Assembly: GCA_023663945.1 (NCBI GenBank)
Contig: JAMPGL010000003.1
Coordinates: forward strand, 62,001 to 126,000
Origin: Lachnospiraceae bacterium
Lineage (GTDB): Bacteria > Bacillota > Clostridia > Lachnospirales > Lachnospiraceae
Direction of reading: 5' to 3'
DNA: 64,000 nt
Every line of letters begins with the position of its first letter. Within the stretch, counting starts at the first letter, position 1. Positions 1-64,000 of the stretch are shown here, in pieces. The position numbers and the translations under genes are program-made. The notes beneath the pieces were generated by a model. The model saw only the letters and a program-made list of their open reading frames with translations. It had not been told where the DNA came from and did not search any database.

Positions 1-789
1 GTCCGGCTTAAAATGCATGGTCAGCATCTTGTTAATGTCGCCGCTTTTAAAAGTCGTCTCATCACAGTATATGTAATCTGCTCCTTTTTCATTGATTACC
101 TTGACATATTCATAGAGCGCGCTGGGATGAAGAATGTCATCATGATCGAAAAGACCGATATATTCTCCGGATGCCAGTGTAAGGCACTGGTTGGTGTTGC
201 CCGATATTCCCTCATTCTTTTCCAGCTTTTTGTATACAATCCGGTTCCCGCCGTCCTTCGCCTGATATTCCCGGACAATCCCTGCCACATCCGAATGCGC
301 CTCGTCGGAACCATCCGCCAGACACAGCTCCCAGTTCTCGTAAGTCTGCGCTGTAACCGATTCGATCATCTCCCGCAAAAATTCCTCCGCCGTATTATAG
401 AGCGGAACCAAAATACTAATCTTCACCATGCGGGGAAATTTTTGGGTGCGCTCTTTTGTCGCCTGTTCCGGCGAAGGAAAGCTCTGCGTGCCGTAGCGCG
501 CCATCGCCTGACGTTCAATCTTCTTATATTTAAGCTTTGCAATCACGCCCCGAAGGTTTCCACAATTTTTAAGCCGGGTTCTCTGACGCAGAAAAAAGTG
601 CATCCCCTTCCTAAGAGGCGACGACAATTTCCACAGAGGATTGTTTTTAATCCGGTTCAATTTAAAAGTGAGGTCGTCACACTTAGCTTCCAGGTCTGCA
701 ATGCGTCCTGCAAGGTTCGCATTCCGCAAGTGCTCCTTTTCATATGCCTCCCGGTAGTCCATTTCTGCTCCCAGCTCTCTTCCTTCCAT
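1..789 (-). CDS. Family-2 glycosyltransferase, N-terminal part (runs off the left edge)
   Basis: The reading frame opens at an ATG at 789 and stays open to base 1, so the C-terminus lies outside the window (263 codons visible). Residues 1-50 are charged and helical (coiled-coil-like). From about residue 120 a GT-A fold begins with MVKISILVPLYNTAEEF, then LFDHDDILHPSALYEY, where the DHDD acidic cluster is the likely metal/nucleotide-sugar site. The last visible residues, MHFKPD, match the FKPDWSPD motif of the next gene, so both belong to the same subfamily. It follows that gene after 22 bp, with a weak AAGGAAA ribosome site. The likely role is cytoplasmic assembly of a rhamnose-type surface polymer exported by the nearby ABC system; sugar and linkage cannot be read from the sequence. 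Confidence 0.85.
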   Translation of the reverse strand, partial: MEGRELGAEMDYREAYEKEHLRNANLAGRIADLEAKCDDLTFKLNRIKNNPLWKLSSPLRKGMHFFLRQRTRLKNCGNLRGVIAKLKYKKIERQAMARYGTQSFPSPEQATKERTQKFPRMVKISILVPLYNTAEEFLREMIESVTAQTYENWELCLADGSDEAHSDVAGIVREYQAKDGGNRIVYKKLEKNEGISGNTNQCLTLASGEYIGLFDHDDILHPSALYEYVKVINEKGADYIYCDETTFKSGDINKMLTMHFKPD

Positions 790-811
790 AATAACACCCG
801 TTTCCTTTTCG

Positions 812-2974
812 CTAATTTTTCACATCAAGCGTCCAATTGCTCCAATTTATCAGCTTTGTGCGTGAACACCTGTCTGAGGCAAGCATTCCAAACTGATAAT
901 TTCCGTTCGGTAATGCGTCCTGCCTAAGTTTCGCCGCAAATCCAGTTAAATCTACATTTAGCTGACCGTCCAAACTGTCTTTTATATCTTTTCGATATCT
1001 TTCATCCACAGAAATTTCAAAAATAACGCCATTTTTTTTGTTCTTTAAAAGCAGTTTTTTGGAATAGCATGCGTTATCTGAGCCAATTATGAAGGAATAT
1101 CCCTGAAAATAGTACCCTTTTTCCTCATTGCAGGAATCATTTTCCTTGCTTAAAGCACTCTTGGAGGCATCCACGCCGTACTTCCATTTATAAATATCCA
1201 TGGCACATTCCATCCCTACCACCAGACAGGAATCCTCTCTTGCCTGCGCCGAAAGCTTTCCCAGCGGCGCCGCCTCCGACCATGGCATGTCCAGCGTCAC
1301 CTGATAACGGCATGCGGGTGAGTAATCCGCTTCCAGCATATCCGTGGTAAGGTATGGATGATAAAAAGGGTCTCTTCCATATAACACCTGATGTCTTTCA
1401 TAGAGCAGATCCTTTTCCCGCTGAAGACGGAGCTGCTTTTCCTCCGATTCTCCATCCTTTCCCCGGCTTAGAGATTCATGATGATAAAGAACCACATCAT
1501 TTCTTACTATATTATAATATCCCTTCTCGTACAGGGTATAACACAAATCCACATCATTAAAGGCAACCGCCAATTCCTGACAAAATCCTCCTGCCTGCAA
1601 AAACACTTCCCGGCGGAGCAGAAGGCATGCCCCGGTCACTGCAAGCATATTGTGAACTCCGCGGTTCATTCCATAATAATGTACATCCTTATCGCTCAAA
1701 AACTGCAGCTTATGCGCCGGACCTACCCGGAGATTGGTGATTCCCGCATGTTGAATAATGTCCGAATCTGGATAAAGCAGTTTTGCTCCCACGGCTCCCG
1801 CATAGGGGAGCGCCGCCTTTTCCATCATCCGATCCAGCCAGTCCGCCTGTAGAATCTCCATATCGTCATTTAGAAATAATAAGAAATTCCCCTTCGCTTT
1901 CTCCGCGCCAAGATTGCACATTCTGGAAAAGTTAAATTCCATGGGCTGATATAGGTAGGTAAATTCTATTTCATTTTTATTGTTCTTTTTGAGATTATCC
2001 AGCTCCTTTTCTATTTTCTGACGGTTGTCCTCACTGCTCCCGTTATCCACCACAACTACCTCTGCTGGGCAGGATGTGTGTGTCCGTTCCAAGAAAGAGT
2101 GAATACAGCAGAACAGCACCTCCGGATTATCCTTGGAGGGAATGATAATGGAAACCAGCGTCGGCTCTTTCAAAATTGGATTGTCCGCTCCCAGGCCGCG
2201 CAAAGATTCCGGAAGCGTCAAATCCTTAATCTGTTCATAGCCCGGCTCCTTACTGTGAAACAAGACCTGACGGATGTGAAATACCGGAAGAGGATTTTCC
2301 CCTCCATGGTTTGAAAAGCCTCCGTGAATGCGGATCATGGAAAGCAAAACCTCGTAGAGTCTCAAGCGGATGTCATTAGTAGTCAAATTGTATGCCTTCC
2401 ATGCCTGTGCCAGCTCTTTTCGTCTCACCGCAATCAGACCGCCAAAATAAAAAGAGGATAAAAAGCGGTCGGGAGACCAGTCCGGCTTAAACCAGGGATT
2501 GCTTCTCTCTCCCTGTATCTGTACGTCTTCATCACCATAAATCAGGATTATATTTTCGTTTTGAGAAAAGGTTTTCTCGATCAAAGGCAGGGCAAATTTA
2601 CTAGCCTCTCCCTCATAAATGGTCAAAATTAAAGTCTCCGTGTTATTATTTTCGAGGACAGATTCCCAATTCTCCTCCAAAAATTTCAAGGAAATGACCA
2701 AAACACTCCCCTTTTTACCCCTTTCGACAGCCTCAAATCCCTGTGAATGATTTCCTTCATTTTCGCTCTTCTTTCCGCCAAATGGAAGATTTTGGAAATC
2801 ATTTGTCAGATTTTTCTTATCTTCTCCTAAAATGTCTGAGACAATTTCGAGTTTTTCCTCTTGTTGTCTAATCCATTTGTCATAGAAAATACGTTTATTT
2901 AGCACTTTTTTTCCGTATATGCGGTGCTGTCTTTGAATCAGCAGGTTTTTGAGATTTTTCTTGATAAATTTCAC
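812..2974 (-). CDS. Large family-2 glycosyltransferase with two GT-A-like halves
   Basis: The 720-residue product starts with GTG at 2974, supported by a GAGGGA ribosome site. The N-terminal half (residues about 90-240) looks like a partial GT-A unit, with YGDEDVQ (DED at 149-151) and NPWFKPDWSPDRFLSS. The second half is a full GT2 domain starting at residue 272 with TLVSIIIPSKDNPEV, followed by VVVVDNGSSEDN, LLFLNDDMEIL (NDD acidic motif) and GACLLLRREVFLQAGGF. The C-terminal about 150 residues resemble a beta-rich accessory domain. This architecture is common in rhamnan and other cell-wall polysaccharide clusters. It sits 20 bp after the methyltransferase-kinase gene in one transcription unit with the Wzm/Wzt exporter. 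The acceptor and sugar donor are unknown; dTDP-rhamnose is plausible because rfbC and rfbA lie upstream. Confidence 0.85.
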   Translation of the reverse strand: MKFIKKNLKNLLIQRQHRIYGKKVLNKRIFYDKWIRQQEEKLEIVSDILGEDKKNLTNDFQNLPFGGKKSENEGNHSQGFEAVERGKKGSVLVISLKFLEENWESVLENNNTETLILTIYEGEASKFALPLIEKTFSQNENIILIYGDEDVQIQGERSNPWFKPDWSPDRFLSSFYFGGLIAVRRKELAQAWKAYNLTTNDIRLRLYEVLLSMIRIHGGFSNHGGENPLPVFHIRQVLFHSKEPGYEQIKDLTLPESLRGLGADNPILKEPTLVSIIIPSKDNPEVLFCCIHSFLERTHTSCPAEVVVVDNGSSEDNRQKIEKELDNLKKNNKNEIEFTYLYQPMEFNFSRMCNLGAEKAKGNFLLFLNDDMEILQADWLDRMMEKAALPYAGAVGAKLLYPDSDIIQHAGITNLRVGPAHKLQFLSDKDVHYYGMNRGVHNMLAVTGACLLLRREVFLQAGGFCQELAVAFNDVDLCYTLYEKGYYNIVRNDVVLYHHESLSRGKDGESEEKQLRLQREKDLLYERHQVLYGRDPFYHPYLTTDMLEADYSPACRYQVTLDMPWSEAAPLGKLSAQAREDSCLVVGMECAMDIYKWKYGVDASKSALSKENDSCNEEKGYYFQGYSFIIGSDNACYSKKLLLKNKKNGVIFEISVDERYRKDIKDSLDGQLNVDLTGFAAKLRQDALPNGNYQFGMLASDRCSRTKLINWSNWTLDVKN

Positions 2975-2994
2975 ACGTTATCCCTCATTTAGCT

Positions 2995-5100
2995 CTAAAA
3001 GAATTTTTTCACGGCTCCCGCCATGTCCTGTGCCAGCTCTGCTGATACCGGCGAGACCTCCATCCGGGCAACTAATTTGTTCTCTCCGCGCATTAATTCT
3101 GCCGGAAGGTGAATGACCAGATTGGGGTCTGAGGCGGCAAACACGTAGCATCCGCTTTTAATCATCTTTCCGTTGGTCTCAAGAGTCTTCTTTTGAAGAG
3201 AGAGTTCCTTCCCGTTTAATGTGATCTGATGGATTTTTACCACACAGCTTCTGTCTGCCGGGTCAATGCGCAGATTACGCACATTCCCGTCCACCGGAAT
3301 CTCCGCTTCCAGATAATTTTCAGCCACATAAATGTCCGGCATATAAAAGGAGTCCTCCTCTTTAAATCCTTCGCCTCTGTCGTAGTAAATCTGTATTCTC
3401 TCGTCCAAAATCTTTTGCAGATGGCGCTCCATCAGCACCTTCGGATCCACGGAATAAGTCCCCATCTGGGCGCGCAGTTCGCCCATAGACTTCTGTTTTC
3501 CGGTTACCTGCTTCTGAAACTGTCTTTCTTTCTCCTGATAGTACTCTGCCTGATTCTGACTGACATTTAATTTGTTCAAAATTAAATCCAAATTTATTTT
3601 ATTTCTTTTTTCTTCCTCCAAAACATAGCAGTAAACCGCCCGAAATGCAATTTCTGACGTGGGAACCTGCCGCTCAACCGTCCATTCGTAGTCAATCACG
3701 GTCCACTTGTCTCCATCCACCAGAATATTTGCAAAAATCAGGTCATAATCCGCCGCTTCCTTCTCTTCCCCGTAAGAAATCAACTGCAAATAACGGTCAA
3801 ACAGACGATAAAACTCGTCCAAATCGTCCTTCATCAGACATTTGTCCAACAGTTCCTCCAAGGTCTCTCCCCGCTCGTAAGGAAATTCCGCATATGTCTC
3901 GTCCTCCGAAAGCCTGCACGGATTAATTGAAAGCCCGCTTCCCTCATAACGGTCACAGAGAAGCTTATAAAACCGCTCCATCTCCTTAATATGGAGCTGC
4001 GCTTCCTCATTCATGGGAACCTTCCGGATAACCTTTCCCTCCGGCGTATCCCAGATCTCGGTTCGAAGCTCATATTCCCGTGCCCGGTCATTGGAATACT
4101 TCACATAACTGATCTCCGGTGCTCTGCCAAGCACGGCAAGATAAGAGTTGGAAAACAAATCGAACGCCTGATCCTGTATAATCTCATCAAATACATACTT
4201 TTCATTAAAAAGCACCATCCGATCCCTGTCAAAGTTCCGCAGGTTGCTGGTCAGCTCCCCCTGGTTCGGAAGCCGTTTATCAGAGAAGAGTACCGTTGGA
4301 AACTTATAATCCGGATAGGGATAGTAAAAAGAGTAATCAGACACTCCGCAGGACTTAAAAATGCGTTCCAAGCCCTTTCGGGTAAAGGTTCTCGCACTGC
4401 CTCCGTCGGGATAGCCTTCCAGTCCGTCAAAATAAACTCCGGAATGATCCTCCTTGCATCCCGCCCAATACTTTAATCCAAATTTATTTTCTATGGCAAT
4501 GATGATTCTGCCATCCTTTTTCACATGTTTCATCATGATTTTAAGGAAATCCTCATAGGGCGTTTCGGTGTGAATATAGGATTGTCCGTATTCAAACACG
4601 CCGATCATGCAGATATAATCGTAATCATCCGCCAGCACAGGCTCAATATCGCTGAAATTTCCCACAAAAATCTCGATATTATCCCTGTCCTGATTCCTCC
4701 ATGCATTGATCTGGCTTCTTTTGGCGGACAGCTCTACGCAGGTGACCCTGCCTGCCTTTTGGGACAGCTTATCGGTGATTGCCCCGCATCCGGAGCCGAT
4801 TTCCAGCACCTTGTCGGCGGGCTGAATGGGAAGCCAGTCCACAATATTTCCCCGCAGGGAGGAAAGATGATACAAGACCGGCCAGCTCTTTTTCTGTTCA
4901 ATAACCGACGGATACTCCACCTTGGCGGAATCCCTGACAATTGCAAGAATTTCGTCCTCAATGGCTCCGTCGCTGTACAAGTCTTCTCCGGGATAAAACC
5001 GGTAATCAAGAGTCACCCTTCCGATTTCTCCGGGAAGCTTATTTAATAGTTCCTCCTCCGACAAATGAATGGGCTGAGGTCTTTTTCTTTCTTCGCTCAT
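2995..5100 (-). CDS. Methyltransferase fused to kinase-like domain (WbdD-like candidate)
   Basis: The 701-residue protein has a class I SAM-dependent methyltransferase at residues about 70-260: motif I is VLEIGSGCG (98-106), the strand-2 acidic end is VTCVELS (119-125), and VFEYG follows strand 4. Residues about 335-500 look like a small-molecule kinase lobe pair: an N-lobe lysine in GKVIRKVP (K359/K360), a catalytic-loop-like DLIFANILV (D453, N458) and a metal-binding VIDYEW (D470). A short helical segment (515-570) and a beta-rich tail (580-701) follow. In E. coli O9a, WbdD fuses a methyltransferase, a kinase and a coiled coil to cap O-antigen chains and set their length, and the cap is read by Wzt. 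The same gene order here, directly before a Wzt-like ATPase, suggests a chain terminator. This is inference; the kinase half is recognised by motif only. Confidence 0.7.
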   Translation of the reverse strand: MSEERKRPQPIHLSEEELLNKLPGEIGRVTLDYRFYPGEDLYSDGAIEDEILAIVRDSAKVEYPSVIEQKKSWPVLYHLSSLRGNIVDWLPIQPADKVLEIGSGCGAITDKLSQKAGRVTCVELSAKRSQINAWRNQDRDNIEIFVGNFSDIEPVLADDYDYICMIGVFEYGQSYIHTETPYEDFLKIMMKHVKKDGRIIIAIENKFGLKYWAGCKEDHSGVYFDGLEGYPDGGSARTFTRKGLERIFKSCGVSDYSFYYPYPDYKFPTVLFSDKRLPNQGELTSNLRNFDRDRMVLFNEKYVFDEIIQDQAFDLFSNSYLAVLGRAPEISYVKYSNDRAREYELRTEIWDTPEGKVIRKVPMNEEAQLHIKEMERFYKLLCDRYEGSGLSINPCRLSEDETYAEFPYERGETLEELLDKCLMKDDLDEFYRLFDRYLQLISYGEEKEAADYDLIFANILVDGDKWTVIDYEWTVERQVPTSEIAFRAVYCYVLEEEKRNKINLDLILNKLNVSQNQAEYYQEKERQFQKQVTGKQKSMGELRAQMGTYSVDPKVLMERHLQKILDERIQIYYDRGEGFKEEDSFYMPDIYVAENYLEAEIPVDGNVRNLRIDPADRSCVVKIHQITLNGKELSLQKKTLETNGKMIKSGCYVFAASDPNLVIHLPAELMRGENKLVARMEVSPVSAELAQDMAGAVKKFF

Positions 5101-5109
5101 AGCACTCCT

Positions 5110-6552
5110 TTAATCCGTCACCTGAATCGTCGAATTCATATCGTAATAACCTACGGTATCCTTATCGGAAATCACCGTGATATTCATCACGTCATACAGA
5201 CGATGATATACCTTAAAATCTTCCTTCTCATAACCGGTAACCCCAAGGGACAGCAGATATTCCCCGCCCTGAAGATCCAGCTTTTGGGTAAAAGTAATTT
5301 TTTTGACGCTTCCCGCCGATACCGGCTCCAAAAACGCCTTTTCCACCATGGTATTGGTGCCGGTTATCTCCACGCCCTTAATGTTTTTGATGGTAAAAGC
5401 AAAAATTGGGGCATGAATATCCTGAAAAAAGCGCACCGTCATATGCACACTACAGCTCTGCCCTTTGATGATTGCCCCGGTTCTGCGCCCTGCCTCATCG
5501 GTAATATCGTACTCTTCTATCACTGCTTCCTTGGTTCCGTATTCCAAAAGCTCCGGATTGACCGTCATATCTGCGCCCGAATCTTCCCTTCCGGCGTCCG
5601 TTCCGCGCAAGGTGCTCTCTCCCGTCTTTGACAATTCTTTTGCCGAACTGGTTTCCCCTTCCTTTGACAAAGCTTTGACGGAATCGATTTCTCCAACCCT
5701 TGACGAAGCTTTGGCGGATCTGGTTTTTCCCGCTCTTGACGAAGCTTTGGCAGCTTCCGCAATTTTTCCATCGGAGAGAAGTTCATGCCCGTCCTCCGCA
5801 GGCAGAGGATACTGCCCTACCAGCACCTGCTTATAGGCATCAATCATTTCTTTGGGAGAGCCCTCCCCCAATTTAACCCCCTGATTTAGCAGAACCACCC
5901 TGTCGCAGTATTTGCTGATACTGCTGAGGTCATGACTGACAAACAAGATGGTCTTTCCCATCTTTTTAAATTCCTCAAACTTGTGATAGCACTTTGCCTG
6001 AAAAAATACATCTCCCACGGAGAGGGCCTCATCCACAATGAGAATCTCCGGGTCAATATTGATTGCCACGGCAAAAGCAAGACGCACAAACATTCCGCTG
6101 GAATAAGTCTTGACCGGCTGATTCACGTAATCGCCAATATCTGCAAAGCTTAAAATATCCTCCATCCTTGCATCGATTTCCTTTTTGGTGAATCCAATCA
6201 TAGTGCCGTTTAAATAAATATTTTCAATTCCGTTGTATTCCATATTAAAACCGGCGCCCAGCTCCAAAAGCGCCGAAATTCTGCCATTGACCGCCACTTC
6301 GCCTGCGGTGGGATTCAGCACTCCCGTGATAATCTTTAAGATGGTTGACTTTCCGGAACCGTTGGTTCCGATGATTCCCACGGTCTCACCCTGACGGACG
6401 GTTAAATCCACGCCCTTTAGGGCATAGTGCTCCTTATACTTCTTTTTGCGGGAAAGCCCCAAAGCCTCTTTCAGGCGGTCTGACGGCTTATCATAGAGCT
6501 TATACGCTTTTTCTACTCCCTTTACCTGTATGGCAATCGTTTCCTTTTCCAT
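5110..6552 (-). CDS. wzt: Polysaccharide ABC exporter ATPase with glycan-recognition tail (Wzt-like)
   Basis: The ATPase is 480 residues. Walker A is GTNGSGKST (62-70), the signature is YSSGMFVRLAFA (150-161), Walker B is ILIVDEALS (170-178) and the switch histidine lies in FVSHDLS (204-210). This is the ABC-2 teichoic acid/O-antigen exporter type. After residue 330 comes a beta-rich domain of the Wzt C-terminal family, which in O9a-type systems binds the modified non-reducing end of the polymer. The linker (268-313) is a run of 12-residue repeats of the type KASSRAGKTRSA, unusual for the family. The gene is 9 bp from the methyltransferase-kinase and 62 bp from the permease. It probably drives export of the finished undecaprenyl-linked glycan across the membrane. 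Confidence 0.9.
   Translation of the reverse strand: MEKETIAIQVKGVEKAYKLYDKPSDRLKEALGLSRKKKYKEHYALKGVDLTVRQGETVGIIGTNGSGKSTILKIITGVLNPTAGEVAVNGRISALLELGAGFNMEYNGIENIYLNGTMIGFTKKEIDARMEDILSFADIGDYVNQPVKTYSSGMFVRLAFAVAINIDPEILIVDEALSVGDVFFQAKCYHKFEEFKKMGKTILFVSHDLSSISKYCDRVVLLNQGVKLGEGSPKEMIDAYKQVLVGQYPLPAEDGHELLSDGKIAEAAKASSRAGKTRSAKASSRVGEIDSVKALSKEGETSSAKELSKTGESTLRGTDAGREDSGADMTVNPELLEYGTKEAVIEEYDITDEAGRRTGAIIKGQSCSVHMTVRFFQDIHAPIFAFTIKNIKGVEITGTNTMVEKAFLEPVSAGSVKKITFTQKLDLQGGEYLLSLGVTGYEKEDFKVYHRLYDVMNITVISDKDTVGYYDMNSTIQVTD
5614..5751 (-). repeat. 36-bp in-frame repeats in the wzt linker
   Basis: About four imperfect 36-bp units encode 12-residue blocks (KASSRAGKTRSA, KASSRVGEIDSV, KALSKEGETSSA, KELSKTGES) between the ATPase and the C-terminal domain. 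Because the period is a multiple of three, copy-number change would keep the frame. Confidence 0.75.
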
Positions 6553-6571
6553 GCTGCCTCTCCCAAAGATA

Positions 6572-6591
6572 CCGGCTTTTGCAAGAGCCGG
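6572..6591 (-). other. Hairpin between the permease and ATPase genes
   Basis: CCGGCT and AGCCGG arms with an 8-base partly pairing loop lie in the 62-bp gap between the wzm and wzt genes. No T-run follows, so it is more likely an mRNA stability or processing hairpin than a terminator. Confidence 0.4.
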
Positions 6592-6614
6592 AAAGTATAA
6601 TTTGCTAGTCGTTC

Positions 6615-7646
6615 CTATAATACATCGGCAAAATGCACCTTCAGCCTCTTAAAAATCAGAGAACCCACGCAGAACAGCGTCACCGTAAAAATCCAAAAAT
6701 AGGTGGATGAGTAGAAATGTTCAAAGAACCACTCATTACCATAGATTGCATTCCGATATCCATTCACAATATATACCAGAGGATTCAGCTTAAAGAGCGT
6801 GATCATCTGATCATTGTTCAGCATTCCAATATCCCACAAAATCGGAGTCGCCCACATCCCTACCTGTAGACCGATATTGATAATCTGAGCTAAATCCCTG
6901 AAAAACACCACAACCGCACAGGTACAGTAACTCATTGCAAGCACCAGCACAAACATGCAGATGCTGTAATAAACTACCTGAATCGTATAAATCGTCGGAT
7001 AATAGCCGTAAACAGCCGCCACCACTAGAAGCACCGCCACAAAGAACAGATGAATAAACGTAGCCGCGATCAGCTTAATAATCGGAAGAATGCTGATGTT
7101 AAAGACCACTTTCTTTACCAGATAACTGTACTCAAGCAAAGCATTGGTTCCGTTTGTGATTGCCTCCGAAAAGAAAAACCAGGGCACAAGTCCCGCCGTA
7201 AGGTATAACACATAGGGAACTTCCACCCCGCTTGCCAACAGCTGGGATCTGGTCTGAAATACGCGGTCAAATACAATATAATACATCACAACCGTGACCA
7301 CCGGCTGTACCAGTGCCCACAAAAAGCCCAGATAAGACCCTGCATACCGCTTTTTAAAATCATTTTTGGCTAATTTCCAGATTAATTCCCGGCTTTGAAA
7401 AAGTTCCTTAGGAATAATAAACATCCGGTCATAATAAACGCCGAAAATAATACATGCCAGCGCAAGCAGCGCACAGGCACAGTACTTCTTCAAGTCCTCT
7501 GTCCTCTGATCCGGTGCAAGCGGATTATGATGCGTCAGCACAACAATCGCAACAAGGATACAGATTCCGTAAAATATTCCGATTCCCACCGGCTTTGGAA
7601 GCGGTTTCATGCCGCGCCGCTTCTTCTCGCTTTTTTTATCCTTCAT
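6615..7646 (-). CDS. wzm: Polysaccharide ABC-2 exporter permease (Wzm-like)
   Basis: The product is a 343-residue membrane protein from the ATG at 7646 (MKDKKSEKKRRGM). A longer open frame reaches 7772 but would overlap rfbC by over 120 bp and has no supporting ribosome site, so I use the start 1 bp after the rfbC stop, with GGAAG upstream. Two extra helices near the N-terminus precede the typical ABC-2 core, RELIWKLAKNDFKKRYAGSYLG, LGFLWALVQPVV and later hydrophobic segments, ending in WIFTVTLFCVGSLIFKRLK. It forms the channel with the Wzt-like ATPase next to it and should carry the lipid-linked polymer to the outer face of the membrane. The N-terminal two-helix extension is longer than in standard Wzm. 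Confidence 0.88.
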   Translation of the reverse strand: MKDKKSEKKRRGMKPLPKPVGIGIFYGICILVAIVVLTHHNPLAPDQRTEDLKKYCACALLALACIIFGVYYDRMFIIPKELFQSRELIWKLAKNDFKKRYAGSYLGFLWALVQPVVTVVMYYIVFDRVFQTRSQLLASGVEVPYVLYLTAGLVPWFFFSEAITNGTNALLEYSYLVKKVVFNISILPIIKLIAATFIHLFFVAVLLVVAAVYGYYPTIYTIQVVYYSICMFVLVLAMSYCTCAVVVFFRDLAQIINIGLQVGMWATPILWDIGMLNNDQMITLFKLNPLVYIVNGYRNAIYGNEWFFEHFYSSTYFWIFTVTLFCVGSLIFKRLKVHFADVL

Positions 7647-7647
7647 A

Positions 7648-8217
7648 CTATTTATCCATCTTCCTGCTTTCGGTGTATTCCTTAATGCCGCCCCACTTCT
7701 TATCCTTGTCGGACATGATAAGCTCCTGTCCCGGCAAAAGCGGCCATGCAACGCCAATATCCGGATCGTCATATTTTAATCCGCCCTCATCGTTCGGATG
7801 ATAAAAATCGGTGCACTTATAGGCAAACTCCGCATAATCAGATAATACCAGAAATCCGTGGGCAAAATTCTTCGGGATGAAGAACTGCTTTTTATTCTCC
7901 GCAGATAAAACCACTCCATGCCACTTTCCGTAAGTGGCGGAACCGGGTCTTAAATCTACCGCCACGTCAAACACTTCCCCTGCAATCACACGCACCAGCT
8001 TGTCCTGCGGATAATTAATCTGGAAATGCAATCCCCGCAATACATTCTTTACGGAGGAAGATTGATTATCCTGAACAAAAATCTGGCCGATTCCCGCTTC
8101 CTTATAATCATTATAGTTGTAAGTTTCCACAAAATAACCCCTTGCGTCCCCAAATACGGCAGGAGTGATAATCTTTAACCCCTCTATCTCACATGTCTCC
8201 ACTGTTATCTTTCCCAT
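7648..8217 (-). CDS. rfbC: dTDP-4-dehydrorhamnose 3,5-epimerase
   Basis: The enzyme is 189 residues from MGKITVETCEIEGL, with the ribosome site AGGAGCAGG just upstream. An in-frame extension to 8316 is only translated repeat DNA and is not accepted. The RmlC cupin signature is complete: FGDARGYFVETYN, VLRGLHFQ (active-site His64), the VFDVAVDLRPGS strand, FFIPKNFAHGFLVLSD and YKCTDFYHPNDE with the active-site tyrosine region. It converts dTDP-4-keto-6-deoxyglucose to the rhamnose-configured keto sugar, the third step of dTDP-L-rhamnose synthesis. It lies between rfbA (142 bp upstream) and the exporter permease (1 bp downstream), so donor synthesis and export are transcribed together. Confidence 0.95.
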   Translation of the reverse strand: MGKITVETCEIEGLKIITPAVFGDARGYFVETYNYNDYKEAGIGQIFVQDNQSSSVKNVLRGLHFQINYPQDKLVRVIAGEVFDVAVDLRPGSATYGKWHGVVLSAENKKQFFIPKNFAHGFLVLSDYAEFAYKCTDFYHPNDEGGLKYDDPDIGVAWPLLPGQELIMSDKDKKWGGIKEYTESRKMDK

Positions 8218-8253
8218 TTCATACCTGCTCCTTTTCTTCTGATACTGTTCCCA

Positions 8254-8310
8254 CTTTCGCAGACTCTCTCTTCTATTGATGCCTGCATGCTTTCGCAGAC
8301 TCTCTCTTCT
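8254..8310. repeat. 36-bp direct repeat between rfbA and rfbC
   Basis: CTTTCGCAGACTCTCTCTTC plus one more T occurs at 8254-8274 and 8290-8310, period 36, with a degenerate third copy near 8326-8346. It fills most of the 142-bp gap between rfbA and rfbC. No terminator-like T-run is present. Confidence 0.7.
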
Positions 8311-8359
8311 ACTCATGTCGGCATGCTTTGCAAACCTTTCCTTCTCTCCTGATGTCCGC

Positions 8360-9229
8360 TTACAGCCCCTCCGCTACTTCCTTCATGTATTTGCCGTAAT
8401 CGGTCTTCATCAACGGCTCCGCCAGCTTAAGAAGCTGTTCCCGGCTGATAAAGCCTCTCCTATAGGCAATCTCCTCAATGCAGGAAATATACAGTCCCTG
8501 CCTTTTCTGAAACGCCGCCACAAAGTCCGCCGCATCCAGCAGGGAATCATGGTTGCCCGTATCCAGCCACGCAAACCCGCGCCCCAGCGTTTCCACCATC
8601 AGGGTTCCTCTCCGCAGATACTCATTGTTAATGCTGGTAATCTCGATTTCGCCCCTTGCGGAAGGCTTCACATTCGCCGCAATCTCCACCACGTCATTAT
8701 CATAAAAATACAATCCCGGAACGGCATAGTTGCTCTTGGGATTTTCCGGTTTTTCCTCAATGGAAAGAGCCCTTCCGGTCTCGTCAAATTCTACTACCCC
8801 ATATTCTCTCGGGTCACGCACATAATATCCAAAGATGGTGGCTCCCTTTTCTCTTGCCGCCACCTCCCGAAGCACTCTGGAAAAACTCTGCCCATAAAAG
8901 ATGTTGTCTCCAAGAATCAATGCCACACTGTCTTTTCCAATAAAATCGGCGCCGATAATAAATGCATCCGCAAGCCCTCTGGGATGCTCCTGAACCGCAT
9001 AGGCAAACTTCATTCCAAGCTGGCTTCCGTCTCCCAGCAGTTCTTCAAACACCGGCAGATCCCTCGGCGTAGAAATAATCAGTACTTCCCGGATTCCTGC
9101 CAGCATCAATATTGACAGCGGATAGTAAATCATCGGTTTATCATATACAGGCATAATCTGCTTGCTGATTGCCCTCGTGAGCGGGTATAGTCTGGTTCCC
9201 GACCCTCCTGCTAAAATAATTCCTTTCAT
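8360..9229 (-). CDS. rfbA: Glucose-1-phosphate thymidylyltransferase
   Basis: The 289-residue enzyme begins at [18 protein letters not shown], the canonical RmlA start, with GGAG 9 bases upstream; the open frame extends 15 codons further but without a better site. Diagnostic motifs are [11 protein letters not shown] (nucleotide binding), [41 protein letters not shown] and [20 protein letters not shown]. It joins dTTP and glucose-1-phosphate to dTDP-glucose in the cytoplasm, the first step of dTDP-rhamnose synthesis. It is the first gene of the left polysaccharide operon, driven by the promoter at 9285-9313. rfbB is 4 kb away as a separate unit and rfbD is not in this window. Confidence 0.95.
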
Positions 9230-9284
9230 GTTTGGTTTCTCCATTTCCGTTTTAAATTGTGAATGTCCGCGCATAGCTTTAATT

Positions 9285-9313
9285 AGTATACCACAAAATG
9301 GGAGTGATTGTAA
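9285..9313 (-). promoter_or_regulatory. rfbA: Promoter for the rfbA operon
   Basis: On the minus strand TTACAA (9308-9313) and TATACT (9285-9290) are separated by 17 bp. The -35 overlaps the 5-prime half of the terminator hairpin of the preceding ORF6N gene. Confidence 0.55.
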
Positions 9314-9322
9314 ATCACTCCC
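9300..9322 (-). terminator. Hairpin after the ORF6N gene
   Basis: GGGAGTGATT and AATCACTCCC arms with a 3-base loop are followed on the minus strand by ATTTTGT. It is placed 48 bp after the ORF6N stop and just before the rfbA promoter. Confidence 0.65.
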
Positions 9323-9370
9323 AAATTATTGTCACAGAAAAGGTAATCCTATAATAGTTTATCGTATGTA

Positions 9371-10333
9371 TTAACTATTCGCTTCCTCCATTTCAATTTC
9401 TAACCGTTGAAGTATATCTGTAATGATTCCAATATCTTCAATCAAATTGATTCCGAAACATTTTTTACCTGCATCTTTAATGGAGGCACCGATATGATAT
9501 GCTGCAGTCTCATCAATAATAAGAAATCTATCATGAAATACCCCTGCGTAGTTTACTTTCAAAACAGGGTACTGTGCATTAAAATTATCTATATCCTGAG
9601 CTGCAAGTCTTGTTCTTCTTACTGTATATATCGTTACATTCACCCCTTCTCGCTTTTTTGCGAGGATATTCAATGTTCCTACATCTACATAATTGTCTAT
9701 CAGGACTATCGACTTTTCAGCCCTTTCAATGAGGCTTACCAGCAAACTAAATGCATCATATATTTGACCGTCAAAAAATATATGCTGATTTGCTTCTTCA
9801 TGTTCTGAAATATATGCAAAAATTTTATCAAATTTTTCATTTGATTCCTTTTGATATTGCAGTTGTTTTAATTCCAAGCTGCTTAATCGCTCAAACATCA
9901 ATGCATTTTCCGCCAGAAATTTTCTCATCTTAACAAAGGTATTCATGATATTTAAGCTTACCTGTATTGCTTCATCGCTTCGCAATACCGCCGAAAGCAT
10001 TGCTATTCCTTGTTCAGTAAATACATATGGTAAATATCTCCTGCCGCCTTTAGACGAAGCATTTTCTGGCTCTATATTTGAGGTCGCAAATTGCGACCTC
10101 AATGCTATATGCTCTTCCTCCGTTAACTGAAAACAAAAATTTTTAGGAAATCTCTTTAGATTTCTTTTAACGCTCTCATTTAGACGCTTTGTTTCAACAT
10201 TATAAAGCATGGCCAAATCACTATCTAACATTACTTGTTCGCCACGGACAATATGAATCAAATTTTCGATTTTTTCTTCCGTATCATTTATCACAGCCGG
10301 CACATTCATACTTTCTTCAGCCAAACCAATCAT
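9371..10333 (-). CDS. ORF6N-domain DNA-binding protein with PLD-like tail
   Basis: The 320-residue product opens its conserved part with IENLIHIVRGEQVMLDSDLAMLYNVETKRLNESVKRN and RFPKNFCFQLTEEE, the ORF6N domain found in phage and host regulators, followed by LRSQFATSN (78-86) and GGRRYLPYVFTEQGIAML. A helical region (130-185) leads to a C-terminal domain with FHDRFLIIDETAAYHIGAS, a HxR/D variant of the phospholipase-D/HKD motif; nuclease or lipase activity is uncertain because lysine is replaced. The first ATG has AGGAG directly against it, so the second ATG at 10309 is a possible start. A consensus promoter and a palindromic operator precede it, and the same palindrome is inside the gene. 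It is a single-gene unit, possibly of phage origin. Confidence 0.8.
   Translation of the reverse strand: MIGLAEESMNVPAVINDTEEKIENLIHIVRGEQVMLDSDLAMLYNVETKRLNESVKRNLKRFPKNFCFQLTEEEHIALRSQFATSNIEPENASSKGGRRYLPYVFTEQGIAMLSAVLRSDEAIQVSLNIMNTFVKMRKFLAENALMFERLSSLELKQLQYQKESNEKFDKIFAYISEHEEANQHIFFDGQIYDAFSLLVSLIERAEKSIVLIDNYVDVGTLNILAKKREGVNVTIYTVRRTRLAAQDIDNFNAQYPVLKVNYAGVFHDRFLIIDETAAYHIGASIKDAGKKCFGINLIEDIGIITDILQRLEIEMEEANS
10078..10102. promoter_or_regulatory. Intragenic copy of the ORF6N palindrome
   Basis: A 25-bp perfect palindrome with one central base, arms TTGAGGTCGCAA and TTGCGACCTCAA, is identical to the promoter copy at 10347-10371; flanking identity extends to about 28 bp. On the coding strand it reads as LRSQFATS of the ORF6N protein. 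It could be a second operator that loops to the first. Confidence 0.7.
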
Positions 10334-10346
10334 CTCCTGTACTTTT

Positions 10347-10371
10347 TTGAGGTCGCAAATTGCGACCTCAA
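10347..10371. promoter_or_regulatory. Palindromic operator at the ORF6N transcription start
   Basis: The same 25-bp palindrome begins at the expected +1 position, 7 bases from the -10 box, and ends 13 bases before the first ATG. This position would block initiation if occupied, so self-repression by the ORF6N protein is the simplest reading. Confidence 0.75.
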
Positions 10372-10377
10372 TGAAAT

Positions 10378-10405
10378 ATTATATCAGCACATTACTTTAT
10401 GTCAA
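10378..10405 (-). promoter_or_regulatory. Consensus sigma-A promoter of the ORF6N gene
   Basis: TTGACA (10400-10405) and TATAAT (10378-10383) on the minus strand are exact consensus hexamers with 16 bp between. An additional TTGACC/GGTCAA inverted repeat lies just upstream at 10412-10425. Confidence 0.85.
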
Positions 10406-10433
10406 TCGGTTTTGACCTCGGTCAACAAATAAT

Positions 10434-10546
10434 TTACCGGTAATAATTTGCCTCTCGTTTCTTCTGCGCCTCAATCTTCTCATAGATGTTCATGTTATAA
10501 AGCTTGTAAAGGTCTGTATCCTTACTTGTAACAGAAAAGGCACAGT
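10434..10546 (-). pseudogene. Possible 3-prime remnant of a lost gene
   Basis: A frame open right after the LuxR gene stop and ending at TAA 10434-10436 reads ELNCAFSVTSKDTDLYKLYN, then MNIYEKIEAQKKREANYYR. It looks like the coding tail of a protein, but the frame is closed upstream and I do not recognise the family. It may equally be chance sequence. Confidence 0.25.
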
Positions 10547-11167
10547 TCAATTCCGCAATTCCTTACGGCTGCTGATTTCCAGCTTTTCAAAAATATTGGA
10601 CAGGTGCTTTTTTACGGTAGTTTCCGATATGCAGAGTTCCTCCCCAATCTCTCGATTGCTGAGCCCTCTTCCAGCCAATTCCGCCACCGTCTTTTCCTGT
10701 CTGGTCAGCTTTGAAAAGTCCAGCTCTCTTTTCTTTCTGGTTTCTTCCTCAGCTTCCGGCACTGATTTCTCTTTCTCTCCTAAGGCTCCCTTTTCTTTGG
10801 TTTCAAGGATTTCCGGCTCCTCTCTCAATGCCATACAGCACACAAACCCGTAAAACAGCGGACGGAGGTCAAGTGCAAGAGCAGGCAGAAACCCTTCCAG
10901 CTCTATGCTCTTTTGCATCAGGCTTACATAGAGCAGCATAAAGGTTTCCAGGCATCCGGCCATAACCGCATTCCTCTTGAAAATGCTTTTGAGTTCTGTC
11001 CGCCCGATTCCTCTTTCAAAATATGGAATACACAGTAAAATTTCCCCCAGCAAAAACATTCCGATATGCTTAGGGCTGAAAATCAATACTATATCCGCTT
11101 TAAGCAGTACGCACAAAAGAAGCATGTACGCAATTATCGCCATTAGGTTTTTCACCATCTTTTTCAT
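10547..11167 (-). CDS. Membrane-bound LuxR-type transcriptional regulator
   Basis: The first about 115 of 206 residues form four hydrophobic segments (LMAIIAYMLLLCVLL, HIGMFLLGEILLCIPYF, the MAGCLETFMLLYVSLM region, LFYGFVCCMAL). A charged linker (115-145) leads to a C-terminal LuxR/FixJ helix-turn-helix: LTRQEKTVAELAGRGLSNREIGEELCISETTVKKHLSNIFEKL. There is no receiver domain, so signal input is presumably in the membrane part. It starts at an ATG with AGGAG six bases upstream and lies 23 bp after the ABC permease, so it probably belongs to that operon and may regulate it in response to an antimicrobial or cell-envelope stress. Small membrane LuxR proteins of this layout are common in Clostridia but little studied. 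Confidence 0.8.
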   Translation of the reverse strand: MKKMVKNLMAIIAYMLLLCVLLKADIVLIFSPKHIGMFLLGEILLCIPYFERGIGRTELKSIFKRNAVMAGCLETFMLLYVSLMQKSIELEGFLPALALDLRPLFYGFVCCMALREEPEILETKEKGALGEKEKSVPEAEEETRKKRELDFSKLTRQEKTVAELAGRGLSNREIGEELCISETTVKKHLSNIFEKLEISSRKELRN

Positions 11168-11190
11168 AGGAAACTCCTATTTCTCGTCCA

Positions 11191-11940
11191 TTACAATAGA
11201 TTTTCTTTCCAAAAACGAATCAAACCTGCCGTCATTCCTAATAGACCGACCAGTAAAATAATGCCTATAGAAATTCCTTTGGAGCATTGCAGTCCGGACA
11301 GCCGTCCGATTGTCAACAGGTAAGAGAGTGACCATGGATAAAATCCAGCTATCGCCGAATTTGACACAACAACATTGACCAGGCTGACTGCCGCAACTGC
11401 AATGAGCGGTGCGGCAAATCCCCTTGTCCTTATTGACAGATAAAGAAACGGCATCTGCACAGCATACAGCAGTAATCCTCCCCAAAGCATTTTTATTAAG
11501 AAAAATAAGGCTGAGGGAATTGTGAGCTCTGTAATTAGAATAAAACAACTGCACAAAAAGGCCAGCAGAATAATTTCCAGCCACGAAGCAAACATAAACA
11601 ACAAAGCAATTATCAGTAAAAACAGCAGTTTTCCCGTCAAAAAGGCTGTTGGCGAGATCGGTACTGCAAAAATATTTTTTAGTGTTCCGTCCATATATTC
11701 CCTGACGATGACCCATGTGCTCAAAATTGTCAGCAATATCGGAGCAAATAGCAGCATCAAAAACATAATCGCACTGTCATAGAGCGAAAATAGGCTTATA
11801 TTCATTTTAGGATTAGAAAAATAAGCAGCTACCGTCTTTATAATAACCAAGAAAGGCACTATCTGCGTTCCCGATATTCCTATTAAAATAAACTTTGAGC
11901 GTTTTAGTTTTTTATATTCACATTGTATCAATTGAAGCAC
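11191..11940 (-). CDS. ABC-2 transporter permease (bacitracin/lantibiotic-immunity-like)
   Basis: The protein has six hydrophobic segments in about 249 residues. The likely start is the GTG at 11940, eight bases after GGAGG; an upstream GTG at 11949 would put the ribosome site inside the gene. The N-terminus LQLIQCEYKKLKRSKFIL is typical of BcrB/MutE-type permeases (soluble helix, then membrane). Later motifs include ILSTWVIVREYMDGTLKNIFAVPISPTAFLTGKLL, the amphipathic elbow seen in ABC-2 permeases of antibiotic immunity systems. It overlaps the ATPase gene end by 23 bp, indicating translational coupling. It probably acts with that ATPase to expel or protect from a peptide or lipid-targeting antibiotic; the substrate is unknown. 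Confidence 0.82.
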   Translation of the reverse strand: MLQLIQCEYKKLKRSKFILIGISGTQIVPFLVIIKTVAAYFSNPKMNISLFSLYDSAIMFLMLLFAPILLTILSTWVIVREYMDGTLKNIFAVPISPTAFLTGKLLFLLIIALLFMFASWLEIILLAFLCSCFILITELTIPSALFFLIKMLWGGLLLYAVQMPFLYLSIRTRGFAAPLIAVAAVSLVNVVVSNSAIAGFYPWSLSYLLTIGRLSGLQCSKGISIGIILLVGLLGMTAGLIRFWKENLL

Positions 11941-12694
11941 TTTCCCCACCTCCGGTTATTTTCCTGAAATACTCTTCAAGGAAATGAATATTATCATTTT
12001 TCTGCTCCCACACAGCAGTGCTTTCTTTTTTCAATGCGGTGATGCTTCCTTCTTTCAATAAGACGCCCTCATCCATAATACCAATCTCATCAGCCAGCAG
12101 TTCCATCTCCGATAAAATATGGCTGGAAATTAAAATCGTCTTTCCTTTTTCATCACGCAAGCCTCTGATAAAGGAACGCATTTTGGCAATTCCCATCGGG
12201 TCAAGTCCGTTGAAGGGCTCATCCAAAATCAAAATATCCGGGTCATGCATAACCGCAAGGGCAATTGCCAAACGCTGTTTCATGCCAAGTGAATACTGGG
12301 AAAACAGTTTTTTATCCGTATAAGAAAGTCCAACCAAATCTAAAGCATTCTTAACAATGCGGTCATCCGGCATTCCACGCAGAACAGCAAAAATATGCAG
12401 GTTTTCAGCGGCAGTCAGATTCGGATAAAAACCGGGAAACTCTATCAGGCTTCCTATACGGCGAAGCGCCTTCTTTTTGCTGCCTGCAAACGTCTCTCCC
12501 CAAATGATCACCTCTCCCATAGTCGGAGCAGTCAATCCTAGCAGCATTTTCATTGTTGTAGTCTTTCCGGCTCCATTTCTGCCAATCAGACCGTAAATCT
12601 GTCCTTTCCGCACATGAATATTAAGATCAGAAACACTCTTTTGCATGCCATATTGCTTGGTAAGATTCTTGGTTTCAATGACATATTTAAGCAT
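11918..12694 (-). CDS. ABC transporter ATPase (immunity-type)
   Basis: The ATPase is 258 residues from MLKYVIETKNLTKQYG; the frame extends 24 codons upstream, but the chosen ATG has AAAGGGG before it and matches the usual family start. Walker A is GRNGAGKTT, the signature YSLGMKQRLAIA, Walker B ILILDEPFNGLDP and the H-loop ILISSHILSEME. The DEPFNGLDPMGI form is typical of BcrA/LanF ATPases that power ABC-2 permeases for bacitracin or lantibiotic immunity. It is preceded 72 bp upstream by the small membrane protein gene and followed by the permease with a 23-bp overlap, then the membrane LuxR gene. Substrate is inferred only by family. Confidence 0.85.
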   Translation of the reverse strand: MLKYVIETKNLTKQYGMQKSVSDLNIHVRKGQIYGLIGRNGAGKTTTMKMLLGLTAPTMGEVIIWGETFAGSKKKALRRIGSLIEFPGFYPNLTAAENLHIFAVLRGMPDDRIVKNALDLVGLSYTDKKLFSQYSLGMKQRLAIALAVMHDPDILILDEPFNGLDPMGIAKMRSFIRGLRDEKGKTILISSHILSEMELLADEIGIMDEGVLLKEGSITALKKESTAVWEQKNDNIHFLEEYFRKITGGGESASIDTM

Positions 12695-12766
12695 ATCCAA
12701 GCCCCTTTCTCCTTGCAGTGCCCTAATTCTGTGGTTAAATTGCTTTTCACTATATATTTCCTGCAA

Positions 12767-13231
12767 TCACTTGTCGCTGATAAATTCCTGTATCTTTACA
12801 TTAATCCGTGCCTGTAGGGGAAAAAGCACCAGCGCAATTCCCATTCCATACACCATCGAAAGCAAAACCACGGAAAAGCTGGGACCTAAATGTGCTAAGT
12901 CAGTCATGTTATAGATGACATAAACTCCTTGTACAGCGCAAATGAATACGGATAATACCAGCACCACCTTGATGGTCAGGCTGACCGCCTCCCCGGCACG
13001 CTTCAGCTCTGTCAAATTTTCCGCTTTTTTCCTCCCTATCCCTAACCGAAATGCGTTTTGAAGATCCTTTAATAAACCGGCTGATAAAAGCAATGGAACC
13101 AGAAACAGCACAAAAAATAAAATAGCATTAAAATCCAAATATCTAACTGCATAATTTCCGTTTAATCCCATCGTACACCAGCACATCACCACCGTCATCA
13201 GGATTACTCCTATCATTGATAAAAAATACAT
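12767..13231 (-). CDS. Small polytopic membrane protein, MotA/TolQ-like pattern
   Basis: The 154-residue product has four predicted membrane segments (1-20, 35-55, about 85-110, about 122-145). The C-terminal half, LGPSFSVVLLSMVYGMGIALVLFPLQARI, resembles the last two helices of MotA/TolQ proton-channel subunits, including the loop NAFRLGIGRKKAENLTELKRAGEA that could match the cytoplasmic domain in miniature. It is much shorter than MotA, so the relationship is tentative. It starts at an ATG with AAGGAGGCGGAG upstream and is the first gene of the operon with the ABC immunity transporter and membrane LuxR. A partner role for that transporter is possible but unsupported by motif. Confidence 0.5.
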   Translation of the reverse strand: MYFLSMIGVILMTVVMCWCTMGLNGNYAVRYLDFNAILFFVLFLVPLLLSAGLLKDLQNAFRLGIGRKKAENLTELKRAGEAVSLTIKVVLVLSVFICAVQGVYVIYNMTDLAHLGPSFSVVLLSMVYGMGIALVLFPLQARINVKIQEFISDK

Positions 13232-13286
13232 TTTCTCCGCCTCCTTCTTCTTTTTATAACTCTATTTTAACGAATCACACAAAAAA

Positions 13287-13322
13287 GAAAATACTACTTT
13301 CGACTTGAAAAGTAGTATTTTC
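13287..13322 (-). terminator. Terminator after rfbB
   Basis: Perfect 14-bp arms (GAAAATACTACTTT with AAAGTAGTATTTTC) and an 8-base loop are followed on the minus strand by TTTTTT. It separates rfbB from the ABC immunity operon. Confidence 0.85.
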
Positions 13323-13349
13323 GGTAGTAATTCCTGTCAAATGAACTTA

Positions 13350-14432
13350 TCAGCGGTTTTGATACATGTCCTCATAATATTTCTGATAATCTCCGCTGGT
13401 TACATTCTGCATCCATTCCTCATGCTCAAAGAACCATTCAATCGTGCGCCGGATTCCTTCCTTAAACATGGTCTCCGGCTCCCAGCCGATTTCCGCCCGG
13501 ATCTTATCCGGCGCAATGGCGTATCTCCGGTCATGCCCCTTGCGGTCCTCCACGTAGGTAATCAGATCCTCGTTGATGTGCGCTTTCCGTGGGTCTCCCT
13601 CCGGAAGCATCTCCTGAAGGGTGTCCAAAATAATATGAATGATCTCAATATTCTGCTTCTCATTGTGGCCGCCTACGTTGTAGGTTTCAAACAGCCTTCC
13701 CTTTTCCTGCACCATGTCAATCGCTTTGGCATGGTCTTCCACATAAAGCCAGTCGCGGACATTTTTGCCGTCGCCGTACACGGGAAGTTTTTTGCCCTGA
13801 AGGGCGTTGTTGATAATTAACGGAATCAGCTTTTCCGGAAACTGGTAAGGACCGTAGTTGTTGGAACAATTGGTAATATTCGCCGGGAACTTATAAGTAT
13901 CCATATACGCCTTTACCAGCATATCCGAGCTTGCCTTGCTTGCAGAGTAAGGGCTGTGAGGCGCATAGGGCGTTGTCTCATAAAAGTAGCCGCCGTCCTC
14001 CGGCAGGGAACCATAAACCTCATCTGTTGATACATGAAGAAATTTCTTTCCTTCCTTATAGGTTCCATCCGGATTTTCCCACGCCGCTCTGGCACAGTTT
14101 AACATTACTGCCGTTCCCAGGACATTGGTCTGTACAAACACCTCTGGATTTTTGATGCTTCGGTCTACATGGCTTTCCGCCGCAAAATGCACCACCCGGT
14201 CAATGTCATTTTCTGCAAAAATCTTTGTGATGGCTTCCTTGTCGCAGATGTCCGCCTTTACAAATGTATAATTGCTGAAATCTTCCACCTCTTTTAAGTT
14301 TTCCAGATTGCCCGCATAAGTCAGCGCATCCACGTTGATTATCTGAATCTCGTCCCCGTACTTTTTAAACATATAGTGAATGTAATTGGATCCGATAAAT
14401 CCTGCTCCTCCTGTCACTAAATAAGTTCTCAT
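13350..14432 (-). CDS. rfbB: dTDP-glucose 4,6-dehydratase
   Basis: The 360-residue extended SDR enzyme begins MRTYLVTGGAGFIGSNY (NAD-binding glycine motif). It carries HFAAESHVDRSI, STDEVYGSLPEDGGYFYETTPYAPHSPYSASKA with the YxxxK catalytic pair, and TNCSNNYGPYQFPEKLIPL, all diagnostic for RmlB. It converts dTDP-glucose to dTDP-4-keto-6-deoxyglucose, feeding rfbC. It is a monocistronic unit: a strong terminator follows, and upstream lies a duplicated -10-like sequence and an AAGGAGAAAAC ribosome site. Separation from rfbA and rfbC by the ABC immunity operon suggests rearrangement of an original rml cluster. Confidence 0.96.
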   Translation of the reverse strand: MRTYLVTGGAGFIGSNYIHYMFKKYGDEIQIINVDALTYAGNLENLKEVEDFSNYTFVKADICDKEAITKIFAENDIDRVVHFAAESHVDRSIKNPEVFVQTNVLGTAVMLNCARAAWENPDGTYKEGKKFLHVSTDEVYGSLPEDGGYFYETTPYAPHSPYSASKASSDMLVKAYMDTYKFPANITNCSNNYGPYQFPEKLIPLIINNALQGKKLPVYGDGKNVRDWLYVEDHAKAIDMVQEKGRLFETYNVGGHNEKQNIEIIHIILDTLQEMLPEGDPRKAHINEDLITYVEDRKGHDRRYAIAPDKIRAEIGWEPETMFKEGIRRTIEWFFEHEEWMQNVTSGDYQKYYEDMYQNR

Positions 14433-14444
14433 CTGTTTTCTCCT

Positions 14445-14488
14445 TATGTTATACTATATTTTCTTATTTATGTTATACTATATTTTCT
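14445..14488 (-). promoter_or_regulatory. rfbB: Duplicated -10-like sequence before rfbB
   Basis: TATGTTATACTATATTTTCT occurs twice, at 14445-14464 and 14469-14488, period 24. On the minus strand each gives TATAGTATAACATA, a good extended -10 region, just upstream of the rfbB ribosome site. Clear -35 boxes were not found. Confidence 0.45.
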
Positions 14489-14574
14489 CTTTGATTCCCG
14501 CAAGCAGCGAATCAAGGGTCTGACCGCTCTCCGCAGTCGCGGCATATCATTTTCATATGACTGTAAGACGGTCC

Positions 14575-17238
14575 TTAATATCCCATGTAACTGGTATTCA
14601 TATCCACATTTCCGCTAATCCCGGGAACCGCACCCTTGGAAGAATACTGCCACATGTCATATCTGGTTCTGGAATAGCTGGGAGCAGCCGCATACTGCGC
14701 CAGCCAGATCTTGTATCCCGTGAGGCTGGGCGCGTCAATCTTTTCGTTAAACCATGTTTTGTTTGCATAAACTCCTGCTTTGTAACCGGAGTTTTGGATT
14801 GTCTGGCAAAACGCCTTGCACACTGCCGTTCTGGTTGCAGTGTTAATTCCATCCGCGCGCCCTCCGCTGGACTCCACATCCAAAAATACCGGGAAGGTGA
14901 TGTTGTATCCTTTGATAAGACCCAATACCATGGAAGCCTCCTCCACAGCCTCCACCTCATTGACTGCCTGCGTGAAGAAGTAAATTCCGACTTTGATTCC
15001 CGCCTTGGACGCTCCCTGAATATTCGCCCTGAATTTGGGATCCTCAATCAGCGCCCCCGTGGTCGAGCCGCGGTAACCGCATCGGATGATCACGTAGGAA
15101 ACACCGCCGCTTTTCACTGCGTTCCAGTCAATATTTCCGTTCCACTTGGAAACGTCAATTCCAAAGCTTCCCGAGCTTTTATTTAAAGAGCCGTCACTGT
15201 TAAAGCTGTACTTGGCGCCTAAGATAACTTGGTCACCGGTGACCTTATTTCCGTTTTTATCAAAGAAGTAAGTCACGCCGTCAATCACCTGCCATCCGGT
15301 ATACCGATACTCCCCGGTGGTTGTCTTTTTCAAGCGGTAAAATTCACTATAAGAATAATAATCGGCATACTTTGCTTCCCTGAATTTGCCGTCCGAACCT
15401 TTTACATATAAAGTCTCGCCGTCCGTGCTCTTAAGCGTTGTCTTTGTGTCCGTCTTCGCCTTGTTGGGCGTTGCCGTGGGCGTTGTGCTGGGCGTGACAG
15501 TCGGCGTTGCCGAAGCCGAAGGGGTTACGCTGGGCGTAACGGTCGGCGTTGCCGTTGTGACAGCTGATGCGCTGGGCGTTGCTGTCGGCGCGGTTGTTGC
15601 CGCAGCCGGGGTTTCTGTAGGAACAACCGGCGTTGGTGTTGGTTCTGCCGTTGGTTCATCAGTAGGTTCTGCTGTTGGTTCCTCAGTAGGTTCTGCTGTC
15701 GGCTCCTCCGTCGGCTCCGAAGATGGTTCTTCCGTCTTTGTCGGCTCCTCCGTTGGTTCCTCCGTTGTTTCTGTCGTCGGCTCCGGAGTTGAGCCTCCTG
15801 ACTGCCCGCCATCCCCGTTTCCTGGTCCATCCCCTTCCGTCAACAGCCGAAAGCCAACCGCCGCCTTTGCTCCGGGATCCGGAACCTTCTTGCTGTCAAC
15901 CTTCTCATAGCTTTCTTCCGTCTTTTCCGTTCCCTCAATGATAGTCTTGGTGGACTCCACCCATTCAACCGTGTCTGTATTGACCGACTCTACCACCGTC
16001 TCATTGACCTTGGTGTCTTCCACAGCCGCATTGACCTGCGCTTCCGTCTTTACCTCATCCGCTACGTCCACCTTTTTGTACTCAATGGTGTCTCTTACCG
16101 TGATTGTAATCTTTTCCGTTGAAATATCATAATCCTCGTTGGATGTCGGCGAAGTAATCTGCACCTTATATTTGCCCGGTTTCATTTCTGTCTGGTAGAT
16201 AATTCCATCCTTGTCGTCATCCTTTTTGCTGTATGTCTCACCGGAAGGACTTTCTATACTTACCTCAAACGCAATGTTGGGTACCAGCTTCCCCGACTTG
16301 CTATCCACAAACTTAATCTTCAAATCTTTTTGAATGGAAGAAAGGTTCAAATGAATCTGTGACTTTTTCCCATCGTCTTCCTCCTGCTTCTCCTCTTCCT
16401 CTTCCTGCTCTAATTCCTCCTCCATGGCTGCTGCCATCAGTTTTGCCGCCTGCGCGTCAGCAATTGCCACAAGCCCCTGCTCTCCAATCATGTTAATGTC
16501 TTCCATGCCGACTCCGATTTCTGCAAAAGCTTCCACCTGCTTCTTCATATTCCGATTATTTAAAAATAAACCTCCCGTCACGATTGCCAGAACAAGCACA
16601 GCCACGCCGGTAAATGCAATCGCATAGTCCGCCGCCGGAAGATGGGTTAATTTATAGACGAACGCCGCAAACCCGCTTCTCTCATCATCATCTTCATAGT
16701 ACTCGTCATCCTCTTCGTCCTCGTCATCTTCGTAATACTCATCATCCTCATCGTCTTCATCATCTTCGTAGTACTCCTCGTCCTCTTCGTCTATCTCTTC
16801 CTCATCCTCATAGTACTCCTCGTCCTCTTCGTCTATCTCTTCCTCATCCTCATAGTACTCCTCATCATCCGCATCTATCTCTTCCTCATCTTCATAGTAC
16901 TCCTCGTCTTCTTCATTTATCTCTTCCTCATCCTCATAATACTCCTCGTCTTCTTCATCTATCTCTTCCTCATCCTCATAATACTCCTCGTCCTCTTCGT
17001 CTATCTCTTCCTCATCCTCATAATATTCCTCGTCCCCTTCGTCTATCTCTTCTTCATCCGCATAGTACTCCTCATCCTCGTCATCTACCTCTTCTTCTTC
17101 CGCATAGTACTCCTCGTCTTCTTCATCTATCTCTTCCTCATCATATTCTTCTTCCTCATCAAAATCCATCCATTCCAGCTCATAAAGCTCGTCCGCTTTT
17201 CTCTTTTTTCCATGATGTTTTTTGAACAATTTCCCCAT
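14575..17238 (-). CDS. Membrane-anchored GH25 muramidase with acidic repeat tail
   Basis: The 887-residue protein is type II membrane in layout. Residues 26-186 are about eleven 14-residue acidic repeats of the form YYEDEEEIDEEDEE, before a single membrane helix (about 204-226); that tail should be cytoplasmic. Outside follow a helical and Glu-rich segment, a prealbumin-like beta domain (about 300-400, IKFVDSKSGKLVPNIAFEVS), a Pro/Thr/Glu and then Thr/Ala/Pro wall-spanning linker (about 490-620), a cell-wall-binding-like segment (GWQVIDGVTYFFDKNGN) and a C-terminal GH25 domain (692-887) with catalytic FGIDVSKWNG (Asp695) and FLDVESS (Asp787, Glu789). It should cleave peptidoglycan between MurNAc and GlcNAc. 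A consensus promoter and GGAGG precede the ATG. The acidic tail is highly unusual for a lysozyme. Confidence 0.9.
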   Translation of the reverse strand: MGKLFKKHHGKKRKADELYELEWMDFDEEEEYDEEEIDEEDEEYYAEEEEVDDEDEEYYADEEEIDEGDEEYYEDEEEIDEEDEEYYEDEEEIDEEDEEYYEDEEEINEEDEEYYEDEEEIDADDEEYYEDEEEIDEEDEEYYEDEEEIDEEDEEYYEDDEDDEDDEYYEDDEDEEDDEYYEDDDERSGFAAFVYKLTHLPAADYAIAFTGVAVLVLAIVTGGLFLNNRNMKKQVEAFAEIGVGMEDINMIGEQGLVAIADAQAAKLMAAAMEEELEQEEEEEKQEEDDGKKSQIHLNLSSIQKDLKIKFVDSKSGKLVPNIAFEVSIESPSGETYSKKDDDKDGIIYQTEMKPGKYKVQITSPTSNEDYDISTEKITITVRDTIEYKKVDVADEVKTEAQVNAAVEDTKVNETVVESVNTDTVEWVESTKTIIEGTEKTEESYEKVDSKKVPDPGAKAAVGFRLLTEGDGPGNGDGGQSGGSTPEPTTETTEEPTEEPTKTEEPSSEPTEEPTAEPTEEPTAEPTDEPTAEPTPTPVVPTETPAAATTAPTATPSASAVTTATPTVTPSVTPSASATPTVTPSTTPTATPNKAKTDTKTTLKSTDGETLYVKGSDGKFREAKYADYYSYSEFYRLKKTTTGEYRYTGWQVIDGVTYFFDKNGNKVTGDQVILGAKYSFNSDGSLNKSSGSFGIDVSKWNGNIDWNAVKSGGVSYVIIRCGYRGSTTGALIEDPKFRANIQGASKAGIKVGIYFFTQAVNEVEAVEEASMVLGLIKGYNITFPVFLDVESSGGRADGINTATRTAVCKAFCQTIQNSGYKAGVYANKTWFNEKIDAPSLTGYKIWLAQYAAAPSYSRTRYDMWQYSSKGAVPGISGNVDMNTSYMGY
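16681..17163 (-). repeat. 42-bp in-frame acidic repeats
   Basis: About eleven imperfect 42-bp units encode 14-residue blocks rich in Glu, Asp and paired Tyr. Synonymous codon changes between copies show the array is not entirely recent, but several neighbouring units are nearly identical, suggesting ongoing slippage or unequal exchange. Confidence 0.85.
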
Positions 17239-17311
17239 TTATGTAAACCTCCAGATTTAATAATTCTGTAACATTTTAATCCTACTCATCTTACACAGAC
17301 ATCTTCATGTC

Positions 17312-17340
17312 ATTATAACATCTAACTTATGCTAACACAA
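17312..17340 (-). promoter_or_regulatory. Promoter of the GH25 gene
   Basis: TTGTGT (17335-17340) and TATAAT (17312-17317) on the minus strand are 17 bp apart, leaving a 5-prime leader of about 65 bases. Confidence 0.75.
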
Positions 17341-17450
17341 TTAACTTTTTTATCTCTTAAAAATTACTTAATATTTCCTTTTTTGATAGTTTAAATAACC
17401 ATTCGATATTTTTCGGCATTATTGCGCCTCTTTTGTTACCATATAAGTTA

Positions 17451-17478
17451 TTGACTTTTTCCGAAGAAACGTTAAACT
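17451..17478 (+). promoter_or_regulatory. Promoter of the zinc-ribbon gene
   Basis: TTGACT (17451-17456) and TAAACT (17473-17478) with 16 bp between lie about 60 bases before the start. The 299-bp region 17239-17537 holds this and the divergent GH25 promoter and is AT-rich; nothing else is seen in it. Confidence 0.55.
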
Positions 17479-17537
17479 AAACATGTCAGCAAGAACTCCT
17501 TTCACCACGCAGATACTGGAAAGGAAGTGATTATCGT

Positions 17538-17888
17538 ATGATGTACATACACTACTGTAAGCAGTGCAGACGCATTTTCATGTTGAACGGACACAAGATG
17601 ATATGCCCCAAATGTACCGATCCATTAACAGAACTGCAAATATCCTACTTGGATTATGTTGAACTGGATATGGAACAGCGGCAGGCTTTTAAAGAAACCT
17701 GCGCTGACGATGAAAAGCTGAAACAGCTAACAACTACCTATCGAATGTATAAATACAGCAAATGGTACAAAAGGCTCCAGTCTCAAAATACCGCTAACCT
17801 GCCGATTACCTCTCTGCTGTCCCAGATTGCCCGGCAGAACATGAATAATGATGATCGCATGAATTGTGCAGAAAAAACTGGCTCGTAG
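17538..17888 (+). CDS. Small zinc-ribbon protein of unknown function
   Basis: The 116-residue product begins MMYIHYCKQCRRIFMLNGHKMICPKCTDPL; the two CxxC pairs (Cys7/Cys10 and Cys23/Cys26) 13 residues apart make a rubredoxin-like zinc ribbon. The remainder is helical and charged, with LDMEQRQAFKETCADDEKLKQLTTTYRMYKYSKWYKRLQ, and no other domain is recognised. AAGGAAG lies about 10 bases before the first of two adjacent ATG codons. It is a single-gene unit with its own promoter and a strong terminator overlapping its stop. The ribbon could bind DNA, RNA or a protein partner; I cannot assign a role. Confidence 0.75.
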   Translation: MMYIHYCKQCRRIFMLNGHKMICPKCTDPLTELQISYLDYVELDMEQRQAFKETCADDEKLKQLTTTYRMYKYSKWYKRLQSQNTANLPITSLLSQIARQNMNNDDRMNCAEKTGS

Positions 17889-17910
17889 CTTCCATGCGAG
17901 GCAGTTTTTT
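17872..17910. terminator. Bidirectional terminator between convergent genes
   Basis: AAAAAACTGGCTCG and CGAGGCAGTTTTTT (one mismatch) form a stem with an A-run on one side and T-runs on the other. The zinc-ribbon stop codon lies just after the 5-prime arm. It can serve both strands. Confidence 0.85.
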
Positions 17911-17936
17911 CTTTTTTTACGCCGTTTATTGTGCGC

Positions 17937-18272
17937 CTACATGTAATAGACAAAGATTCCTCCCATGATCACCGCCATGCCGAGCAATTTCCTTTTCGTT
18001 ATCTTTTCCTTAAAAAAGAAGTAACCCAAAAACATAACCACCACATATCCCAGCGATTCAATCACCGGCACATTGGTAAAGTCCAAACCGCTGTATGCCA
18101 TAATCGTTACAAACATGGACAAAAACATCAAGCCGTAACCGCATATCACATAAGCATTCAAATATTCCCTGATAGGAGAGGAATAAGTCTTCGATGCGCT
18201 CTTTTTCAGCAAAATCTGGGCAAAAGACGCCATCACAACGGAACCGATTAAAATCATCAAATAAACATTCAT
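17937..18272 (-). CDS. SMR/EamA half-size transporter, ArnF-like
   Basis: The 111-residue product has four membrane helices of the small multidrug resistance size: MNVYLMILIGSVVMASFAQILLKKSAS, then AYVICGYGLMFLSMFVTIMAYSGLDFTNVPVIESLGYVVVMFLGYFFFKEKI, ending with LGMAVIMGGIFVYYM. The ALxxAxAxxL-like core and KE in FFFKEKIT are typical of EamA units. It is encoded 9 bp after another half-size EamA gene with overlapping ribosome site. Pairs like this (ArnE/ArnF) form heterodimeric flippases for undecaprenyl-phosphate-linked sugars; given the surrounding glycan genes that is more likely than drug efflux, but it is inference. Confidence 0.75.
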   Translation of the reverse strand: MNVYLMILIGSVVMASFAQILLKKSASKTYSSPIREYLNAYVICGYGLMFLSMFVTIMAYSGLDFTNVPVIESLGYVVVMFLGYFFFKEKITKRKLLGMAVIMGGIFVYYM

Positions 18273-18281
18273 AGCAGTCTC

Positions 18282-18686
18282 TTACTCCTTTCCCTCATTT
18301 TCGCGTGCCTCGGGCTCCTCTTCACCCTCTCCGCTGTTTAAGATAAATATTCCCGCCATCACCAGCACAATCCCCATAACTTTGCCCGGCGTAATCTGTT
18401 CACGAAAAATAACGATTCCCCATACCAGCGCCCAGAGCAGCGTGATTGCCTTATTTGCATAGGCAATGGACAGTTCAAATTTTTTGATCACCTGCTGCCA
18501 GAGGAGCGCATAAATTCCAAGTATTAACACATCCAGCCCATAAAACAGCAGAAATTCAAAGCTTAAAAACTCTTTTCCAGATGCTATTTTGGATACCACG
18601 CTGGAAATGCTGTATATCAGAAACACTGCCTGCAGCATCAGCAGATTCTTCCACGGGATTTTTCTTTTCATCATGCAATTTACCAT
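18282..18686 (-). CDS. EamA half-size transporter, ArnE-like partner
   Basis: The product is 134 residues with four membrane helices (about 15-33, 45-65, 75-95, 100-118) and a highly charged tail EGEEEPEARENEGKE. The third and fourth helices, LSIAYANKAITLLWALVWGIVIFREQITPGKVMGIVLVMAGI, are a standard EamA repeat. The start could be the ATG at 18686 or the ATG-ATG pair five codons later; AAGGAAG is rather far from either. It is transcribed before the ArnF-like gene and 9 bp from it, suggesting a stable heterodimer. Proposed role: moving a lipid-linked sugar across the membrane for a GT-C enzyme such as the nearby membrane glycosyltransferase-like proteins. Confidence 0.72.
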   Translation of the reverse strand: MVNCMMKRKIPWKNLLMLQAVFLIYSISSVVSKIASGKEFLSFEFLLFYGLDVLILGIYALLWQQVIKKFELSIAYANKAITLLWALVWGIVIFREQITPGKVMGIVLVMAGIFILNSGEGEEEPEARENEGKE

Positions 18687-18872
18687 TTATGCCGTCAAAC
18701 GGCTTCCTTTCTTTCGATTAACGGTATTAATTGATTTCGTTTCCTATAAAACTTACATTATTCTAACACAGGAACTTCTTTTCGTATATTAAATTTTTAT
18801 GAATATGTAGATTTTTCGGATAAATGATAGTAGAATAAGCACAGACTATACAAAGAAAGGCATGGTTATTTC

Positions 18873-20036
18873 ATGAAAGAAGATAAAAACGAAACAATAG
18901 ATACCGCCAATGACGAGCAGAAGCTTTCCGCTCCGGAAGATATTTCTCAGGCAGAAAACTCAGCAGAAGATGCTTCTCAGACAGAAGGCTCCGCGGAAGA
19001 TACTTCACAGGCAGAAGGCTCCGCGGAAGATACTTCTCAGGCAGAAGACGCTTCCTCAAACGGTAAGTCACATTTACACATAAGCCTTCATCTTGTGCTT
19101 ATTGCCGCCATCCTGATAATCGCCTGTGTTTCCACATATCGGCTTATCCGCTGGAATCAAGGCACAAAGCTGAGCGATGATGCCGAAGAGATAGACACCT
19201 CTCAATTTGATATTGAAGTGCTTGATATGATTCTTCCCATGGACGCCTCCAAATTGGAGGGGCATGAGGATGACGGCGTGACCACCATCTTGTGCGTGGG
19301 GAACAATCCCTTTTCCGATGACCGGGATTCCACCGGTCTTGCCGCGCAGATTGCCTCAAAGACGGGCGCCGTAGTTTATGACTGCGCTTTTCCGGATTCT
19401 TCCGCCGCATGCAAATATCCGGTGTACAATCCGGAGTACACCAAAGACCATTTTAATTTCTATTATGTGATGGAATGCTTCCGGAACAATGAATTTACTG
19501 CCATCGGCTCCATTGCAAACGATGAGCCGGATCCCCGCTACGCGGAGACGGTGGAGGTGATGAAAACCGTGGATATGAACGCCGTGGACGTACTGCTCAT
19601 TATGTACGACAGCACGGATTATAACATGGGAACTCCTTCGGACAACCCCGATAATCCCCATGACGTAACCGCTTTTACCGGCGGTCTTAAGACCACCATT
19701 GAAAACGTCAAAAGCACCTGGCCCTATATCCGCATTTTCCTTCTGTCTCCCACCTACGCGCAGGCGATTGACGAGGATGGAAATTATTTAAACGGCACCA
19801 TCACCGATATGGGAAACGGCACCTTGAATCATTACATGATCAAAGAGTCTGACGTGGCAATGGACTGCAGCATCTCCTTTGTCGATAATTATTACGGAAC
19901 CATCAACGAAGATAACTATAGCGAGTATATGACCGATTATATGCGCTATAATGAAAAGGGCCGGGAAAAGCTGGCAGACCGGATTGCCGACATCATCAAC
20001 AATCAGATGACTACCGTTGTTCCCGCAGGTAACTAA
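18873..20036 (+). CDS. Membrane-anchored SGNH-like protein with degenerate active site
   Basis: The 387-residue product has an N-terminal acidic repeat region: four 10-residue units such as AEDTSQAEGS (21-60). A membrane helix (71-88, LHLVLIAAILIIACVSTY) is followed by an extracellular domain. TTILCVGNNPFSDDRDSTG replaces the usual GDSxS of SGNH block I; VDVLLIMYDSTDYNMGTP corresponds to block III with D/D instead of GxND; IFLLSPTYA matches block IV; YMRYNEKGREKLADRI takes the place of the DxxH block V and lacks the His. It may be a non-catalytic SGNH relative that binds a glycan, or use other residues. It stands alone, with hairpins and a terminator downstream. It has no recognised MBOAT gene next to it. 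Confidence 0.65.
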   Translation: MKEDKNETIDTANDEQKLSAPEDISQAENSAEDASQTEGSAEDTSQAEGSAEDTSQAEDASSNGKSHLHISLHLVLIAAILIIACVSTYRLIRWNQGTKLSDDAEEIDTSQFDIEVLDMILPMDASKLEGHEDDGVTTILCVGNNPFSDDRDSTGLAAQIASKTGAVVYDCAFPDSSAACKYPVYNPEYTKDHFNFYYVMECFRNNEFTAIGSIANDEPDPRYAETVEVMKTVDMNAVDVLLIMYDSTDYNMGTPSDNPDNPHDVTAFTGGLKTTIENVKSTWPYIRIFLLSPTYAQAIDEDGNYLNGTITDMGNGTLNHYMIKESDVAMDCSISFVDNYYGTINEDNYSEYMTDYMRYNEKGREKLADRIADIINNQMTTVVPAGN

Positions 20037-20055
20037 ACCGCAAAATTGCTTCGCG

Positions 20056-20112
20056 ATTTTCTTTCTTCAAAGAAAATTTCTAAGGAAGTTTCTAAGGAAA
20101 TTTCTAAGGAAA
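20056..20112. repeat. Hairpin plus three 12-bp tandem repeats
   Basis: ATTTTCTTT and AAAGAAAAT (20056-20064, 20069-20077) form a perfect 9-bp stem with a 4-base loop. TTTCTAAGGAAA/G is then tandemly repeated at 20077, 20089 and 20101. The stretch lies between the SGNH-like gene and its terminator. Confidence 0.7.
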
Positions 20113-20132
20113 TTCCTTCTTATAAAATGAAT

Positions 20133-20175
20133 CCCCGGAGCAGAGCCTTATCGCGGCTCTCCGGGGTTCTTTTAT
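20133..20175 (+). terminator. Terminator after the SGNH-like gene
   Basis: CCCCGGAG pairs with CTCCGGGG, extended by AGCC/GGCT after a 3-base bulge, and TTCTTTT follows. Confidence 0.85.
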
Positions 20176-20209
20176 AGCAAAACGATATGATTTTCCAATG
20201 CCGTTAACT

Positions 20210-21289
20210 CTATTTTCTGGATAATAATTCTTCATAATCAAACTCTGTTGCAATTTCACGCATATGCGCTAAATACTCGTCAATGGTCTTCCCGCTCTGC
20301 CCTTCCTTTGCCACAAGGCAGGTTCCATCGGCAAAGCATTCCGCCATAAACCGGTTGTACCGTGGGTGATAATGGCTGTAATCCGCATAATGGTTTAAAT
20401 CGCAGATAATTTCCTCCCTGTCCGGAAAAAAATATACCGTCACATTCTCGTACTCGTTCAGCCGGTTTGCGATATACCGGTATGTCTCTATGGTAGCGTC
20501 CAAATGATTTTCCTTTTGCACATCATTCCAAAACAAAATGCTGTAAGGAGGGAAGAAGACTACAAACTCCGTATCCGGATTGTCTTCCACATAAGGACAG
20601 ATATTTTGCGCAAGATTCTTTTCCGCCGCCTGCACAAAAACCTCAGGCTCCAAAACCTCCTCCGCCTGCTCGGGCGGTTCATAATTGTGCAGAACCCATT
20701 CCTCACTGTAATACTCTTCCGTCCACCAGCTTGCGTAGACATTGGAAAAGTCGGTAGGATCCGGATCCGCCGCGGGGCGCAGGATATAGTTTAAAAGCAC
20801 ATCCTTGTTGAGCACGTACTGAATATCATTCAACAGGTTTTGGTCATACAAATATTCCGGTATGGGATACTTCACCTCATCCACGCCGCCCGTATAAGTA
20901 ATCACATCCACGCCCAAAAAGACCTTTTTGACCTCCCTCTCTCCGTCCGGACGGTCAAAGATAATCTTCATAATATTAGACTGATCCTTGGGAAACGCGC
21001 CGCTGTAGCTCAGTTTAATCGTGTTTAACCCCATCAGCTCCTGAAACCATGTAGTCTGAAAATTAACCGTCATGGAAGAGCCCAGTATCACGCTGTCATA
21101 CTCCATATGCTTTGCCATTCCCGGATTCTGGGAAAGCTGATTATCCACCAGATAGGGAAAACCCTTAAGGGGCTTATGATAGTGAAAAAAGGGGTCTACA
21201 ATAACCACCAGCGCCGTCACTGCAAGAAAGGCAAAGGCGGTTATTGCACCCCCAAAAATCACTATTTTTTTAAAAGGATTCTTTTTCAT
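20210..21289 (-). CDS. SGNH/DltD-like membrane-anchored protein
   Basis: The 359-residue product has one N-terminal membrane helix (about 9-31) and an extracytoplasmic domain. YDSVILGSSMTVNF supplies the nucleophile serine in a GSS block, LGVDVITYTGG corresponds to the second block, and DYSHYHPRYNRFMAECF has the D..H catalytic pair near the C-terminus. This is the DltD/AlgJ-like layout of proteins that take acyl groups from an MBOAT partner and pass them to a wall polymer. No MBOAT gene is adjacent; the closest is at 25751. It is 46 bp after the sugar ABC permease gene, on the same strand, but probably belongs to no tight operon. Confidence 0.78.
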   Translation of the reverse strand: MKKNPFKKIVIFGGAITAFAFLAVTALVVIVDPFFHYHKPLKGFPYLVDNQLSQNPGMAKHMEYDSVILGSSMTVNFQTTWFQELMGLNTIKLSYSGAFPKDQSNIMKIIFDRPDGEREVKKVFLGVDVITYTGGVDEVKYPIPEYLYDQNLLNDIQYVLNKDVLLNYILRPAADPDPTDFSNVYASWWTEEYYSEEWVLHNYEPPEQAEEVLEPEVFVQAAEKNLAQNICPYVEDNPDTEFVVFFPPYSILFWNDVQKENHLDATIETYRYIANRLNEYENVTVYFFPDREEIICDLNHYADYSHYHPRYNRFMAECFADGTCLVAKEGQSGKTIDEYLAHMREIATEFDYEELLSRK

Positions 21290-21335
21290 TTCCGTTTATT
21301 CCTTCAATCAGAATATCAATTGCATCAACAGCATC

Positions 21336-22169
21336 TTACCCTTTCACTGCACCTGCTGTCAAGCCGTCTACAATCTGATTACTGAATATACAGTACACCA
21401 CAATCGTGGGAATAATCGCAATTACAATAGCTGCAAACATCTGCGAATAGTTGGTATTGTAAGGACCTACAAATTTTGACAAGGACACCGGCAGCGTCTT
21501 CTTCGTGTCGTCCGAAATAAATACCATGGCAAGAAGCAGCTCATTCCAGTTTGCCACAAATGTCATCAGCCCGGTCACAAAAAGCCCCGTTCTGGCAAGC
21601 GGAAGCGCAATGCGGGTAAAAGACCGGTAAATGGAACAGCCGTCAATGCACGCCGACTCAAACAGCTCATTGGGAAGCCCCTCAAAGAAGCCTGTCATAA
21701 TAAAAATGGTAATCGGCAGGGACAGCGTCAGATACGGCAGTATCAATCCTACCTGACTGTTCGTCAAGTGCATCTTGGAAAACCTGGTAAATACCGGAAT
21801 CAAGATACAATGCACCGGAATCATCATGCCTGTAAGGAAATAAGTCATCATTGCTCCCGACAGCTTCCATCTCATTCTGCCAATGGCAAAAGCCGCCATA
21901 GAACCCACTATCAGGCAGAGGATCAAGGTGGCGCCGCAGACGATAACAGAATTTAACGTGGCAGTGCCCAATTTGCCGGCAGTCCATGCAAAGCCGTAAT
22001 TTTCAATCATGAGATGCTCCGGCATTGCCCAGGGCGAAACAAACAGCGTTTTGTCGTCCTTCAGCGAAACATATACCACCCACAAAAGAGGAAGCAGGTA
22101 AATGACCGCCAGAATCGACAGGAATATGTATATGAACGTGTAAATTACTTTATTTCTTTTTGATCTCAT
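21336..22169 (-). CDS. Carbohydrate ABC transporter permease (MalG type)
   Basis: The permease has 277 residues and six membrane helices. The N-terminal VIYTFIYIFLSILAVIYLLPLLWVVYVSLKDDKTLF is typical of MalG-family permeases, and the EAA loop is EGLPNELFESACIDGCSIYRSFTRIALPLARTGL. The C-terminus ...IVDGLTAGAVKG is the standard ending for CUT1 permeases. AAGGAGG precedes the ATG. It is the third gene of the importer, 10 bp after the MalF-type permease. The cognate ATPase is not in the window and may be a shared MsmK-type subunit. The transported sugar is not evident. Confidence 0.92.
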   Translation of the reverse strand: MRSKRNKVIYTFIYIFLSILAVIYLLPLLWVVYVSLKDDKTLFVSPWAMPEHLMIENYGFAWTAGKLGTATLNSVIVCGATLILCLIVGSMAAFAIGRMRWKLSGAMMTYFLTGMMIPVHCILIPVFTRFSKMHLTNSQVGLILPYLTLSLPITIFIMTGFFEGLPNELFESACIDGCSIYRSFTRIALPLARTGLFVTGLMTFVANWNELLLAMVFISDDTKKTLPVSLSKFVGPYNTNYSQMFAAIVIAIIPTIVVYCIFSNQIVDGLTAGAVKG

Positions 22170-22179
22170 TTCTGCCTCC

Positions 22180-23067
22180 TTACATCTCGTAGTTGTCTAT
22201 TTTTACAAATTTATTAATGATAAATGTCACAATCAGGCAAAGAACAAGAAGCACGGTGCCGATAGCGCTTGCATAGCCGTACTTGAAGTATTTAAATCCC
22301 TGTTGATACAGGTGGGTCGCAAGCACATCCGTCATATGGTTCGGACCGCCCTCCGTCATGTTAAAGATCAGGTCAAAAAATTTCAGCGAACCAATGGCAT
22401 TTAAGGACATCGCCGTCGCCACCATAGGGCGGATCAGCGGAAGGGTGATATAGCGGAAGGACTGCGCTCTGGTACATCCGTCAATATAGGACGCCTCATA
22501 CAAAGTCGAGCTGATTCCCGAAATCTGCGCCATATAAAGCATCATGGACTGCCCCACATACTGCCAGAGAGAAACGGTGGCGATTACCCACATGGGAAGA
22601 ATGATAAAGCCCTTGGTATCCATCAGCCAGAGGGGACCTTCAATGCCAAACTGCGCTAAGATCTGATTGATTCCAAGCTTCGGCGTGAAGATAAACATCC
22701 ACAAAAGCCCTAAAGCCGCCGAAGACAGCACGCAGGGCAGATAGTACACGTTTTTAAAGAAGTTCCTTCCCTTCTGGATATTGGTCAAAAGCGCCGCTAA
22801 GATTAAACCGGCTATCAACTGTGTCACCACTGAAAAAATCAAAAAGAAAAGGGAGTTTTTCAAGGCAATCTTCATGGTTCTGTCTATGGTAAACAATTGT
22901 TTGTAATTTTCAATTCCAATAAACACCGGCTTGGTCAACGCATCATAATTGCAGAACGAATAATAGATGGATTGACAGATCGGAATAAACAAAACAAAGG
23001 TAAATAACAAAAATGCCGGTGCAACAAAGATAACTATCGCCTTTTTATCACGTAATAATTTGTCCAT
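22180..23067 (-). CDS. Carbohydrate ABC transporter permease (MalF type)
   Basis: The permease has about 295 residues. I use the ATG at 23067 (MDKLLRDKKAIVIF), with GGAGG six bases upstream; a longer frame starts at a TTG that would contain the ribosome site. Six helices and the EAA loop SSTLYEASYIDGCTRAQSFRYITLPLIRPM place it in the CUT1 family. It precedes the MalG-type gene by 10 bp and follows the binding protein gene, separated by a hairpin that probably lowers its expression. It forms the heterodimeric channel for import of a mono- or oligosaccharide. Confidence 0.93.
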   Translation of the reverse strand: MDKLLRDKKAIVIFVAPAFLLFTFVLFIPICQSIYYSFCNYDALTKPVFIGIENYKQLFTIDRTMKIALKNSLFFLIFSVVTQLIAGLILAALLTNIQKGRNFFKNVYYLPCVLSSAALGLLWMFIFTPKLGINQILAQFGIEGPLWLMDTKGFIILPMWVIATVSLWQYVGQSMMLYMAQISGISSTLYEASYIDGCTRAQSFRYITLPLIRPMVATAMSLNAIGSLKFFDLIFNMTEGGPNHMTDVLATHLYQQGFKYFKYGYASAIGTVLLVLCLIVTFIINKFVKIDNYEM

Positions 23068-23093
23068 ACACACCTCCAAAATCTTAGAAAAAT

Positions 23094-23119
23094 GCAGGAT
23101 TGGATTTCTCCAATCCTGC
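23094..23119 (-). terminator. Intra-operon hairpin after the binding-protein gene
   Basis: Perfect 11-bp arms (GCAGGATTGGA/TCCAATCCTGC) with a TTTC loop are followed by ATTTTTC on the minus strand. The position between binding protein and permease is typical of a leaky terminator or RNA-stabilising stem that gives more binding protein than permease. Confidence 0.75.
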
Positions 23120-23139
23120 GTAATGCCGCTTTATGTCAT

Positions 23140-24432
23140 TTATTTATTCCAGACATTATTTTTGTAAAAATCTTCCAGTGATGCAAGCCCCTCTTCCACG
23201 GGAGTTCCAAGATAAATGGAAACCATGGTGTCGTCAAATGCCGCGCCTGCCTCAGTGGTTGCTAAAGACTCATTATAGAAACCAAATGTTGACTTAGCGT
23301 TTCCGAATACGTCCATTACATAAGCAAGCTGTGCCGGTGCCTTGGAAGCATCGTATTCTACCTTTGTTACAGGAATCTTACCGCCGACTTCTGCCGTATA
23401 CTTCTGAGCAGTGTCGTCTGTAAAGTACTTCATGAATGCGATAACAGCTTCCGGATGCTCTGTCTTAGCGCTCATTGCAAGACTGTCGGACTTTGCAATA
23501 ACTCTTCCGTCTGTTCCGGGGAATGCGAACACGCCGCACTTCTCTTCAAATGCAGGGTTGGAACCGTTGATCTGTGCAATTGCCCAAGAACCCTGAATCA
23601 GCATTGCCGCTTCTTCGTTATAGAAGTTTGCTGTAGCTACATCGTTGGTATCTCCTGCCGCTGTAGGCTGGAAATACTGAGAAATCTCAACCAGCTTGTT
23701 GGTTGCATTAACTACGTTAGCGTCAAGCCAGGAAGCGGTGCCTGCATCGAGCGCTGCCGTGTCCACGCCTTCACTGTCGCAGAGATAACCAGCCAGCATG
23801 GATAAGCACCATGCAGTACCTGCAGAAATCGTGAGCGGTGTGTAGCCCGCGTCTTTCAGCTTCGCGCAAGCGTCCAACATACCCTGCCAGTCTGTCGGCA
23901 TTGTGGTGATGCCTGCTGACGCAAACATTTCGGTGTTATAGAATACGCATGCCGCCGCAATGTTTAAGGGCACTGCATAAATCTTGCCGTCATAAGTCTG
24001 CTGTGAAAAAGCGCCCTCTCCGCCGTTAAAGGTGTCAATCCAGCCGTCCGCCTTCACGTAGCTGGTCAGGTCAGCAGCCACGCCGGGGTCAACATATACA
24101 TCCAAGTTCGGTCCCGGGCTTACGATAAAGCAGTCCGGTGTCTCGTTAGCCGCTACCAGAGCGTTCAGCTTCGGATAATACTCTTCCAAGTTGGTGGTCA
24201 CTACATTAACGTGATACTTGCCTTCATAATCCTTGTTAAATCTTTCTACCGTCTCACGGTATCCGATGGAGATCAAATCTTCCGTGGCATTTAAATCATC
24301 CCAGAACATCCAAGTGATCTCTTCCACGCCTCCGCTTGAAGATGAACCGCCGGAAGATGAGCCGCCGCATCCGACTAACAGAGATGCGATCATCGTAATG
24401 CTAAGTAATACTGATAGTACTTTCTTTTTCAT
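23140..24432 (-). CDS. Carbohydrate ABC transporter substrate-binding lipoprotein
   Basis: The 430-residue product has a lipoprotein signal peptide, VLLSITMIASLLVGCGGSSSGG (lipidated Cys22). The mature part is an extracellular solute-binding protein family 1 domain: EITWMFWDDLNATEDL, ETVERFNKDYEGKYHV, CFIVSPGPNLDVYVD, GKIYAVPLNIAAACVFYNTEMFASAGI and AMLIQGSWAIAQI. It is anchored to the outer face of the membrane and delivers sugar to the two permeases downstream. The gene is divergent from an AraC-type activator. A TATAAT -10 box lies 67 bp upstream. Confidence 0.93.
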   Translation of the reverse strand: MKKKVLSVLLSITMIASLLVGCGGSSSGGSSSSGGVEEITWMFWDDLNATEDLISIGYRETVERFNKDYEGKYHVNVVTTNLEEYYPKLNALVAANETPDCFIVSPGPNLDVYVDPGVAADLTSYVKADGWIDTFNGGEGAFSQQTYDGKIYAVPLNIAAACVFYNTEMFASAGITTMPTDWQGMLDACAKLKDAGYTPLTISAGTAWCLSMLAGYLCDSEGVDTAALDAGTASWLDANVVNATNKLVEISQYFQPTAAGDTNDVATANFYNEEAAMLIQGSWAIAQINGSNPAFEEKCGVFAFPGTDGRVIAKSDSLAMSAKTEHPEAVIAFMKYFTDDTAQKYTAEVGGKIPVTKVEYDASKAPAQLAYVMDVFGNAKSTFGFYNESLATTEAGAAFDDTMVSIYLGTPVEEGLASLEDFYKNNVWNK

Positions 24433-24816
24433 TCTTGTACCTCCCTCAAGTAATTGATTGATTTCATAGCTCCGGAAGTATTCGGAACTACAGACTTGAT
24501 TATACCAATAAGTATAACAAATCGTTTTGCATTACTCTTTTTAATAATTGCTATAAATGTTTCAAAAATTGCTATCATTTCATTTTTTGCCATGAACATT
24601 TTGCCTTATTTTTCTATCATTTTCAAAAATTTTATGGTAATTCTGCCATGAACCTCCCTTTTTTCTTGTTCTCTCCTTGGAATTTCTGCATGTTTTTTGT
24701 TTAATTTCCGCTGTTTTTATGCTAATATAAAAATAGAAAAAAGCAATTTTTATAACCTTGGCGGCGCATGACAACTTATCCGCGCAATTTTTGACAGTCA
24801 CGGAAAGGATTCTTTT
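24433..24816 (-). promoter_or_regulatory. Divergent control region of the sugar importer and AraC gene
   Basis: This 384-bp AT-rich region has a minus-strand TATAAT at 24499-24504 (GGTATAATC) but no good -35 box, as expected for an activator-dependent promoter. CAAAACGATTTG (about 24516-24529 on the minus strand) is a short inverted repeat that vaguely resembles a cre site, with the spacing off by one. The AraC gene has AAAGGA upstream of its start. Nothing coding was seen. Confidence 0.45.
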
Positions 24817-25674
24817 ATGATTGAAATATTAAACGGCATCAAAGAGACGGTAGTCTACAAAGACATGGAAGGCTTTAAGGTTCATGACAACACGGACTAC
24901 GAGGTCTATCCGGATCACTGGCATACCCCCATTGAAATTATTATGCCCATTCAAAACTACTATCACATTTCCTGTAAAAAGGAACTTTTCACGGTACAGG
25001 AATGGGAACTTTTGTTCATCAACTCCGGCGTCATCCACGGTATGCCATCCACCATTCACGGGGAACGGCTGATTTTTCAGACGGATTTTTCCCTTCTGCA
25101 CAACGTAGCCGGCTTAGAAGCCACCCTGTCAACCATCCCGCAGGTTCTCCTGCTCACGCCCTCCACCGCCCCGGCAATCCACGGGAGGCTGAAAGAGCTG
25201 ATGCTGGAAATCTACAGGGAATATTACAGCGATTCTATTCTGGTCAGTGCCTCCATCTACTCCAAATTTATCGAAATGATGGTCTTGATCGAGCGGGAAT
25301 ATACCGGCAAGCGGAACGCTCTCGACACTGCTTCTTCCAGAAAAAAAGAACACACCGAAAAGTTTATGGCTGTCTGCAGCTATATCCACGAGCATTGCAC
25401 GGAGGATCTGTGCTTAGATGACGCGGCACGGATTGCCGGATTCAGCAAATATCACTTCACCAGACTTTTTAAAGATTTTACGGGAGTTACCTTTTATAAA
25501 TATCTGAATAAAAAAAGAATTGAATACGCCGAAAAGCTGTTGGCAGATCCGGATCTGTCCATTACCGAAGTGTCCTTGCAGTCAGGATTTTCAAGCCTTT
25601 CCGCGTTTATCCGGATGTTCCGGCTGTTCAAAAACTGCACCCCCACGGAGTTCCGCAGCCTCTATGAGGATTAA
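24817..25674 (+). CDS. AraC-family transcriptional regulator
   Basis: The 285-residue product has an N-terminal cupin-like sensing domain (EVYPDHWHTPIEIIMPIQNYYHISC, about 20-90) and two C-terminal helix-turn-helix units: LCLDDAARIAGFSKYHFTRLFKDFTG and SITEVSLQSGFSSLSAFIRMFRLFKNCTPTEFR. The H-W-H motif of the cupin suggests binding of a sugar. It is divergent from the binding-protein gene across a 384-bp region, the usual arrangement for an activator of a carbohydrate importer. AAAGGA lies ten bases before the ATG. It probably turns on the importer when its sugar is present. Confidence 0.92.
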   Translation: MIEILNGIKETVVYKDMEGFKVHDNTDYEVYPDHWHTPIEIIMPIQNYYHISCKKELFTVQEWELLFINSGVIHGMPSTIHGERLIFQTDFSLLHNVAGLEATLSTIPQVLLLTPSTAPAIHGRLKELMLEIYREYYSDSILVSASIYSKFIEMMVLIEREYTGKRNALDTASSRKKEHTEKFMAVCSYIHEHCTEDLCLDDAARIAGFSKYHFTRLFKDFTGVTFYKYLNKKRIEYAEKLLADPDLSITEVSLQSGFSSLSAFIRMFRLFKNCTPTEFRSLYED

Positions 25675-25702
25675 GGGCGGCAGTTTTCCGCAGATGTCCG
25701 GC

Positions 25703-25735
25703 TCCGAATGCGTTCGGACTCTGAATGCATTCAGA
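25703..25735. repeat. Two tandem palindromes between convergent genes
   Basis: TCCGAATGCGTTCGGA (25703-25718) and TCTGAATGCATTCAGA (25720-25735) are related palindromes at a 17-bp period, followed by a further CTCCG. They lie in the 76-bp gap between the AraC and MBOAT stops. There is no T-run. They may be a transcription barrier or a protein-binding site. Confidence 0.6.
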
Positions 25736-25750
25736 CTCCGTACGCTTTCC

Positions 25751-27349
25751 CTAAAAATTCACATACAGGAAGGAGCTGACGCCGCTTAAGGATAAAACGC
25801 TCCACACAAACAATACCGCCATAATCAGCCCGTGAATCAGCTTAGGCTTTGCGGATCTTACAAAGCTCACCGCCGTCCTTCCAAAAAATACCAAAATCAG
25901 CGCCCCAGCCAGAATCAGCGCCATGCAGATATAATGGGCGTACTGCCAGATATCCAGATGAAGCACCTTGATCACATACCAGAACTCGTCCAGATTGAAA
26001 CAGCCCGCCAGCTCCCAGTTCCATCTCCCGCCCTTTCCGGCTGTTATGGTCTTTAACAGCGTGACCGCCTCCTGCACGGAAGGCGCCCGAAAGAACACCC
26101 ACGCCACATTTACATACAAAAAGGTCGCCAGCACGCAGACGCCGTGTGCAATCCGCTTTCCCAGCGCAGGCACCTTTTCACAGCTTTTGACAATTCTTTT
26201 CCAAAATCCGCTTTCCATCACCCCGCGGGTAACCACGTACAACACGCCGTGCAGCATTCCCCAAATAAGGAACTGCACCCCTGTCCCATGCCAGATTCCG
26301 CTCAAAAAGAATACCAATAGCACGTTTAAATAGGTTCTGGCTCTTCCCCTGCGGTTCCCCCCAAGGGGGATATACACATATCGGGTAAAAAAGCCCGTCA
26401 AGGTCATGTGCCACCGCTTCCAAAATTCCAAGATATTCGCCGCCTGATACGGCGCGTTGAAATTCAGGGGCAGTTCTATCCCGAACAGACCGGAAATCCC
26501 CATCGCCATATCGCAGTATCCGCTGAAATCAAAATAAAGCTGTAAGGTGTAGGACAGCATGACAACCACGCCATCCCAGGAATTTAATCCCCCAAGAGCC
26601 CCATAGCCAAGATTTACTGCACTGCCGAAGGTATCCGCAATCAACACCTTTTTAAACAGCCCCAGCACGAACAGATAAAGGCACCGGAAAATCCGCTCCC
26701 AGTCCGCCTGACCCGAAGTGCCTGCCCATGCCGTACTGCCTGTTTCGTCTGTTTTGCCTGTTTTATCTGTTTTGTCCGCTTTGCCTGTTTTATCTGTTTT
26801 GTCCGCTTTGCCCGTTTTATCTGTTTTGCCTGCTATTCCCGATATTTCCTGTATCTTGGGCAAAAGCTCACCGGGAAGCGCAATCGGTCCCTGCATCATT
26901 TTGGGAAAATAAGTCACATACAGTCCGTAAGAAAGCGCATGGATGTCCCGAACATTCCCGCGGTAACACTCCGCCAAAAAGGCAATCTGAGTAAAGGTAT
27001 AAAAGCTGAGCGCCGGCGGAAGATATCTGCCCCCGGCAAGATACTTAAAACCGCACAAAACCCCCAGATGAAATACCAGTCCCGTCACCAGAATCCGCTT
27101 CGGTCTCGCATCCCTTTTCATCCATATGCAGAGCCCATAGTTCACTGCCATGCTGATAAGAAGCAGCGGCAGATGCTCGATTCCTCCAAATCCATAAAAT
27201 GCCAGAGAGGCTAGGAGCAAAAAGAAGCCGGGAAGATTCTTTATTCTGTTGTCACGCTCCCCTTTGACCGCAATGCGCCGGGAAATTCCATAGCCCAAAA
27301 GCACCAGCGGAAAAAAGACAAATAAAAACTCATACGAATGAAATAACAT
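25751..27349 (-). CDS. MBOAT-family O-acyltransferase, with repeat insertion
   Basis: The polytopic protein has 532 residues. It has the AlgI/DltB pattern: LGYGISRR and YGFGGIEHLPLLL near the N-terminus, FPKMMQGPIALPGELL, YFDFSGYCDMAMGISGLFGIELPLNFNAPYQAANILEFWKRWHMTLTGFFTRYVYIPLGGNRRG and LSGIWHGTGVQFLIWGMLHG, with the likely catalytic His in WHG. Residues 174-204 are an inserted run of Lys-Thr-Asp/Gly triplets between membrane segments. It starts inside the stop codon of the preceding gene (TAATG). It should transfer an acyl group (usually acetyl) across the membrane to a surface glycan; the partner may be the SGNH protein at 20210, which is unlinked. It is the last gene of a four-gene operon. 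Confidence 0.9.
   Translation of the reverse strand: MLFHSYEFLFVFFPLVLLGYGISRRIAVKGERDNRIKNLPGFFLLLASLAFYGFGGIEHLPLLLISMAVNYGLCIWMKRDARPKRILVTGLVFHLGVLCGFKYLAGGRYLPPALSFYTFTQIAFLAECYRGNVRDIHALSYGLYVTYFPKMMQGPIALPGELLPKIQEISGIAGKTDKTGKADKTDKTGKADKTDKTGKTDETGSTAWAGTSGQADWERIFRCLYLFVLGLFKKVLIADTFGSAVNLGYGALGGLNSWDGVVVMLSYTLQLYFDFSGYCDMAMGISGLFGIELPLNFNAPYQAANILEFWKRWHMTLTGFFTRYVYIPLGGNRRGRARTYLNVLLVFFLSGIWHGTGVQFLIWGMLHGVLYVVTRGVMESGFWKRIVKSCEKVPALGKRIAHGVCVLATFLYVNVAWVFFRAPSVQEAVTLLKTITAGKGGRWNWELAGCFNLDEFWYVIKVLHLDIWQYAHYICMALILAGALILVFFGRTAVSFVRSAKPKLIHGLIMAVLFVWSVLSLSGVSSFLYVNF
26738..26830 (-). repeat. 9-bp/27-bp in-frame repeats in the MBOAT gene
   Basis: Nine-base units such as GTTTTATCT, GTTTTGTCC and GCTTTGCCT repeat about ten times and form a 27-bp higher-order period. 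They encode TDKTGKADK-type peptide. Such arrays change length by slippage while keeping the frame. Confidence 0.85.
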
Positions 27350-28152
27350 TACTCCTCGTCCTCATAATACTTCTGCCAGCTGTCTACAATTTCTTTGCTG
27401 ACCGGGTCAAGATAAATCCGGTAACCATCCACCTCGCCCACAAGCTCCAATCCGCAGAGAAGCGGATCCTTATCACTCTGCCGTCCCGGTGCCATCACAA
27501 TATACTGGCAGTATTCCTCCCGAACCGCCTTAAGAAGCTTATCCATGTCCACCACTTCACTGCCCTCCATCGCCTCGTAGACCGCATTATAATAGTCCCA
27601 CTGGCCTACCAGCATTTCTCTCCCGTAGGGCATATTGATCCGGGCGCTGTACTGCCTGACAAAATGAATCAAATCCGGAGGCATCACTGCGGATACCCTT
27701 GCATCAGGGTTTTCCGGCTCAATCAAATCGCAGATCTCTATCACCGTGTCCGGTATATGATAGGGATTTTCCGCCTTGGAAATGTAATCACTCTGGTAGA
27801 CGAAGCTTCCGCACAGGGCAATCAAAACCGCCGTAAGCGCCGTGCCTATCCTCCTGTGATTTTCAAACAGACGGCAGAAGCCGTAAATCGTGATGATTCC
27901 CATGGGGATTGTCCACAAAATCCTATAATAAGTCTCCGGGTCAAGCCCTGCCGCCACAAAAAACTTACGGCTTAGCGGAAATAAAAACAGCAGTACGATT
28001 ATCAGCGGAGCATATACGAACAAAAGCCGGTTTCTCCGCTCCTTTTCCCGAAAAAGAAGATAAACCCACATAAGGAGCGTAAGCAAAAGCAGCAGTTTCA
28101 GCCCCGTATAGAGCTTAAATATAACGAAGCTTTCCATAAAAATTCCAAACAT
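27349..28152 (-). CDS. Membrane protein with C-terminal extracellular domain, unknown
   Basis: Four hydrophobic segments are seen in the first about 125 of 267 residues (FVIFKLYTGLKLLLLLTLLMWVYLLF, LLFVYAPLIIVLLFLFPLS, ILWTIPMGIITIYGFCRLF, ALTAVLIALCGSFVY), followed by a soluble domain (YHIPDTVIEICDLIEPENPDARVSAVMPPDLIHFVRQYSARINMPYG ...). The soluble part resembles the extracytoplasmic tail of GT-C membrane proteins, and the protein could be the detached C-terminal half of the DUF6077-like gene 12 bp upstream. It has its own AGGGAGG ribosome site. Its stop overlaps the MBOAT start by one base. No catalytic motif was recognised. Confidence 0.6.
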   Translation of the reverse strand: MFGIFMESFVIFKLYTGLKLLLLLTLLMWVYLLFREKERRNRLLFVYAPLIIVLLFLFPLSRKFFVAAGLDPETYYRILWTIPMGIITIYGFCRLFENHRRIGTALTAVLIALCGSFVYQSDYISKAENPYHIPDTVIEICDLIEPENPDARVSAVMPPDLIHFVRQYSARINMPYGREMLVGQWDYYNAVYEAMEGSEVVDMDKLLKAVREEYCQYIVMAPGRQSDKDPLLCGLELVGEVDGYRIYLDPVSKEIVDSWQKYYEDEE

Positions 28153-28164
28153 GCCCTCACCTCC

Positions 28165-29259
28165 CTACACGCCCAGCATGCCGTGCGTCAGCATCAGATA
28201 CAACAGCACATAAATCCCCCCGCTGACACATGCAAGCCCTGACCGTACCAAAATTCCAAAGCTTCTCTTGCCGGCTGCATACAAAAAGCCAAATCCAGCC
28301 GTCATCAGACAGCTTAACAGCACTGCAAGAGAACTGCTGGCTCCTCCCGCTAAATTAAGCGCCCCAAGCAGAAGCCACAGCCCAGCCTCCTTACTGTCCT
28401 CATACAGCAGCAGAAAAATCCAGATTACCGCCGGAATGACCACATTCCCTGCAAAGGACTTTCCCTGCCAGGTCCGGGTAAGGAAAAAGGTCTCCGTCGT
28501 GTATATGGAAATATTTCCAAATACCTGCCACAAGGCAATCAGCACCAGAAACATGGGGAGCAGTTCCCTTTTCTTCCGAAAAAGCGCCCGCCCAATCTGA
28601 TAATAAATCAAATACGTCAGAGGAATCAGCACAAGCGGAAGTATGCTGTGGCAGACCACCGTTGCATGAATCCCGCTGACACTGCCGATGCACGCCTCCC
28701 AGATGGGAAAAAGCGCCAGCGCATGACGCACGTCAAGCGGCGCGCTTCTCCCCGTATAAGGATTCACCCGGTAAAGCGTGTCCACCTGCTGGGCAATCAC
28801 CGCCTGTACACCGTAATACGCATCGTCTCCGTCAAAGGAGGCTCTGGTGAACGCCATATACATTTGAAAGAGTACCAGCAGCAAAAACAAAGCCAGCAAT
28901 ACCTTTTCTTCCATGCCAAGCGTCCAAAAACGCTTAAATCCCTCCCCCGGCGAATCTGGAAAATCCCATTCCATGCCTCTTTTCCTTCCGCGGAATGCTA
29001 AAAGCGCCCCTAATACCGCCAGAAGAACCGTCAGGGGCAGAAAGCATTTTAAAAAGGTGCTGTAGCCATTGTATACCGCATAAATCACTACCGGGATGCC
29101 CACAATCTCCACCAGTGCAAACTGCAGAATATATCCGGCGATAAGCACCACACCCGGCGTCCGCTGTTCCCTCTTTAAAAGCGGCATCACAAGAAGCCCC
29201 ATGCAAAAAGGGATCAGCAGAAGCCATAATAGTAAACTGAATGTTTTTAAAATGATCAT
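28165..29259 (-). CDS. DUF6077-like polytopic membrane protein (GT-C-like)
   Basis: The product has about 364 residues and at least nine hydrophobic segments. I use the ATG at 29259 (MIILKTFSLLLWLLL), with AAAGGAAA upstream; the longer frame begins at a TTG that overlaps the ribosome site. FTRASFDGDDAYYGVQAVIAQQVDTLYRVNPYTGRSAPLDVRHALALFPIWEA is a long extracytoplasmic loop with a GDD acidic cluster, at the position of the catalytic acidic motif in GT-C lipid-sugar transferases. Family assignment is by resemblance only. The gene overlaps the end of the preceding GT-C-like gene region by spacing of 14 bp and is in the same operon. Confidence 0.6.
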   Translation of the reverse strand: MIILKTFSLLLWLLLIPFCMGLLVMPLLKREQRTPGVVLIAGYILQFALVEIVGIPVVIYAVYNGYSTFLKCFLPLTVLLAVLGALLAFRGRKRGMEWDFPDSPGEGFKRFWTLGMEEKVLLALFLLLVLFQMYMAFTRASFDGDDAYYGVQAVIAQQVDTLYRVNPYTGRSAPLDVRHALALFPIWEACIGSVSGIHATVVCHSILPLVLIPLTYLIYYQIGRALFRKKRELLPMFLVLIALWQVFGNISIYTTETFFLTRTWQGKSFAGNVVIPAVIWIFLLLYEDSKEAGLWLLLGALNLAGGASSSLAVLLSCLMTAGFGFLYAAGKRSFGILVRSGLACVSGGIYVLLYLMLTHGMLGV

Positions 29260-29273
29260 TTCCGGGTTTCCTT

Positions 29274-30833
29274 TCAACTGTTTTTAAGACGGAACAAATA
29301 AAAAGTGAACTCCAAATCCCCCTGATGCCAAGGCGCCTGCGCCGCCAGTTCATACTTGTCCCATATCACATCCGGATATTCATTCCTTGCAATGATATAG
29401 TCCGTTCTGCCCTCCCTGATATACTGCTCCTGATCTTTCAGCACATCATCAAGGTGAATCGTCTGCGTCTGGAACCACCTGCAGGTGGGAACAATATCAC
29501 ACACCGTATAGAGCCCCGCATCCAGACAGCTAATATTTAATAATGTGGGATTTTCCGTCTCCTCTACAATTTCTTTAAATTGGTATAAAAACAAATCCTC
29601 CCTCTTCTCGCTCATAAAAGGGATATTCATGGACAAGCTCCAAACCATGCCAGCGCAGACTGCAAGCGAAAACAGCATTCCAAGAACGATTCCCGCTCCG
29701 CCGGACATAAGCCTGCCAAACACGCCTTGGCGCCTTTGCAGCCTGCCCGCTGTCCATTCTAAAATTTTCCCACAAAAGCCAACTCCAAGCGCTGTAAAAA
29801 TAGAAAGAGGAAGAGAATAATAGGGAAGCTCAGAACCTCCCACGTAGATCCCCAGAAACAGGAAAAAGCAAAGCGTCAGCAGATTAAATCTTTCCAAGAG
29901 CTTTCTCTTCCTGCCGCAAATAATCCATAAACAGCCTGCAATCACAAATACAAAATAAACAAAATTATCCCGAATCAGCCAGTATAACAGTTTTGCCAGC
30001 GTATACACGCGCTCATACAGCCCCGGTCCTTCCGTATTTAAATTGCTGTAAGCAAACACATTAACATAAACATACCCAAAATACCATTCATACAATCCAT
30101 TTTGAACGCCAAAATAAATCAGCCATGGAACAAACGGAACCGCCATTCCAAATAAGAAAATCAGACATGCCTTTACCGCTCCCCAGAAATCCTTTCTCAC
30201 AAGAAAAGCAAAAGCCGCGCACATCATCCACGCAAAAAATAGTCCAAGCACCGTAAATTTAATATTAGCGGCAATTCCTGCAAGAATACCGCCGATAAAA
30301 AGAGTTTTCCGGCTCATCTCCCTTTGCGGATAATCATTTTTAAAATAAGCTAACGAAAGATACAGCCCCCAGACCAAAAAGGGATAACAAATCTCCTCCG
30401 CGCTCCCTCCCCAATAAAAGCTCTTAGAACAAAACGCAGCCGCCAGCGTGACCGGCGTCAGCAAAAGTGCCGTTCCCCTCTTAACATAAAGCTGTAAAAT
30501 CCTAAAAATCCCCAAAAGATCGGCTGCCGCTAAAATAATTTCCAGAAAGAAAACTCCCAAAAAGGTGGTGTGAGACACCAGATAAGCCAGCCCGTACAAA
30601 AAATAGAGATACATACCCTTTTGATCGAACACATCCCGATAAGGCATTTTCCCGTTAAATAACGCTTTCCCCACAGAGAAATAACTGTTTGCATCGTCCC
30701 AGTTATTGCAAGGGTACAAAAACGAAGAACGGGACGCAAGCATCAAAATCACAAACGCCGAAAGAATCAAAAAGAAAACCTCTCCCGCCTTTTTATTTTT
30801 GAGTAAATTCGTATTTTCCTGAAAGTAATTCAT
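29274..30833 (-). CDS. GT-C superfamily membrane glycosyltransferase-like protein
   Basis: The protein has about 519 residues and 10-12 membrane segments, typical of the ArnT/PMT/GT39 type. The first extracytoplasmic loop, FLYPCNNWDDANSYFSVGKALFNGKMPYRDVFDQKGMYLYFLYG, has the WDD acidic pair and the YRDxFDxKG motif common in GT39-like proteins that use polyprenyl-phosphate sugars. The C-terminus is a soluble domain. I choose the ATG at 30833 (MNYFQENT) with GGAG upstream; an ATG at 30851 is possible. It is the first gene of the operon leading to MBOAT 25751. Likely it adds a sugar to a surface polymer on the outer face, using a lipid-linked donor that the SMR pair might flip. Confidence 0.7.
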   Translation of the reverse strand: MNYFQENTNLLKNKKAGEVFFLILSAFVILMLASRSSFLYPCNNWDDANSYFSVGKALFNGKMPYRDVFDQKGMYLYFLYGLAYLVSHTTFLGVFFLEIILAAADLLGIFRILQLYVKRGTALLLTPVTLAAAFCSKSFYWGGSAEEICYPFLVWGLYLSLAYFKNDYPQREMSRKTLFIGGILAGIAANIKFTVLGLFFAWMMCAAFAFLVRKDFWGAVKACLIFLFGMAVPFVPWLIYFGVQNGLYEWYFGYVYVNVFAYSNLNTEGPGLYERVYTLAKLLYWLIRDNFVYFVFVIAGCLWIICGRKRKLLERFNLLTLCFFLFLGIYVGGSELPYYSLPLSIFTALGVGFCGKILEWTAGRLQRRQGVFGRLMSGGAGIVLGMLFSLAVCAGMVWSLSMNIPFMSEKREDLFLYQFKEIVEETENPTLLNISCLDAGLYTVCDIVPTCRWFQTQTIHLDDVLKDQEQYIREGRTDYIIARNEYPDVIWDKYELAAQAPWHQGDLEFTFYLFRLKNS

Positions 30834-30960
30834 ACTGCACTGTTTCTCCATTATTCTGAAGCAGAGTTACCCCGCCATCTAATCTGCCCCCGTTTTGCAC
30901 TGATTCCATCAGAAGTGCCAGAAGCACCTCCTAATATGATACCATAAATCAGTTATTCAG

Positions 30961-30989
30961 TAGACACTTTTTTTAAACTGTGCTACAAT
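30961..30989 (+). promoter_or_regulatory. Promoter of the FAD oxidoreductase gene
   Basis: TAGACA (30961-30966) and TACAAT (30984-30989) are 17 bp apart, about 45 bp before the start codon. Confidence 0.75.
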
Positions 30990-31035
30990 TTTAAGAAATG
31001 TATTAAATTTCAAACAGGCAGAACGGAGGATTACT

Positions 31036-32610
31036 ATGAAAAAAGCATTGGTCATTGGTGCCGGTCCCGCGGGACTGACAGCCGCCTACGAGCTTCTCAC
31101 GAAGTCAAAGGATATTGAAGTCACCGTCTTTGAAGAAAGTGACTGCTTCGGCGGCATATCCAAAACCGTTAACTATAAAGGGAACCGTATGGATATGGGA
31201 GGCCATCGCTTCTTTTCCAAAATTCCTGAAGTCAATAAATGGTGGGATCAGATGCTTCCCATGCAGGGAGCTCCTACCTACGATGATATCCTCCTTGACC
31301 GTCCTATGCCTCTTGCGGAAGGCGGTCCCGATCCGCAGAAGGAAGACCGGGTAATGTTGACCCGCCATCGCGTATCCCGTATTTATTTTGATTCCAAATT
31401 TTATGATTATCCGATTTCCCTTAAGCCGGAAACCTTTGCTAATTTTGGCCTGTTAACCACGCTGAAAGTAGGCTTTAGTTACCTTGCCGCCCTGATTCAT
31501 AAGCTTCCAGAGGATAATCTGGAAAACTTTTATATCAACCGCTACGGCAGAAAGCTTTATTCCATGTTTTTTGAAGCTTATACCGAAAATTTATGGGGAC
31601 GGCATCCCAGAGAAATCGATGCCTCCTGGGGCGCGCAGCGCACCAAGGGCATGTCCATTACGGCAATTATCAAGGACATGCTGGGCAAGGTGTTTAAAGT
31701 TAAGAACCGCAAGGTCGAGACATCCCTGATTGAGCAATTTAAATATCCCAAACTGGGACCCGGTCAGCTTTGGGATGTGACTGCGGAAGAGATTCAAAAG
31801 CTCGGCGGAACCATCCTCAAAAATGCCAGAGTTACCAAATTTCACAAGAATAAAAATAATGTGATTACCTCTCTGACTTACGTTAAAGACGGGGAAGAGC
31901 ACACCATGGAAGGGGATTACTTTATTTCTTCCATGCCTGTAAAGGATCTGGTCGCCGGCATGAACGATGTTCCCGCCGACCCTGCCAGAATCGCGGCAGG
32001 ACTTCCTTATCGCGATTATATGACTTTGGGCGTTCTTGTTCCCAAGATTAATCTGGAAAACAAAACAGATTTGAAGACCGTAAGCAACATTGTCCCTGAC
32101 TGCTGGGTCTACGTTCAGGACAGAACCGTTAAACTTGGACGTTTCCAGATTTATAACAACTGGTCTCCTTACATGATCAAAGATTTAGAGCATACCATCT
32201 GGATTGGATTGGAATACTTTGTAAATGAGGGCGATGAATTCTGGAACATGACCGAAGAGGAATTTTCCAAATTCGGCGTTAAAGAAATGATTAAGATGGG
32301 ACTGATCGACAGCGCCGATGTGGTTTTGGACACCCACATGGAAAAGGTTAAAAAAGCGTATCCCGCTTACTTTGATACCTACGACGAGATTGATACTCTG
32401 GTGGATTACCTCAAGACCATTGATAATCTCTACTGTGTAGGCCGCAATGGACAGCACCGCTATAACAATATCGATCATTCCATGGTCACTTCCTTTGAGA
32501 CCGTCAAAAATATCCTTTCCGAAACAAAGGACAAGTCCAACATCTGGAATGTCAATACGGAACAGGAATATCACGAGGAAGCCAAAACAAACGAAGCGGA
32601 AGTAGATTAA
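31036..32610 (+). CDS. FAD-dependent oxidoreductase, UDP-galactopyranose mutase/PPO-like
   Basis: The 524-residue product begins [21 protein letters not shown] (FAD-binding GxGxxG) and continues [17 protein letters not shown] and [12 protein letters not shown], the second nucleotide-contact region of the amine-oxidase/UGM superfamily. [34 protein letters not shown] resembles the substrate-facing part of protoporphyrinogen oxidase-like and mutase-like enzymes in glycan clusters. [26 protein letters not shown] at the C-terminus is the FAD-pyrophosphate-binding end. It has its own promoter and a bidirectional terminator. Relatives next to GT-C membrane proteins are thought to act on lipid-linked sugars, but the reaction is not established. 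GGAGG precedes the ATG. Confidence 0.82.
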
Positions 32611-32620
32611 TTTTAAAAAA

Positions 32621-32670
32621 GGCTGTCGCATTAATTGTATGTGCTTTGCTTATTGCGACAGCCCTTTTTT
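32621..32670. terminator. Bidirectional terminator
   Basis: GGCTGTCGCA and TGCGACAGCC arms enclose a 23-base loop, with AAAAAA before and CTTTTTT after. It serves the FAD oxidoreductase on the plus strand and the radical SAM gene on the minus strand. Confidence 0.88.
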
Positions 32671-32688
32671 ATTTTATTGCAATAATTT

Positions 32689-33669
32689 TTACTTGCGGAA
32701 GAGCGACTGTCTCGCCCCATGATGAGCATCGCGGTTCTTCAAGGTATCATCCACTGCATCCATCCGAAGACCTGCGTCAATAAAGTCGCAATATTTACAG
32801 AACGGAAAATCTCCCCGGCTTTTGCGGATTGCCTGACGCAGTTTCTGATACTCTGCGCTGTTCCAAGCCTCCTTTAAGGGCGTCACATTTAAATCGGCAA
32901 GGTTCGTTGCTTCAAAATTATCACAGCAGCAGATTCCCATTCTTCCATCTGGAAAGATAAACATATCCGTATAAGGCATCAGACAGGTTTCCTTGATGAT
33001 TTTCTGGTTATTCTGCTTATTGGGCGCACTGCCGGCACGATTGGTCAGCACCGCATCCATATAACGCATTTGAATCAAAAGCTCGACATCCTGAAACTCA
33101 TCCGGATGCGCCTTGGCATATTCATAAATCTCATTCACATTATCATGAAGCTTCATATCCCTGCAATAATTATTGATAATCAATTGATCTACATAAGGGA
33201 TGATTTCTTTTACCTTATCCACCGTGAGCAGCAGTCCGTTGGTCGAAAGAAAAATAAAGCAATCCGGCAGCTGCTCCCTGCAATATTTGTGGAACTCCAC
33301 AATCCGCGTATCTAGGAAGGGCTCATTATTTCCATAAAGGGTCAAATGCCCCTTATATCCCCAATCCCTGAGCTGATCGATGATGCTGTAAAACAGCTTG
33401 TCCTCCATCCTTTTGTAAGGCCGCTTTTCGGCGTTCTTATTTGCAGTACAGAATGAACAAGTGCTGTTGCAGCGATTGATGGTCTCTAAGTTGACCACAA
33501 GCGGCATGGGAGGCTCTTCTCCCTTAAAAAAGTATTCGATATATTTTCCTTGTAGTTTGTTTCTGGTAAGAAATTGAAGCTTTAAATAGCTTTCCGAAGA
33601 TAATTTGGGAAATCTTTTCTGAAGATTCCACCCCAATACTCCTCCAAAATTATGAAATTTAACTGACAC
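32689..33669 (-). CDS. Radical SAM/SPASM-domain protein
   Basis: In this 326-residue protein CNSTCSFC (Cys67, Cys71, Cys74) is the CxxxCxxC iron-sulfur site of radical SAM enzymes, within LVVNLETINRCNSTCSFC. LTLYGNNEPFLD is the GGEP-equivalent. The C-terminal part has CLMPYTDMFIFPDGRMGICCCDNFEATNLAD ... LKEAWNSAEYQKLRQAIRKSRGDFPFCKYC, a SPASM module with several cysteines for an auxiliary cluster. Such enzymes in surface-glycan regions may modify a sugar, lipid or peptide; the target is unknown. The gene is convergent with the FAD oxidoreductase. It is a single-gene unit, with 142 bp of unremarkable sequence to the next gene. Confidence 0.88.
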   Translation of the reverse strand: MSVKFHNFGGVLGWNLQKRFPKLSSESYLKLQFLTRNKLQGKYIEYFFKGEEPPMPLVVNLETINRCNSTCSFCTANKNAEKRPYKRMEDKLFYSIIDQLRDWGYKGHLTLYGNNEPFLDTRIVEFHKYCREQLPDCFIFLSTNGLLLTVDKVKEIIPYVDQLIINNYCRDMKLHDNVNEIYEYAKAHPDEFQDVELLIQMRYMDAVLTNRAGSAPNKQNNQKIIKETCLMPYTDMFIFPDGRMGICCCDNFEATNLADLNVTPLKEAWNSAEYQKLRQAIRKSRGDFPFCKYCDFIDAGLRMDAVDDTLKNRDAHHGARQSLFRK

Positions 33670-33811
33670 TGTATTTTCCTCCGTCTTCTTTCATTAAAAT
33701 GTCATTTTCAAAATCTATATCATGATCTGTCTGCATCTTTTAAAAGCACCTTCTCATTATAGCTTATGCAATTTAAAAACACAACACAAACACTTCTCCA
33801 TTACTCGAAGG

Positions 33812-34843
33812 TTATTCGAATGCTTTTCCATAGTTATTTAATTCCTCTTGAATCATTTTCACATTATCCTCCCATGACTCATATCCTTCTTCTCCCCTTC
33901 TATCCTTGATATTATCAAAGGAACTCAAAAATTCTCCTAGGCAATTCGTGAATTTACAGCTCCCCCAATAGTTTAAGTGCGACTCATCATTAAAATCCTG
34001 CCCGAAATCAAGCCCCATCTCCTTGTAATATTCATTATAATTAATAAATGTAATTTCCTCTTCTCTAGCTATTTCCGCTATCTGATTATAAACCTTCTGA
34101 TCTTCTTCCGTTATGATATAAGGAGCCACTATCAAAATCAGCTCGCCTTCCTTTTTCTCCATAAAATCAATAATCTTGCGCAAGTATTTTTCAGACTTTT
34201 CACTTAGACCGCCTGCTTCGCTTTCGGAGATGCTCGGCATGGTCTGAGGATTCTTCTCCCAATAAGGCGTATATCCTTTAAACGCCTGCTTTTCCTCTCC
34301 ATCCCACCAAAAATGATTAAAATCTTCTTCCTTCAAGTCATCATATCGATCGTGGTATACCATAAAAGATGGAAAATATTGAAATAAATGTGCAGGCTCC
34401 ACACTTACAGCCAGCATCTCCAGCTTATTCCATGAAAGCCTCATCCCATATATATTTTCTGATATCCAATCATATTGATAATCTTCCTTAAACCGCGCTG
34501 GTGCGTACAGATCCAGCACCACTATCTTTGGATTCTGGTGCTTATATAATTCTCTCAGATAATGATATGTCATCCACAAAGGTTGTTCCGCCCCGCTATA
34601 ATCATAAGAAGCTATCCCATATTTTTCCCACAGCAAAGCAGTATTCACGTTGCAGTGAACATGACTGCTTCCCATCATCACCGCATCAATAGAGTTTTCC
34701 GGCTGCCAATATAAGCCTTCAATTTGATTAATTCCATGATAAGATTTTACACGAAGTATATTAGAAATAAAATAAATCGTAACAACCAGAAGCAATAAAA
34801 ATCCTATTCTTATCAAATTTTTCTTTGTCAAAATCTTCTTCAT
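33812..34843 (-). CDS. SGNH-family membrane-anchored protein, MBOAT partner
   Basis: The 343-residue product has one N-terminal membrane helix (about 10-30) and an extracytoplasmic domain. The nucleophile is in AVMMGSSHVHCNVN (GSS, Ser59 or Ser60); VVLDLYAPAR, LILIVAPYI and DESHLNYWGSCKFTNCLGEFL provide later blocks, the last with the D..H pair. These match DltD/PatB-like acyl carriers. It follows the MBOAT gene at 34884 by 40 bp and should receive the acyl group moved across the membrane by that protein and attach it to a surface glycan. Base composition is more AT-rich than genes to the left. Confidence 0.85.
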   Translation of the reverse strand: MKKILTKKNLIRIGFLLLLVVTIYFISNILRVKSYHGINQIEGLYWQPENSIDAVMMGSSHVHCNVNTALLWEKYGIASYDYSGAEQPLWMTYHYLRELYKHQNPKIVVLDLYAPARFKEDYQYDWISENIYGMRLSWNKLEMLAVSVEPAHLFQYFPSFMVYHDRYDDLKEEDFNHFWWDGEEKQAFKGYTPYWEKNPQTMPSISESEAGGLSEKSEKYLRKIIDFMEKKEGELILIVAPYIITEEDQKVYNQIAEIAREEEITFINYNEYYKEMGLDFGQDFNDESHLNYWGSCKFTNCLGEFLSSFDNIKDRRGEEGYESWEDNVKMIQEELNNYGKAFE

Positions 34844-34883
34844 TCCGGTACTCCGTCAATTAAACCAAACATTCATCTGTCTC

Positions 34884-36317
34884 TTAAAACTGCATATAAA
34901 TAAACTGTTCTGCATGGTAGCCCGGTCCATACATTCCAAATAAGAAAATAGAAATAATCAGCAGATAAAAGATAATATACCTGACAGCATTTTTTCTCTG
35001 TTGAATCAAAAATGGAAAATGCATCTTCTTTCTACTGCACAATTCATCTACCAGCCAGACCAGTATAATTCCTAAAACAATAATCACTATTTCTGATGTC
35101 TCAAACCCCAATAAATCCAGCGACCTTCCCATCTGTTCCCATTGGAATCCCGCCGTCAGCATCCGATAACTATATTGAAACGCCTGCGAAAGACTCTCTG
35201 CCCGAAAAAAGATCCACGCAAACGCCACTGCCAAAAAGGTTATCACCTTTCCCCCCGGAAGCTTTCTGTTTCCTTTAAAAAGCAGGCTGTCTAAAATGGA
35301 ATAAATTCCGTGAAGAAGCCCCCATACGATAAAATGAAATCCAGCTCCATGCCACATACCGCACACCAGAAAAATAATCATTGTATTAACACATTTACGC
35401 CCGATTCCTTTTCTGTTTCCCCCGAGCGGAATATAAAGATAATCCCGCAGCCAGCTGCTGAGAGAAATATGCCATCTGCGCCAGAATTCCGTAATGTTTT
35501 CTGCCTGATAAGGCGCCTTAAAATTCTGCACCAAATCTATGCCAAATATCTTTGCACACCCTACTGCTATATAAGAATAGCCTGCAAAATCGCAATAAAT
35601 CTGTACTGTGTAAAAAAACATCCCCATAAGCAGCCAAAAACTGTCAAATTCCCGCATACTTCCAAACAAGATGTTCACCGGAATAGCAAGCCTGTCCGCC
35701 ACTACCATCTTCATAAAGTATCCCCAAAGCATATAGGTAAATGCAGCGGACAATCGCCCTCTATCCCAAAATTTCACATACTTTAAACTTTTTATCTGCG
35801 GTAAAAGATCTCCGCCTCTCTCAATAGGACCGCTGACCAGCTTGGGAAAAAAAGCAAAATAACAGCCTAAATGACAAAAGTTTCTCTCTGCATGAATTTT
35901 CCCCCGCATAATATCCAGCAAATACCCAATTGCCTGAAAAATATAAAAGGAAAAGCCCACCGGCATAACTAAATTCCTTAATATTCTATCTGATATTGCT
36001 CCCGTCCAATTCAACCGCTGAATCACATATCCGGCATATTTATATCCTGCCAGTAACAATACACAAACACCGACCGCAAAAACAGTCCAAAATTTACTGC
36101 CTTCTCCTGTCTTCACTTTGCCTTTCTCGATTATCAGCCCCATTCCCCAGACCCAGCCGGACACCAGCAATAAGAGCAGGCAGGCACGAATATCTACATA
36201 CGCACAAAATGAATAGCTTGCCACAAGCAGAACCGCCGGTCGAAATTTACCGGGCACAAAAAAGTAAATTAAAACAACTGCTCCCAAAAAAGCAGGGAAC
36301 AAGATTGAACCAAACAC
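34884..36317 (-). CDS. MBOAT-family O-acyltransferase
   Basis: The polytopic protein has 477 residues: FGSILFPAFLGAVVLIYFFVPGKFR at the start, MPVGFSFYIFQAIGYLLDIMRGK, FFPKLVSGPIERGGDLLPQI, DFAGYSYIAVGCAKIFGIDLVQNFKAPYQAENITEFWRRWHISLSSWLRDYLYIPLGGNRKG and VCGMWHGAGFHFIVWGLLHGIYS, with the catalytic His in WHG and the second conserved His in LHG. It ends with the GPGYHAEQFIYMQF tail found in all members here. It is followed by its SGNH partner gene. It likely O-acetylates a surface glycan via a membrane relay from cytoplasmic acetyl-CoA. Confidence 0.93.
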   Translation of the reverse strand: MFGSILFPAFLGAVVLIYFFVPGKFRPAVLLVASYSFCAYVDIRACLLLLLVSGWVWGMGLIIEKGKVKTGEGSKFWTVFAVGVCVLLLAGYKYAGYVIQRLNWTGAISDRILRNLVMPVGFSFYIFQAIGYLLDIMRGKIHAERNFCHLGCYFAFFPKLVSGPIERGGDLLPQIKSLKYVKFWDRGRLSAAFTYMLWGYFMKMVVADRLAIPVNILFGSMREFDSFWLLMGMFFYTVQIYCDFAGYSYIAVGCAKIFGIDLVQNFKAPYQAENITEFWRRWHISLSSWLRDYLYIPLGGNRKGIGRKCVNTMIIFLVCGMWHGAGFHFIVWGLLHGIYSILDSLLFKGNRKLPGGKVITFLAVAFAWIFFRAESLSQAFQYSYRMLTAGFQWEQMGRSLDLLGFETSEIVIIVLGIILVWLVDELCSRKKMHFPFLIQQRKNAVRYIIFYLLIISIFLFGMYGPGYHAEQFIYMQF

Positions 36318-36446
36318 AAAATCACCTCTATTTCATTTGTCACGCTCATTTATCGATGCCTGTCTTCTCACCGGAATAGAATTCATATAAGGCTTTAGCC
36401 CTGCTATGCAAAAGCAATTCCTATAAAAGCTTGGCTTTATCTCGAA

Positions 36447-36465
36447 TCGGTTTCTCTCAAACCGA
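36447..36465. other. Short hairpin upstream of the MBOAT operon
   Basis: TCGGTTT and AAACCGA form a 7-bp stem with a CTCTC loop in the 253-bp gap 36318-36570. No T-run follows; function unknown. Apart from this and the nearby terminator the gap shows nothing coding. Confidence 0.4.
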
Positions 36466-36494
36466 AGTTCCGCTATAATCTATTTAAAGTATAA

Positions 36495-36524
36495 CAAAAA
36501 AGAGACTTCTTTAAAAGCCTCTTT
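36495..36524 (-). terminator. Terminator after ugd
   Basis: On the minus strand AAAGAGGC and GTCTCTTT (one G-T wobble) with a 10-base loop are followed by a T-run. It closes the epimerase-ugd operon. Confidence 0.75.
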
Positions 36525-36570
36525 CCCAAAATTAAGAAAATCATAAACTTCTTACAGATAAAACTAAAAT

Positions 36571-37881
36571 TTACCGCCCAATACTGTAATATTCCACTCC
36601 CGCATCCTTCATCTTTTTCGGATCGTAGAGATTACGGCCGTCGTAAACAAGAGGGGTATGCATCTTTTCCTTAAATTCCTCCGGCATCAATGCTTTAATC
36701 TCTCCCCACTCCGTAAACACAAAGCAGATATTGGCGTCCTCTAACGCTTCCTCAATAGTCGGCACATAATGCATAGTCCCCTGCCCCGACTCTCCTTCCG
36801 GGAAAAGCTGTTTTGCCCGCTCCGTTCCCTTTGGGTCATAAGCATATACATCCGCGCCTGCGCCAAGCAGGAGCTTCAAATTATCAACCGCAGGCGCCTC
36901 CCGCAGATCGTCGGTTCCCGCCTTGAAGGTAAGCCCTAAAACAGCCGTCTTTAAACCGGCAAACGTAATCATGCGCTCCTTTGCCTTGTCAAATAAGCGC
37001 ACCTTCTGGGCGCTGTTTACTTCCACGCATGCCTCCACCGTCTTAAGCTGATACCCGTGCTCTCTTGCAAGAAACTTAAGCGCTTTCGTGTCCTTGGGGA
37101 AGCAGCTGCCTCCAAACCCGATTCCCGCATTTAAAAACCGTGCCCCAATCCGCTCATCGTAACTCATTCCCTTCGCCACATCGGTAATATCCGCGCCCAC
37201 CAGTTCACACAGATTGGCAATATCGTTCATGTAGGAGATTTTCAAGGCAAGGAAATCATTGCAGGCATATTTAATCATTTCCGCAGACCTGCGTTTGACA
37301 GAAACAATCGGCAGACCAAAAGGCTCGTAAATCTTTTGCAGCACCTCTTCCGCCTCTTTGCTCTCCGTTCCGATAATAATCCTTGCCGCATGAAGGGTAT
37401 CGTGGACTGCCGTTCCCTGCGCCAAAAATTCCGGATTGGAAGCTACCTCTACCTTCACATCATGCACTAAAAAGTCCTTGATAAACTGCTCCACTTTGTC
37501 ATTGGTTCCCACCGGAACGGTAGACTTGACCACCACCAGGCAGTCCTTTTCAACTGTCTCTGCAATCTGTCTGGAAACCGTGGCAATATAAGAAAGATTG
37601 GCGCTTCCATCCGGCATCTCCGGGGTTCCAACGCCAATAAAAATGGCGTCTGCATCCCGATAAGCCTCCCGGTAATCCGCCGTAAAATGCAGCGTGCCCT
37701 TTGCATTATTCTTTTGCATCAGCTCCTCTAGGCCTTCCTCATAGATAGGCGAAATTCCCTGACGCATGATCTCTACCTTTTTTTCGTCCACATCCACGCA
37801 GGTCACATAATGTCCCATTTCTGCAAAACATACGCCTGCCACCAATCCAACATAACCGGTTCCTGCTACTGCAATCTTCAT
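36571..37881 (-). CDS. ugd: UDP-glucose 6-dehydrogenase
   Basis: The 436-residue enzyme opens MKIAVAGTGYVGLVAGVCFAEMGH (NAD-binding), and carries VGTPEMPDGSANLSYI, STVPVGTNDKVEQF, SNPEFLAQGTAVHD, KYACNDFLALKISYMNDIANLCE and GIGFGGSCFPKDTKAL with the catalytic cysteine, plus LTFKAGTDDLREAP. These are diagnostic for the UDP-glucose/GDP-mannose dehydrogenase family and fit UDP-glucose dehydrogenase. It oxidises UDP-glucose to UDP-glucuronate. The epimerase gene 21 bp upstream would then make UDP-galacturonate, giving acidic sugars for a surface polymer. AAGGAG lies upstream. Confidence 0.93.
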   Translation of the reverse strand: MKIAVAGTGYVGLVAGVCFAEMGHYVTCVDVDEKKVEIMRQGISPIYEEGLEELMQKNNAKGTLHFTADYREAYRDADAIFIGVGTPEMPDGSANLSYIATVSRQIAETVEKDCLVVVKSTVPVGTNDKVEQFIKDFLVHDVKVEVASNPEFLAQGTAVHDTLHAARIIIGTESKEAEEVLQKIYEPFGLPIVSVKRRSAEMIKYACNDFLALKISYMNDIANLCELVGADITDVAKGMSYDERIGARFLNAGIGFGGSCFPKDTKALKFLAREHGYQLKTVEACVEVNSAQKVRLFDKAKERMITFAGLKTAVLGLTFKAGTDDLREAPAVDNLKLLLGAGADVYAYDPKGTERAKQLFPEGESGQGTMHYVPTIEEALEDANICFVFTEWGEIKALMPEEFKEKMHTPLVYDGRNLYDPKKMKDAGVEYYSIGR

Positions 37882-37902
37882 ATTCCTGTACTCCTTTTCT
37901 CT

Positions 37903-38907
37903 TTATGATTCTTTATCACCATAATATTCCAAAAACCACTTTGCAAACTGCCCAAGCCCCTCCTCAATGGTCGTAGAAGGCTTAAATCCAAAGTCATCAA
38001 TAAGATCCTGCACATCCGCGTAGGTCTCGTACACATCTCCGGGCTGCATCGGCAGATATTCCTTCTCTGCCTCCCTGCCGAGGCATTTCTCCAAAACCGC
38101 AATGTAATCCATCAGCTTCTCCGGCTTGTTATTCCCAATGTTGTAAATCTTATAAGCGGCGCCGTTTTCATCCTGCTTCGGCGGATTGCAGAGAATATTT
38201 TGGACTCCGGTCACAATATCGTCAATATAAGTAAAGTCGCGCATCATATCGCCGTGATTATAAATCGGAATCGGCTCCCCCGCCATAATCTTACGGGCAA
38301 ATTTAAAATACGCCATGTCGGGTCTTCCCATGGGACCATACACCGTAAAAAACCGAAGTCCCGTAAGAGGGATTCCATAAAGCCTGCTGTAAGAATACGC
38401 CATCAATTCATTTGACTTCTTAGTCGCCGCATATAAGCTGACCGGCTTGTCCACCTGATCCTTTGTGGAAAAAGGCACTTTCTTATTTCCGCCATAAACA
38501 GAACTGGACGAGGCAAAAACCAAATGCTCCGCCGGATAGTTCCGGCATGCCTCCAGCACATGAAAGAACCCCACAATATTGGATTGAATATAGGCATCCG
38601 GATTGTCGATGCTGTAGCGTACCCCCGCCTGGGCGGCAAGATTCACCACAATCTGCGGACGATGCTCTTCAAATAATTGAAATACCGCTTCTTTGTCCGC
38701 CAGATCTGCCTTCACAAACCGATAATTAGGATACTCTTTCAAAATCGAAAGCCGCTTCTCTTTCAGGGAAACCTCATAATAATCATTTAAGTTATCCAGC
38801 CCGACAACCTGCGCTCCCGCGTCCAAAAGAGCCTTTGACAGGTAAAAGCCGATAAACCCTGCCCCTCCGGTGACTAAATACCTTTTGGATATATCCAGTG
38901 CATTCAT
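37903..38907 (-). CDS. UDP-glucuronate 4-epimerase-like SDR enzyme
   Basis: The product has about 334 residues from MNALDISKRYLVTGGAGFIGF, with GAGGAG just before; an ATG at 38934 is less likely. The TGGAGFIGFYLSK motif, VVGLDNLNDYYEVSLKEKRLSIL, NLAAQAGVRYSIDNPDAYIQSNI, FASSSSVYGGNKKVPFST and SLYAATKKSNELMAYSYS (YxxxK) closely match UDP-glucuronate 4-epimerases; YYEVSLKEKR is characteristic for that subgroup. It converts UDP-glucuronate to UDP-galacturonate, acting on the product of ugd 21 bp downstream. The pair forms a two-gene operon. Other UDP-sugar 4-epimerase specificity cannot be excluded. Confidence 0.87.
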   Translation of the reverse strand: MNALDISKRYLVTGGAGFIGFYLSKALLDAGAQVVGLDNLNDYYEVSLKEKRLSILKEYPNYRFVKADLADKEAVFQLFEEHRPQIVVNLAAQAGVRYSIDNPDAYIQSNIVGFFHVLEACRNYPAEHLVFASSSSVYGGNKKVPFSTKDQVDKPVSLYAATKKSNELMAYSYSRLYGIPLTGLRFFTVYGPMGRPDMAYFKFARKIMAGEPIPIYNHGDMMRDFTYIDDIVTGVQNILCNPPKQDENGAAYKIYNIGNNKPEKLMDYIAVLEKCLGREAEKEYLPMQPGDVYETYADVQDLIDDFGFKPSTTIEEGLGQFAKWFLEYYGDKES

Positions 38908-39095
38908 AAACTCCTCATTCCATCGGCATCGCAAAGCTCTGCCGTATCACCTTTCCATTTCATTTCTTTCATAGCCGGAAGTCGGCGCGTCCTAACCTAT
39001 ATCCGCCAGTCTCCGGCTTCCAGCATCATTAATTACATTTTATCCGTTTCTCCTCTATCCGTCAATTTTTTCTCCGAATATCTGTTTCCGAGTAT

Positions 39096-40073
39096 CTATT
39101 CCAGAGTATCTGCTCCAATATCTATTCCAATATTTGTTCCAAATATCTGGAACAGGTAACGGAATCCGCAAAACCCATTTTCGTCTCCGAGGCTGATAAC
39201 GTCTGTCCCCGCCGGAAGCAAAATTTGACGTTCCTCTCCTTGGTCGCGATACTGCAGCAAAATAGAAAGGTCTGCTCTCTCTCCTATTGCCTCCAGCACT
39301 CTCCGGTCAAAGCTGAGCCATCTGTCTGTAGTAACCACTATCTGCTCATCCGGCTGTGCGTTCCTGATCCGTTCTGTAGTTTCCTCCAAAAACGATACAT
39401 ACGCCGTATTGGGAATCTCACCATACGCAAGCACCTGCCCGCATAACTCGCAGCTTTCATAAAATACTGCATCGCTTTGGGGCGTTGCCTCCGCATAAAT
39501 TTCCCTTACTGGTCTGTGCCCGCAGATACCATATTCATCATCTGCTTGATGCTCTTCCTCTTTTATCCCTTCCTCTTGGGAAGCTTCCGCTTCTCCGCTG
39601 TCGGGCACGTAAGGTCTTACCTCGTAATGGTCTCCCCTATCCACGGCTTCATACCAGCCGGAATCCTGAAAACTCACTACAATTGTATCCCCCTGAGCGC
39701 GGGTCAGGAGCACGGCACGGTAAATTCCCGTTCCTCCGCGGCAGATTTCTGTCTGCACCCGCTGCTCTTCTTCCGACGCACTTGACAGATTTTGATAAAC
39801 CACCGGGATTGTTTCGTCACCGTTTTGCTTTTCTAAATACAGCTGAACCATATAAATGCTGCTGTCAAAATTTCGATAGGTACAGCCTGCGCAAATCCCG
39901 TCCTCCCGGGCAGATACGGAAATATCGGAAAGCTGTATCAACTCCTCTGCTGCCGTCACTCCTATCCCCGGCATCAGCCATCCCAAACCGCCTGACACCG
40001 CGCCAAGCAGTAACAGCAGGCTTAATTTCCTTCCCGTTTTCCTCTTCTTTTGGGCTCGTTTCTCTTTCATCAT
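39096..40073 (-). CDS. Secreted protein with conserved C-terminal domain, unknown
   Basis: The product has about 325 residues from the ATG at 40073, chosen because AGGAGG lies four bases upstream; the frame extends further. A signal peptide, KLSLLLLLGAVSGGLGWLMPGIGVTAAEE, suggests secretion. The middle has paired cysteines (ICAGC, ICGH, CELCGQ). The C-terminal about 90 residues, with VVTTDRWLSFDRRVLEAIGERADLS and GTDVISLGDENGFCGFRYLFQIFG, are a domain I recognise from other secreted Clostridial proteins but cannot name. The extreme end is a repeated GTNIGIDIGADTLE, matching degenerate DNA repeats that run past the stop codon. No function is proposed. Confidence 0.7.
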   Translation of the reverse strand: MMKEKRAQKKRKTGRKLSLLLLLGAVSGGLGWLMPGIGVTAAEELIQLSDISVSAREDGICAGCTYRNFDSSIYMVQLYLEKQNGDETIPVVYQNLSSASEEEQRVQTEICRGGTGIYRAVLLTRAQGDTIVVSFQDSGWYEAVDRGDHYEVRPYVPDSGEAEASQEEGIKEEEHQADDEYGICGHRPVREIYAEATPQSDAVFYESCELCGQVLAYGEIPNTAYVSFLEETTERIRNAQPDEQIVVTTDRWLSFDRRVLEAIGERADLSILLQYRDQGEERQILLPAGTDVISLGDENGFCGFRYLFQIFGTNIGIDIGADTLE

Positions 40074-40184
40074 GAATCCTCCTGTGAATGAATTATTTTC
40101 TCTCATCAGCGCTGATAATTCATTATCCATGATAAAAGGAACGCTGGGCGTGCCCCGTCATAAATGACATATTTTATGTGCTAA

Positions 40185-40213
40185 TTGACAGATATTGCTT
40201 TAACCGTTAAACT
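40185..40213 (+). promoter_or_regulatory. Promoter of the MBOAT 40255 operon
   Basis: TTGACA (40185-40190) and TAAACT (40208-40213) are separated by 17 bp, ending about 42 bp before the start codon. Confidence 0.75.
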
Positions 40214-40254
40214 AGTTATGTATTTTAAAATTGCTTACTATCAAAGAGGAAAAC

Positions 40255-41676
40255 ATGGTATTTAGTTCAACGGTTTTTATTTTTTTCTTTTTACCAATTA
40301 CATTAGCCGGATATTTTCTATTTCGTCCTATCAAATGGAAAAACATATGGCTGTTAATGGCAAGCCTATTTTTTTATTTCTGGGGAGGATATGCATTTTT
40401 CCCAATTATTCTTTATTCCATTTTATTAAATTATGTCGGCGGACGCATGCTGGAAGCCCCCCGTTTATCTGAGCAAAAGCGTTTTCGAAAGGGAATTTTT
40501 ATCTTGATTCTTATACTAAATTTACTAAGCTTAGGCTATTGGAAATATGCAAAATTTATTATGCAGACTTTTCGCAGTCTAACCGGACTGCGCTTCTCCA
40601 TCCCAGATATAATCCTTCCAATCGGTATATCCTTTTTTACCTTTCAAGGCATGAGCTATATCATTGACGTCTATAGAAAAGAGGTTCCGGTACAGAAAAA
40701 TCTCTTAAATTTAGGACTGTATATTGCACTTTTTCCACAATTAATTGCCGGTCCTATTGTGCGCTACTCTGATATTGAAAAGCAATTAAGCCAAAGAGTT
40801 CACAGTGTTGATAATTTTTCTCTGGGAATCCGCATATTTACAATAGGGCTTGCCAAAAAGGCAATTATTGCCAATTCGGCTGCCATTACAGCAGATGCCA
40901 TTTTTGATATACCCCCTTTTCAAAACGAACCCTCTGTTGCATGGCTTGGTATTGTTTTTTATTCATTACAGCTTTATTTTGACTTTTCAGGCTATAGTGA
41001 CATGGCAATAGGAATCGGCAAAATGTTTGGGTTTCAATTTCCCCGGAATTTTAATTATCCATACATTTCCTGCTCCGCATCCGATCTATGGAGAAGATGG
41101 CACATTTCTCTTTCTGTATGGTTCCGCGATTATGTATACATTCCTTTGGGCGGAAGCCGAAAGGGGAATGTTTACCTGCACCTTCTATGCGTTTTTATTT
41201 TGACGGGTGTTTGGCATGGTGCCACGTGGAACACTGTTTTATGGGGATTATATTGGGGAATCATTGTCGTAGCAGAAAAGCTGATACTAAAAAATATAAA
41301 ATGCCCAATTAAAATACCCAAAATCATTTCATGGATGTTAACAATATTTTTATGGTTATTGAGCATGCCTATATTTCGAACTGACACATTACTTGAATGC
41401 CTGCAATATTTTCAGTCAATGTTTGGCTTCACCCCACACGAAAATATAGGATTTTCTCTTTCCTATTACATTCATAGTTATGAATTGTTTATTATAATAA
41501 CCGGAATAATTGCTATGACTCCGTTAGGAAAATATTGCTATTTATGGTTAAAAGAGAAAATATCCGAAAATGTGTTTCTTGTCATAGAAAATACTGTTGC
41601 TATATTATTATTAGGAATTTCCATCCTTTATGTGGTTACAGGGACATATAATCCTTTTATTTACTTTCAATTTTAA
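40255..41676 (+). CDS. MBOAT-family O-acyltransferase (MVFSST subtype)
   Basis: The enzyme has about 473 residues from MVFSSTVFIFFFLPITLAGYFLF, with GAGGAAAAC upstream; a TTG eight codons earlier is not needed. IILPIGISFFTFQGMSYIIDVYRKE, ALFPQLIAGPIVRYSDIE, FDFSGYSDMAIGIGKMFGFQFPRNFNYPYISCSASDLWRRWHISLSVWFRDYVYIPLGGSRKG and LTGVWHGATWNTVLWGLYWG place it in the AlgI/MBOAT family. The WHG histidine is present, but the second WGxLHG histidine of other members is replaced by Trp. It ends NPFIYFQF. The next gene, 11 bp away, encodes an AlgJ-like DHHW protein. This AT-rich pair has its own promoter. Confidence 0.93.
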   Translation: MVFSSTVFIFFFLPITLAGYFLFRPIKWKNIWLLMASLFFYFWGGYAFFPIILYSILLNYVGGRMLEAPRLSEQKRFRKGIFILILILNLLSLGYWKYAKFIMQTFRSLTGLRFSIPDIILPIGISFFTFQGMSYIIDVYRKEVPVQKNLLNLGLYIALFPQLIAGPIVRYSDIEKQLSQRVHSVDNFSLGIRIFTIGLAKKAIIANSAAITADAIFDIPPFQNEPSVAWLGIVFYSLQLYFDFSGYSDMAIGIGKMFGFQFPRNFNYPYISCSASDLWRRWHISLSVWFRDYVYIPLGGSRKGNVYLHLLCVFILTGVWHGATWNTVLWGLYWGIIVVAEKLILKNIKCPIKIPKIISWMLTIFLWLLSMPIFRTDTLLECLQYFQSMFGFTPHENIGFSLSYYIHSYELFIIITGIIAMTPLGKYCYLWLKEKISENVFLVIENTVAILLLGISILYVVTGTYNPFIYFQF

Positions 41677-41687
41677 GGAGCTTTGCA

Positions 41688-42836
41688 ATGAAACGAACTA
41701 TAAACCTGGTATTTATCACAATTTTCCTGTTATGCATTTCACTGCCTTACGTATTTGCACATCGAATGCCGGAAGGCAGAGTTTCCACCATGGAAAACAG
41801 AATGCTGGCGGAATATCCCTCATTATTTTTGCCTGATGGAAAATTAAACGAAGAATATATTACGCAATATGAAACATGGCTGAATGATAATCTGCGCGGA
41901 AGAGGGGTATTAGTAAAAGTCAATTCCACATTACAATATCGTCTATTTCATAGAATTGTAAAATCAGATACTATAGAAGGGCAGGAACATTGGCTTTTTG
42001 CAAATGACCCTGAACAAATTATGGAATATCAGCACTTAAATCTGCTTTCAGAAGATAATCTGAACTTATATGCCTCCAAGATGCAGGGAATTTCCGATTA
42101 TCTAAAAGAGCGCGGAGTTTCCTTTTACTATTTTCAATGCTATGACAAGGAAACAATTTATCCGGAAAAATATGTAGCTGGAATTAATCAGATTGGGACT
42201 GTTTCACGCACAGATCAGATTTTAAATGCTTTGCAGGAACAAACAGATGTAAAGCAGATTTCAGTAAAAGAAATGTTATTGGAACATGCGGATGAAAAAA
42301 TTTATTTTCATTCTACTGATCTTATGCATTGGAATATGAAAGGCGCTTATCTGGGATATCAAGCCATAATACAAGAATTGCAAAAAGACTATGACCAGAT
42401 ACCTTTGTTAGGCGAATCTGATTTTCTAATAACTGAGAGGAATGAAACAGCAGAAATTTATGGTTTTCCGTATCCCTGCTCAGAATCGAATCCTATATAC
42501 TCATTAAAAGAACCGCGCGCTGCAGAAACAACAAACCAGACTACAGAGCGATGGGATTTTTTGCATTATAAAGAGCACACCCATTCATATATCAATGAAT
42601 CCTGTGAAAATAAACTGCGGATTCTTATATTAGGAGACAGCTTTGTCCGAATGTATATAAAAGATAAAATTGCTGAAAGCTTTTATGAAACTTTAAGCAT
42701 TGATTGGCTCAATATCCCAATCCTCGATAAAGTCGTGGATGAGTATCAGCCGGATATTGTCATAATAGAAAGTGATCAAAGTGCACTGGATAATACGATA
42801 GAATTAATCACCCAAGTAGAATTTATAGGAACATAG
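41688..42836 (+). CDS. DHHW-family (AlgJ-like) acetyltransfer partner
   Basis: The 382-residue product has one N-terminal membrane helix (INLVFITIFLLCISLPYVFA). ENRMLAEYPSLFLPDGKLNEEYITQYETWLNDNLRGRG is a typical AlgJ/AlgX-type opening. The catalytic parts are YFHSTDLMHWNMKGAYLGYQAI (D..HW), then ILILGDSFVRMYIKDKIAE (GDSF) near residue 310. This circularly permuted SGNH order is characteristic of DHHW proteins. It should take acetyl groups from the MBOAT protein encoded 11 bp upstream and pass them to a polysaccharide outside the membrane. It ends 5 bp from the convergent neighbour, without a visible terminator. Confidence 0.88.
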   Translation: MKRTINLVFITIFLLCISLPYVFAHRMPEGRVSTMENRMLAEYPSLFLPDGKLNEEYITQYETWLNDNLRGRGVLVKVNSTLQYRLFHRIVKSDTIEGQEHWLFANDPEQIMEYQHLNLLSEDNLNLYASKMQGISDYLKERGVSFYYFQCYDKETIYPEKYVAGINQIGTVSRTDQILNALQEQTDVKQISVKEMLLEHADEKIYFHSTDLMHWNMKGAYLGYQAIIQELQKDYDQIPLLGESDFLITERNETAEIYGFPYPCSESNPIYSLKEPRAAETTNQTTERWDFLHYKEHTHSYINESCENKLRILILGDSFVRMYIKDKIAESFYETLSIDWLNIPILDKVVDEYQPDIVIIESDQSALDNTIELITQVEFIGT

Positions 42837-42841
42837 ACATC

Positions 42842-44545
42842 TTACTTAGGTTTAAATCCGCCTTTAATATCATCTCCCATAAGCGTGGTCCGCTCTATCA
42901 TAAATGCATAACATGTTCCCGGAAATGCATGGTACGAATTTATTTCCCCTTGTTTCGGATAGTAAAAAACATTTCCGTTTATTTCGCAGCTTTCCGTTTC
43001 AGCCTGATCGTAGTCTTTTTGGCAAATATAATAAGGCTGTGTCAGATTTTGTTTGATAAATACGCCTGCATCCGTAATATAATGATCCCAATACGGACTC
43101 ATGGATACCACAATGCAAAATATCAAACTCCCCGTCAATATACTGTAAAATCCGCTCTTTTTTTCGCTTAAATACCTGCCTGCCGCCAGCAGAGGAACTG
43201 CAAACAAAAAGGCAATTCCGTATCGGATAAATGGTGCCATCAAAAACCACACTGCAAGGCATCCTAAAATCGCGAGCACTAATGTCAGATAATCCCATTG
43301 AAGTTTTTTATGCCGGATTCTCCCGGCTGTAAATTGAACAGCCATAAGCAGCAAACCAATTACCACAGAACCAATCAGCATCTGCTCATAACGCTCCTGT
43401 CCTTCCCACCAGATAGGAAGCCATTCAGATACCGGCAGATTTACTTTACTTACATCATAAAGGCATCTCCCCCATACTTTAATCTGGTCAGCGTCCACTG
43501 TCAAATACTCTTCCGGAATTTTCCACTCTACTTGGAAAATGTCAATTTCCTTAAACGGATACAATAGCCACCCAGAAATTAAAAAATTTCTGATTAAAAA
43601 CGGAATAATTATAATAAGGCCGCATCCTAAATATACCCCTGTTTCTTTCCATCGTTTTTCCTTCACAAGATAAACTGCCGGATATGCTGCAAGCAATACT
43701 AACAAACAGGCAGAAAATTTCAATGTCACCACAAACACGGCAGCCACGCTCAGCCACCCATATACTGATATGCTCCCTTCCCTTTCCATATTTTCACACC
43801 ATGCCGTCAGCACAAACAGCGTGAAAAATACTGTCGCATAATCTGTCGCCGGCGACATGCTTCCCGTCAGCATCACCAAAGCATAAAAGATAGTTCCAAT
43901 CCGCATCATATCAGCGGAATGTCTCTCATGCGTTTTAAAGTCCTTCAACCCATGAAACGCATAAATACACATCATCACTTCGATAAAGCCTGTTGCAGTG
44001 TGCAGCGACTGACCAATCAGCCAATGAAAACTAAAAAAGGAGGCAAATGCCAGATATGCGCTATTATAGGCATAATGTAGCTGTAAATTTCCCATCCCTT
44101 TGATCAATCCATATTCTTCGTAAAAATGAATTGCCTGCGCATGATAAATATTAGTGTCCGTATGAAAAGTTCCTCTTGAAGTAAAAAAAGCAATCAACAA
44201 AGTAAAACAAATATAGAAAAATCCTTCCCAAGAACACAAGGTTCTTTTCTGTTGTTTCCACATCTCCAGAATGCTTTCCCTGCATATAACTCCTGCCGCT
44301 AAAACTGCCGCCAAAAACAGCATATGAGCCAGAAAACCTATTTTTCCAAAAATGCTATAAATTTCTGTGTAGACAGTAATAATGATCGTTCCCGTCACCA
44401 AACAATATGCTGGCGAAAACTGTGTCTGCCCTAAGCTTTTTGCTTGGGGAATGGGAAGTGCTTTTCGAATGACTCCGAAAGCCCCTGATCCCGCCAACAT
44501 ACATATAATTTCCATATAGATCCAACTCACTAATACCGCTATCAT
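42842..44545 (-). CDS. Polytopic membrane protein, LIC_10190-like
   Basis: The product has about 567 residues and at least 12 membrane segments. The ATG at 44545 (MIAVLVSWIYMEIICML) has GGCGGGA upstream and is preferred to that at 44578. SRGTFHTDTNIYHAQAIHFYEEYGLIKGMGNLQLHYAYNSAYLAFASFFSF is the first big extracytoplasmic loop, with the TDTxxYHAQ pattern of LIC_10190-type proteins that accompany polysaccharide clusters. A soluble tail (about 510-567) has YYICQKDYDQAETESCEINGNVFYYP. It probably is a GT-C-like or polymer-handling membrane enzyme. It follows a GT2 gene by 45 bp. Function is not established. Confidence 0.65.
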   Translation of the reverse strand: MIAVLVSWIYMEIICMLAGSGAFGVIRKALPIPQAKSLGQTQFSPAYCLVTGTIIITVYTEIYSIFGKIGFLAHMLFLAAVLAAGVICRESILEMWKQQKRTLCSWEGFFYICFTLLIAFFTSRGTFHTDTNIYHAQAIHFYEEYGLIKGMGNLQLHYAYNSAYLAFASFFSFHWLIGQSLHTATGFIEVMMCIYAFHGLKDFKTHERHSADMMRIGTIFYALVMLTGSMSPATDYATVFFTLFVLTAWCENMEREGSISVYGWLSVAAVFVVTLKFSACLLVLLAAYPAVYLVKEKRWKETGVYLGCGLIIIIPFLIRNFLISGWLLYPFKEIDIFQVEWKIPEEYLTVDADQIKVWGRCLYDVSKVNLPVSEWLPIWWEGQERYEQMLIGSVVIGLLLMAVQFTAGRIRHKKLQWDYLTLVLAILGCLAVWFLMAPFIRYGIAFLFAVPLLAAGRYLSEKKSGFYSILTGSLIFCIVVSMSPYWDHYITDAGVFIKQNLTQPYYICQKDYDQAETESCEINGNVFYYPKQGEINSYHAFPGTCYAFMIERTTLMGDDIKGGFKPK

Positions 44546-44590
44546 TTTAATCCCGCCTTTGATTCTGTAATAATGCATCCACCTTGAGCT

Positions 44591-45343
44591 TTATTTGTCC
44601 GTTTCCGGTTTCAGCCAAAACTGTGGAAACGTCCTCAGAGTCCGCAAAAATATGATCCACCATGCAAATCGAACCCGATTATCCACAAGTGCCCTGTGCG
44701 CTTCCTTAATGGATACTCCGTAAGCTCCTGCGCTCTGCGTACTGGTTCCGCCATAATACATTTCCACCAAAACTTCCGGAATATAAGAGAGTTTTACCTT
44801 TCGGTCTTTTAAAATCCTTACCATAAATTCAAAATCGGCGGAACATTTGTATGTGCTGTCATAATTTCCATATTGCTCATAAATCTCCCTCCGTAAAAAG
44901 AGCGTGGGATGTCCGGGCATCCAGCCGCTTCCAATGCGCCCTTGTCCCATCTTCCAGTACCGTTTCACCACTCCATCCTCAGCGTACACCAGATCCCCAT
45001 GAACTCCGTCAGTGCTCTCCTGCTCCATCTTTTGAACGCATCTGGATACCACATCGCTTCCAGTAAACCGATCGTTGAAAAAGAGTATCACTGCACCCGT
45101 AGACAGCGAAAGCCCCTGATTCATAGCGTCATAAAGACCTTCATCCGACATGGAAGCCCATTTGACCGGAAAGCGGCTTCTCTTTTCATATTCCTTTATG
45201 ATTCCTACCGTTCCATCGGTAGAAGCTCCATCCTTGATCACCACTTCCAAGTCAGGATAATCCTGACTTTCAATGCTTTCCAATGTCTTTTGCAGATTGT
45301 CTTTACAATTAAAAGTAGTTAAAATCAATGATACTAATTCCAT
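44591..45343 (-). CDS. Family-2 glycosyltransferase (WcaA-like)
   Basis: The soluble enzyme has 250 residues and no membrane segments. MELVSLILTTFNCKDNLQKTLESIESQDYPDLEVVIKDGASTDGTVGIIKEYE is the N-terminal nucleotide-binding half; the acidic motif is FFNDRFTG (NDR in place of DxD), followed by HGDLVYAEDG and MPGHPTLFLRREIYEQYG, typical of short WcaA/WcaB GT2 enzymes. It transfers one sugar in the cytoplasm to a lipid-linked intermediate. It is the first gene of a two-gene unit with the LIC_10190-like protein, and its promoter region contains tandem palindromic operators shared with the divergent radical SAM gene. Confidence 0.9.
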   Translation of the reverse strand: MELVSLILTTFNCKDNLQKTLESIESQDYPDLEVVIKDGASTDGTVGIIKEYEKRSRFPVKWASMSDEGLYDAMNQGLSLSTGAVILFFNDRFTGSDVVSRCVQKMEQESTDGVHGDLVYAEDGVVKRYWKMGQGRIGSGWMPGHPTLFLRREIYEQYGNYDSTYKCSADFEFMVRILKDRKVKLSYIPEVLVEMYYGGTSTQSAGAYGVSIKEAHRALVDNRVRFAWWIIFLRTLRTFPQFWLKPETDK

Positions 45344-45379
45344 AGCACTCCTGTTTGATGCAAAATCTTTTATAATAAA

Positions 45380-45437
45380 TTGTTAAAAGAATTTAACAAA
45401 CCAGTTGTTAAAAGAATTTAACAAACCAGTTGTTAAA
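45380..45437. promoter_or_regulatory. Tandem palindromic operator repeats
   Basis: TTGTTAAA-AGAA-TTTAACAA occurs at 45380-45399 and 45405-45424, separated by ACCAG-type spacer giving a 25-bp unit, and a third half-site TTGTTAAA starts at 45430. They lie between divergent starts and overlap plausible promoters on both strands: the third half-site is the -35 of the plus promoter. Confidence 0.8.
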
Positions 45438-45458
45438 TTCGGAATAATACGCTAACAT
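45430..45458 (+). promoter_or_regulatory. Promoter of the radical SAM gene
   Basis: TTGTTA (45430-45435) and TAACAT (45453-45458) with 17 bp between, ending about 53 bp before the start. The -35 coincides with an operator half-site. Confidence 0.6.
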
Positions 45459-45511
45459 AGAAAATGATACTATATTTTAAGCATAAAGAAAATAATAAAT
45501 TGAGGTTTTCC

Positions 45512-46657
45512 ATGAAAAAATTAAACGGAACCGTCATTGTCACCTACCGGTGCAATGCCAGATGCAATATGTGTAACCGCTACAAAAAACCTTCCCTTCC
45601 CGAAGAAGAGCTGTCTCTTGAAACAATCCAAAAGCTTCCGCCCATGTATTTCACTAATATCACCGGCGGCGAGCCCTTTATCCGTACCGATCTGAAAGAA
45701 ATTGTCCGGGAACTTTACAAAAAGAGCGACCGTATCGTAATTTCCACCAACGGTTTTTTTACCGACCGCATTATTGATCTTTGTAAGGAATTTCCCCAGA
45801 TTGGCATCCGTATTTCCATTGAGGGATTGGAAGAGACTAACAATCGCATCCGCGGACTGGAAGATGGTTTTAACCGCGGATATGCCACTCTCAAAAAACT
45901 AGTGGAAATGGGTATGAAAGATGTGGGATTCGGTATGACTGTCCAAGATGCCAATGCCAAGGATCTAGTCGCATTATACAACCTCTCTGATGAAATGGAT
46001 ATGGAGTTTGCTACTGCCTCCCTTCACAATTCCTTTTACTTTGTGGAAGCCAAAAATATTATTCATGACCGCCCTATGGTGGCAAAAGAATTTGAAAATC
46101 TGATCAACGAGCTGTTGAAATCCAAAAGCCCCAAAAAATGGTTCCGGGCTTACTTTAACCACGGATTAATCAACTATATCTATGGGCAGAAGCGTCTCCT
46201 TCCCTGTGATATGGCATTTGACACCTTTTTCATTGACCCTTACGGAGATGTGATGCCCTGCAACGGCACCAAGGACAAGGAGGTTATGGGAAATCTGAAC
46301 GATTCTTCCACTTGGGAGGAACTATGGAACAGTCCCCAGGCCGAAACCGTCCGCAGTAAAGTATGCTGCTGTGACAGGAATTGTTGGATGATCGGTTCTG
46401 TCTCGCCCGCTATGCACAAATATATCTTGATCCCTGCCTTTTGGGTTTTAAGACACAAATTAAAATTCTGGACAAGCAAGAAATACAGTATGTATGAAAA
46501 TAAAATCGTGAGGGATTACCGGGATGGAATCGTCTCCAAAGAATCGCTGGATATGTGTTCTACCTGCGATTTAAATGCTCAAATCAATGATGGCTTATCA
46601 GAAAAATCCAGAGAAAACCTGTCTGATATAGACAATGCAAAAGACACTCACGATTGA
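45512..46657 (+). CDS. Radical SAM/SPASM-domain protein
   Basis: The product has 381 residues from MKKLNGTVIVTYRCNARCNMC, with TGAGG upstream; the frame extends 16 codons further without a better site. CNARCNMC (Cys14, Cys18, Cys21) binds the radical SAM cluster, FTNITGGEPFIRTDL is the GGEP motif and FDTFFIDPYGDVMPCNGT ... LWNSPQAETVRSKVCCCDRNCWMIGSVSPAMHK is the SPASM domain. The last about 80 residues carry two more cysteines (CSTCDLN). It is a single-gene unit controlled by tandem palindromes and closed by a hairpin. As with its neighbour at 32689, the substrate is unknown; a glycan-lipid or peptide modification is possible. Confidence 0.9.
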   Translation: MKKLNGTVIVTYRCNARCNMCNRYKKPSLPEEELSLETIQKLPPMYFTNITGGEPFIRTDLKEIVRELYKKSDRIVISTNGFFTDRIIDLCKEFPQIGIRISIEGLEETNNRIRGLEDGFNRGYATLKKLVEMGMKDVGFGMTVQDANAKDLVALYNLSDEMDMEFATASLHNSFYFVEAKNIIHDRPMVAKEFENLINELLKSKSPKKWFRAYFNHGLINYIYGQKRLLPCDMAFDTFFIDPYGDVMPCNGTKDKEVMGNLNDSSTWEELWNSPQAETVRSKVCCCDRNCWMIGSVSPAMHKYILIPAFWVLRHKLKFWTSKKYSMYENKIVRDYRDGIVSKESLDMCSTCDLNAQINDGLSEKSRENLSDIDNAKDTHD

Positions 46658-46670
46658 GTGTCTTTCCTTC
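46640..46670 (+). terminator. Terminator overlapping the radical SAM stop
   Basis: AAAGACACTCA and TGAGTGTCTTT, 11-bp perfect arms with a CGAT loop, followed by a T-rich stretch. The stop codon lies in the 3-prime arm. Confidence 0.75.
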
Positions 46671-46719
46671 CTTTGCAGCAAATGCTTCCCATCTCCGCAA
46701 ACAACGCATATATTCCTTT

Positions 46720-47814
46720 TTAACTATACGCATTACATGCCTGAATAACCATCTCTACCTCCTCATCAGTCATCTCCGGAAAAAGAGGCAGAGTCACACA
46801 ATGTTTTGCCAAATATTCTGCATTAGGGCAATCCCCTTCTTTGTATCCCAAGCCCGCATATGCCCTTTGCAAATGGCATGGAACAGGATAATGCTTGTTG
46901 CACTCCATTCCCCTCTCTTCCATATAAGCTATAAAATCATCCGGATCCTCTGTTGTGATAACAAATAAATGGAACACCGGATTGGTATTTGCCGGATGCC
47001 TCTGCATAGTAAGACAAGGATTCGTGATTTCTGCCAAATATCTTCTTCCTATTTCCCTGCGCCTTGCTGTCCATTCTGGCAGAAATTTCAGGCTGACACT
47101 TAATACTGCCCCCTGCATCCCCTCCATCCGATAGTTATATCCAATCACATCATGGTAATACCGTGTCTGGCACCCCTGATTCTTAATGGTAGTTATGGCA
47201 TCATAATAGTCTTTTCTTTGACAAGTTACACTTCCGCCTTCCCCAAAGGCATAGAGATTCTTTCCCGGATAAAAACTGAAGCACCCCAGCTCTCCAAGAC
47301 CGCCCACTATCTTTCCCTCATACTCAGCGCCATGTGCCTGTGCACAGTCCTCCACAACATGCAGACCATACCTGTCTGCAATGGCTTTCACCTGATTAAA
47401 TTCAAACGGCTGTCCATAAAGATGAACACCAATAATTGCCTTTGTCCTCTTGGTAATCTTCTCCTCAATCTTATCGGGAGCAATCTCCCAAGTATCCGCC
47501 GTACAGTCCACAAACACTGGAGCCGCTCCCGTATAAGTAACTCCCCACGCTGTGGCAATGTAAGTATTTGCCGGAACAATCACCTCATCTTCAGGACCGA
47601 TTCCCAGTGCCATCATAGCACAATGAAGAGCCGAAGTTCCATTATTTACCCCTGCCGCATAAGGCACTCTACAAAACTCCGCAAATTCACGGTCAAACTT
47701 GTCTGCAAATTTTCCTCCAGAATACGCCGTCTCTTCGCACACCTCCTGCATTGCCTTTAAATATTCTTCCTTATGCCGCTTATAATCTCTTGATAAATCA
47801 ATTCTTTTTATCAT
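46720..47814 (-). CDS. DegT/DnrJ/EryC1/StrS-family sugar aminotransferase
   Basis: The enzyme has 364 residues. MIKRIDLSRDYKRHKEEYLKAM is followed by AAGVNNGTSALHCAMMALGIGPEDEVIVPANTYIATAWG, VVEDCAQAHGAEYEGK (PLP-contacting Asp) and CFSFYPGKNLYAFGEGG, where the Lys forms the internal aldimine. These are diagnostic for PLP-dependent sugar aminotransferases that convert a nucleotide keto sugar to an amino sugar. It is the last gene of a seven-gene operon and overlaps the preceding GT2 gene by 17 bp. The keto-sugar substrate may be dTDP-4-keto-6-deoxyglucose from rfbB or a UDP-sugar; this cannot be determined. Confidence 0.92.
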   Translation of the reverse strand: MIKRIDLSRDYKRHKEEYLKAMQEVCEETAYSGGKFADKFDREFAEFCRVPYAAGVNNGTSALHCAMMALGIGPEDEVIVPANTYIATAWGVTYTGAAPVFVDCTADTWEIAPDKIEEKITKRTKAIIGVHLYGQPFEFNQVKAIADRYGLHVVEDCAQAHGAEYEGKIVGGLGELGCFSFYPGKNLYAFGEGGSVTCQRKDYYDAITTIKNQGCQTRYYHDVIGYNYRMEGMQGAVLSVSLKFLPEWTARRREIGRRYLAEITNPCLTMQRHPANTNPVFHLFVITTEDPDDFIAYMEERGMECNKHYPVPCHLQRAYAGLGYKEGDCPNAEYLAKHCVTLPLFPEMTDEEVEMVIQACNAYS

Positions 47815-48553
47815 TTTCTCTCTCTTCCTGCTTAAACTCCCTGCGAAGCCTTTTAATATGTATCAAATAATCCTTGATGGTCTTCCACACCTTTACGGTC
47901 GTATTATAGTCCTCCTGCCACTCTACCGGCATATCATAAATCACCACGCCCATTCGCTCCGCCCGCAATAAAAATTCAATGGTATAAAACCAGCCATTGT
48001 CTTTTCCGCAGACTGCCGCCAGCCTTTTTGCAGTTTCCTTCCGAAGAAAAGTAAATCCGCACACTGCATCCGTGGCTTTCATATGGAAAACTGTCTTTAA
48101 TAAAATTACCAATCCCTTAGAAGTGATTTTACGATACCACTTTCTTCCTCGGGTATCAGATTCCTTACTAAACCTGCTTCCATTCACATATTCCAGTTCC
48201 GGTCTGTTCTGAAACATCTGAATCGTTTTTCCCAGATATTTAATATCCGTGGAAAGGTCAATATCCATATAGCCCACAAGGGCACTTTCATTTAGCTCAA
48301 TTCCCTTCCGAAAGGCTGCGCCTACCCCTTTCTCTCCCACACGCACATAAGAAACTTCCGGGTACTTCTCCGAAAGAGCTTTCCCAATTTCCGGTGTCTC
48401 ATCTTCCGAACCGTTATCCAATATAGTAAGACTATAAGGAATCTCCACGTTTTCCTGCAAATATGCCATTGTCCTGTCTATACCGCTTTGAAGCCTGAGC
48501 CGTTCATTTAACACCGGAAAGAGAATATTGATTGTCATTTGCTCTGATTTCAA
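47798..48553 (-). CDS. Family-2 glycosyltransferase, polyprenyl-phosphate type
   Basis: The product has 251 residues and no clear membrane segment. QMTINILFPVLNERLRLQSGIDRTMAYLQENVEIPYSLTILDNGSEDETPEIGKALSEKYPEVSYV is a dolichol-phosphate-mannose-synthase-like GT2 start, with VGYMDIDLSTDIKYLGK as the DxD motif (DID). VNGSRFSKESDTRGRKWYRKITSKGLVILLKTVFHMKATDAVCGFTFLRKE is the acceptor-facing part. It overlaps the aminotransferase gene by 17 bp and the next GT gene by 4 bp (ATGA), so these are translated together. It might charge undecaprenyl phosphate with the amino sugar made by that aminotransferase. Confidence 0.87.
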   Translation of the reverse strand: MKSEQMTINILFPVLNERLRLQSGIDRTMAYLQENVEIPYSLTILDNGSEDETPEIGKALSEKYPEVSYVRVGEKGVGAAFRKGIELNESALVGYMDIDLSTDIKYLGKTIQMFQNRPELEYVNGSRFSKESDTRGRKWYRKITSKGLVILLKTVFHMKATDAVCGFTFLRKETAKRLAAVCGKDNGWFYTIEFLLRAERMGVVIYDMPVEWQEDYNTTVKVWKTIKDYLIHIKRLRREFKQEERENDKKN

Positions 48554-49494
48554 TTTTTAACCACCTTTTCTATATCAGCTACTAAATACTTCTGCTGCTT
48601 AAAGATTAAATTTAACACCACTGATAAGTATTTCAGTATGATTGTCAGAAGTGCAAACACTCCAAAAAAACCTAACGCCAAAAATCCCATGGTAGAAAGC
48701 CAGCCTTCCACTGGCCTATTCTTATTGAACATATCTAAAATAATATAAATTCCTGTTCCTACAGTAAACAGTAAAAACAGCCCGCACAAAATGGTTGATA
48801 ACCGCTCTAAGACATTTGTGAAATAAATAAAAGAGTCAAATGCCAATGTTGTTCTCTCCGACGAGACTATTTTATTTTTTAATCTTACTTTTACATCTTT
48901 ACTTTCATAAAGCACTGTCGCTGTGCTTAATCCGCAATTTGCATACACAGCTTTTCTGTAAGGAATATATTGTCCTATCGCCTTAATGCGGTTAATTGCT
49001 CTTCTGGATATTATCCGAAAGGTCTCCGGACCAATTCTGCCATTTCCACGATTCGTCCTATTATAAAGAGAATAAAACAGCTTAGAGGTAAAACGAAGCT
49101 TCCCCTTACTTCTGGCAGCCACAATGTCATTTCCTTCAATCAGCTTATCATAGACTTTCCGAATCACCTGCGGCTCATAGTCAACAAAAATATCATCGAA
49201 CTCGTAAACAAAATCACCAATAGCCAGATCCCTGCCCGCATTCATGGAACTTTCTAATCCCTGAAAGAAACCCATATGTACAACACTAATCATAGCCTTC
49301 AGCTCATGATCAGCCACATATTTGCGCAAAATATCCATCGTGTTATCCTGACAGGCATCATCCACGCAGACAATTTCAAACTGCTCAAAGACATCGTTAC
49401 AGACTGGCACTACTGTATCCAGAAAAAACTTTAGATATGTTCCCGTGTCATGTAAATAAATCACTAACGATATAAATTTCTTTTCTTTTTTCAT
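48550..49494 (-). CDS. Family-2 glycosyltransferase with two membrane helices (GtrB-like)
   Basis: The product has about 314 residues from MKKEKKFISLVIYLHDTGTYL, with GGAGG eight bases upstream (an ATG at 49509 also has a good site). The GT-A part has FEIVCVDDACQDNTMDILRKY and GDFVYEFDDIFVDYE with the DD acidic motif, then TFRIISRRAINRIKAIGQY. Two C-terminal membrane helices (about 240-263 and 277-303) match GtrB/DPM1-type enzymes that make polyprenyl-phosphate sugars. It overlaps the next GT2 gene by 4 bp. Together the two could create donors for outer-face transfer by a GT-C protein. Confidence 0.85.
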   Translation of the reverse strand: MKKEKKFISLVIYLHDTGTYLKFFLDTVVPVCNDVFEQFEIVCVDDACQDNTMDILRKYVADHELKAMISVVHMGFFQGLESSMNAGRDLAIGDFVYEFDDIFVDYEPQVIRKVYDKLIEGNDIVAARSKGKLRFTSKLFYSLYNRTNRGNGRIGPETFRIISRRAINRIKAIGQYIPYRKAVYANCGLSTATVLYESKDVKVRLKNKIVSSERTTLAFDSFIYFTNVLERLSTILCGLFLLFTVGTGIYIILDMFNKNRPVEGWLSTMGFLALGFFGVFALLTIILKYLSVVLNLIFKQQKYLVADIEKVVKN

Positions 49495-49546
49495 ACATCC
49501 AGCCTCCATCTCCCCTCCTACTCTCATAAAAATAAGTTCGGTATAC

Positions 49547-50716
49547 TCAGACCTCATCTTTCAAAAATTCATCCAAATCGTACACAGTATTAATTTTCCC
49601 AGACAAGACACTCACAAATGCAGGCGAACTGCACATCACCGAGATCGCCGTGGGCCTAGAGTCATCTACCTCCGAACTTTTTAATATTGGTTTCATAGAG
49701 TATAAGGATTGCTCAAAGGTATATCCGTATTCGGATTTTATATATTTATCTGCCAGCCGGGACATATACGGCCATGCAGAATCCGGTTTGCGAGGGCACT
49801 CATTGCAATTGCCAAGCTGCTGCGGACAACACGCTTTTTCTTCACTTTCCGATTCCTTCTGACAGCCAAAAACAGGAATTCTCTCATAACTGGTCATATG
49901 AGGAGTAAACGTAACTGATGTAAGCGAATGCAATCCTGTCTTTCCAAAAGGCATAATAGAAAAAAATGGGCCATCCATCACTGTAATTCCTACCTTTTTT
50001 AACTGTTCCGACGGCCTGCAGAGAATAATTTCACATAACTCATATTTAATTGGAAAAACGCTCCTTTCCGTGCCTTCCACCTTATCAATTATTTGATTCA
50101 CCGAGGCGTAAGAAGCATTCAGAACAAAGGAGCTCTCATATACTTGTCCGTTTTCAAGCTCTACCGCAAACTGCTGATTTTGTTTCACAATCCTGTTGAT
50201 ACGCGCTCCAAAAACAAAATCCACCTGATTACAGGAATTTAGCTTATCCATCAAATAGTCTCGCAGCAACATTGCATCATAAGTGTACTCCTCGGTTACA
50301 AAAGCACCGTCACACATCCCTCTCTTAAAATACTTGGAAACTGCTGTTTCTTCGCATTTAATGTCAGCCGCTCTGCAAAACTCTTGAAACTGCTTTGCAT
50401 TTGTCCAAGAAAACTTATCCGAAGTGGCATAGATCTGTTCAAACTGATCGTGGATACAAAAGCCAAAATCCTCCACAAATCGTCTGAAATACCCTGCTGA
50501 TTTTATGGCAGTAGTAAGACTTCTGGGATAGTGATAGCCCATATGAACTCTGGCTTGATTAATATATGTGGCTCGTTTGAATGGGGCATCCTCATATTCT
50601 AATACAAGCACATGCTGTCCTCTTTCCATACAAAACGCCGCCGCGTATAGACCATAAAGACCTGCCCCAATAATGATTTTGTCATATTTCTTCTTCATCT
50701 TTATTTCTACTTTCAT
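49547..50716 (-). CDS. FAD-dependent oxidoreductase (DAO fold) with Cys-rich insertion
   Basis: The 389-residue product begins KYDKIIIGAGLYGLYAAAFCMERGQHVLVLEYE, a GxGxxG FAD fold, and INQARVHMGYHYPRS as the second contact region, typical of D-amino-acid oxidase-like proteins. Residues about 300-325 include EEKACCPQQLGNCNECPRK, a Cys cluster not usual for the fold. The C-terminus AISVMCSSPAFVSVLSGKINTVYDLDEFL closes the FAD site. The ATG at 50716 abuts the CotH stop; one at 50698 is possible. It is the fourth gene of the CotH operon. The substrate is likely a sugar, lipid or amine on a glycan intermediate, unproven. Confidence 0.78.
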   Translation of the reverse strand: MKVEIKMKKKYDKIIIGAGLYGLYAAAFCMERGQHVLVLEYEDAPFKRATYINQARVHMGYHYPRSLTTAIKSAGYFRRFVEDFGFCIHDQFEQIYATSDKFSWTNAKQFQEFCRAADIKCEETAVSKYFKRGMCDGAFVTEEYTYDAMLLRDYLMDKLNSCNQVDFVFGARINRIVKQNQQFAVELENGQVYESSFVLNASYASVNQIIDKVEGTERSVFPIKYELCEIILCRPSEQLKKVGITVMDGPFFSIMPFGKTGLHSLTSVTFTPHMTSYERIPVFGCQKESESEEKACCPQQLGNCNECPRKPDSAWPYMSRLADKYIKSEYGYTFEQSLYSMKPILKSSEVDDSRPTAISVMCSSPAFVSVLSGKINTVYDLDEFLKDEV

Positions 50717-52405
50717 CTATTCGGGAACTTCTGATACATCTAAGTCATTCTTTAAATATTCCATCATGTAAGGCTTACGATTTTCCATAAAAGACTGTAT
50801 ATTCGCTACCGCATCCAAAAACTGACTGCTGTCTTCTGCTCCCAAAAACCTTTTCAGGTGATTGCTCATCGGAATCTCCAAAAAAGTACGATGCTCTGAA
50901 ATCGCAGCCTCTACTTTCTTATCATCAAAAGAAGTATTCATAATATCCACAAATGTACTCGCAAACTGCCTCTTAAAATCATCATTTTGGCATAAATTGT
51001 CAAACATTTTACTGCTATCCCTAGTAATTTGTATCGTGTCCCAATCTACGATATCTGGGTCGAATGCTCCCGAATTGACATCAAACATAAGCCAACGCCA
51101 TTTACCATCTTCATATTGCCCTTCTCCTTTTTCACGTGTTCTCCATAACGCAAAATTAGCCGCAGGCCAATCACCATATCGCCCAAAATAAATTTCACAA
51201 GCAAAATAATCAATGAGACTCTGCATATCAAGAAGATCACAGGCATGTGCATAATTTTCATCAATAGAAAAATCGGTATTTTCCATATATGACACCATAT
51301 CCAAATACAATGTGTAATCCTCTGCCTCTCCTTCTGCCAGCTCCCCACTTTTAATCATTACCACATCATCCTTATCTACGTTGTAATAATGTGCCACAAA
51401 TACATCATCATACTTTTCTGTCAGCCAATACACACCCCAATACTCACCATTCAAAAACAACGCATAAGGTTCAAAATTCATCGTGCCAAAGCTTCTTTCT
51501 TTGGTAAGCTCAGCCGCCAGTCTGTCCCGAAGTTTAGAAATGCCATCACCTCCACCGACAAATAGCGTGACTGTATCTGCCATATAATTTGTTTCGAATA
51601 GATCTGCATAAAACCTGCCTTCACCATCATACTGTTTTCTTGCATAAATATTTAGGCTCTTCGGCAAAAATCCCCGGCTTGCACCGCCTTGAATCCTAAT
51701 CCCACATTCCTTATCAAGAAACTCTTCTTTCTCTGCGTTAAAGAATTGCACATTTGCACTTCGTTCCCATTCAAGCCCGCGCTGATGATAATTTGCTCCC
51801 CACCAAGCCCATGGTTCTGTTGATTTATCCGCTTCGTTTTCGTACTCCTCGTATGTGTGCCCAAGAACATAAATCCCCTCTTCAAAGCCGAATAAACTTT
51901 CAGGATCTGTCACAATCGAAATAATGCCCAGTCCATCATAACCTATTCGGTTTTCATAATTAATAAAATAATTTTTCGTTTTTGTTTCGCTAAAGTTTCC
52001 ATCATTATCAAGATATGCTGCCCTTACAACTGTACATTTATCAACAAGATAGTCTGGCCGTACATACGCTGAAGGCTCCATTCCGCATGCTAAAATCTCT
52101 TCCGTCATAAATCCCGCTGTCACATCAGTCCTTGCAGAATGCAGATTATCATTTTCTGTGGCATCATTTATCAAAATCGGTTCTGTATATTGTATTGAAT
52201 TTTCATCCGGCACAGATCCATCTAATGTATAATAAATCTTCGTTCCTCTTGGCGCATAAATCGACAAATGAAAAGCACTCTCATAAAATCCCGACTCCCT
52301 TGAAAATGTCAGGTCTGTATATTCATCATCACCTGCAAAGACAAGCAGACATAACAGTCCACATATTGCTATCAAACATCCCAAAACAAATCTTCTATTC
52401 ATCAT
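50717..52405 (-). CDS. cotH: CotH-family kinase with chitobiase-type domain
   Basis: The 562-residue product has an N-terminal membrane helix (FVLGCLIAICGLLCLLVFA) that should make it extracytoplasmic. Residues about 30-110 are a CHB_HEX C-terminal-type domain (IYYTLDGSVPDENSIQYTEPI). The CotH kinase domain follows: CGIRIQGGASRGFLPKSLNIYARKQY, LRDRLAAELTKER, YALFLNGEYWGVYWLTEKYDD, DMQSLIDYFACEIYFGRYGDWPAANFALWR and WRWLMFDVNSGAFDP with the metal-binding Asp. CotH proteins phosphorylate serines or related groups on surface proteins. It is 9 bp after DUF4956 and 1 bp before the FAD gene in one operon, together with a VTC-domain protein. Confidence 0.9.
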   Translation of the reverse strand: MMNRRFVLGCLIAICGLLCLLVFAGDDEYTDLTFSRESGFYESAFHLSIYAPRGTKIYYTLDGSVPDENSIQYTEPILINDATENDNLHSARTDVTAGFMTEEILACGMEPSAYVRPDYLVDKCTVVRAAYLDNDGNFSETKTKNYFINYENRIGYDGLGIISIVTDPESLFGFEEGIYVLGHTYEEYENEADKSTEPWAWWGANYHQRGLEWERSANVQFFNAEKEEFLDKECGIRIQGGASRGFLPKSLNIYARKQYDGEGRFYADLFETNYMADTVTLFVGGGDGISKLRDRLAAELTKERSFGTMNFEPYALFLNGEYWGVYWLTEKYDDVFVAHYYNVDKDDVVMIKSGELAEGEAEDYTLYLDMVSYMENTDFSIDENYAHACDLLDMQSLIDYFACEIYFGRYGDWPAANFALWRTREKGEGQYEDGKWRWLMFDVNSGAFDPDIVDWDTIQITRDSSKMFDNLCQNDDFKRQFASTFVDIMNTSFDDKKVEAAISEHRTFLEIPMSNHLKRFLGAEDSSQFLDAVANIQSFMENRKPYMMEYLKNDLDVSEVPE

Positions 52406-52414
52406 TCAGCCTTA

Positions 52415-53086
52415 TCATCCTACCGTTTCTCCCGATTCGACAACCCAATTAACATGATCAATGCCGGGCACAGATGTCAGTTCATCTAAAACATTCAAAT
52501 CTAATTCGCCTTTAGTCTTAATTTCCAATATCAGCTCTTCATGATCAACATCTTTGCTTGCTGTCCGAATCTTCCATTTTACAACATAAGACTCAAGCGT
52601 GTTTTGGAACAGCTCCCTGTCAATTTCTCCTTTTCCAACTACAATCAGCAAATATTTATTCCATATACCCGGTATTTTACTGGAAATAATGAGTACGGCT
52701 GCAATAAACAATACAGAGGTAAACGTCAATTTATAGTTTTGCGAGCTTGTACAAAGTCCCTCCGCAATTGCCCAAAAAATAAATATGGTATCCCTGCTGT
52801 CTTTCACCGCTGTTCTGAAGCGAACAATGGACAATGCACCTACCATACCCAGAGAAACAGCTATATTACTACTTATCATCATCATAACAATCGCAGTAAT
52901 TAATAAAACGGCAACTAAAGAGCAGTTAAATTTTCTATTATATACTACTTTATCTGATGTAATAAAATAAGTCAGATAAATAATCAAGCCTGCTGCCAGC
53001 CCGCACAGCAAAATAAAAAAGGTTCTTTTCACACCATAATTTGTACTATTTGTGTAAAAGTAACTAATCACTTCTTCTTTGGACAT
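52415..53086 (-). CDS. DUF4956-domain membrane protein
   Basis: The product has 223 residues with four membrane helices in the first 130: FILLCGLAAGLIIYLTYFI, CSLVAVLLITAIVMMMISSNI, then SLGMVGALSIVRFRTAVKDSRDTIFIFWAIAEGLC and LTFTSVLFIAAVLIIS. GALSIVRFRTAVKDSRDT is the recognisable core of DUF4956. The C-terminal about 80 residues are a ferredoxin-like or ACT-like cytoplasmic domain. AAAGGAGGGG precedes the ATG. In many Firmicutes and Actinobacteria this family is encoded next to CotH and a VTC-domain protein, as here; its role is not known. It might supply or regulate polyphosphate or substrate movement for these partners. Confidence 0.88.
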   Translation of the reverse strand: MSKEEVISYFYTNSTNYGVKRTFFILLCGLAAGLIIYLTYFITSDKVVYNRKFNCSLVAVLLITAIVMMMISSNIAVSLGMVGALSIVRFRTAVKDSRDTIFIFWAIAEGLCTSSQNYKLTFTSVLFIAAVLIISSKIPGIWNKYLLIVVGKGEIDRELFQNTLESYVVKWKIRTASKDVDHEELILEIKTKGELDLNVLDELTSVPGIDHVNWVVESGETVG

Positions 53087-53098
53087 AACGCCCCTCCT

Positions 53099-53806
53099 TT
53101 AATAATTAAAATCGTAATAATTCATGCGTCCAGAACAATATTTACTGTAGCTGCTTTGAGTCAAATCAAACCGGCTTAACGCATCCCGCAAAAATCCCAT
53201 GCACTTACCGCTGTACTTTATTTCTAATACAGCCTCCTCATACATAATAGGTGTATAATTAATTCTTGGAGAAAAAATGTCAAGATTTGCTTCCGATGAT
53301 CTAACATTCATATCTAATGTTACCCTTATATCATACAGCGGATATTGATAAGCCAGCCTGTCATATTCAATCATTACAACCGGTCTATAGCCTCCTGATT
53401 TCAAAATATTATATGCACTGACCCCGGTTTCACTATCTTGAAAGTATTTTGTAAGAACCTCATAGCTGCCAACAGAAAGTGCCTCTGCATCTTCTCTGGA
53501 AAGAATAAGGCTTTGCTTATGCTGCCAATCACCCATTTTTTTCTTCAGTTCCAGCTTACACAAAGATGCATCACCATTATAAGTCCTCATTCTAACCTTT
53601 TTTCTAACATCAATTCCCGCTAATTTTTGTGCAAAATCAATATTATTCACAGATTCAAAATATAAACTCCGCACCGAATAAGAATCCCCTTTGCAGTAAT
53701 TGTCCCTTTGCAAAAGGCTTTCCAAACATCGCTTGATATCTGGCACTTGTGCAACAGGAATAACATATTTTATCTCTTTTCTAAAAGATGAAAATTCCCC
53801 CTTCAC
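53099..53806 (-). CDS. VTC-domain (polyphosphate polymerase-like) protein
   Basis: The product has 235 residues and starts with GTG at 53806, with GGAGG eight bases upstream. FRKEIKYVIPVAQV has the ExKY motif, VRSLYFESVNN, KKVRMRTYNGDASLCKLELKKKMGDWQHKQSL supplies basic residues, and MIEYDRLAYQYP and EAVLEIKYSGK supply acidic residues lining a beta-tunnel, all typical of the VTC/CYTH superfamily. Yeast Vtc4 makes polyphosphate with this fold; bacterial relatives next to CotH and DUF4956 have unknown reaction. It is the first gene of a seven-gene operon under a consensus promoter. Confidence 0.88.
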   Translation of the reverse strand: MKGEFSSFRKEIKYVIPVAQVPDIKRCLESLLQRDNYCKGDSYSVRSLYFESVNNIDFAQKLAGIDVRKKVRMRTYNGDASLCKLELKKKMGDWQHKQSLILSREDAEALSVGSYEVLTKYFQDSETGVSAYNILKSGGYRPVVMIEYDRLAYQYPLYDIRVTLDMNVRSSEANLDIFSPRINYTPIMYEEAVLEIKYSGKCMGFLRDALSRFDLTQSSYSKYCSGRMNYYDFNY

Positions 53807-53875
53807 CTTATCCCTCCAAAATATACTGTCAAATGATTCGTATTGCCAAAGCAGAAAAACTGTAGATTGTTTTTC

Positions 53876-53904
53876 ATTATATCACCTTGCCAATATCCTT
53901 TCAA
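53876..53904 (-). promoter_or_regulatory. Promoter of the VTC-DUF4956-CotH operon
   Basis: TTGAAA (53899-53904) and TATAAT (53876-53881) on the minus strand are 17 bp apart; the leader is about 63 bases. Confidence 0.8.
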
Positions 53905-53953
53905 GGAAAATATACTCCTCTTAAAATCTATCCCAAATTCACTCTATTACACA

Positions 53954-53982
53954 TTGTCAAAACCAACATTTTCTTATATACT
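53954..53982 (+). promoter_or_regulatory. Promoter of GT2 gene 54006
   Basis: TTGTCA (53954-53959) and TATACT (53977-53982) are 17 bp apart, and AAGGAGAT follows before the ATG. It is divergent from the VTC promoter. Confidence 0.8.
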
Positions 53983-54005
53983 AAGCTATGTAAAGGAGAT
54001 ATATC

Positions 54006-54935
54006 ATGCCTGAGAATAATTTACTTTCCATTATCCTGCCCTCTTTTAATGAACAGGACAACATTCATCGGACTTTTCATATAATCCAAAAAATATTGCA
54101 AGCTTCAACCATCCCATATGAGATTATTTTTGTGGATGACGGCTCTAACGATCAGACTTATCAGCGTATTGCAGAGCTTGCTCAGCAATATGCCGAAGTG
54201 AAAGGAATTGCATTCTCCCGAAATTTCGGCAAGGAAGCTGCAATTTTTGCAGGAATGGAAGTTTCAAACGGTGATTGCTGCTTGATTATGGACTGTGACT
54301 TGCAGCATCCGGCAGAATTGATTCCCGAAATGTACCGCCTCTGGCAAGAAGGTTATGAAGTCGTAGAGGGAGTTAAATCCTCCCGAGGCAATGAAAGCTT
54401 TATTCACGCTTTCTGCGCAAATAGTTTTTATCGTATTATCAGCAAGGTTTCCGGCATTGACATGGCAAATGCCTCTGATTTTAAGCTTTTAGATCGAAAA
54501 GCAATTGATTCCTTACTTGCTATGCCGGAACGTGCTCCTTTTTTCCGCGCCCTTTCATCCTGGATTGGTTTTCGAACCATAACCATTCCTTTCGAGGTAC
54601 AGGAGCGTGAAATTGGAACTTCCAAGTGGTCGGCATGGAAACTAATTAAATACGCTCTCCACAATATTACTTCTTTTTCAGGGATGCCTCTCCAGATTGT
54701 GACCTTTCTTGGATGGGTTATGTTTTTTTGCTCTATAGTTCTTGGCATTGAATGTCTGTACCGCTATTTCACGGGCACCGCGTTAGGAGGTTTTACAACC
54801 GTTATTCTTTTGCAGCTTCTTACCGGAAGCATACTGATGATCAGCTTAGGAATCATAGGGCATTACATTTCCAAAATTTACGATGAAATCAAAGCACGCC
54901 CACGGTATTTGATTTCCCAAAAGTGCGGATTTTGA
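54006..54935 (+). CDS. Polyprenyl-phosphate glycosyltransferase (DPM1/GtrB-like)
   Basis: The 309-residue product opens LLSIILPSFNEQDNIHRTFHIIQKILQASTIPYEIIFVDDGSNDQTYQRI with GT2 DPM1-like signature; CCLIMDCDLQHPAELIPEMYRLWQEGYEVVEGVKSSRGNES has the DCDLQHP metal motif. Two membrane helices follow (about 228-250, 262-290), ending IGHYISKIYDEIKARPRYLI. This is the GtrB/ArnC class, which loads sugars onto undecaprenyl phosphate for outer-face transfer. It is the only plus-strand gene in this stretch, with its own promoter, and ends next to the convergent GT10-like gene without intergenic bases. Confidence 0.92.
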   Translation: MPENNLLSIILPSFNEQDNIHRTFHIIQKILQASTIPYEIIFVDDGSNDQTYQRIAELAQQYAEVKGIAFSRNFGKEAAIFAGMEVSNGDCCLIMDCDLQHPAELIPEMYRLWQEGYEVVEGVKSSRGNESFIHAFCANSFYRIISKVSGIDMANASDFKLLDRKAIDSLLAMPERAPFFRALSSWIGFRTITIPFEVQEREIGTSKWSAWKLIKYALHNITSFSGMPLQIVTFLGWVMFFCSIVLGIECLYRYFTGTALGGFTTVILLQLLTGSILMISLGIIGHYISKIYDEIKARPRYLISQKCGF

Positions 54936-55913
54936 CTACAATAACCGTTCATACAAATAGTCCTGCATATTGCGATAACACTGCACTCTTTCATAGTTCT
55001 CTAAGACTGCCGGAAGCCTTATTTCATATTCGGCTTCCGTGCACTGGGCTAATACCTTGTCCAGACAGTCTAAATCCTTTTTGGTAATCTTAATGATTCC
55101 ATCCGGATTAAAAAATTCATCAATCTTCCGGGCACCCATATAAATAGGTATCGTCTGGGCTGCAAAGCAGCTGGTAAGCCGCTCTGTAAAATAATAGTCC
55201 GTAATTTCATTTTCAATGGCAAAGGAATATCGGTACGCCTGAAGGCTTTCCTCTGTAGTGACATAGCTCCCACCGTCAAACTTTCCCATTACATCCGCTT
55301 TGTGATTATCCTTACAATAACGGGCAATGCTCATACGGACTCTATGCTGCTCACACATCTGCTTGTCGGAGCAGACAATAGACACATTTTTGCTTTTGTT
55401 CTGATAAGCCGTATCTACCACCACTTCCGGGCAGTCTTTTCCATACCATACCTCTGCAGATAAGGGATAAAACTTGGCATTTGGCAGAGCATTCAATAAC
55501 TGTTCGTCAAAAGTAAAGACTGCATTAAATTCACGCTCCAGACCTTTGTGTTTTTGAAAAATCTCGTAATCCTTGGGCACAATAACTCTGGATTCCCCAA
55601 ACATTCCATACTTTCTCGCAGGATGTCCCATAGTTTCCAGCATGGCTTTATGTGTATAAAAATGAGTCTCTAATCCCCAATTGTACCGATCCCACAAAAA
55701 ATGTTTTCCCACATTTCCATATGGATTGTGTGCCGTATGCATATCGCGGATAAAAAAGAGCTCCATCGGCTCACCTTCTTTATTGTAAATGGGCGGTATC
55801 TGAGAATTAATCCCATAAACCGTATTATAATAAGGCTTATAAATTTTAGCATTCGCTCGAATTGAAGCAGCCTTTCGTTTAATCCGCCTATACAGCTCTC
55901 TGCCTGTGCTCAT
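54936..55913 (-). CDS. Glycosyltransferase family 10-like (fucosyltransferase type)
   Basis: The product has 325 residues. YRYSFAIENEITDYYFTERLTSCFAAQTIPIYMGARKIDEFFNPDGIIKI closely follows the GT10 nucleotide-binding signature (FAIEN ... Y.TEKL ... G.VPIY.G ... FN..SFI) of alpha-1,3-fucosyltransferases. The first part includes FFIRDMHTAHNPYGNVG and SIVCSDKQMCEQHRVRMSIARYC. It may use a GDP-deoxy sugar, but no GDP-fucose gene is in this window. It overlaps the flippase gene by 4 bp (ATGA) and is the last gene of the right-hand cluster, convergent with the GtrB-like gene. It is a likely branch-adding step before flipping. Confidence 0.8.
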   Translation of the reverse strand: MSTGRELYRRIKRKAASIRANAKIYKPYYNTVYGINSQIPPIYNKEGEPMELFFIRDMHTAHNPYGNVGKHFLWDRYNWGLETHFYTHKAMLETMGHPARKYGMFGESRVIVPKDYEIFQKHKGLEREFNAVFTFDEQLLNALPNAKFYPLSAEVWYGKDCPEVVVDTAYQNKSKNVSIVCSDKQMCEQHRVRMSIARYCKDNHKADVMGKFDGGSYVTTEESLQAYRYSFAIENEITDYYFTERLTSCFAAQTIPIYMGARKIDEFFNPDGIIKITKKDLDCLDKVLAQCTEAEYEIRLPAVLENYERVQCYRNMQDYLYERLL

Positions 55914-57445
55914 TTTTCTTTTCCTCTTTTCTTAACTATCATTGATACCACCGTCCTCACATATGACAGCAGCACACTAAATTCCTCTCTTTTAAAGCTG
56001 TATAATAAAAATACTCCCGTGGAGACCAGCACACTGATTAACGCTTTAATCAGCACTCCGCCAATCCCGCCTGGAATCAATTTGACAACTCCTACCGTAC
56101 CTGCCGCTGCCAGAATGAACAGTAAAACCCGTACCAGAAAGCGCATATAATATTCCATCGGAGGTCTCTTAGCATAATGTTTATAAACTACCACAGTTCT
56201 CCCCATAAAAATTAGAAGATGACCGGCTACTGTCCCCACCATAACTCCTGCTACACCCATGGGAAACGCAAGCAGCAATGTCAGTATCACGTTCACTGCC
56301 GCCGCCGCAATCATGTAATTCCGGTCACTTTCAAAATGCCCCAATGTATTTCTAAAATAATTCATCGGATTGTTACAAATAGCAATAAAAACATTAAACG
56401 AAAGCAAAACTAAAAATAAAAAAGGAAGTTGGAATTCTTGTTTTTTTAACCATACCAAAATAAAATCCTGACCTACTGCCACCATCCCCATTGCCGCCGT
56501 CAATCCCAAGTAAAACCCAATCAAATCCAGCGCATGAAAAAAGCCGACTCCCTTCTCTGTATCTTTATCATATACCAAATTCCCAATACTTGCCTGCAGT
56601 GCCTGAAAAATCGATAGAATAAACTCCTGTATTTTGGAAGAGATCATTAAGTAATTATTGACTAACCCTACTGTTCCTACTCCTAATATCGCCGTGATAA
56701 TAATACTGTCAGAACTGCCATATATCGTTCCTGCTATTTTCGTTGCCATCATATTTTTCACGTCATGCCACAAATTCAGCTTCTGAAAATCCTCTTTTGT
56801 CACTTTCGTTTTTGTGATCTCTGGAAAACTTACTCTGGAACGCCATGCTATAACCAAATTAGCAATAACATGGTTCAAAATACCTACTACCAGATATGCT
56901 ATATAGCTTTTCCATATTACCAGCACTGCCATCTTGCAGCAAGTAGACAGAATGGTCACAATCGTATCTACCATGGTACAAAAATATATTTTTTGATGCG
57001 TTACAAAAAGAATCCTGCGATATGCCAAAAAATAAGTACACAAGGTTGCCGTGAGCTGTAAATAGTAAATCACATAAATAAACTGCCAGCTTTCTGCATG
57101 ATTCCTCAATAGGAGCGGAAGTAAAAATCCAGCCGCAATTCCTGCCGCGAGAACAAACAAGCCTACCACCTTATAAATCAGCTTGTACATATAAAGAAGC
57201 TTTTGAATCTGTTCTTTATTATCGGATGCAATCTCACTATACATATGATAAGTGATGATGCTTGCAATTCCCATTTCCGATAATGTCAAAAAGGAAAAGA
57301 TTGAGGTAAACAGCCCGTCATACCCTAAATAATCCACTTCCAGAGAATCTAAAAAAAGCCGTCTGGTCACCAGACTCAGCACCGCAATCAACAATGCTGA
57401 CCCCCATATATAAATCAAATTGACAATTGAATTTTTAATTCTCAT
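55910..57445 (-). CDS. wzx: Oligosaccharide flippase (Wzx-like, MATE/MOP superfamily)
   Basis: The product has 511 residues and 12-14 membrane helices. Near the N-terminus VNLIYIWGSALLIAVLSLVTRRLFLDSLEVDYLGYDGLFTSIFSFLTLSEMGIASIITYHMY is the typical Wzx opening for Firmicute clusters. FHALDLIGFYLGLTAAMGMVAVGQDFILVWLKKQEFQLPFLFLVLLSFNVFIAICNNPMNYFRNTLGHF gives the mid-domain pattern. It moves an undecaprenyl-linked repeat unit to the outer face. No Wzy polymerase was recognised in the window, so the unit may be used without polymerisation or be polymerised by an unlinked enzyme. It follows the DHHW gene by 9 bp. Confidence 0.87.
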   Translation of the reverse strand: MRIKNSIVNLIYIWGSALLIAVLSLVTRRLFLDSLEVDYLGYDGLFTSIFSFLTLSEMGIASIITYHMYSEIASDNKEQIQKLLYMYKLIYKVVGLFVLAAGIAAGFLLPLLLRNHAESWQFIYVIYYLQLTATLCTYFLAYRRILFVTHQKIYFCTMVDTIVTILSTCCKMAVLVIWKSYIAYLVVGILNHVIANLVIAWRSRVSFPEITKTKVTKEDFQKLNLWHDVKNMMATKIAGTIYGSSDSIIITAILGVGTVGLVNNYLMISSKIQEFILSIFQALQASIGNLVYDKDTEKGVGFFHALDLIGFYLGLTAAMGMVAVGQDFILVWLKKQEFQLPFLFLVLLSFNVFIAICNNPMNYFRNTLGHFESDRNYMIAAAAVNVILTLLLAFPMGVAGVMVGTVAGHLLIFMGRTVVVYKHYAKRPPMEYYMRFLVRVLLFILAAAGTVGVVKLIPGGIGGVLIKALISVLVSTGVFLLYSFKREEFSVLLSYVRTVVSMIVKKRGKEK

Positions 57446-57454
57446 TTTTCTTTC

Positions 57455-58630
57455 TTACCTTATTCCAAAACTGAATGCCTTATTATCTCCCTCCAGATAA
57501 TCCAAATAATACATTACTATGACTGCGTCTGGATGATAATCATCAATATACTCTTTTGTAAGCAAATACGAGGTTTCTCCCGATAAATGCCGTACTTCTT
57601 TATATCCCAAAATTAGGTAGCCGTTCATTGCCTCAGCAAAAGAGTCTGAAACAATTAATATTTTTTTATCATTTAAAGCATTATAATTTATATGAGTACC
57701 TCGAGAATTTCCTAAAACATAATCATAAGTATACCTTGACGTATACTGCTTATTTTTTAGAGGTTCATAATCAATTAAAAGTTCCTCAAAGGTTCCTTCC
57801 CTCTCTCCATCCGAGATATTTGTCTCAAAAGCCGGTGTTATGAGGACAAAATCATCAATACCTCCAAAATATATGCCTGTCCTCTGTCCCCGGCTTCCCA
57901 AATGCCATTTTTCATAGACAGATAGTTTATAATTTGAAATATCATACACTCTGGTATCAACTTCTGCCTTTGTTTTCTCTTGAATCCATGCCGATATCTT
58001 CCCAGCAGCATAAAATCCCCCTTCAGTTGTCCAATGATGATCCGTCTTATACATCAAGTCATATTGATTTACATTATCATCATGCATCTCCTTCCGGAAA
58101 TCCAATGTCTCAATACCATATGCATTTACTATTTCTAGGAATCGGTCAATATTAACATTCCCATAATCTATAACTCCGGTTGGAAGTTGTGGATCATATT
58201 TGCATGATGTATAAGGCGTTGCCGCAAATAGCATTGGAATATCCGATTGATCAAGATAGCATTTCAGGTCGCGAAGAGCGTCTGCTTTACTGTTCAAAGC
58301 CTCATCTGCCTCATAAGCGTGGAGTGTTGACAAATAACCATTATTCAATTTTATAACCCCGTTCATTTCATGCTGTCCAAGAACATTTCTCATAAGACCA
58401 TTAAAATTAATAAACTGTGTCTTTCCCCAAAAGTTAGAAATATAATCGGTTTCACCTTTGTTTCCCAAATCAACTGTCCACTCATTATAATCTATTTCAT
58501 CATACACCCAAAAATTAAAAACTTTTTTAGCATTTACTACAGCAAATAGTGCAACTAACACTAAAAACAGTACTCCATACATACTAGTCCGTCGAATAAA
58601 AACTTGGCTTCTCTTAAATAATTGTCTCAT
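57455..58630 (-). CDS. DHHW-family (AlgJ-like) acetyltransfer partner
   Basis: The 391-residue product has one N-terminal membrane helix (about 17-35). MLFAATPYTSCKYDP and LMYKTDHHWTTEGGFYAAGKIS give the DHHW tetrad, and KILIVSDSFAEAMNGYLILGYKEVRHL the nucleophile block (SDSF in place of GDSF), in the permuted order of AlgJ/AlgX-like proteins. DYHPDAVIVMYYLDYLEGDN is the C-terminal strand. It follows MBOAT gene 58640 by 9 bp and precedes the flippase, so it should acetylate the same glycan that is flipped. The AT-rich composition matches its operon partners. Confidence 0.9.
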   Translation of the reverse strand: MRQLFKRSQVFIRRTSMYGVLFLVLVALFAVVNAKKVFNFWVYDEIDYNEWTVDLGNKGETDYISNFWGKTQFINFNGLMRNVLGQHEMNGVIKLNNGYLSTLHAYEADEALNSKADALRDLKCYLDQSDIPMLFAATPYTSCKYDPQLPTGVIDYGNVNIDRFLEIVNAYGIETLDFRKEMHDDNVNQYDLMYKTDHHWTTEGGFYAAGKISAWIQEKTKAEVDTRVYDISNYKLSVYEKWHLGSRGQRTGIYFGGIDDFVLITPAFETNISDGEREGTFEELLIDYEPLKNKQYTSRYTYDYVLGNSRGTHINYNALNDKKILIVSDSFAEAMNGYLILGYKEVRHLSGETSYLLTKEYIDDYHPDAVIVMYYLDYLEGDNKAFSFGIR

Positions 58631-58639
58631 AATACTCCT

Positions 58640-60043
58640 CTAAAAGTTAAAATAAATAAACGGATTATGCGCTCCTAATACCAAAAAAGATATTGCCCAC
58701 AAAAATCCAACTATGTATATGCACGGAAGAATCATTTTATCTAAAAATTTATAATTCATGCCTATTCTTTTTGATAATACAGGCGCAACCGGCGTTGAGA
58801 ACAGCAATGCAGCTAAAATAAAAAAACCATATTCTCGAAGAATAGATACATCCTGCATATTCCAGACAGCGGTTTCACATCCGATGCCGATCATGGCTAG
58901 ACAATAGTCAATACCCTTCCTTAAACTGTCGGCATTAAAAATTACCCACCCAAAATTAATGTATATCAGAACGATAATACGATACAGAAAATGAAAACAG
59001 CGCTTTTTCCTTTTCTCTGGTTGTATAATATATTTTTCAAAAATTAATGCTGCAAAATACCAAATTCCCCATACAATAAAAGAATAGCTTGCGCCATGCC
59101 ATATTCCTGTAAGAATCCATACAATTGCCATATTCAATATATGTCTTGGAACAGAAACCCTCGATCCCCCCAATGGAATATATACATAGTCACGAAACCA
59201 TCGCCCAAGTGAAATATGCCAGCGTCTCCAAAACTCCGTTATAGATTTTGAAATATACGGATAATTGAAGTTTTCTTCAAATATAAATCCAAACATTTTT
59301 CCTAATCCAATTGCCATATCTGAATAGCCTGAAAAATCGTAAAAGATTTGCAAAGAATAGCAAATTGCCCCAATCCATACCCCAGCTATAGAGTTTTCCC
59401 TGCCAGAACTTTCAAAATAATGCTGTGCAGCTAACGCAAGATTATTTGCGAGCAATACCTTTTTGCAAAATCCCAGTATAAACCGCTTGACGCCTGCACC
59501 AAACAATTCCGGACTTAAAACCCGAGAGTTAATCTGTTCCGCCACTGAATTGTATCTTACTATCGGTCCCGCAATCAGCTGCGGAAATAAAGCAATGTAT
59601 AATCCTAAATCCAATAAATTACGCTGTGCCTTCGATTTCTCATTATATACATCTATAATATAGGAAATTGACTGAAAAGTATAGAATGAAATTCCAATAG
59701 GCAGAGCAATATCAAAAAAAGAAAGTTTTATATGAAATAGTTGTCCTAAAACGCTAATAGTAAAACCCATGTATTTAAAAAGAAAAAGGACACCTAAATT
59801 ATAAAAAACTCCTATAATCAACAATAATCTTTTTATAGGATATTGTTCTATCCCAAGAGCTAAGAAATAATTAAACACAACAGACAGCATCATCAGAAAA
59901 ACCAGTCTTGGTTCTCCATATGCATAAAAAATCAAGCTTGCCGCTAATAAAACATAATTTTTATACTGTTCCTTGCTAATATAATAAAAGAGTAAAGTAA
60001 TTGGTAAAAAAACAAACAAAAAAATCGTACTTGAAAAAACCAT
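58640..60043 (-). CDS. MBOAT-family O-acyltransferase (MVFSST subtype)
   Basis: The enzyme has about 467 residues from MVFSSTIFLFVFLPITLLFYYIS, with GAGGAG upstream; an earlier ATG at 60085 is less likely. DIALPIGISFYTFQSISYIIDVYNEKS, ALFPQLIAGPIVRYNSVAEQI, FYDFSGYSDMAIGLGKMFGFIFEENFNYPYISKSITEFWRRWHISLGRWFRDYVYIPLGGSRVS and LTGIWHGASYSFIVWGIWYFAAL place it in the AlgI/MBOAT family. The WHG His is present, but the second His is absent (WYF). It ends NPFIYFNF. The next gene encodes its DHHW partner. It closely resembles 40255 in opening and ending motifs, so the two operons are related. Confidence 0.93.
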   Translation of the reverse strand: MVFSSTIFLFVFLPITLLFYYISKEQYKNYVLLAASLIFYAYGEPRLVFLMMLSVVFNYFLALGIEQYPIKRLLLIIGVFYNLGVLFLFKYMGFTISVLGQLFHIKLSFFDIALPIGISFYTFQSISYIIDVYNEKSKAQRNLLDLGLYIALFPQLIAGPIVRYNSVAEQINSRVLSPELFGAGVKRFILGFCKKVLLANNLALAAQHYFESSGRENSIAGVWIGAICYSLQIFYDFSGYSDMAIGLGKMFGFIFEENFNYPYISKSITEFWRRWHISLGRWFRDYVYIPLGGSRVSVPRHILNMAIVWILTGIWHGASYSFIVWGIWYFAALIFEKYIIQPEKRKKRCFHFLYRIIVLIYINFGWVIFNADSLRKGIDYCLAMIGIGCETAVWNMQDVSILREYGFFILAALLFSTPVAPVLSKRIGMNYKFLDKMILPCIYIVGFLWAISFLVLGAHNPFIYFNF

Positions 60044-60111
60044 TTTCAATTTTCTCCTCAAGGTATTCCGGCAAATGAAAAGCATCCGATGTTAATCAGC
60101 GTTTTTCTAAT

Positions 60112-61188
60112 TTAATTATTTTTCGTTTCTTCATAATTCAAGATAATTCTGGAAAGGGTGTCTGAATAGAGCTGTCGTCCTGAATCCGTAAGATGAACTC
60201 CATCCTCCAAATATTCTTCTGCCGTATAACCGGTAATGTTCAAATCCTGATAAGCATTGAAAAATAATGTCTGCTGCTCATTCGCAACATATTCGCACTT
60301 TCCCTTATAATCAAATAATGTTCCATACCCATTGTTAGTTACATTTCCATCTCCAATCATCCAGCTGCCATCAAAAAACTGCGCATACATCGGTGAACAA
60401 AGAACTATCGTTGCATCAGGTGAAAACCTTTTTAATGCAGATACCGCATCGCGCAGCGCACCTACATAAGTTCTTGCGTGATCATCTCTCGATTCACTAT
60501 CCAATGGCACTCCACTCAAAAAATCATTTGTTCCATATTCAATCACAAAATAATCTGTCTTTGAAAAATCCACATCAGGATTATCCAGAATTGCCTTGAC
60601 ATTATGCCCCTCAAAAATGTCCGTGGGAATATTACCTGTAACCGCATATACGATTCCCAGCAAACCGGTGGACTCCCACTCTTCCCAGCTGAATTGTTCA
60701 TCTTTTAAAACTGCTGCCGTTCTCCCGGCAATTGCAAGGTTATAAAAATTAGCATCACATAATGCTGCAGTACGCTCTGGAATGCTGGTTCCATCTCCAT
60801 TATTGGATGCAAAAATACTATCTCCCATAAACACAATTTGCAGCCTGCCGTCATCATAAGGTTCCACCTGCTGGCCTGATTGCTCTGCCATATTATCAAT
60901 CTGCTCAGGTTCCACCAACTGTTCCGGATCTACCGTTATAATTTCCTGACTTACTTCAGGTCTTTGTTTTTCCTGCTGCAATGCCGTCTCCGGTAAAGGA
61001 GAAATCTCAATAAAAGAATCCTCCCTTTCAATCACTTCCCCTGTCTCTGTTATGATTATGTTATCTGCCGAGGCATTTTCTCCAATCTCATTCTCTCCCG
61101 CTTTCCGGCTGCATCCACCTGTAGTAATCAGCAGCAACGCAGTAATTGTAAGCAGGCATATTCCCTTTTTCCAATATAAATTTTTCAT
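60112..61188 (-). CDS. SGNH/GDSL hydrolase lipoprotein
   Basis: The 358-residue product has a lipoprotein signal peptide, ICLLTITALLLITTGGCSRK (lipidated Cys). Residues 30-110 are an acidic, Pro/Glu-rich linker. The catalytic domain is complete: VFMGDSIFASNNGDGTSI (GDS, block I), NFYNLAIAGRTAAV (block II), YFVIEYGTNDFLSGVPL (block III GTND) and YLEDGVHLTDSGRQLYSDTL (block V D..H). It is an extracytoplasmic esterase or acetyl carrier. It lies 68 bp before MBOAT 58640 in transcription order and 335 bp after MBOAT 61524. GAGGAG lies before the ATG. It may remove or move acetyl groups on the glycan. Confidence 0.92.
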   Translation of the reverse strand: MKNLYWKKGICLLTITALLLITTGGCSRKAGENEIGENASADNIIITETGEVIEREDSFIEISPLPETALQQEKQRPEVSQEIITVDPEQLVEPEQIDNMAEQSGQQVEPYDDGRLQIVFMGDSIFASNNGDGTSIPERTAALCDANFYNLAIAGRTAAVLKDEQFSWEEWESTGLLGIVYAVTGNIPTDIFEGHNVKAILDNPDVDFSKTDYFVIEYGTNDFLSGVPLDSESRDDHARTYVGALRDAVSALKRFSPDATIVLCSPMYAQFFDGSWMIGDGNVTNNGYGTLFDYKGKCEYVANEQQTLFFNAYQDLNITGYTAEEYLEDGVHLTDSGRQLYSDTLSRIILNYEETKNN

Positions 61189-61523
61189 ACTTCCACACTC
61201 CTCTTGTTTGCATGACTACCTAACTTAAATATAGGATAACATAATTTTTTCAAATTGTTTTCTTTTTGGGAGTATTTTAATATTCATTTCGTGAACCTTA
61301 AACATTTCTTAATAACTTAGTTATCTTAATAGCTTAGTTATCCTAATAATTGTTATCTGATAACTCTGCTATTTGATACCCAATAATATTTTATTCCATT
61401 TAAACTCTAATATTACAAAGTTTATTAAAAAATACACTAATATGCCGTATAGTCAATAATCACCAGCTGCTCTGAGAGATTAAAATGGCCCCAGTTTTTT
61501 CCTTTCTCCTTTAAGTCCGCCTT
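61189..61523. other. 335-bp AT-rich intergenic region with a 17-bp direct repeat
   Basis: CTTAGTTATCTTAATAG is at 61316-61332 and CTTAGTTATCCTAATAA at 61333-61349; more TTATC/GATAA motifs follow. A minus-strand promoter for the SGNH lipoprotein gene is likely near 61225-61260 (TTGAAA and TATATT, spacing short). No coding sequence was seen. Confidence 0.45.
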
Positions 61524-62933
61524 TTAAAACTGACCATATATAAACTGTGAAGCATCTAACCCAATCAGCTGAATGTATGCAATAACCACCCAAATGCACA
61601 ATACCGCATAAATCAACCATCTAAATAGTAAATTTTGCCTTCCAAGCAGCGTTAATACATCAATCCTGCACTCAACTAATATATCTTTCATAATTATCAC
61701 TGCTATCCCCAATATCATAGTCGTAATGATAACAGAATTGACATTCAGCGCATAAATACTTGTACTTACAATTTGCGTTAGTGCAAAATTCTTACACATA
61801 TGTCCTACATAGCTGATGCCTTGCCGCAAACCTTCCGCTCGAAAAAAAATCCACGCAAAATCAACCATCATAAATGTCAAAATATTCTGAAACAAAAAAT
61901 AACTATAACACCTTGTATTAATTCGCAATCGTGTCTGCATTGCATTTCTGAATTTCAATGTCATCTTACTCATAACTTGATAAATTCCATGCAGTATTCC
62001 CCAAAATAAAAATTTTGCTCCCGTTCCGTGCCAGATTCCGCTAATCACAAATGTTATCAATAAATTAGCATATGTCCGCCTTTTCCCTTTTCTATTTCCA
62101 CCCAAAGGAATGTAAATGTAATCACGCAGCCACGTAGACAAGCTAATATGCCAGCGTCTCCAAAACTCACCTATGCTTCTGGAAAAATAAGGTCTTTCAA
62201 AATTTCTTGTAATATGATAACCCAAAAACTCTGCTGCTCCCAATGCAATATTGCTATATCCGTCAAAATCAGCATATAATTGAATTCCATACAGAACTGC
62301 TCCACAAATCAGGATAAACCCGGTATGATCTGTATATTCTTCAAAAATTATGTTTACAATGATTGCCGCATGGTCTGCTACCACAATTTTTTCAAAATAC
62401 CCCCAAAACATTCGCAATAATGCTCGTTTACAAATAGTATAATCAGGAATACTCTTTTGAAGTTGAATCTGGGCTATAAAATCATTGGGTTTCTCAATCG
62501 GTCCTGAAAGAAATTTTGGAAAAAAGGAAATATACAATGCGTAATCCCATAGTTGCGGAGCAATAATAATCTTTCCGTTATATATCTCTATAAGATATGA
62601 AATTGCCTGCATCATGTAAAATGAAATGCCTATCGGCGCAAGAAGTCCAACTTGATAAATACCTATTCTTCTCAGGAAAACCAGTAAAAAACAAAGTATG
62701 CATATACTAGTCCCAAAGATAAATTTGCTTCTTTTTCTCAATAACACATTGCCCAGCAAATAGGATAGTGCTGTAATGCCGGACAGCCATACTAATGCTT
62801 GCGGCATTGCTAATAACACAAACAAATAACTGACCAAAAGCAGCCATATCCTCTTTAATTTATCCGGGATCACATAATAGACTAAAACTCCTGCCGGAAA
62901 TCCCGCCAAAAAATAAATTGATGTGAAACTCAT
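61524..62933 (-). CDS. MBOAT-family O-acyltransferase
   Basis: The polytopic protein has 469 residues. MSFTSIYFLAGFPAGVLVYYVIPDKLKR, LAPIGISFYMMQAISYLIEIYNGK, FFPKFLSGPIEKPNDFIAQIQ, DFDGYSNIALGAAEFLGYHITRNFERPYFSRSIGEFWRRWHISLSTWLRDYIYIPLGGNRKG and ISGIWHGTGAKFLFWGILHGIYQV, with the WHG His and the LHG His, are typical. It belongs to the same subtype as 25751 and 34884. It ends DASQFIYGQF. It follows the SGNH gene at 62984 by 50 bp, its likely partner. It should deliver acyl groups to the surface glycan of the right-hand cluster. Confidence 0.93.
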   Translation of the reverse strand: MSFTSIYFLAGFPAGVLVYYVIPDKLKRIWLLLVSYLFVLLAMPQALVWLSGITALSYLLGNVLLRKRSKFIFGTSICILCFLLVFLRRIGIYQVGLLAPIGISFYMMQAISYLIEIYNGKIIIAPQLWDYALYISFFPKFLSGPIEKPNDFIAQIQLQKSIPDYTICKRALLRMFWGYFEKIVVADHAAIIVNIIFEEYTDHTGFILICGAVLYGIQLYADFDGYSNIALGAAEFLGYHITRNFERPYFSRSIGEFWRRWHISLSTWLRDYIYIPLGGNRKGKRRTYANLLITFVISGIWHGTGAKFLFWGILHGIYQVMSKMTLKFRNAMQTRLRINTRCYSYFLFQNILTFMMVDFAWIFFRAEGLRQGISYVGHMCKNFALTQIVSTSIYALNVNSVIITTMILGIAVIIMKDILVECRIDVLTLLGRQNLLFRWLIYAVLCIWVVIAYIQLIGLDASQFIYGQF

Positions 62934-62983
62934 TTATTTGCTCCCCTGCATCCTTTATCAAATCACAAGCCGAAAATATCTTT

Positions 62984-63913
62984 TTAATCCACTTTAAAAT
63001 CGGTCAAAGAACTATCTTTATTCACCAGTCCATTAATATACGTTTTTAAATCCTCTTCATTATTATATTCTGTTCCAAAATGAATCCCATCACTGAAATA
63101 TTCATCAGGGTAATATGTGACAGACTCATAAAATTGTTCCATATAAGGCAGCAGCCTTTTATCCGTACACTTCTCATATATGTTCGCAAATTGCTGCTCC
63201 ACTGCTTCCCTGGCCGATTCCGGCATAGGCGCATGCAGCAAATGAAACTCTATATCATTTTGTTCGCATATATCAAGCATCAACACTAAATAATCAAAAG
63301 AAAATTGTTGTCCATCGCAGTCATTTGTGGATAACGAGTTAAGATATATTTTCTTGACTATTGGTGAATAATCTATAAAAGAAACCACGGCCGGTTTCAG
63401 CCAAAAGCCTCCGTATATCTCTTCCAAATCAGACAGAGTCTCCATTGTCATCTCTCCCAACATTCCAGCCTCTGTAAATGGAATGATTAAATACTGATAA
63501 GTATACCCCTCCAAGCCTATTCCACTATTAAGAGATCTTGCAACTAACGTTATGTTTGTAGTTCTAGGATGATTCTCAACAAATTCCTTCATGAGAAGAT
63601 ACTGTCCTGCCATTGTAATTGCTTGATTACTTCCCAACGTATTATACACATCATTATATTTTTGAAAGCTATTGAATATTTGATGGCATACGCTGTCCCC
63701 AATTATCAATTTCGTGTACTCCGAATCTTTAGCCCTTGCCTGATCTATATAAGGTAATATCTCCATAGCTGATCCCCTGTCATACTCTTCTGCATTCCCA
63801 GCTTTGGCTAATATGCTTCGATATGGCTCACAATTTGATTTACAAAAGAAAAAAAGCAAAAAAATAGTTGTAAAAGTACACAACAGCATTGTTTTTTTAA
63901 TAAATTTTCTCAT
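62984..63913 (-). CDS. SGNH-family membrane-anchored protein, MBOAT partner
   Basis: The 309-residue product has an N-terminal membrane helix (TMLLCTFTTIFLLFFFCK). KLIIGDSVCHQIFNSF has the GDS nucleophile block, ITLVARSLNSGIG the second, IEFHLLHAPMPESAR the fourth and YYPDEYFSDGIHFGTEY the D..H catalytic pair. It is extracytoplasmic. The gene start overlaps the preceding glycosyltransferase stop by 17 bp, so its translation is coupled. MBOAT 61524 follows. This is therefore a glycosyltransferase, SGNH, MBOAT gene order. It probably transfers acyl groups from the MBOAT protein to a polysaccharide. Confidence 0.85.
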   Translation of the reverse strand: MRKFIKKTMLLCTFTTIFLLFFFCKSNCEPYRSILAKAGNAEEYDRGSAMEILPYIDQARAKDSEYTKLIIGDSVCHQIFNSFQKYNDVYNTLGSNQAITMAGQYLLMKEFVENHPRTTNITLVARSLNSGIGLEGYTYQYLIIPFTEAGMLGEMTMETLSDLEEIYGGFWLKPAVVSFIDYSPIVKKIYLNSLSTNDCDGQQFSFDYLVLMLDICEQNDIEFHLLHAPMPESAREAVEQQFANIYEKCTDKRLLPYMEQFYESVTYYPDEYFSDGIHFGTEYNNEEDLKTYINGLVNKDSSLTDFKVD

Positions 63914-64000
63914 ACAAATTTAAAATCATCTCCATACTTTGTTTTAATTCATATCGCTGCGCCTGCCTTGCAACCAATGCTCTTGGCATTCCTTTCGCCT
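63897..64000 (-). CDS. Glycosyltransferase C-terminus (runs off the right edge)
   Basis: The last 33 codons are visible, ending at TAA 63897-63899. The peptide includes AKGMPRALVARQAQRYELKQ and SMEMILNLYEKIY, matching the C-terminal helix of GT4-type glycosyltransferases, where GMPRA and a final LYEKI are frequent. It overlaps the SGNH gene start by 17 bp. The rest of the protein lies beyond the window. Family assignment from such a short piece is tentative. Confidence 0.45.
   Translation of the reverse strand, partial: AKGMPRALVARQAQRYELKQSMEMILNLYEKIY

Follow-up and report, generated by a model that had tools for sequence, protein, structure and literature searches.

Operators located inside coding sequences are exemplified by lac O2 inside lacZ and by gal OI, and the Rickettsia palindromic elements are palindromic DNA read in frame as part of proteins. 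Separately, intragenic operators are known, and so are coding palindromes. Like autoregulated repressors and genes with intragenic operators, the ORF6N gene found in the 64,000-nt stretch of Lachnospiraceae DNA analyzed here (the window) has one site near its promoter and one in its coding region. It differs from intragenic operators in that the ORF6N site lies in codons of the binding domain itself, recurs throughout the sampled phyla, is maintained by amino acid recoding and tracks the presumed recognition helix. The window protein also resembles phage antirepressors, since it matches eight transcription-regulation PHROGs, seven of which are anti-repressors (PHROG 4792 is among the phage antirepressors); to our knowledge, such proteins have not been described as encoding their own binding site.

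PARCELs are in-frame palindromic DNAs forming tandem 25-residue repeats that are thought to be mobilized (PMC2996958). The short site of ORF6N genes is usually single, is found at the homologous place and varies in concert with a DNA-binding helix. Nematomorpha mitochondrial genes contain perfect inverted repeats (up to 284 bp) in functional coding sequence; unlike the ORF6N sites, these are much longer, mitochondrial and, in the abstract of PMC6649704, have no stated link to a DNA-binding product. The PADLOC entries PDC-S05, PDC-S22, PDC-S13 and PDC-S02 match the same families as those considered below, and these matches are silent on coding palindromes. A literature search of partial coverage (few subscription journals) yielded no account of a DNA-binding protein that targets a site among the codons of its own domain, with site and reading helix coevolving (a term search of PMC9252829 gave none either), and none of coding palindromes in the ORF6N, RhuM, KilA-N, Bro-N or YhcG families. 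Given the partial coverage, this negative result is weak support for absence from print.

An ORF6N gene with two identical palindromes

The product of the gene belongs to the ORF6N family (Pfam PF10543; E 2.4e-33, 114.7 bits against a gathering cut-off of 27.8). A 25-bp palindrome, TTGAGGTCGCAA-N-TTGCGACCTCAA, occurs twice at this locus (Table 1), both copies being exact and their starts 269 bp apart. No third copy with up to three mismatches was found in the window (0 in 100 dinucleotide shuffles), and none in the 3.74-Mb assembly of the same genome (94% complete). The coding copy is translated in frame into residues 78–85, and its center is the first base of the codon following Gln81. The other copy begins 6 nt past the end of a sequence matching the promoter consensus at 12 of 12 positions and ends 13 nt short of the ATG; these distances place it at approximately +1 to +25 of the predicted transcript. 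All of this bears out the first-pass annotation, which had described two identical palindromes with this spacing, one at the predicted +1 of a consensus promoter and the other encoding LRSQFATS of an ORF6N protein.

Table 1. Positions of the features of the ORF6N locus within the window.
Feature	Position	Strand	Basis or remark
ORF6N protein gene, 320 aa	9371–10333	-	matches PADLOC candidate defence singleton PDC-S05
ORF6N domain, residues 26–116; taken as winged-helix DNA-binding domain	9986–10258	-	fold judged by eye from the sequence
Presumed recognition helix, residues 48–58 (TKRLNESVKRN)	10160–10192	-	Lys49, Arg50, Glu53 and Arg57 coupled to bases of the palindrome
Coding palindrome, 12+1+12 bp, LRSQFATS; proposed self-recognition site	10078–10102	.	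sequence and pairing across the family
Promoter copy of the palindrome, predicted +1 to +25	10347–10371	.	sequence and promoter match
Promoter-like TTGACA-N16-TATAAT, with TG before the second hexamer	10378–10405	-	12/12 consensus match only; putative promoter
C-terminal part, residues 166–291, HDRFLIID motif; possible distant phospholipase-D-like domain	9461–9838	-	weak matches

Three further elements were noticed in this region: a short inverted repeat lying immediately 5′ of the -35 box (TTGACC-TC-GGTCAA; 10412–10425), a strong inverted repeat, GGGAGTGATT/AATCACTCCC, 3′ of the ORF6N stop codon (9290–9332) and unrelated in sequence to the palindrome, and an intragenic promoter-like sequence, TAGATA-N17-TATAAT (10/12 matches; 10199–10227), upstream of the coding palindrome.

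PADLOC profile PDLC04869 (PDC-S05) matches residues 15–313 of the protein (E 2.9e-127); PDC-S05 is a candidate defence label only, with a predicted anti-phage role. A PDB search found no solved structural relative of the ORF6N domain. The C-terminal part matches the NCBIfam model VPA1262_N_dom with an E value of 1e-7, but with 31.1 bits where the cut-off is 80, and PDB entry 1byr at E 0.064, ranked below a glycosyltransferase (E 0.029). The phospholipase-D motif is HxKx4D; HDRFLIID (HxRx4D) has R in place of its K. Judged from sequence, this part is at best weakly like phospholipase-D nucleases. It also resembles the C-terminal region of a RhuM-like protein in another locus (L044).

The palindrome is conserved across the ORF6N family

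The best-scoring Pfam matches from the taxonomic family of the window genome and the phyla of two other genomes gave 130 ORF6N loci, selected by Pfam match alone; 128 contained a usable gene and two were dropped. In these 128 genes the segment corresponding to LRSQxATS shows a mean of 10.70 Watson-Crick pairs out of 12 between the arms, compared to 5.07 in synonymous shuffles. The palindrome is perfect in 47 genes and has at least 11 pairs in 88, with arms of up to 19 bp (locus L253). When whole ORFs were searched for palindromes with at least 10 of 11 pairs, these were present in 112/128 ORF6N genes versus 11/384 codon-shuffled versions, while genes of HTH_3 regulators, used as a control, gave 0/30 (shuffled versions, 4/180). 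An additional sample, drawn from the phylum to which a fourth genome belongs, had such palindromes within the domain in 21 of 30 ORF6N loci.

The first-pass annotation had suggested an operator embedded in a conserved coding motif, which agrees with this pairing, and had held that the match would be coincidence if homologs kept the peptide with synonymous codons that break the palindrome and lacked a promoter copy. As to peptide and palindrome the reverse was found: homologs retain the palindrome while their peptide changes. Both arms change together, amino acids included, as in the pairs Ser-Ala (TCG/GCG), Ser-Val (TCA/GTG), Ser-Gly (TCC/GGG), Cys-Gly (TGC/GGC) and Phe-Gly (TTC/GGA), and in some genes the palindrome uses another reading frame, encoding, for example, VTNCD or VANCD. 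The sequence comparison indicates that the conserved item in ORF6N genes is the DNA palindrome and not the peptide.

Mismatches at positions d2–d13 were tallied in 123 genes (five of the 128, with fewer than 8/12 pairs, being left out). G-T types (GT/TG) numbered 21 and A-C types (AC/CA) 27; the absence of a G-U excess argues against selection on mRNA structure. The center varies freely, with d1 paired in 74/123 genes. Four tandem palindromes, not all perfect and approximately 42 bp apart, were seen in one ORF6N coding sequence, where they split the Pfam match (L034:2680–2850).

Palindrome bases covary with residues of the presumed recognition helix

The bases of the palindrome were compared with the columns of the protein alignment by corrected mutual information. 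Of 278 genes, 23 were dropped (fewer than 8/11 pairs at the aligned codon, or unalignable there, which includes genes with a shifted frame), leaving 255 with a palindrome; this set includes loci retrieved with a pattern that fixes d3, d5, d6 and d7 and leaves d4 free. Positions of the ORF6N domain are converted to full-length numbering of the window protein by adding 19 (30, 31, 34, 38 and 81 correspond to 49, 50, 53, 57 and 100). Outside the palindrome peptide, the columns most strongly coupled to core bases were positions 34 (z 10.8), 31 (8.9), 81 (6.0) and 30 (5.4), the next reaching 2.5. The z value of position 38 was only 2.0, probably because this residue seldom varies. Judged by eye, positions 30, 31, 34 and 38 share one face of the presumed recognition helix (TKRLNEAVKRN).

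The correspondences in the 255 genes were as follows: at d3, Arg38 with C (223/223) and Asn38 with A (22/22); at d4, Gln34 with A (108/117), Glu34 with G (74/77), Arg34 with C (37/39) and Lys34 with C (13/13); at d5, Lys34 with T (13/13); at d7, Lys30 with G (175/180); and at d8, Tyr81 with G (126/132). Asn38 together with A at d3 was also seen in L313, whose palindrome is weaker. A link between d13 and position 76 may reflect a local peptide motif (SSW).

The same 255 genes served both to learn this code and to describe it first, and genes from viruses and genes with a shifted frame served as outside tests. Within the set, the d4 base was predicted, after exclusion of relatives with at least 55% identity, with an accuracy of 0.819 versus 0.433 for the commonest base (254 genes). 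Among 26 viral genes (one of 27 was dropped), d4 was predicted correctly in all 26, compared to 16 for the commonest base, and d7 in 23, compared to 12. With four near-duplicates and the gene already dropped removed from the 27, the 22 distinct viral genes gave 22 versus 13 for d4 and 19 versus 10 for d7, and the values were 19 versus 11 and 15 versus 10, respectively, when training relatives with at least 55% identity were excluded. For d3, d5, d8 and d10 there was little gain over the commonest base in the viral tests.

The shifted-frame test comprised 11 genes absent from the training set (13 off-frame rows less two truncated genes, L150 and L234); two of them are 98% identical, and the rest share no more than 88% identity with any member of the group. 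A at d4 accompanied Gln34 in 8/8 and G accompanied Glu34 in 3/3, and at d7 two genes with Arg30 have A while nine with Lys30 have G. Since these genes encode a different peptide and d4 nevertheless fits in 11/11, the link is to the DNA. The specificity of the site thus fits the presumed recognition helix, as seen by covariation only. Three tests support the proposed binding specificity, namely the exclusion of relatives, the viral genes and the genes with a shifted frame.

Copies in the flanks of ORF6N genes

Among palindromes with at least 10 of 11 pairs in the 128 best-scoring loci, 106 are at the coding site, 40 lie upstream of the gene, 20 lie downstream of it and 9 are at other places within it, compared to a shuffle expectation of 4.2 in all; some of those in the flanks are ordinary hairpins of other sequence. 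Flanking copies of the ORF6N type concentrate just 5′ of the start codon or shortly 3′ of the stop codon. A match of at least 15/19 to the gene's own coding site was present upstream of 21/115 ORF6N genes (other genes' flanks, 35/343) and downstream of 10/115 (17/342). The first-pass annotation had called for a comparison of both positions across ORF6N genes; the coding site is family-wide, and the upstream copy was found in 21 of 115 genes only. The exact promoter copy of the window is therefore a minority arrangement, and a promoter copy as a general rule is ruled out. Flanking copies at the 15/19 level were absent from the RhuM (20), Bro-N (17), YhcG (21) and KilA-N (16) genes tested.

The cores of 43 flanking sites, a few unrelated hairpins included, resembled the coding core of their own gene (10.42 of 14 positions) more than those of other genes (8.89; 0/2000 permutations), while the outer arms matched the own coding copy no better than permuted ones (192/2000). 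After a core filter, 35 sites remained for comparison with the code; several of these are identical copies in related genes. They fit their own protein better than group-shuffled ones at the helix positions (0.721 versus 0.585; 0/1000) and at the outer positions (0.671 versus 0.541; 0/1000), although d5 (161/1000), d7 (302/1000) and d10 (587/1000), each considered by itself, showed no significant fit. Upstream and coding copies are spaced by 254–371 bp without helical phasing (20 spacings in 18 genes), which lends no support to the earlier suggestion of looping between the two sites, in its helically phased form.

At up to two mismatches, 43 genomes contain 1–6 copies of the ORF6N type each (two in the window genome). 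The palindrome pattern gave 124 matches in 119 genome loci, and 23 of these matches lie neither in an ORF6N domain nor within 600 bp upstream; six of these are downstream of an ORF6N gene and the rest include solitary copies. Of 39 viral matches, 33 lie neither in the domain nor within 600 bp upstream. In 16 of the 39 viral loci (e.g. L152, L153, L156 and L161), none with an ORF6N hit, the match is a different palindrome, TTGAGGTCTCAA-N-TTGAGACCTCAA; our guess is that this repeat is possibly a phage terminator. Co-resident ORF6N paralogs gave no sign of orthogonality, 11 of 13 pairs differing compared to approximately 92% expected for random pairs.

Arrays of palindromes occur downstream in three loci (L068, L125 and L235). 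In the first, six palindromes with the ORF6N core form a regular array 3′ of the ORF6N gene (L068:1180–1600); their outer arms differ between copies and most are symmetric. In three Clostridia-type genomes (L058, L087 and L117) a palindrome is located close to the 3′ end of a gene resembling asparagine synthase (asnB, named by eye), and only one of these loci adjoins an ORF6N gene. Occupied and empty sites are a possible interpretation of these asnB-side loci.

Palindromes in other families and in E. coli dinD

RhuM and Bro-N genes, chosen as negative controls, proved in many cases to carry coding palindromes of their own at a constant place, and PF05635 and HTH_3 were therefore used as controls instead. 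ORFs with at least 10/11 pairs numbered 20/27 in RhuM (shuffled, 7/162), 17/28 in Bro-N (6/168), 21/29 in YhcG/DUF1016 (8/174) and 16/27 in KilA-N (1/162), compared to 1/28 in PF05635 (1/168). The palindrome cores differ between these families, and the amino acids covary with them. Mismatches in RhuM, YhcG and KilA-N were of the G-U type in 11 cases and of the A-C type in 15.

In RhuM (24 genes) the strongest coupling to the palindrome is that of columns 88 and 91, both of them in the HTH (z 6.8 each). In KilA-N (21 genes) the top two columns are also in the HTH (z 6.0 and 5.5), with the rest reaching 5.1, so that a helix link is only suggestive; in YhcG (22 genes) the most coupled columns are outside the HTH. 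PADLOC PDC-S profiles matched the scanned representatives of ORF6N (three, the window protein and two others), RhuM (one), KilA-N (two), Bro-N/DinD (three) and YhcG (one), and did not match one PF05635 control protein. The corresponding labels are PDC-S05 (RhuM/ORF6N), PDC-S22 (KilA-N), PDC-S13 (DinD/Bro-N) and PDC-S02 (YhcG).

The dinD gene of E. coli K-12 (PDC-S13) has 13/14 pairs at the corresponding place, and the BL21-type allele has 10/14. Two allele classes were distinguished among six intact E. coli genes (L471, L532, L533 and L535–L537). The four BL21-type alleles differ from K-12 at 82–83 positions in the first 210 nt and at 28–37 in the other 615 nt; the divergent 5′ end of approximately 210 nt comprises the DNA-binding region and the palindrome. 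A search of 5426 genomes for dinD matched 4629, of which 1878 aligned over 80% of the query.

Discussion

Some of these results can be accounted for by template switching, some by hairpins and some by mobile repeats, but none of the three explains the helix-base code. An old inverted repeat, devoid of function and kept perfect by polymerase template switching (one arm copied onto the other), would account for arms that change together and for symmetric mismatches; template switching is reported to homogenize the arms of inverted repeats in yeast coding DNA (PMC8604942). It predicts, however, neither a code between helix residues and bases nor survival in another frame, and neither a constant position in the domain nor rarity in the controls (HTH_3 and PF05635), and we regard it as quite unlikely. 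We give the same low credence to a REP- or RPE-like mobile repeat disseminated by ORF6N genes or together with them. The copies 5′ and 3′ of genes, the arrays, the four tandem copies in one coding sequence and the matches away from the domain and the 600 bp upstream of it, solitary ones included, are what such a repeat would leave, and mobile spread may explain the origin of the flanking copies, arrays and solitary copies. Yet there are just 1–6 copies per genome, by which a high-copy repeat of the REP/RAYT or RPE type is ruled out, the flanking cores fit the adjacent protein, and the coding copy occupies a fixed homologous place.

A hairpin of RNA or single-stranded DNA, acting for instance in mRNA control, would be consistent with the perfect arms of 12–19 bp in 47/128 genes, the free center and the upstream copies that often lie just 5′ of a start codon, but it leaves the recognition-helix code unexplained and seems still less probable than the two preceding explanations. 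The lack of G-U tolerance in ORF6N as well as in RhuM, YhcG and KilA-N rules out an RNA hairpin as the main cause; the mismatch test speaks against RNA only, and a DNA hairpin is compatible with it. The covariation might also arise from residue contacts inside the protein, with palindromy as a by-product, since the bases at d4 and d8 also set V/A/G at residue 83 and R/K at residue 79, and these amino acids could be in contact with residues 53 and 100. This is very improbable: shifted-frame genes encode other amino acids and keep the d4 code, non-coding flanking copies obey the code on average, and the d4 base of the left arm falls at a synonymous position of a serine codon.

The computations show the palindromes themselves, the covariation in them and the correspondence of helix residues to bases. 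We conclude that the ORF6N protein probably recognizes a site inside its own gene, as the first reading of the locus had supposed, and the covariation of helix residues with bases points the same way. Given the second copy at the +1 of a consensus promoter, autorepression appears to be its likeliest role, a combined reading in which we have reasonable confidence. From these data we infer a fold, dimerization, physical binding, repression and a reason for the coding placement, as follows. The protein would be DNA-binding, probably as a winged-helix dimer, with a binding site of approximately 25 bp within the encoding gene, approximately 60 nt 3′ of the recognition-helix codons. Lys49, Arg50, Glu53 and Arg57 of the window protein match d3–d7 of each arm, and Tyr100, C-terminal to the palindrome peptide, covaries with d8; as specificity drifts, both arms undergo recoding, amino acids too. 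A dimer at the promoter copy may block the start of transcription, and one at the coding copy may block elongation. A site in the coding sequence would travel with the mobile gene whatever promoter adjoins it, so that control would stay attached.

More tentatively, and with somewhat less than even confidence, a broad class of mobile genes that are candidates for phage defence (ORF6N, RhuM, KilA-N, DinD/Bro-N and perhaps YhcG) may be self-addressed, carrying the target of their own product in codons 3′ of the DNA-reading helix. Target and reader may change or be swapped as one module, as suggested by the two E. coli dinD allele classes, and the arrangement may serve self-recognition between gene copies, with a code readable from genome sequence alone. 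Such self-recognition would amount to portable autorepression, or to exclusion of elements with the same specificity.

If this is true, many poorly understood mobile genes disclose their own DNA targets and, because reader and target word reside together in every such gene, the recognition code could be learned from sequence and specificity predicted ahead of experiments. There would then be a stretch of protein-coding sequence constrained over deep time mainly by DNA recognition, which would explain amino acid covariation otherwise taken for structural contact. The PDC-S defence candidates, dinD of E. coli K-12 included, would gain a testable mechanism.
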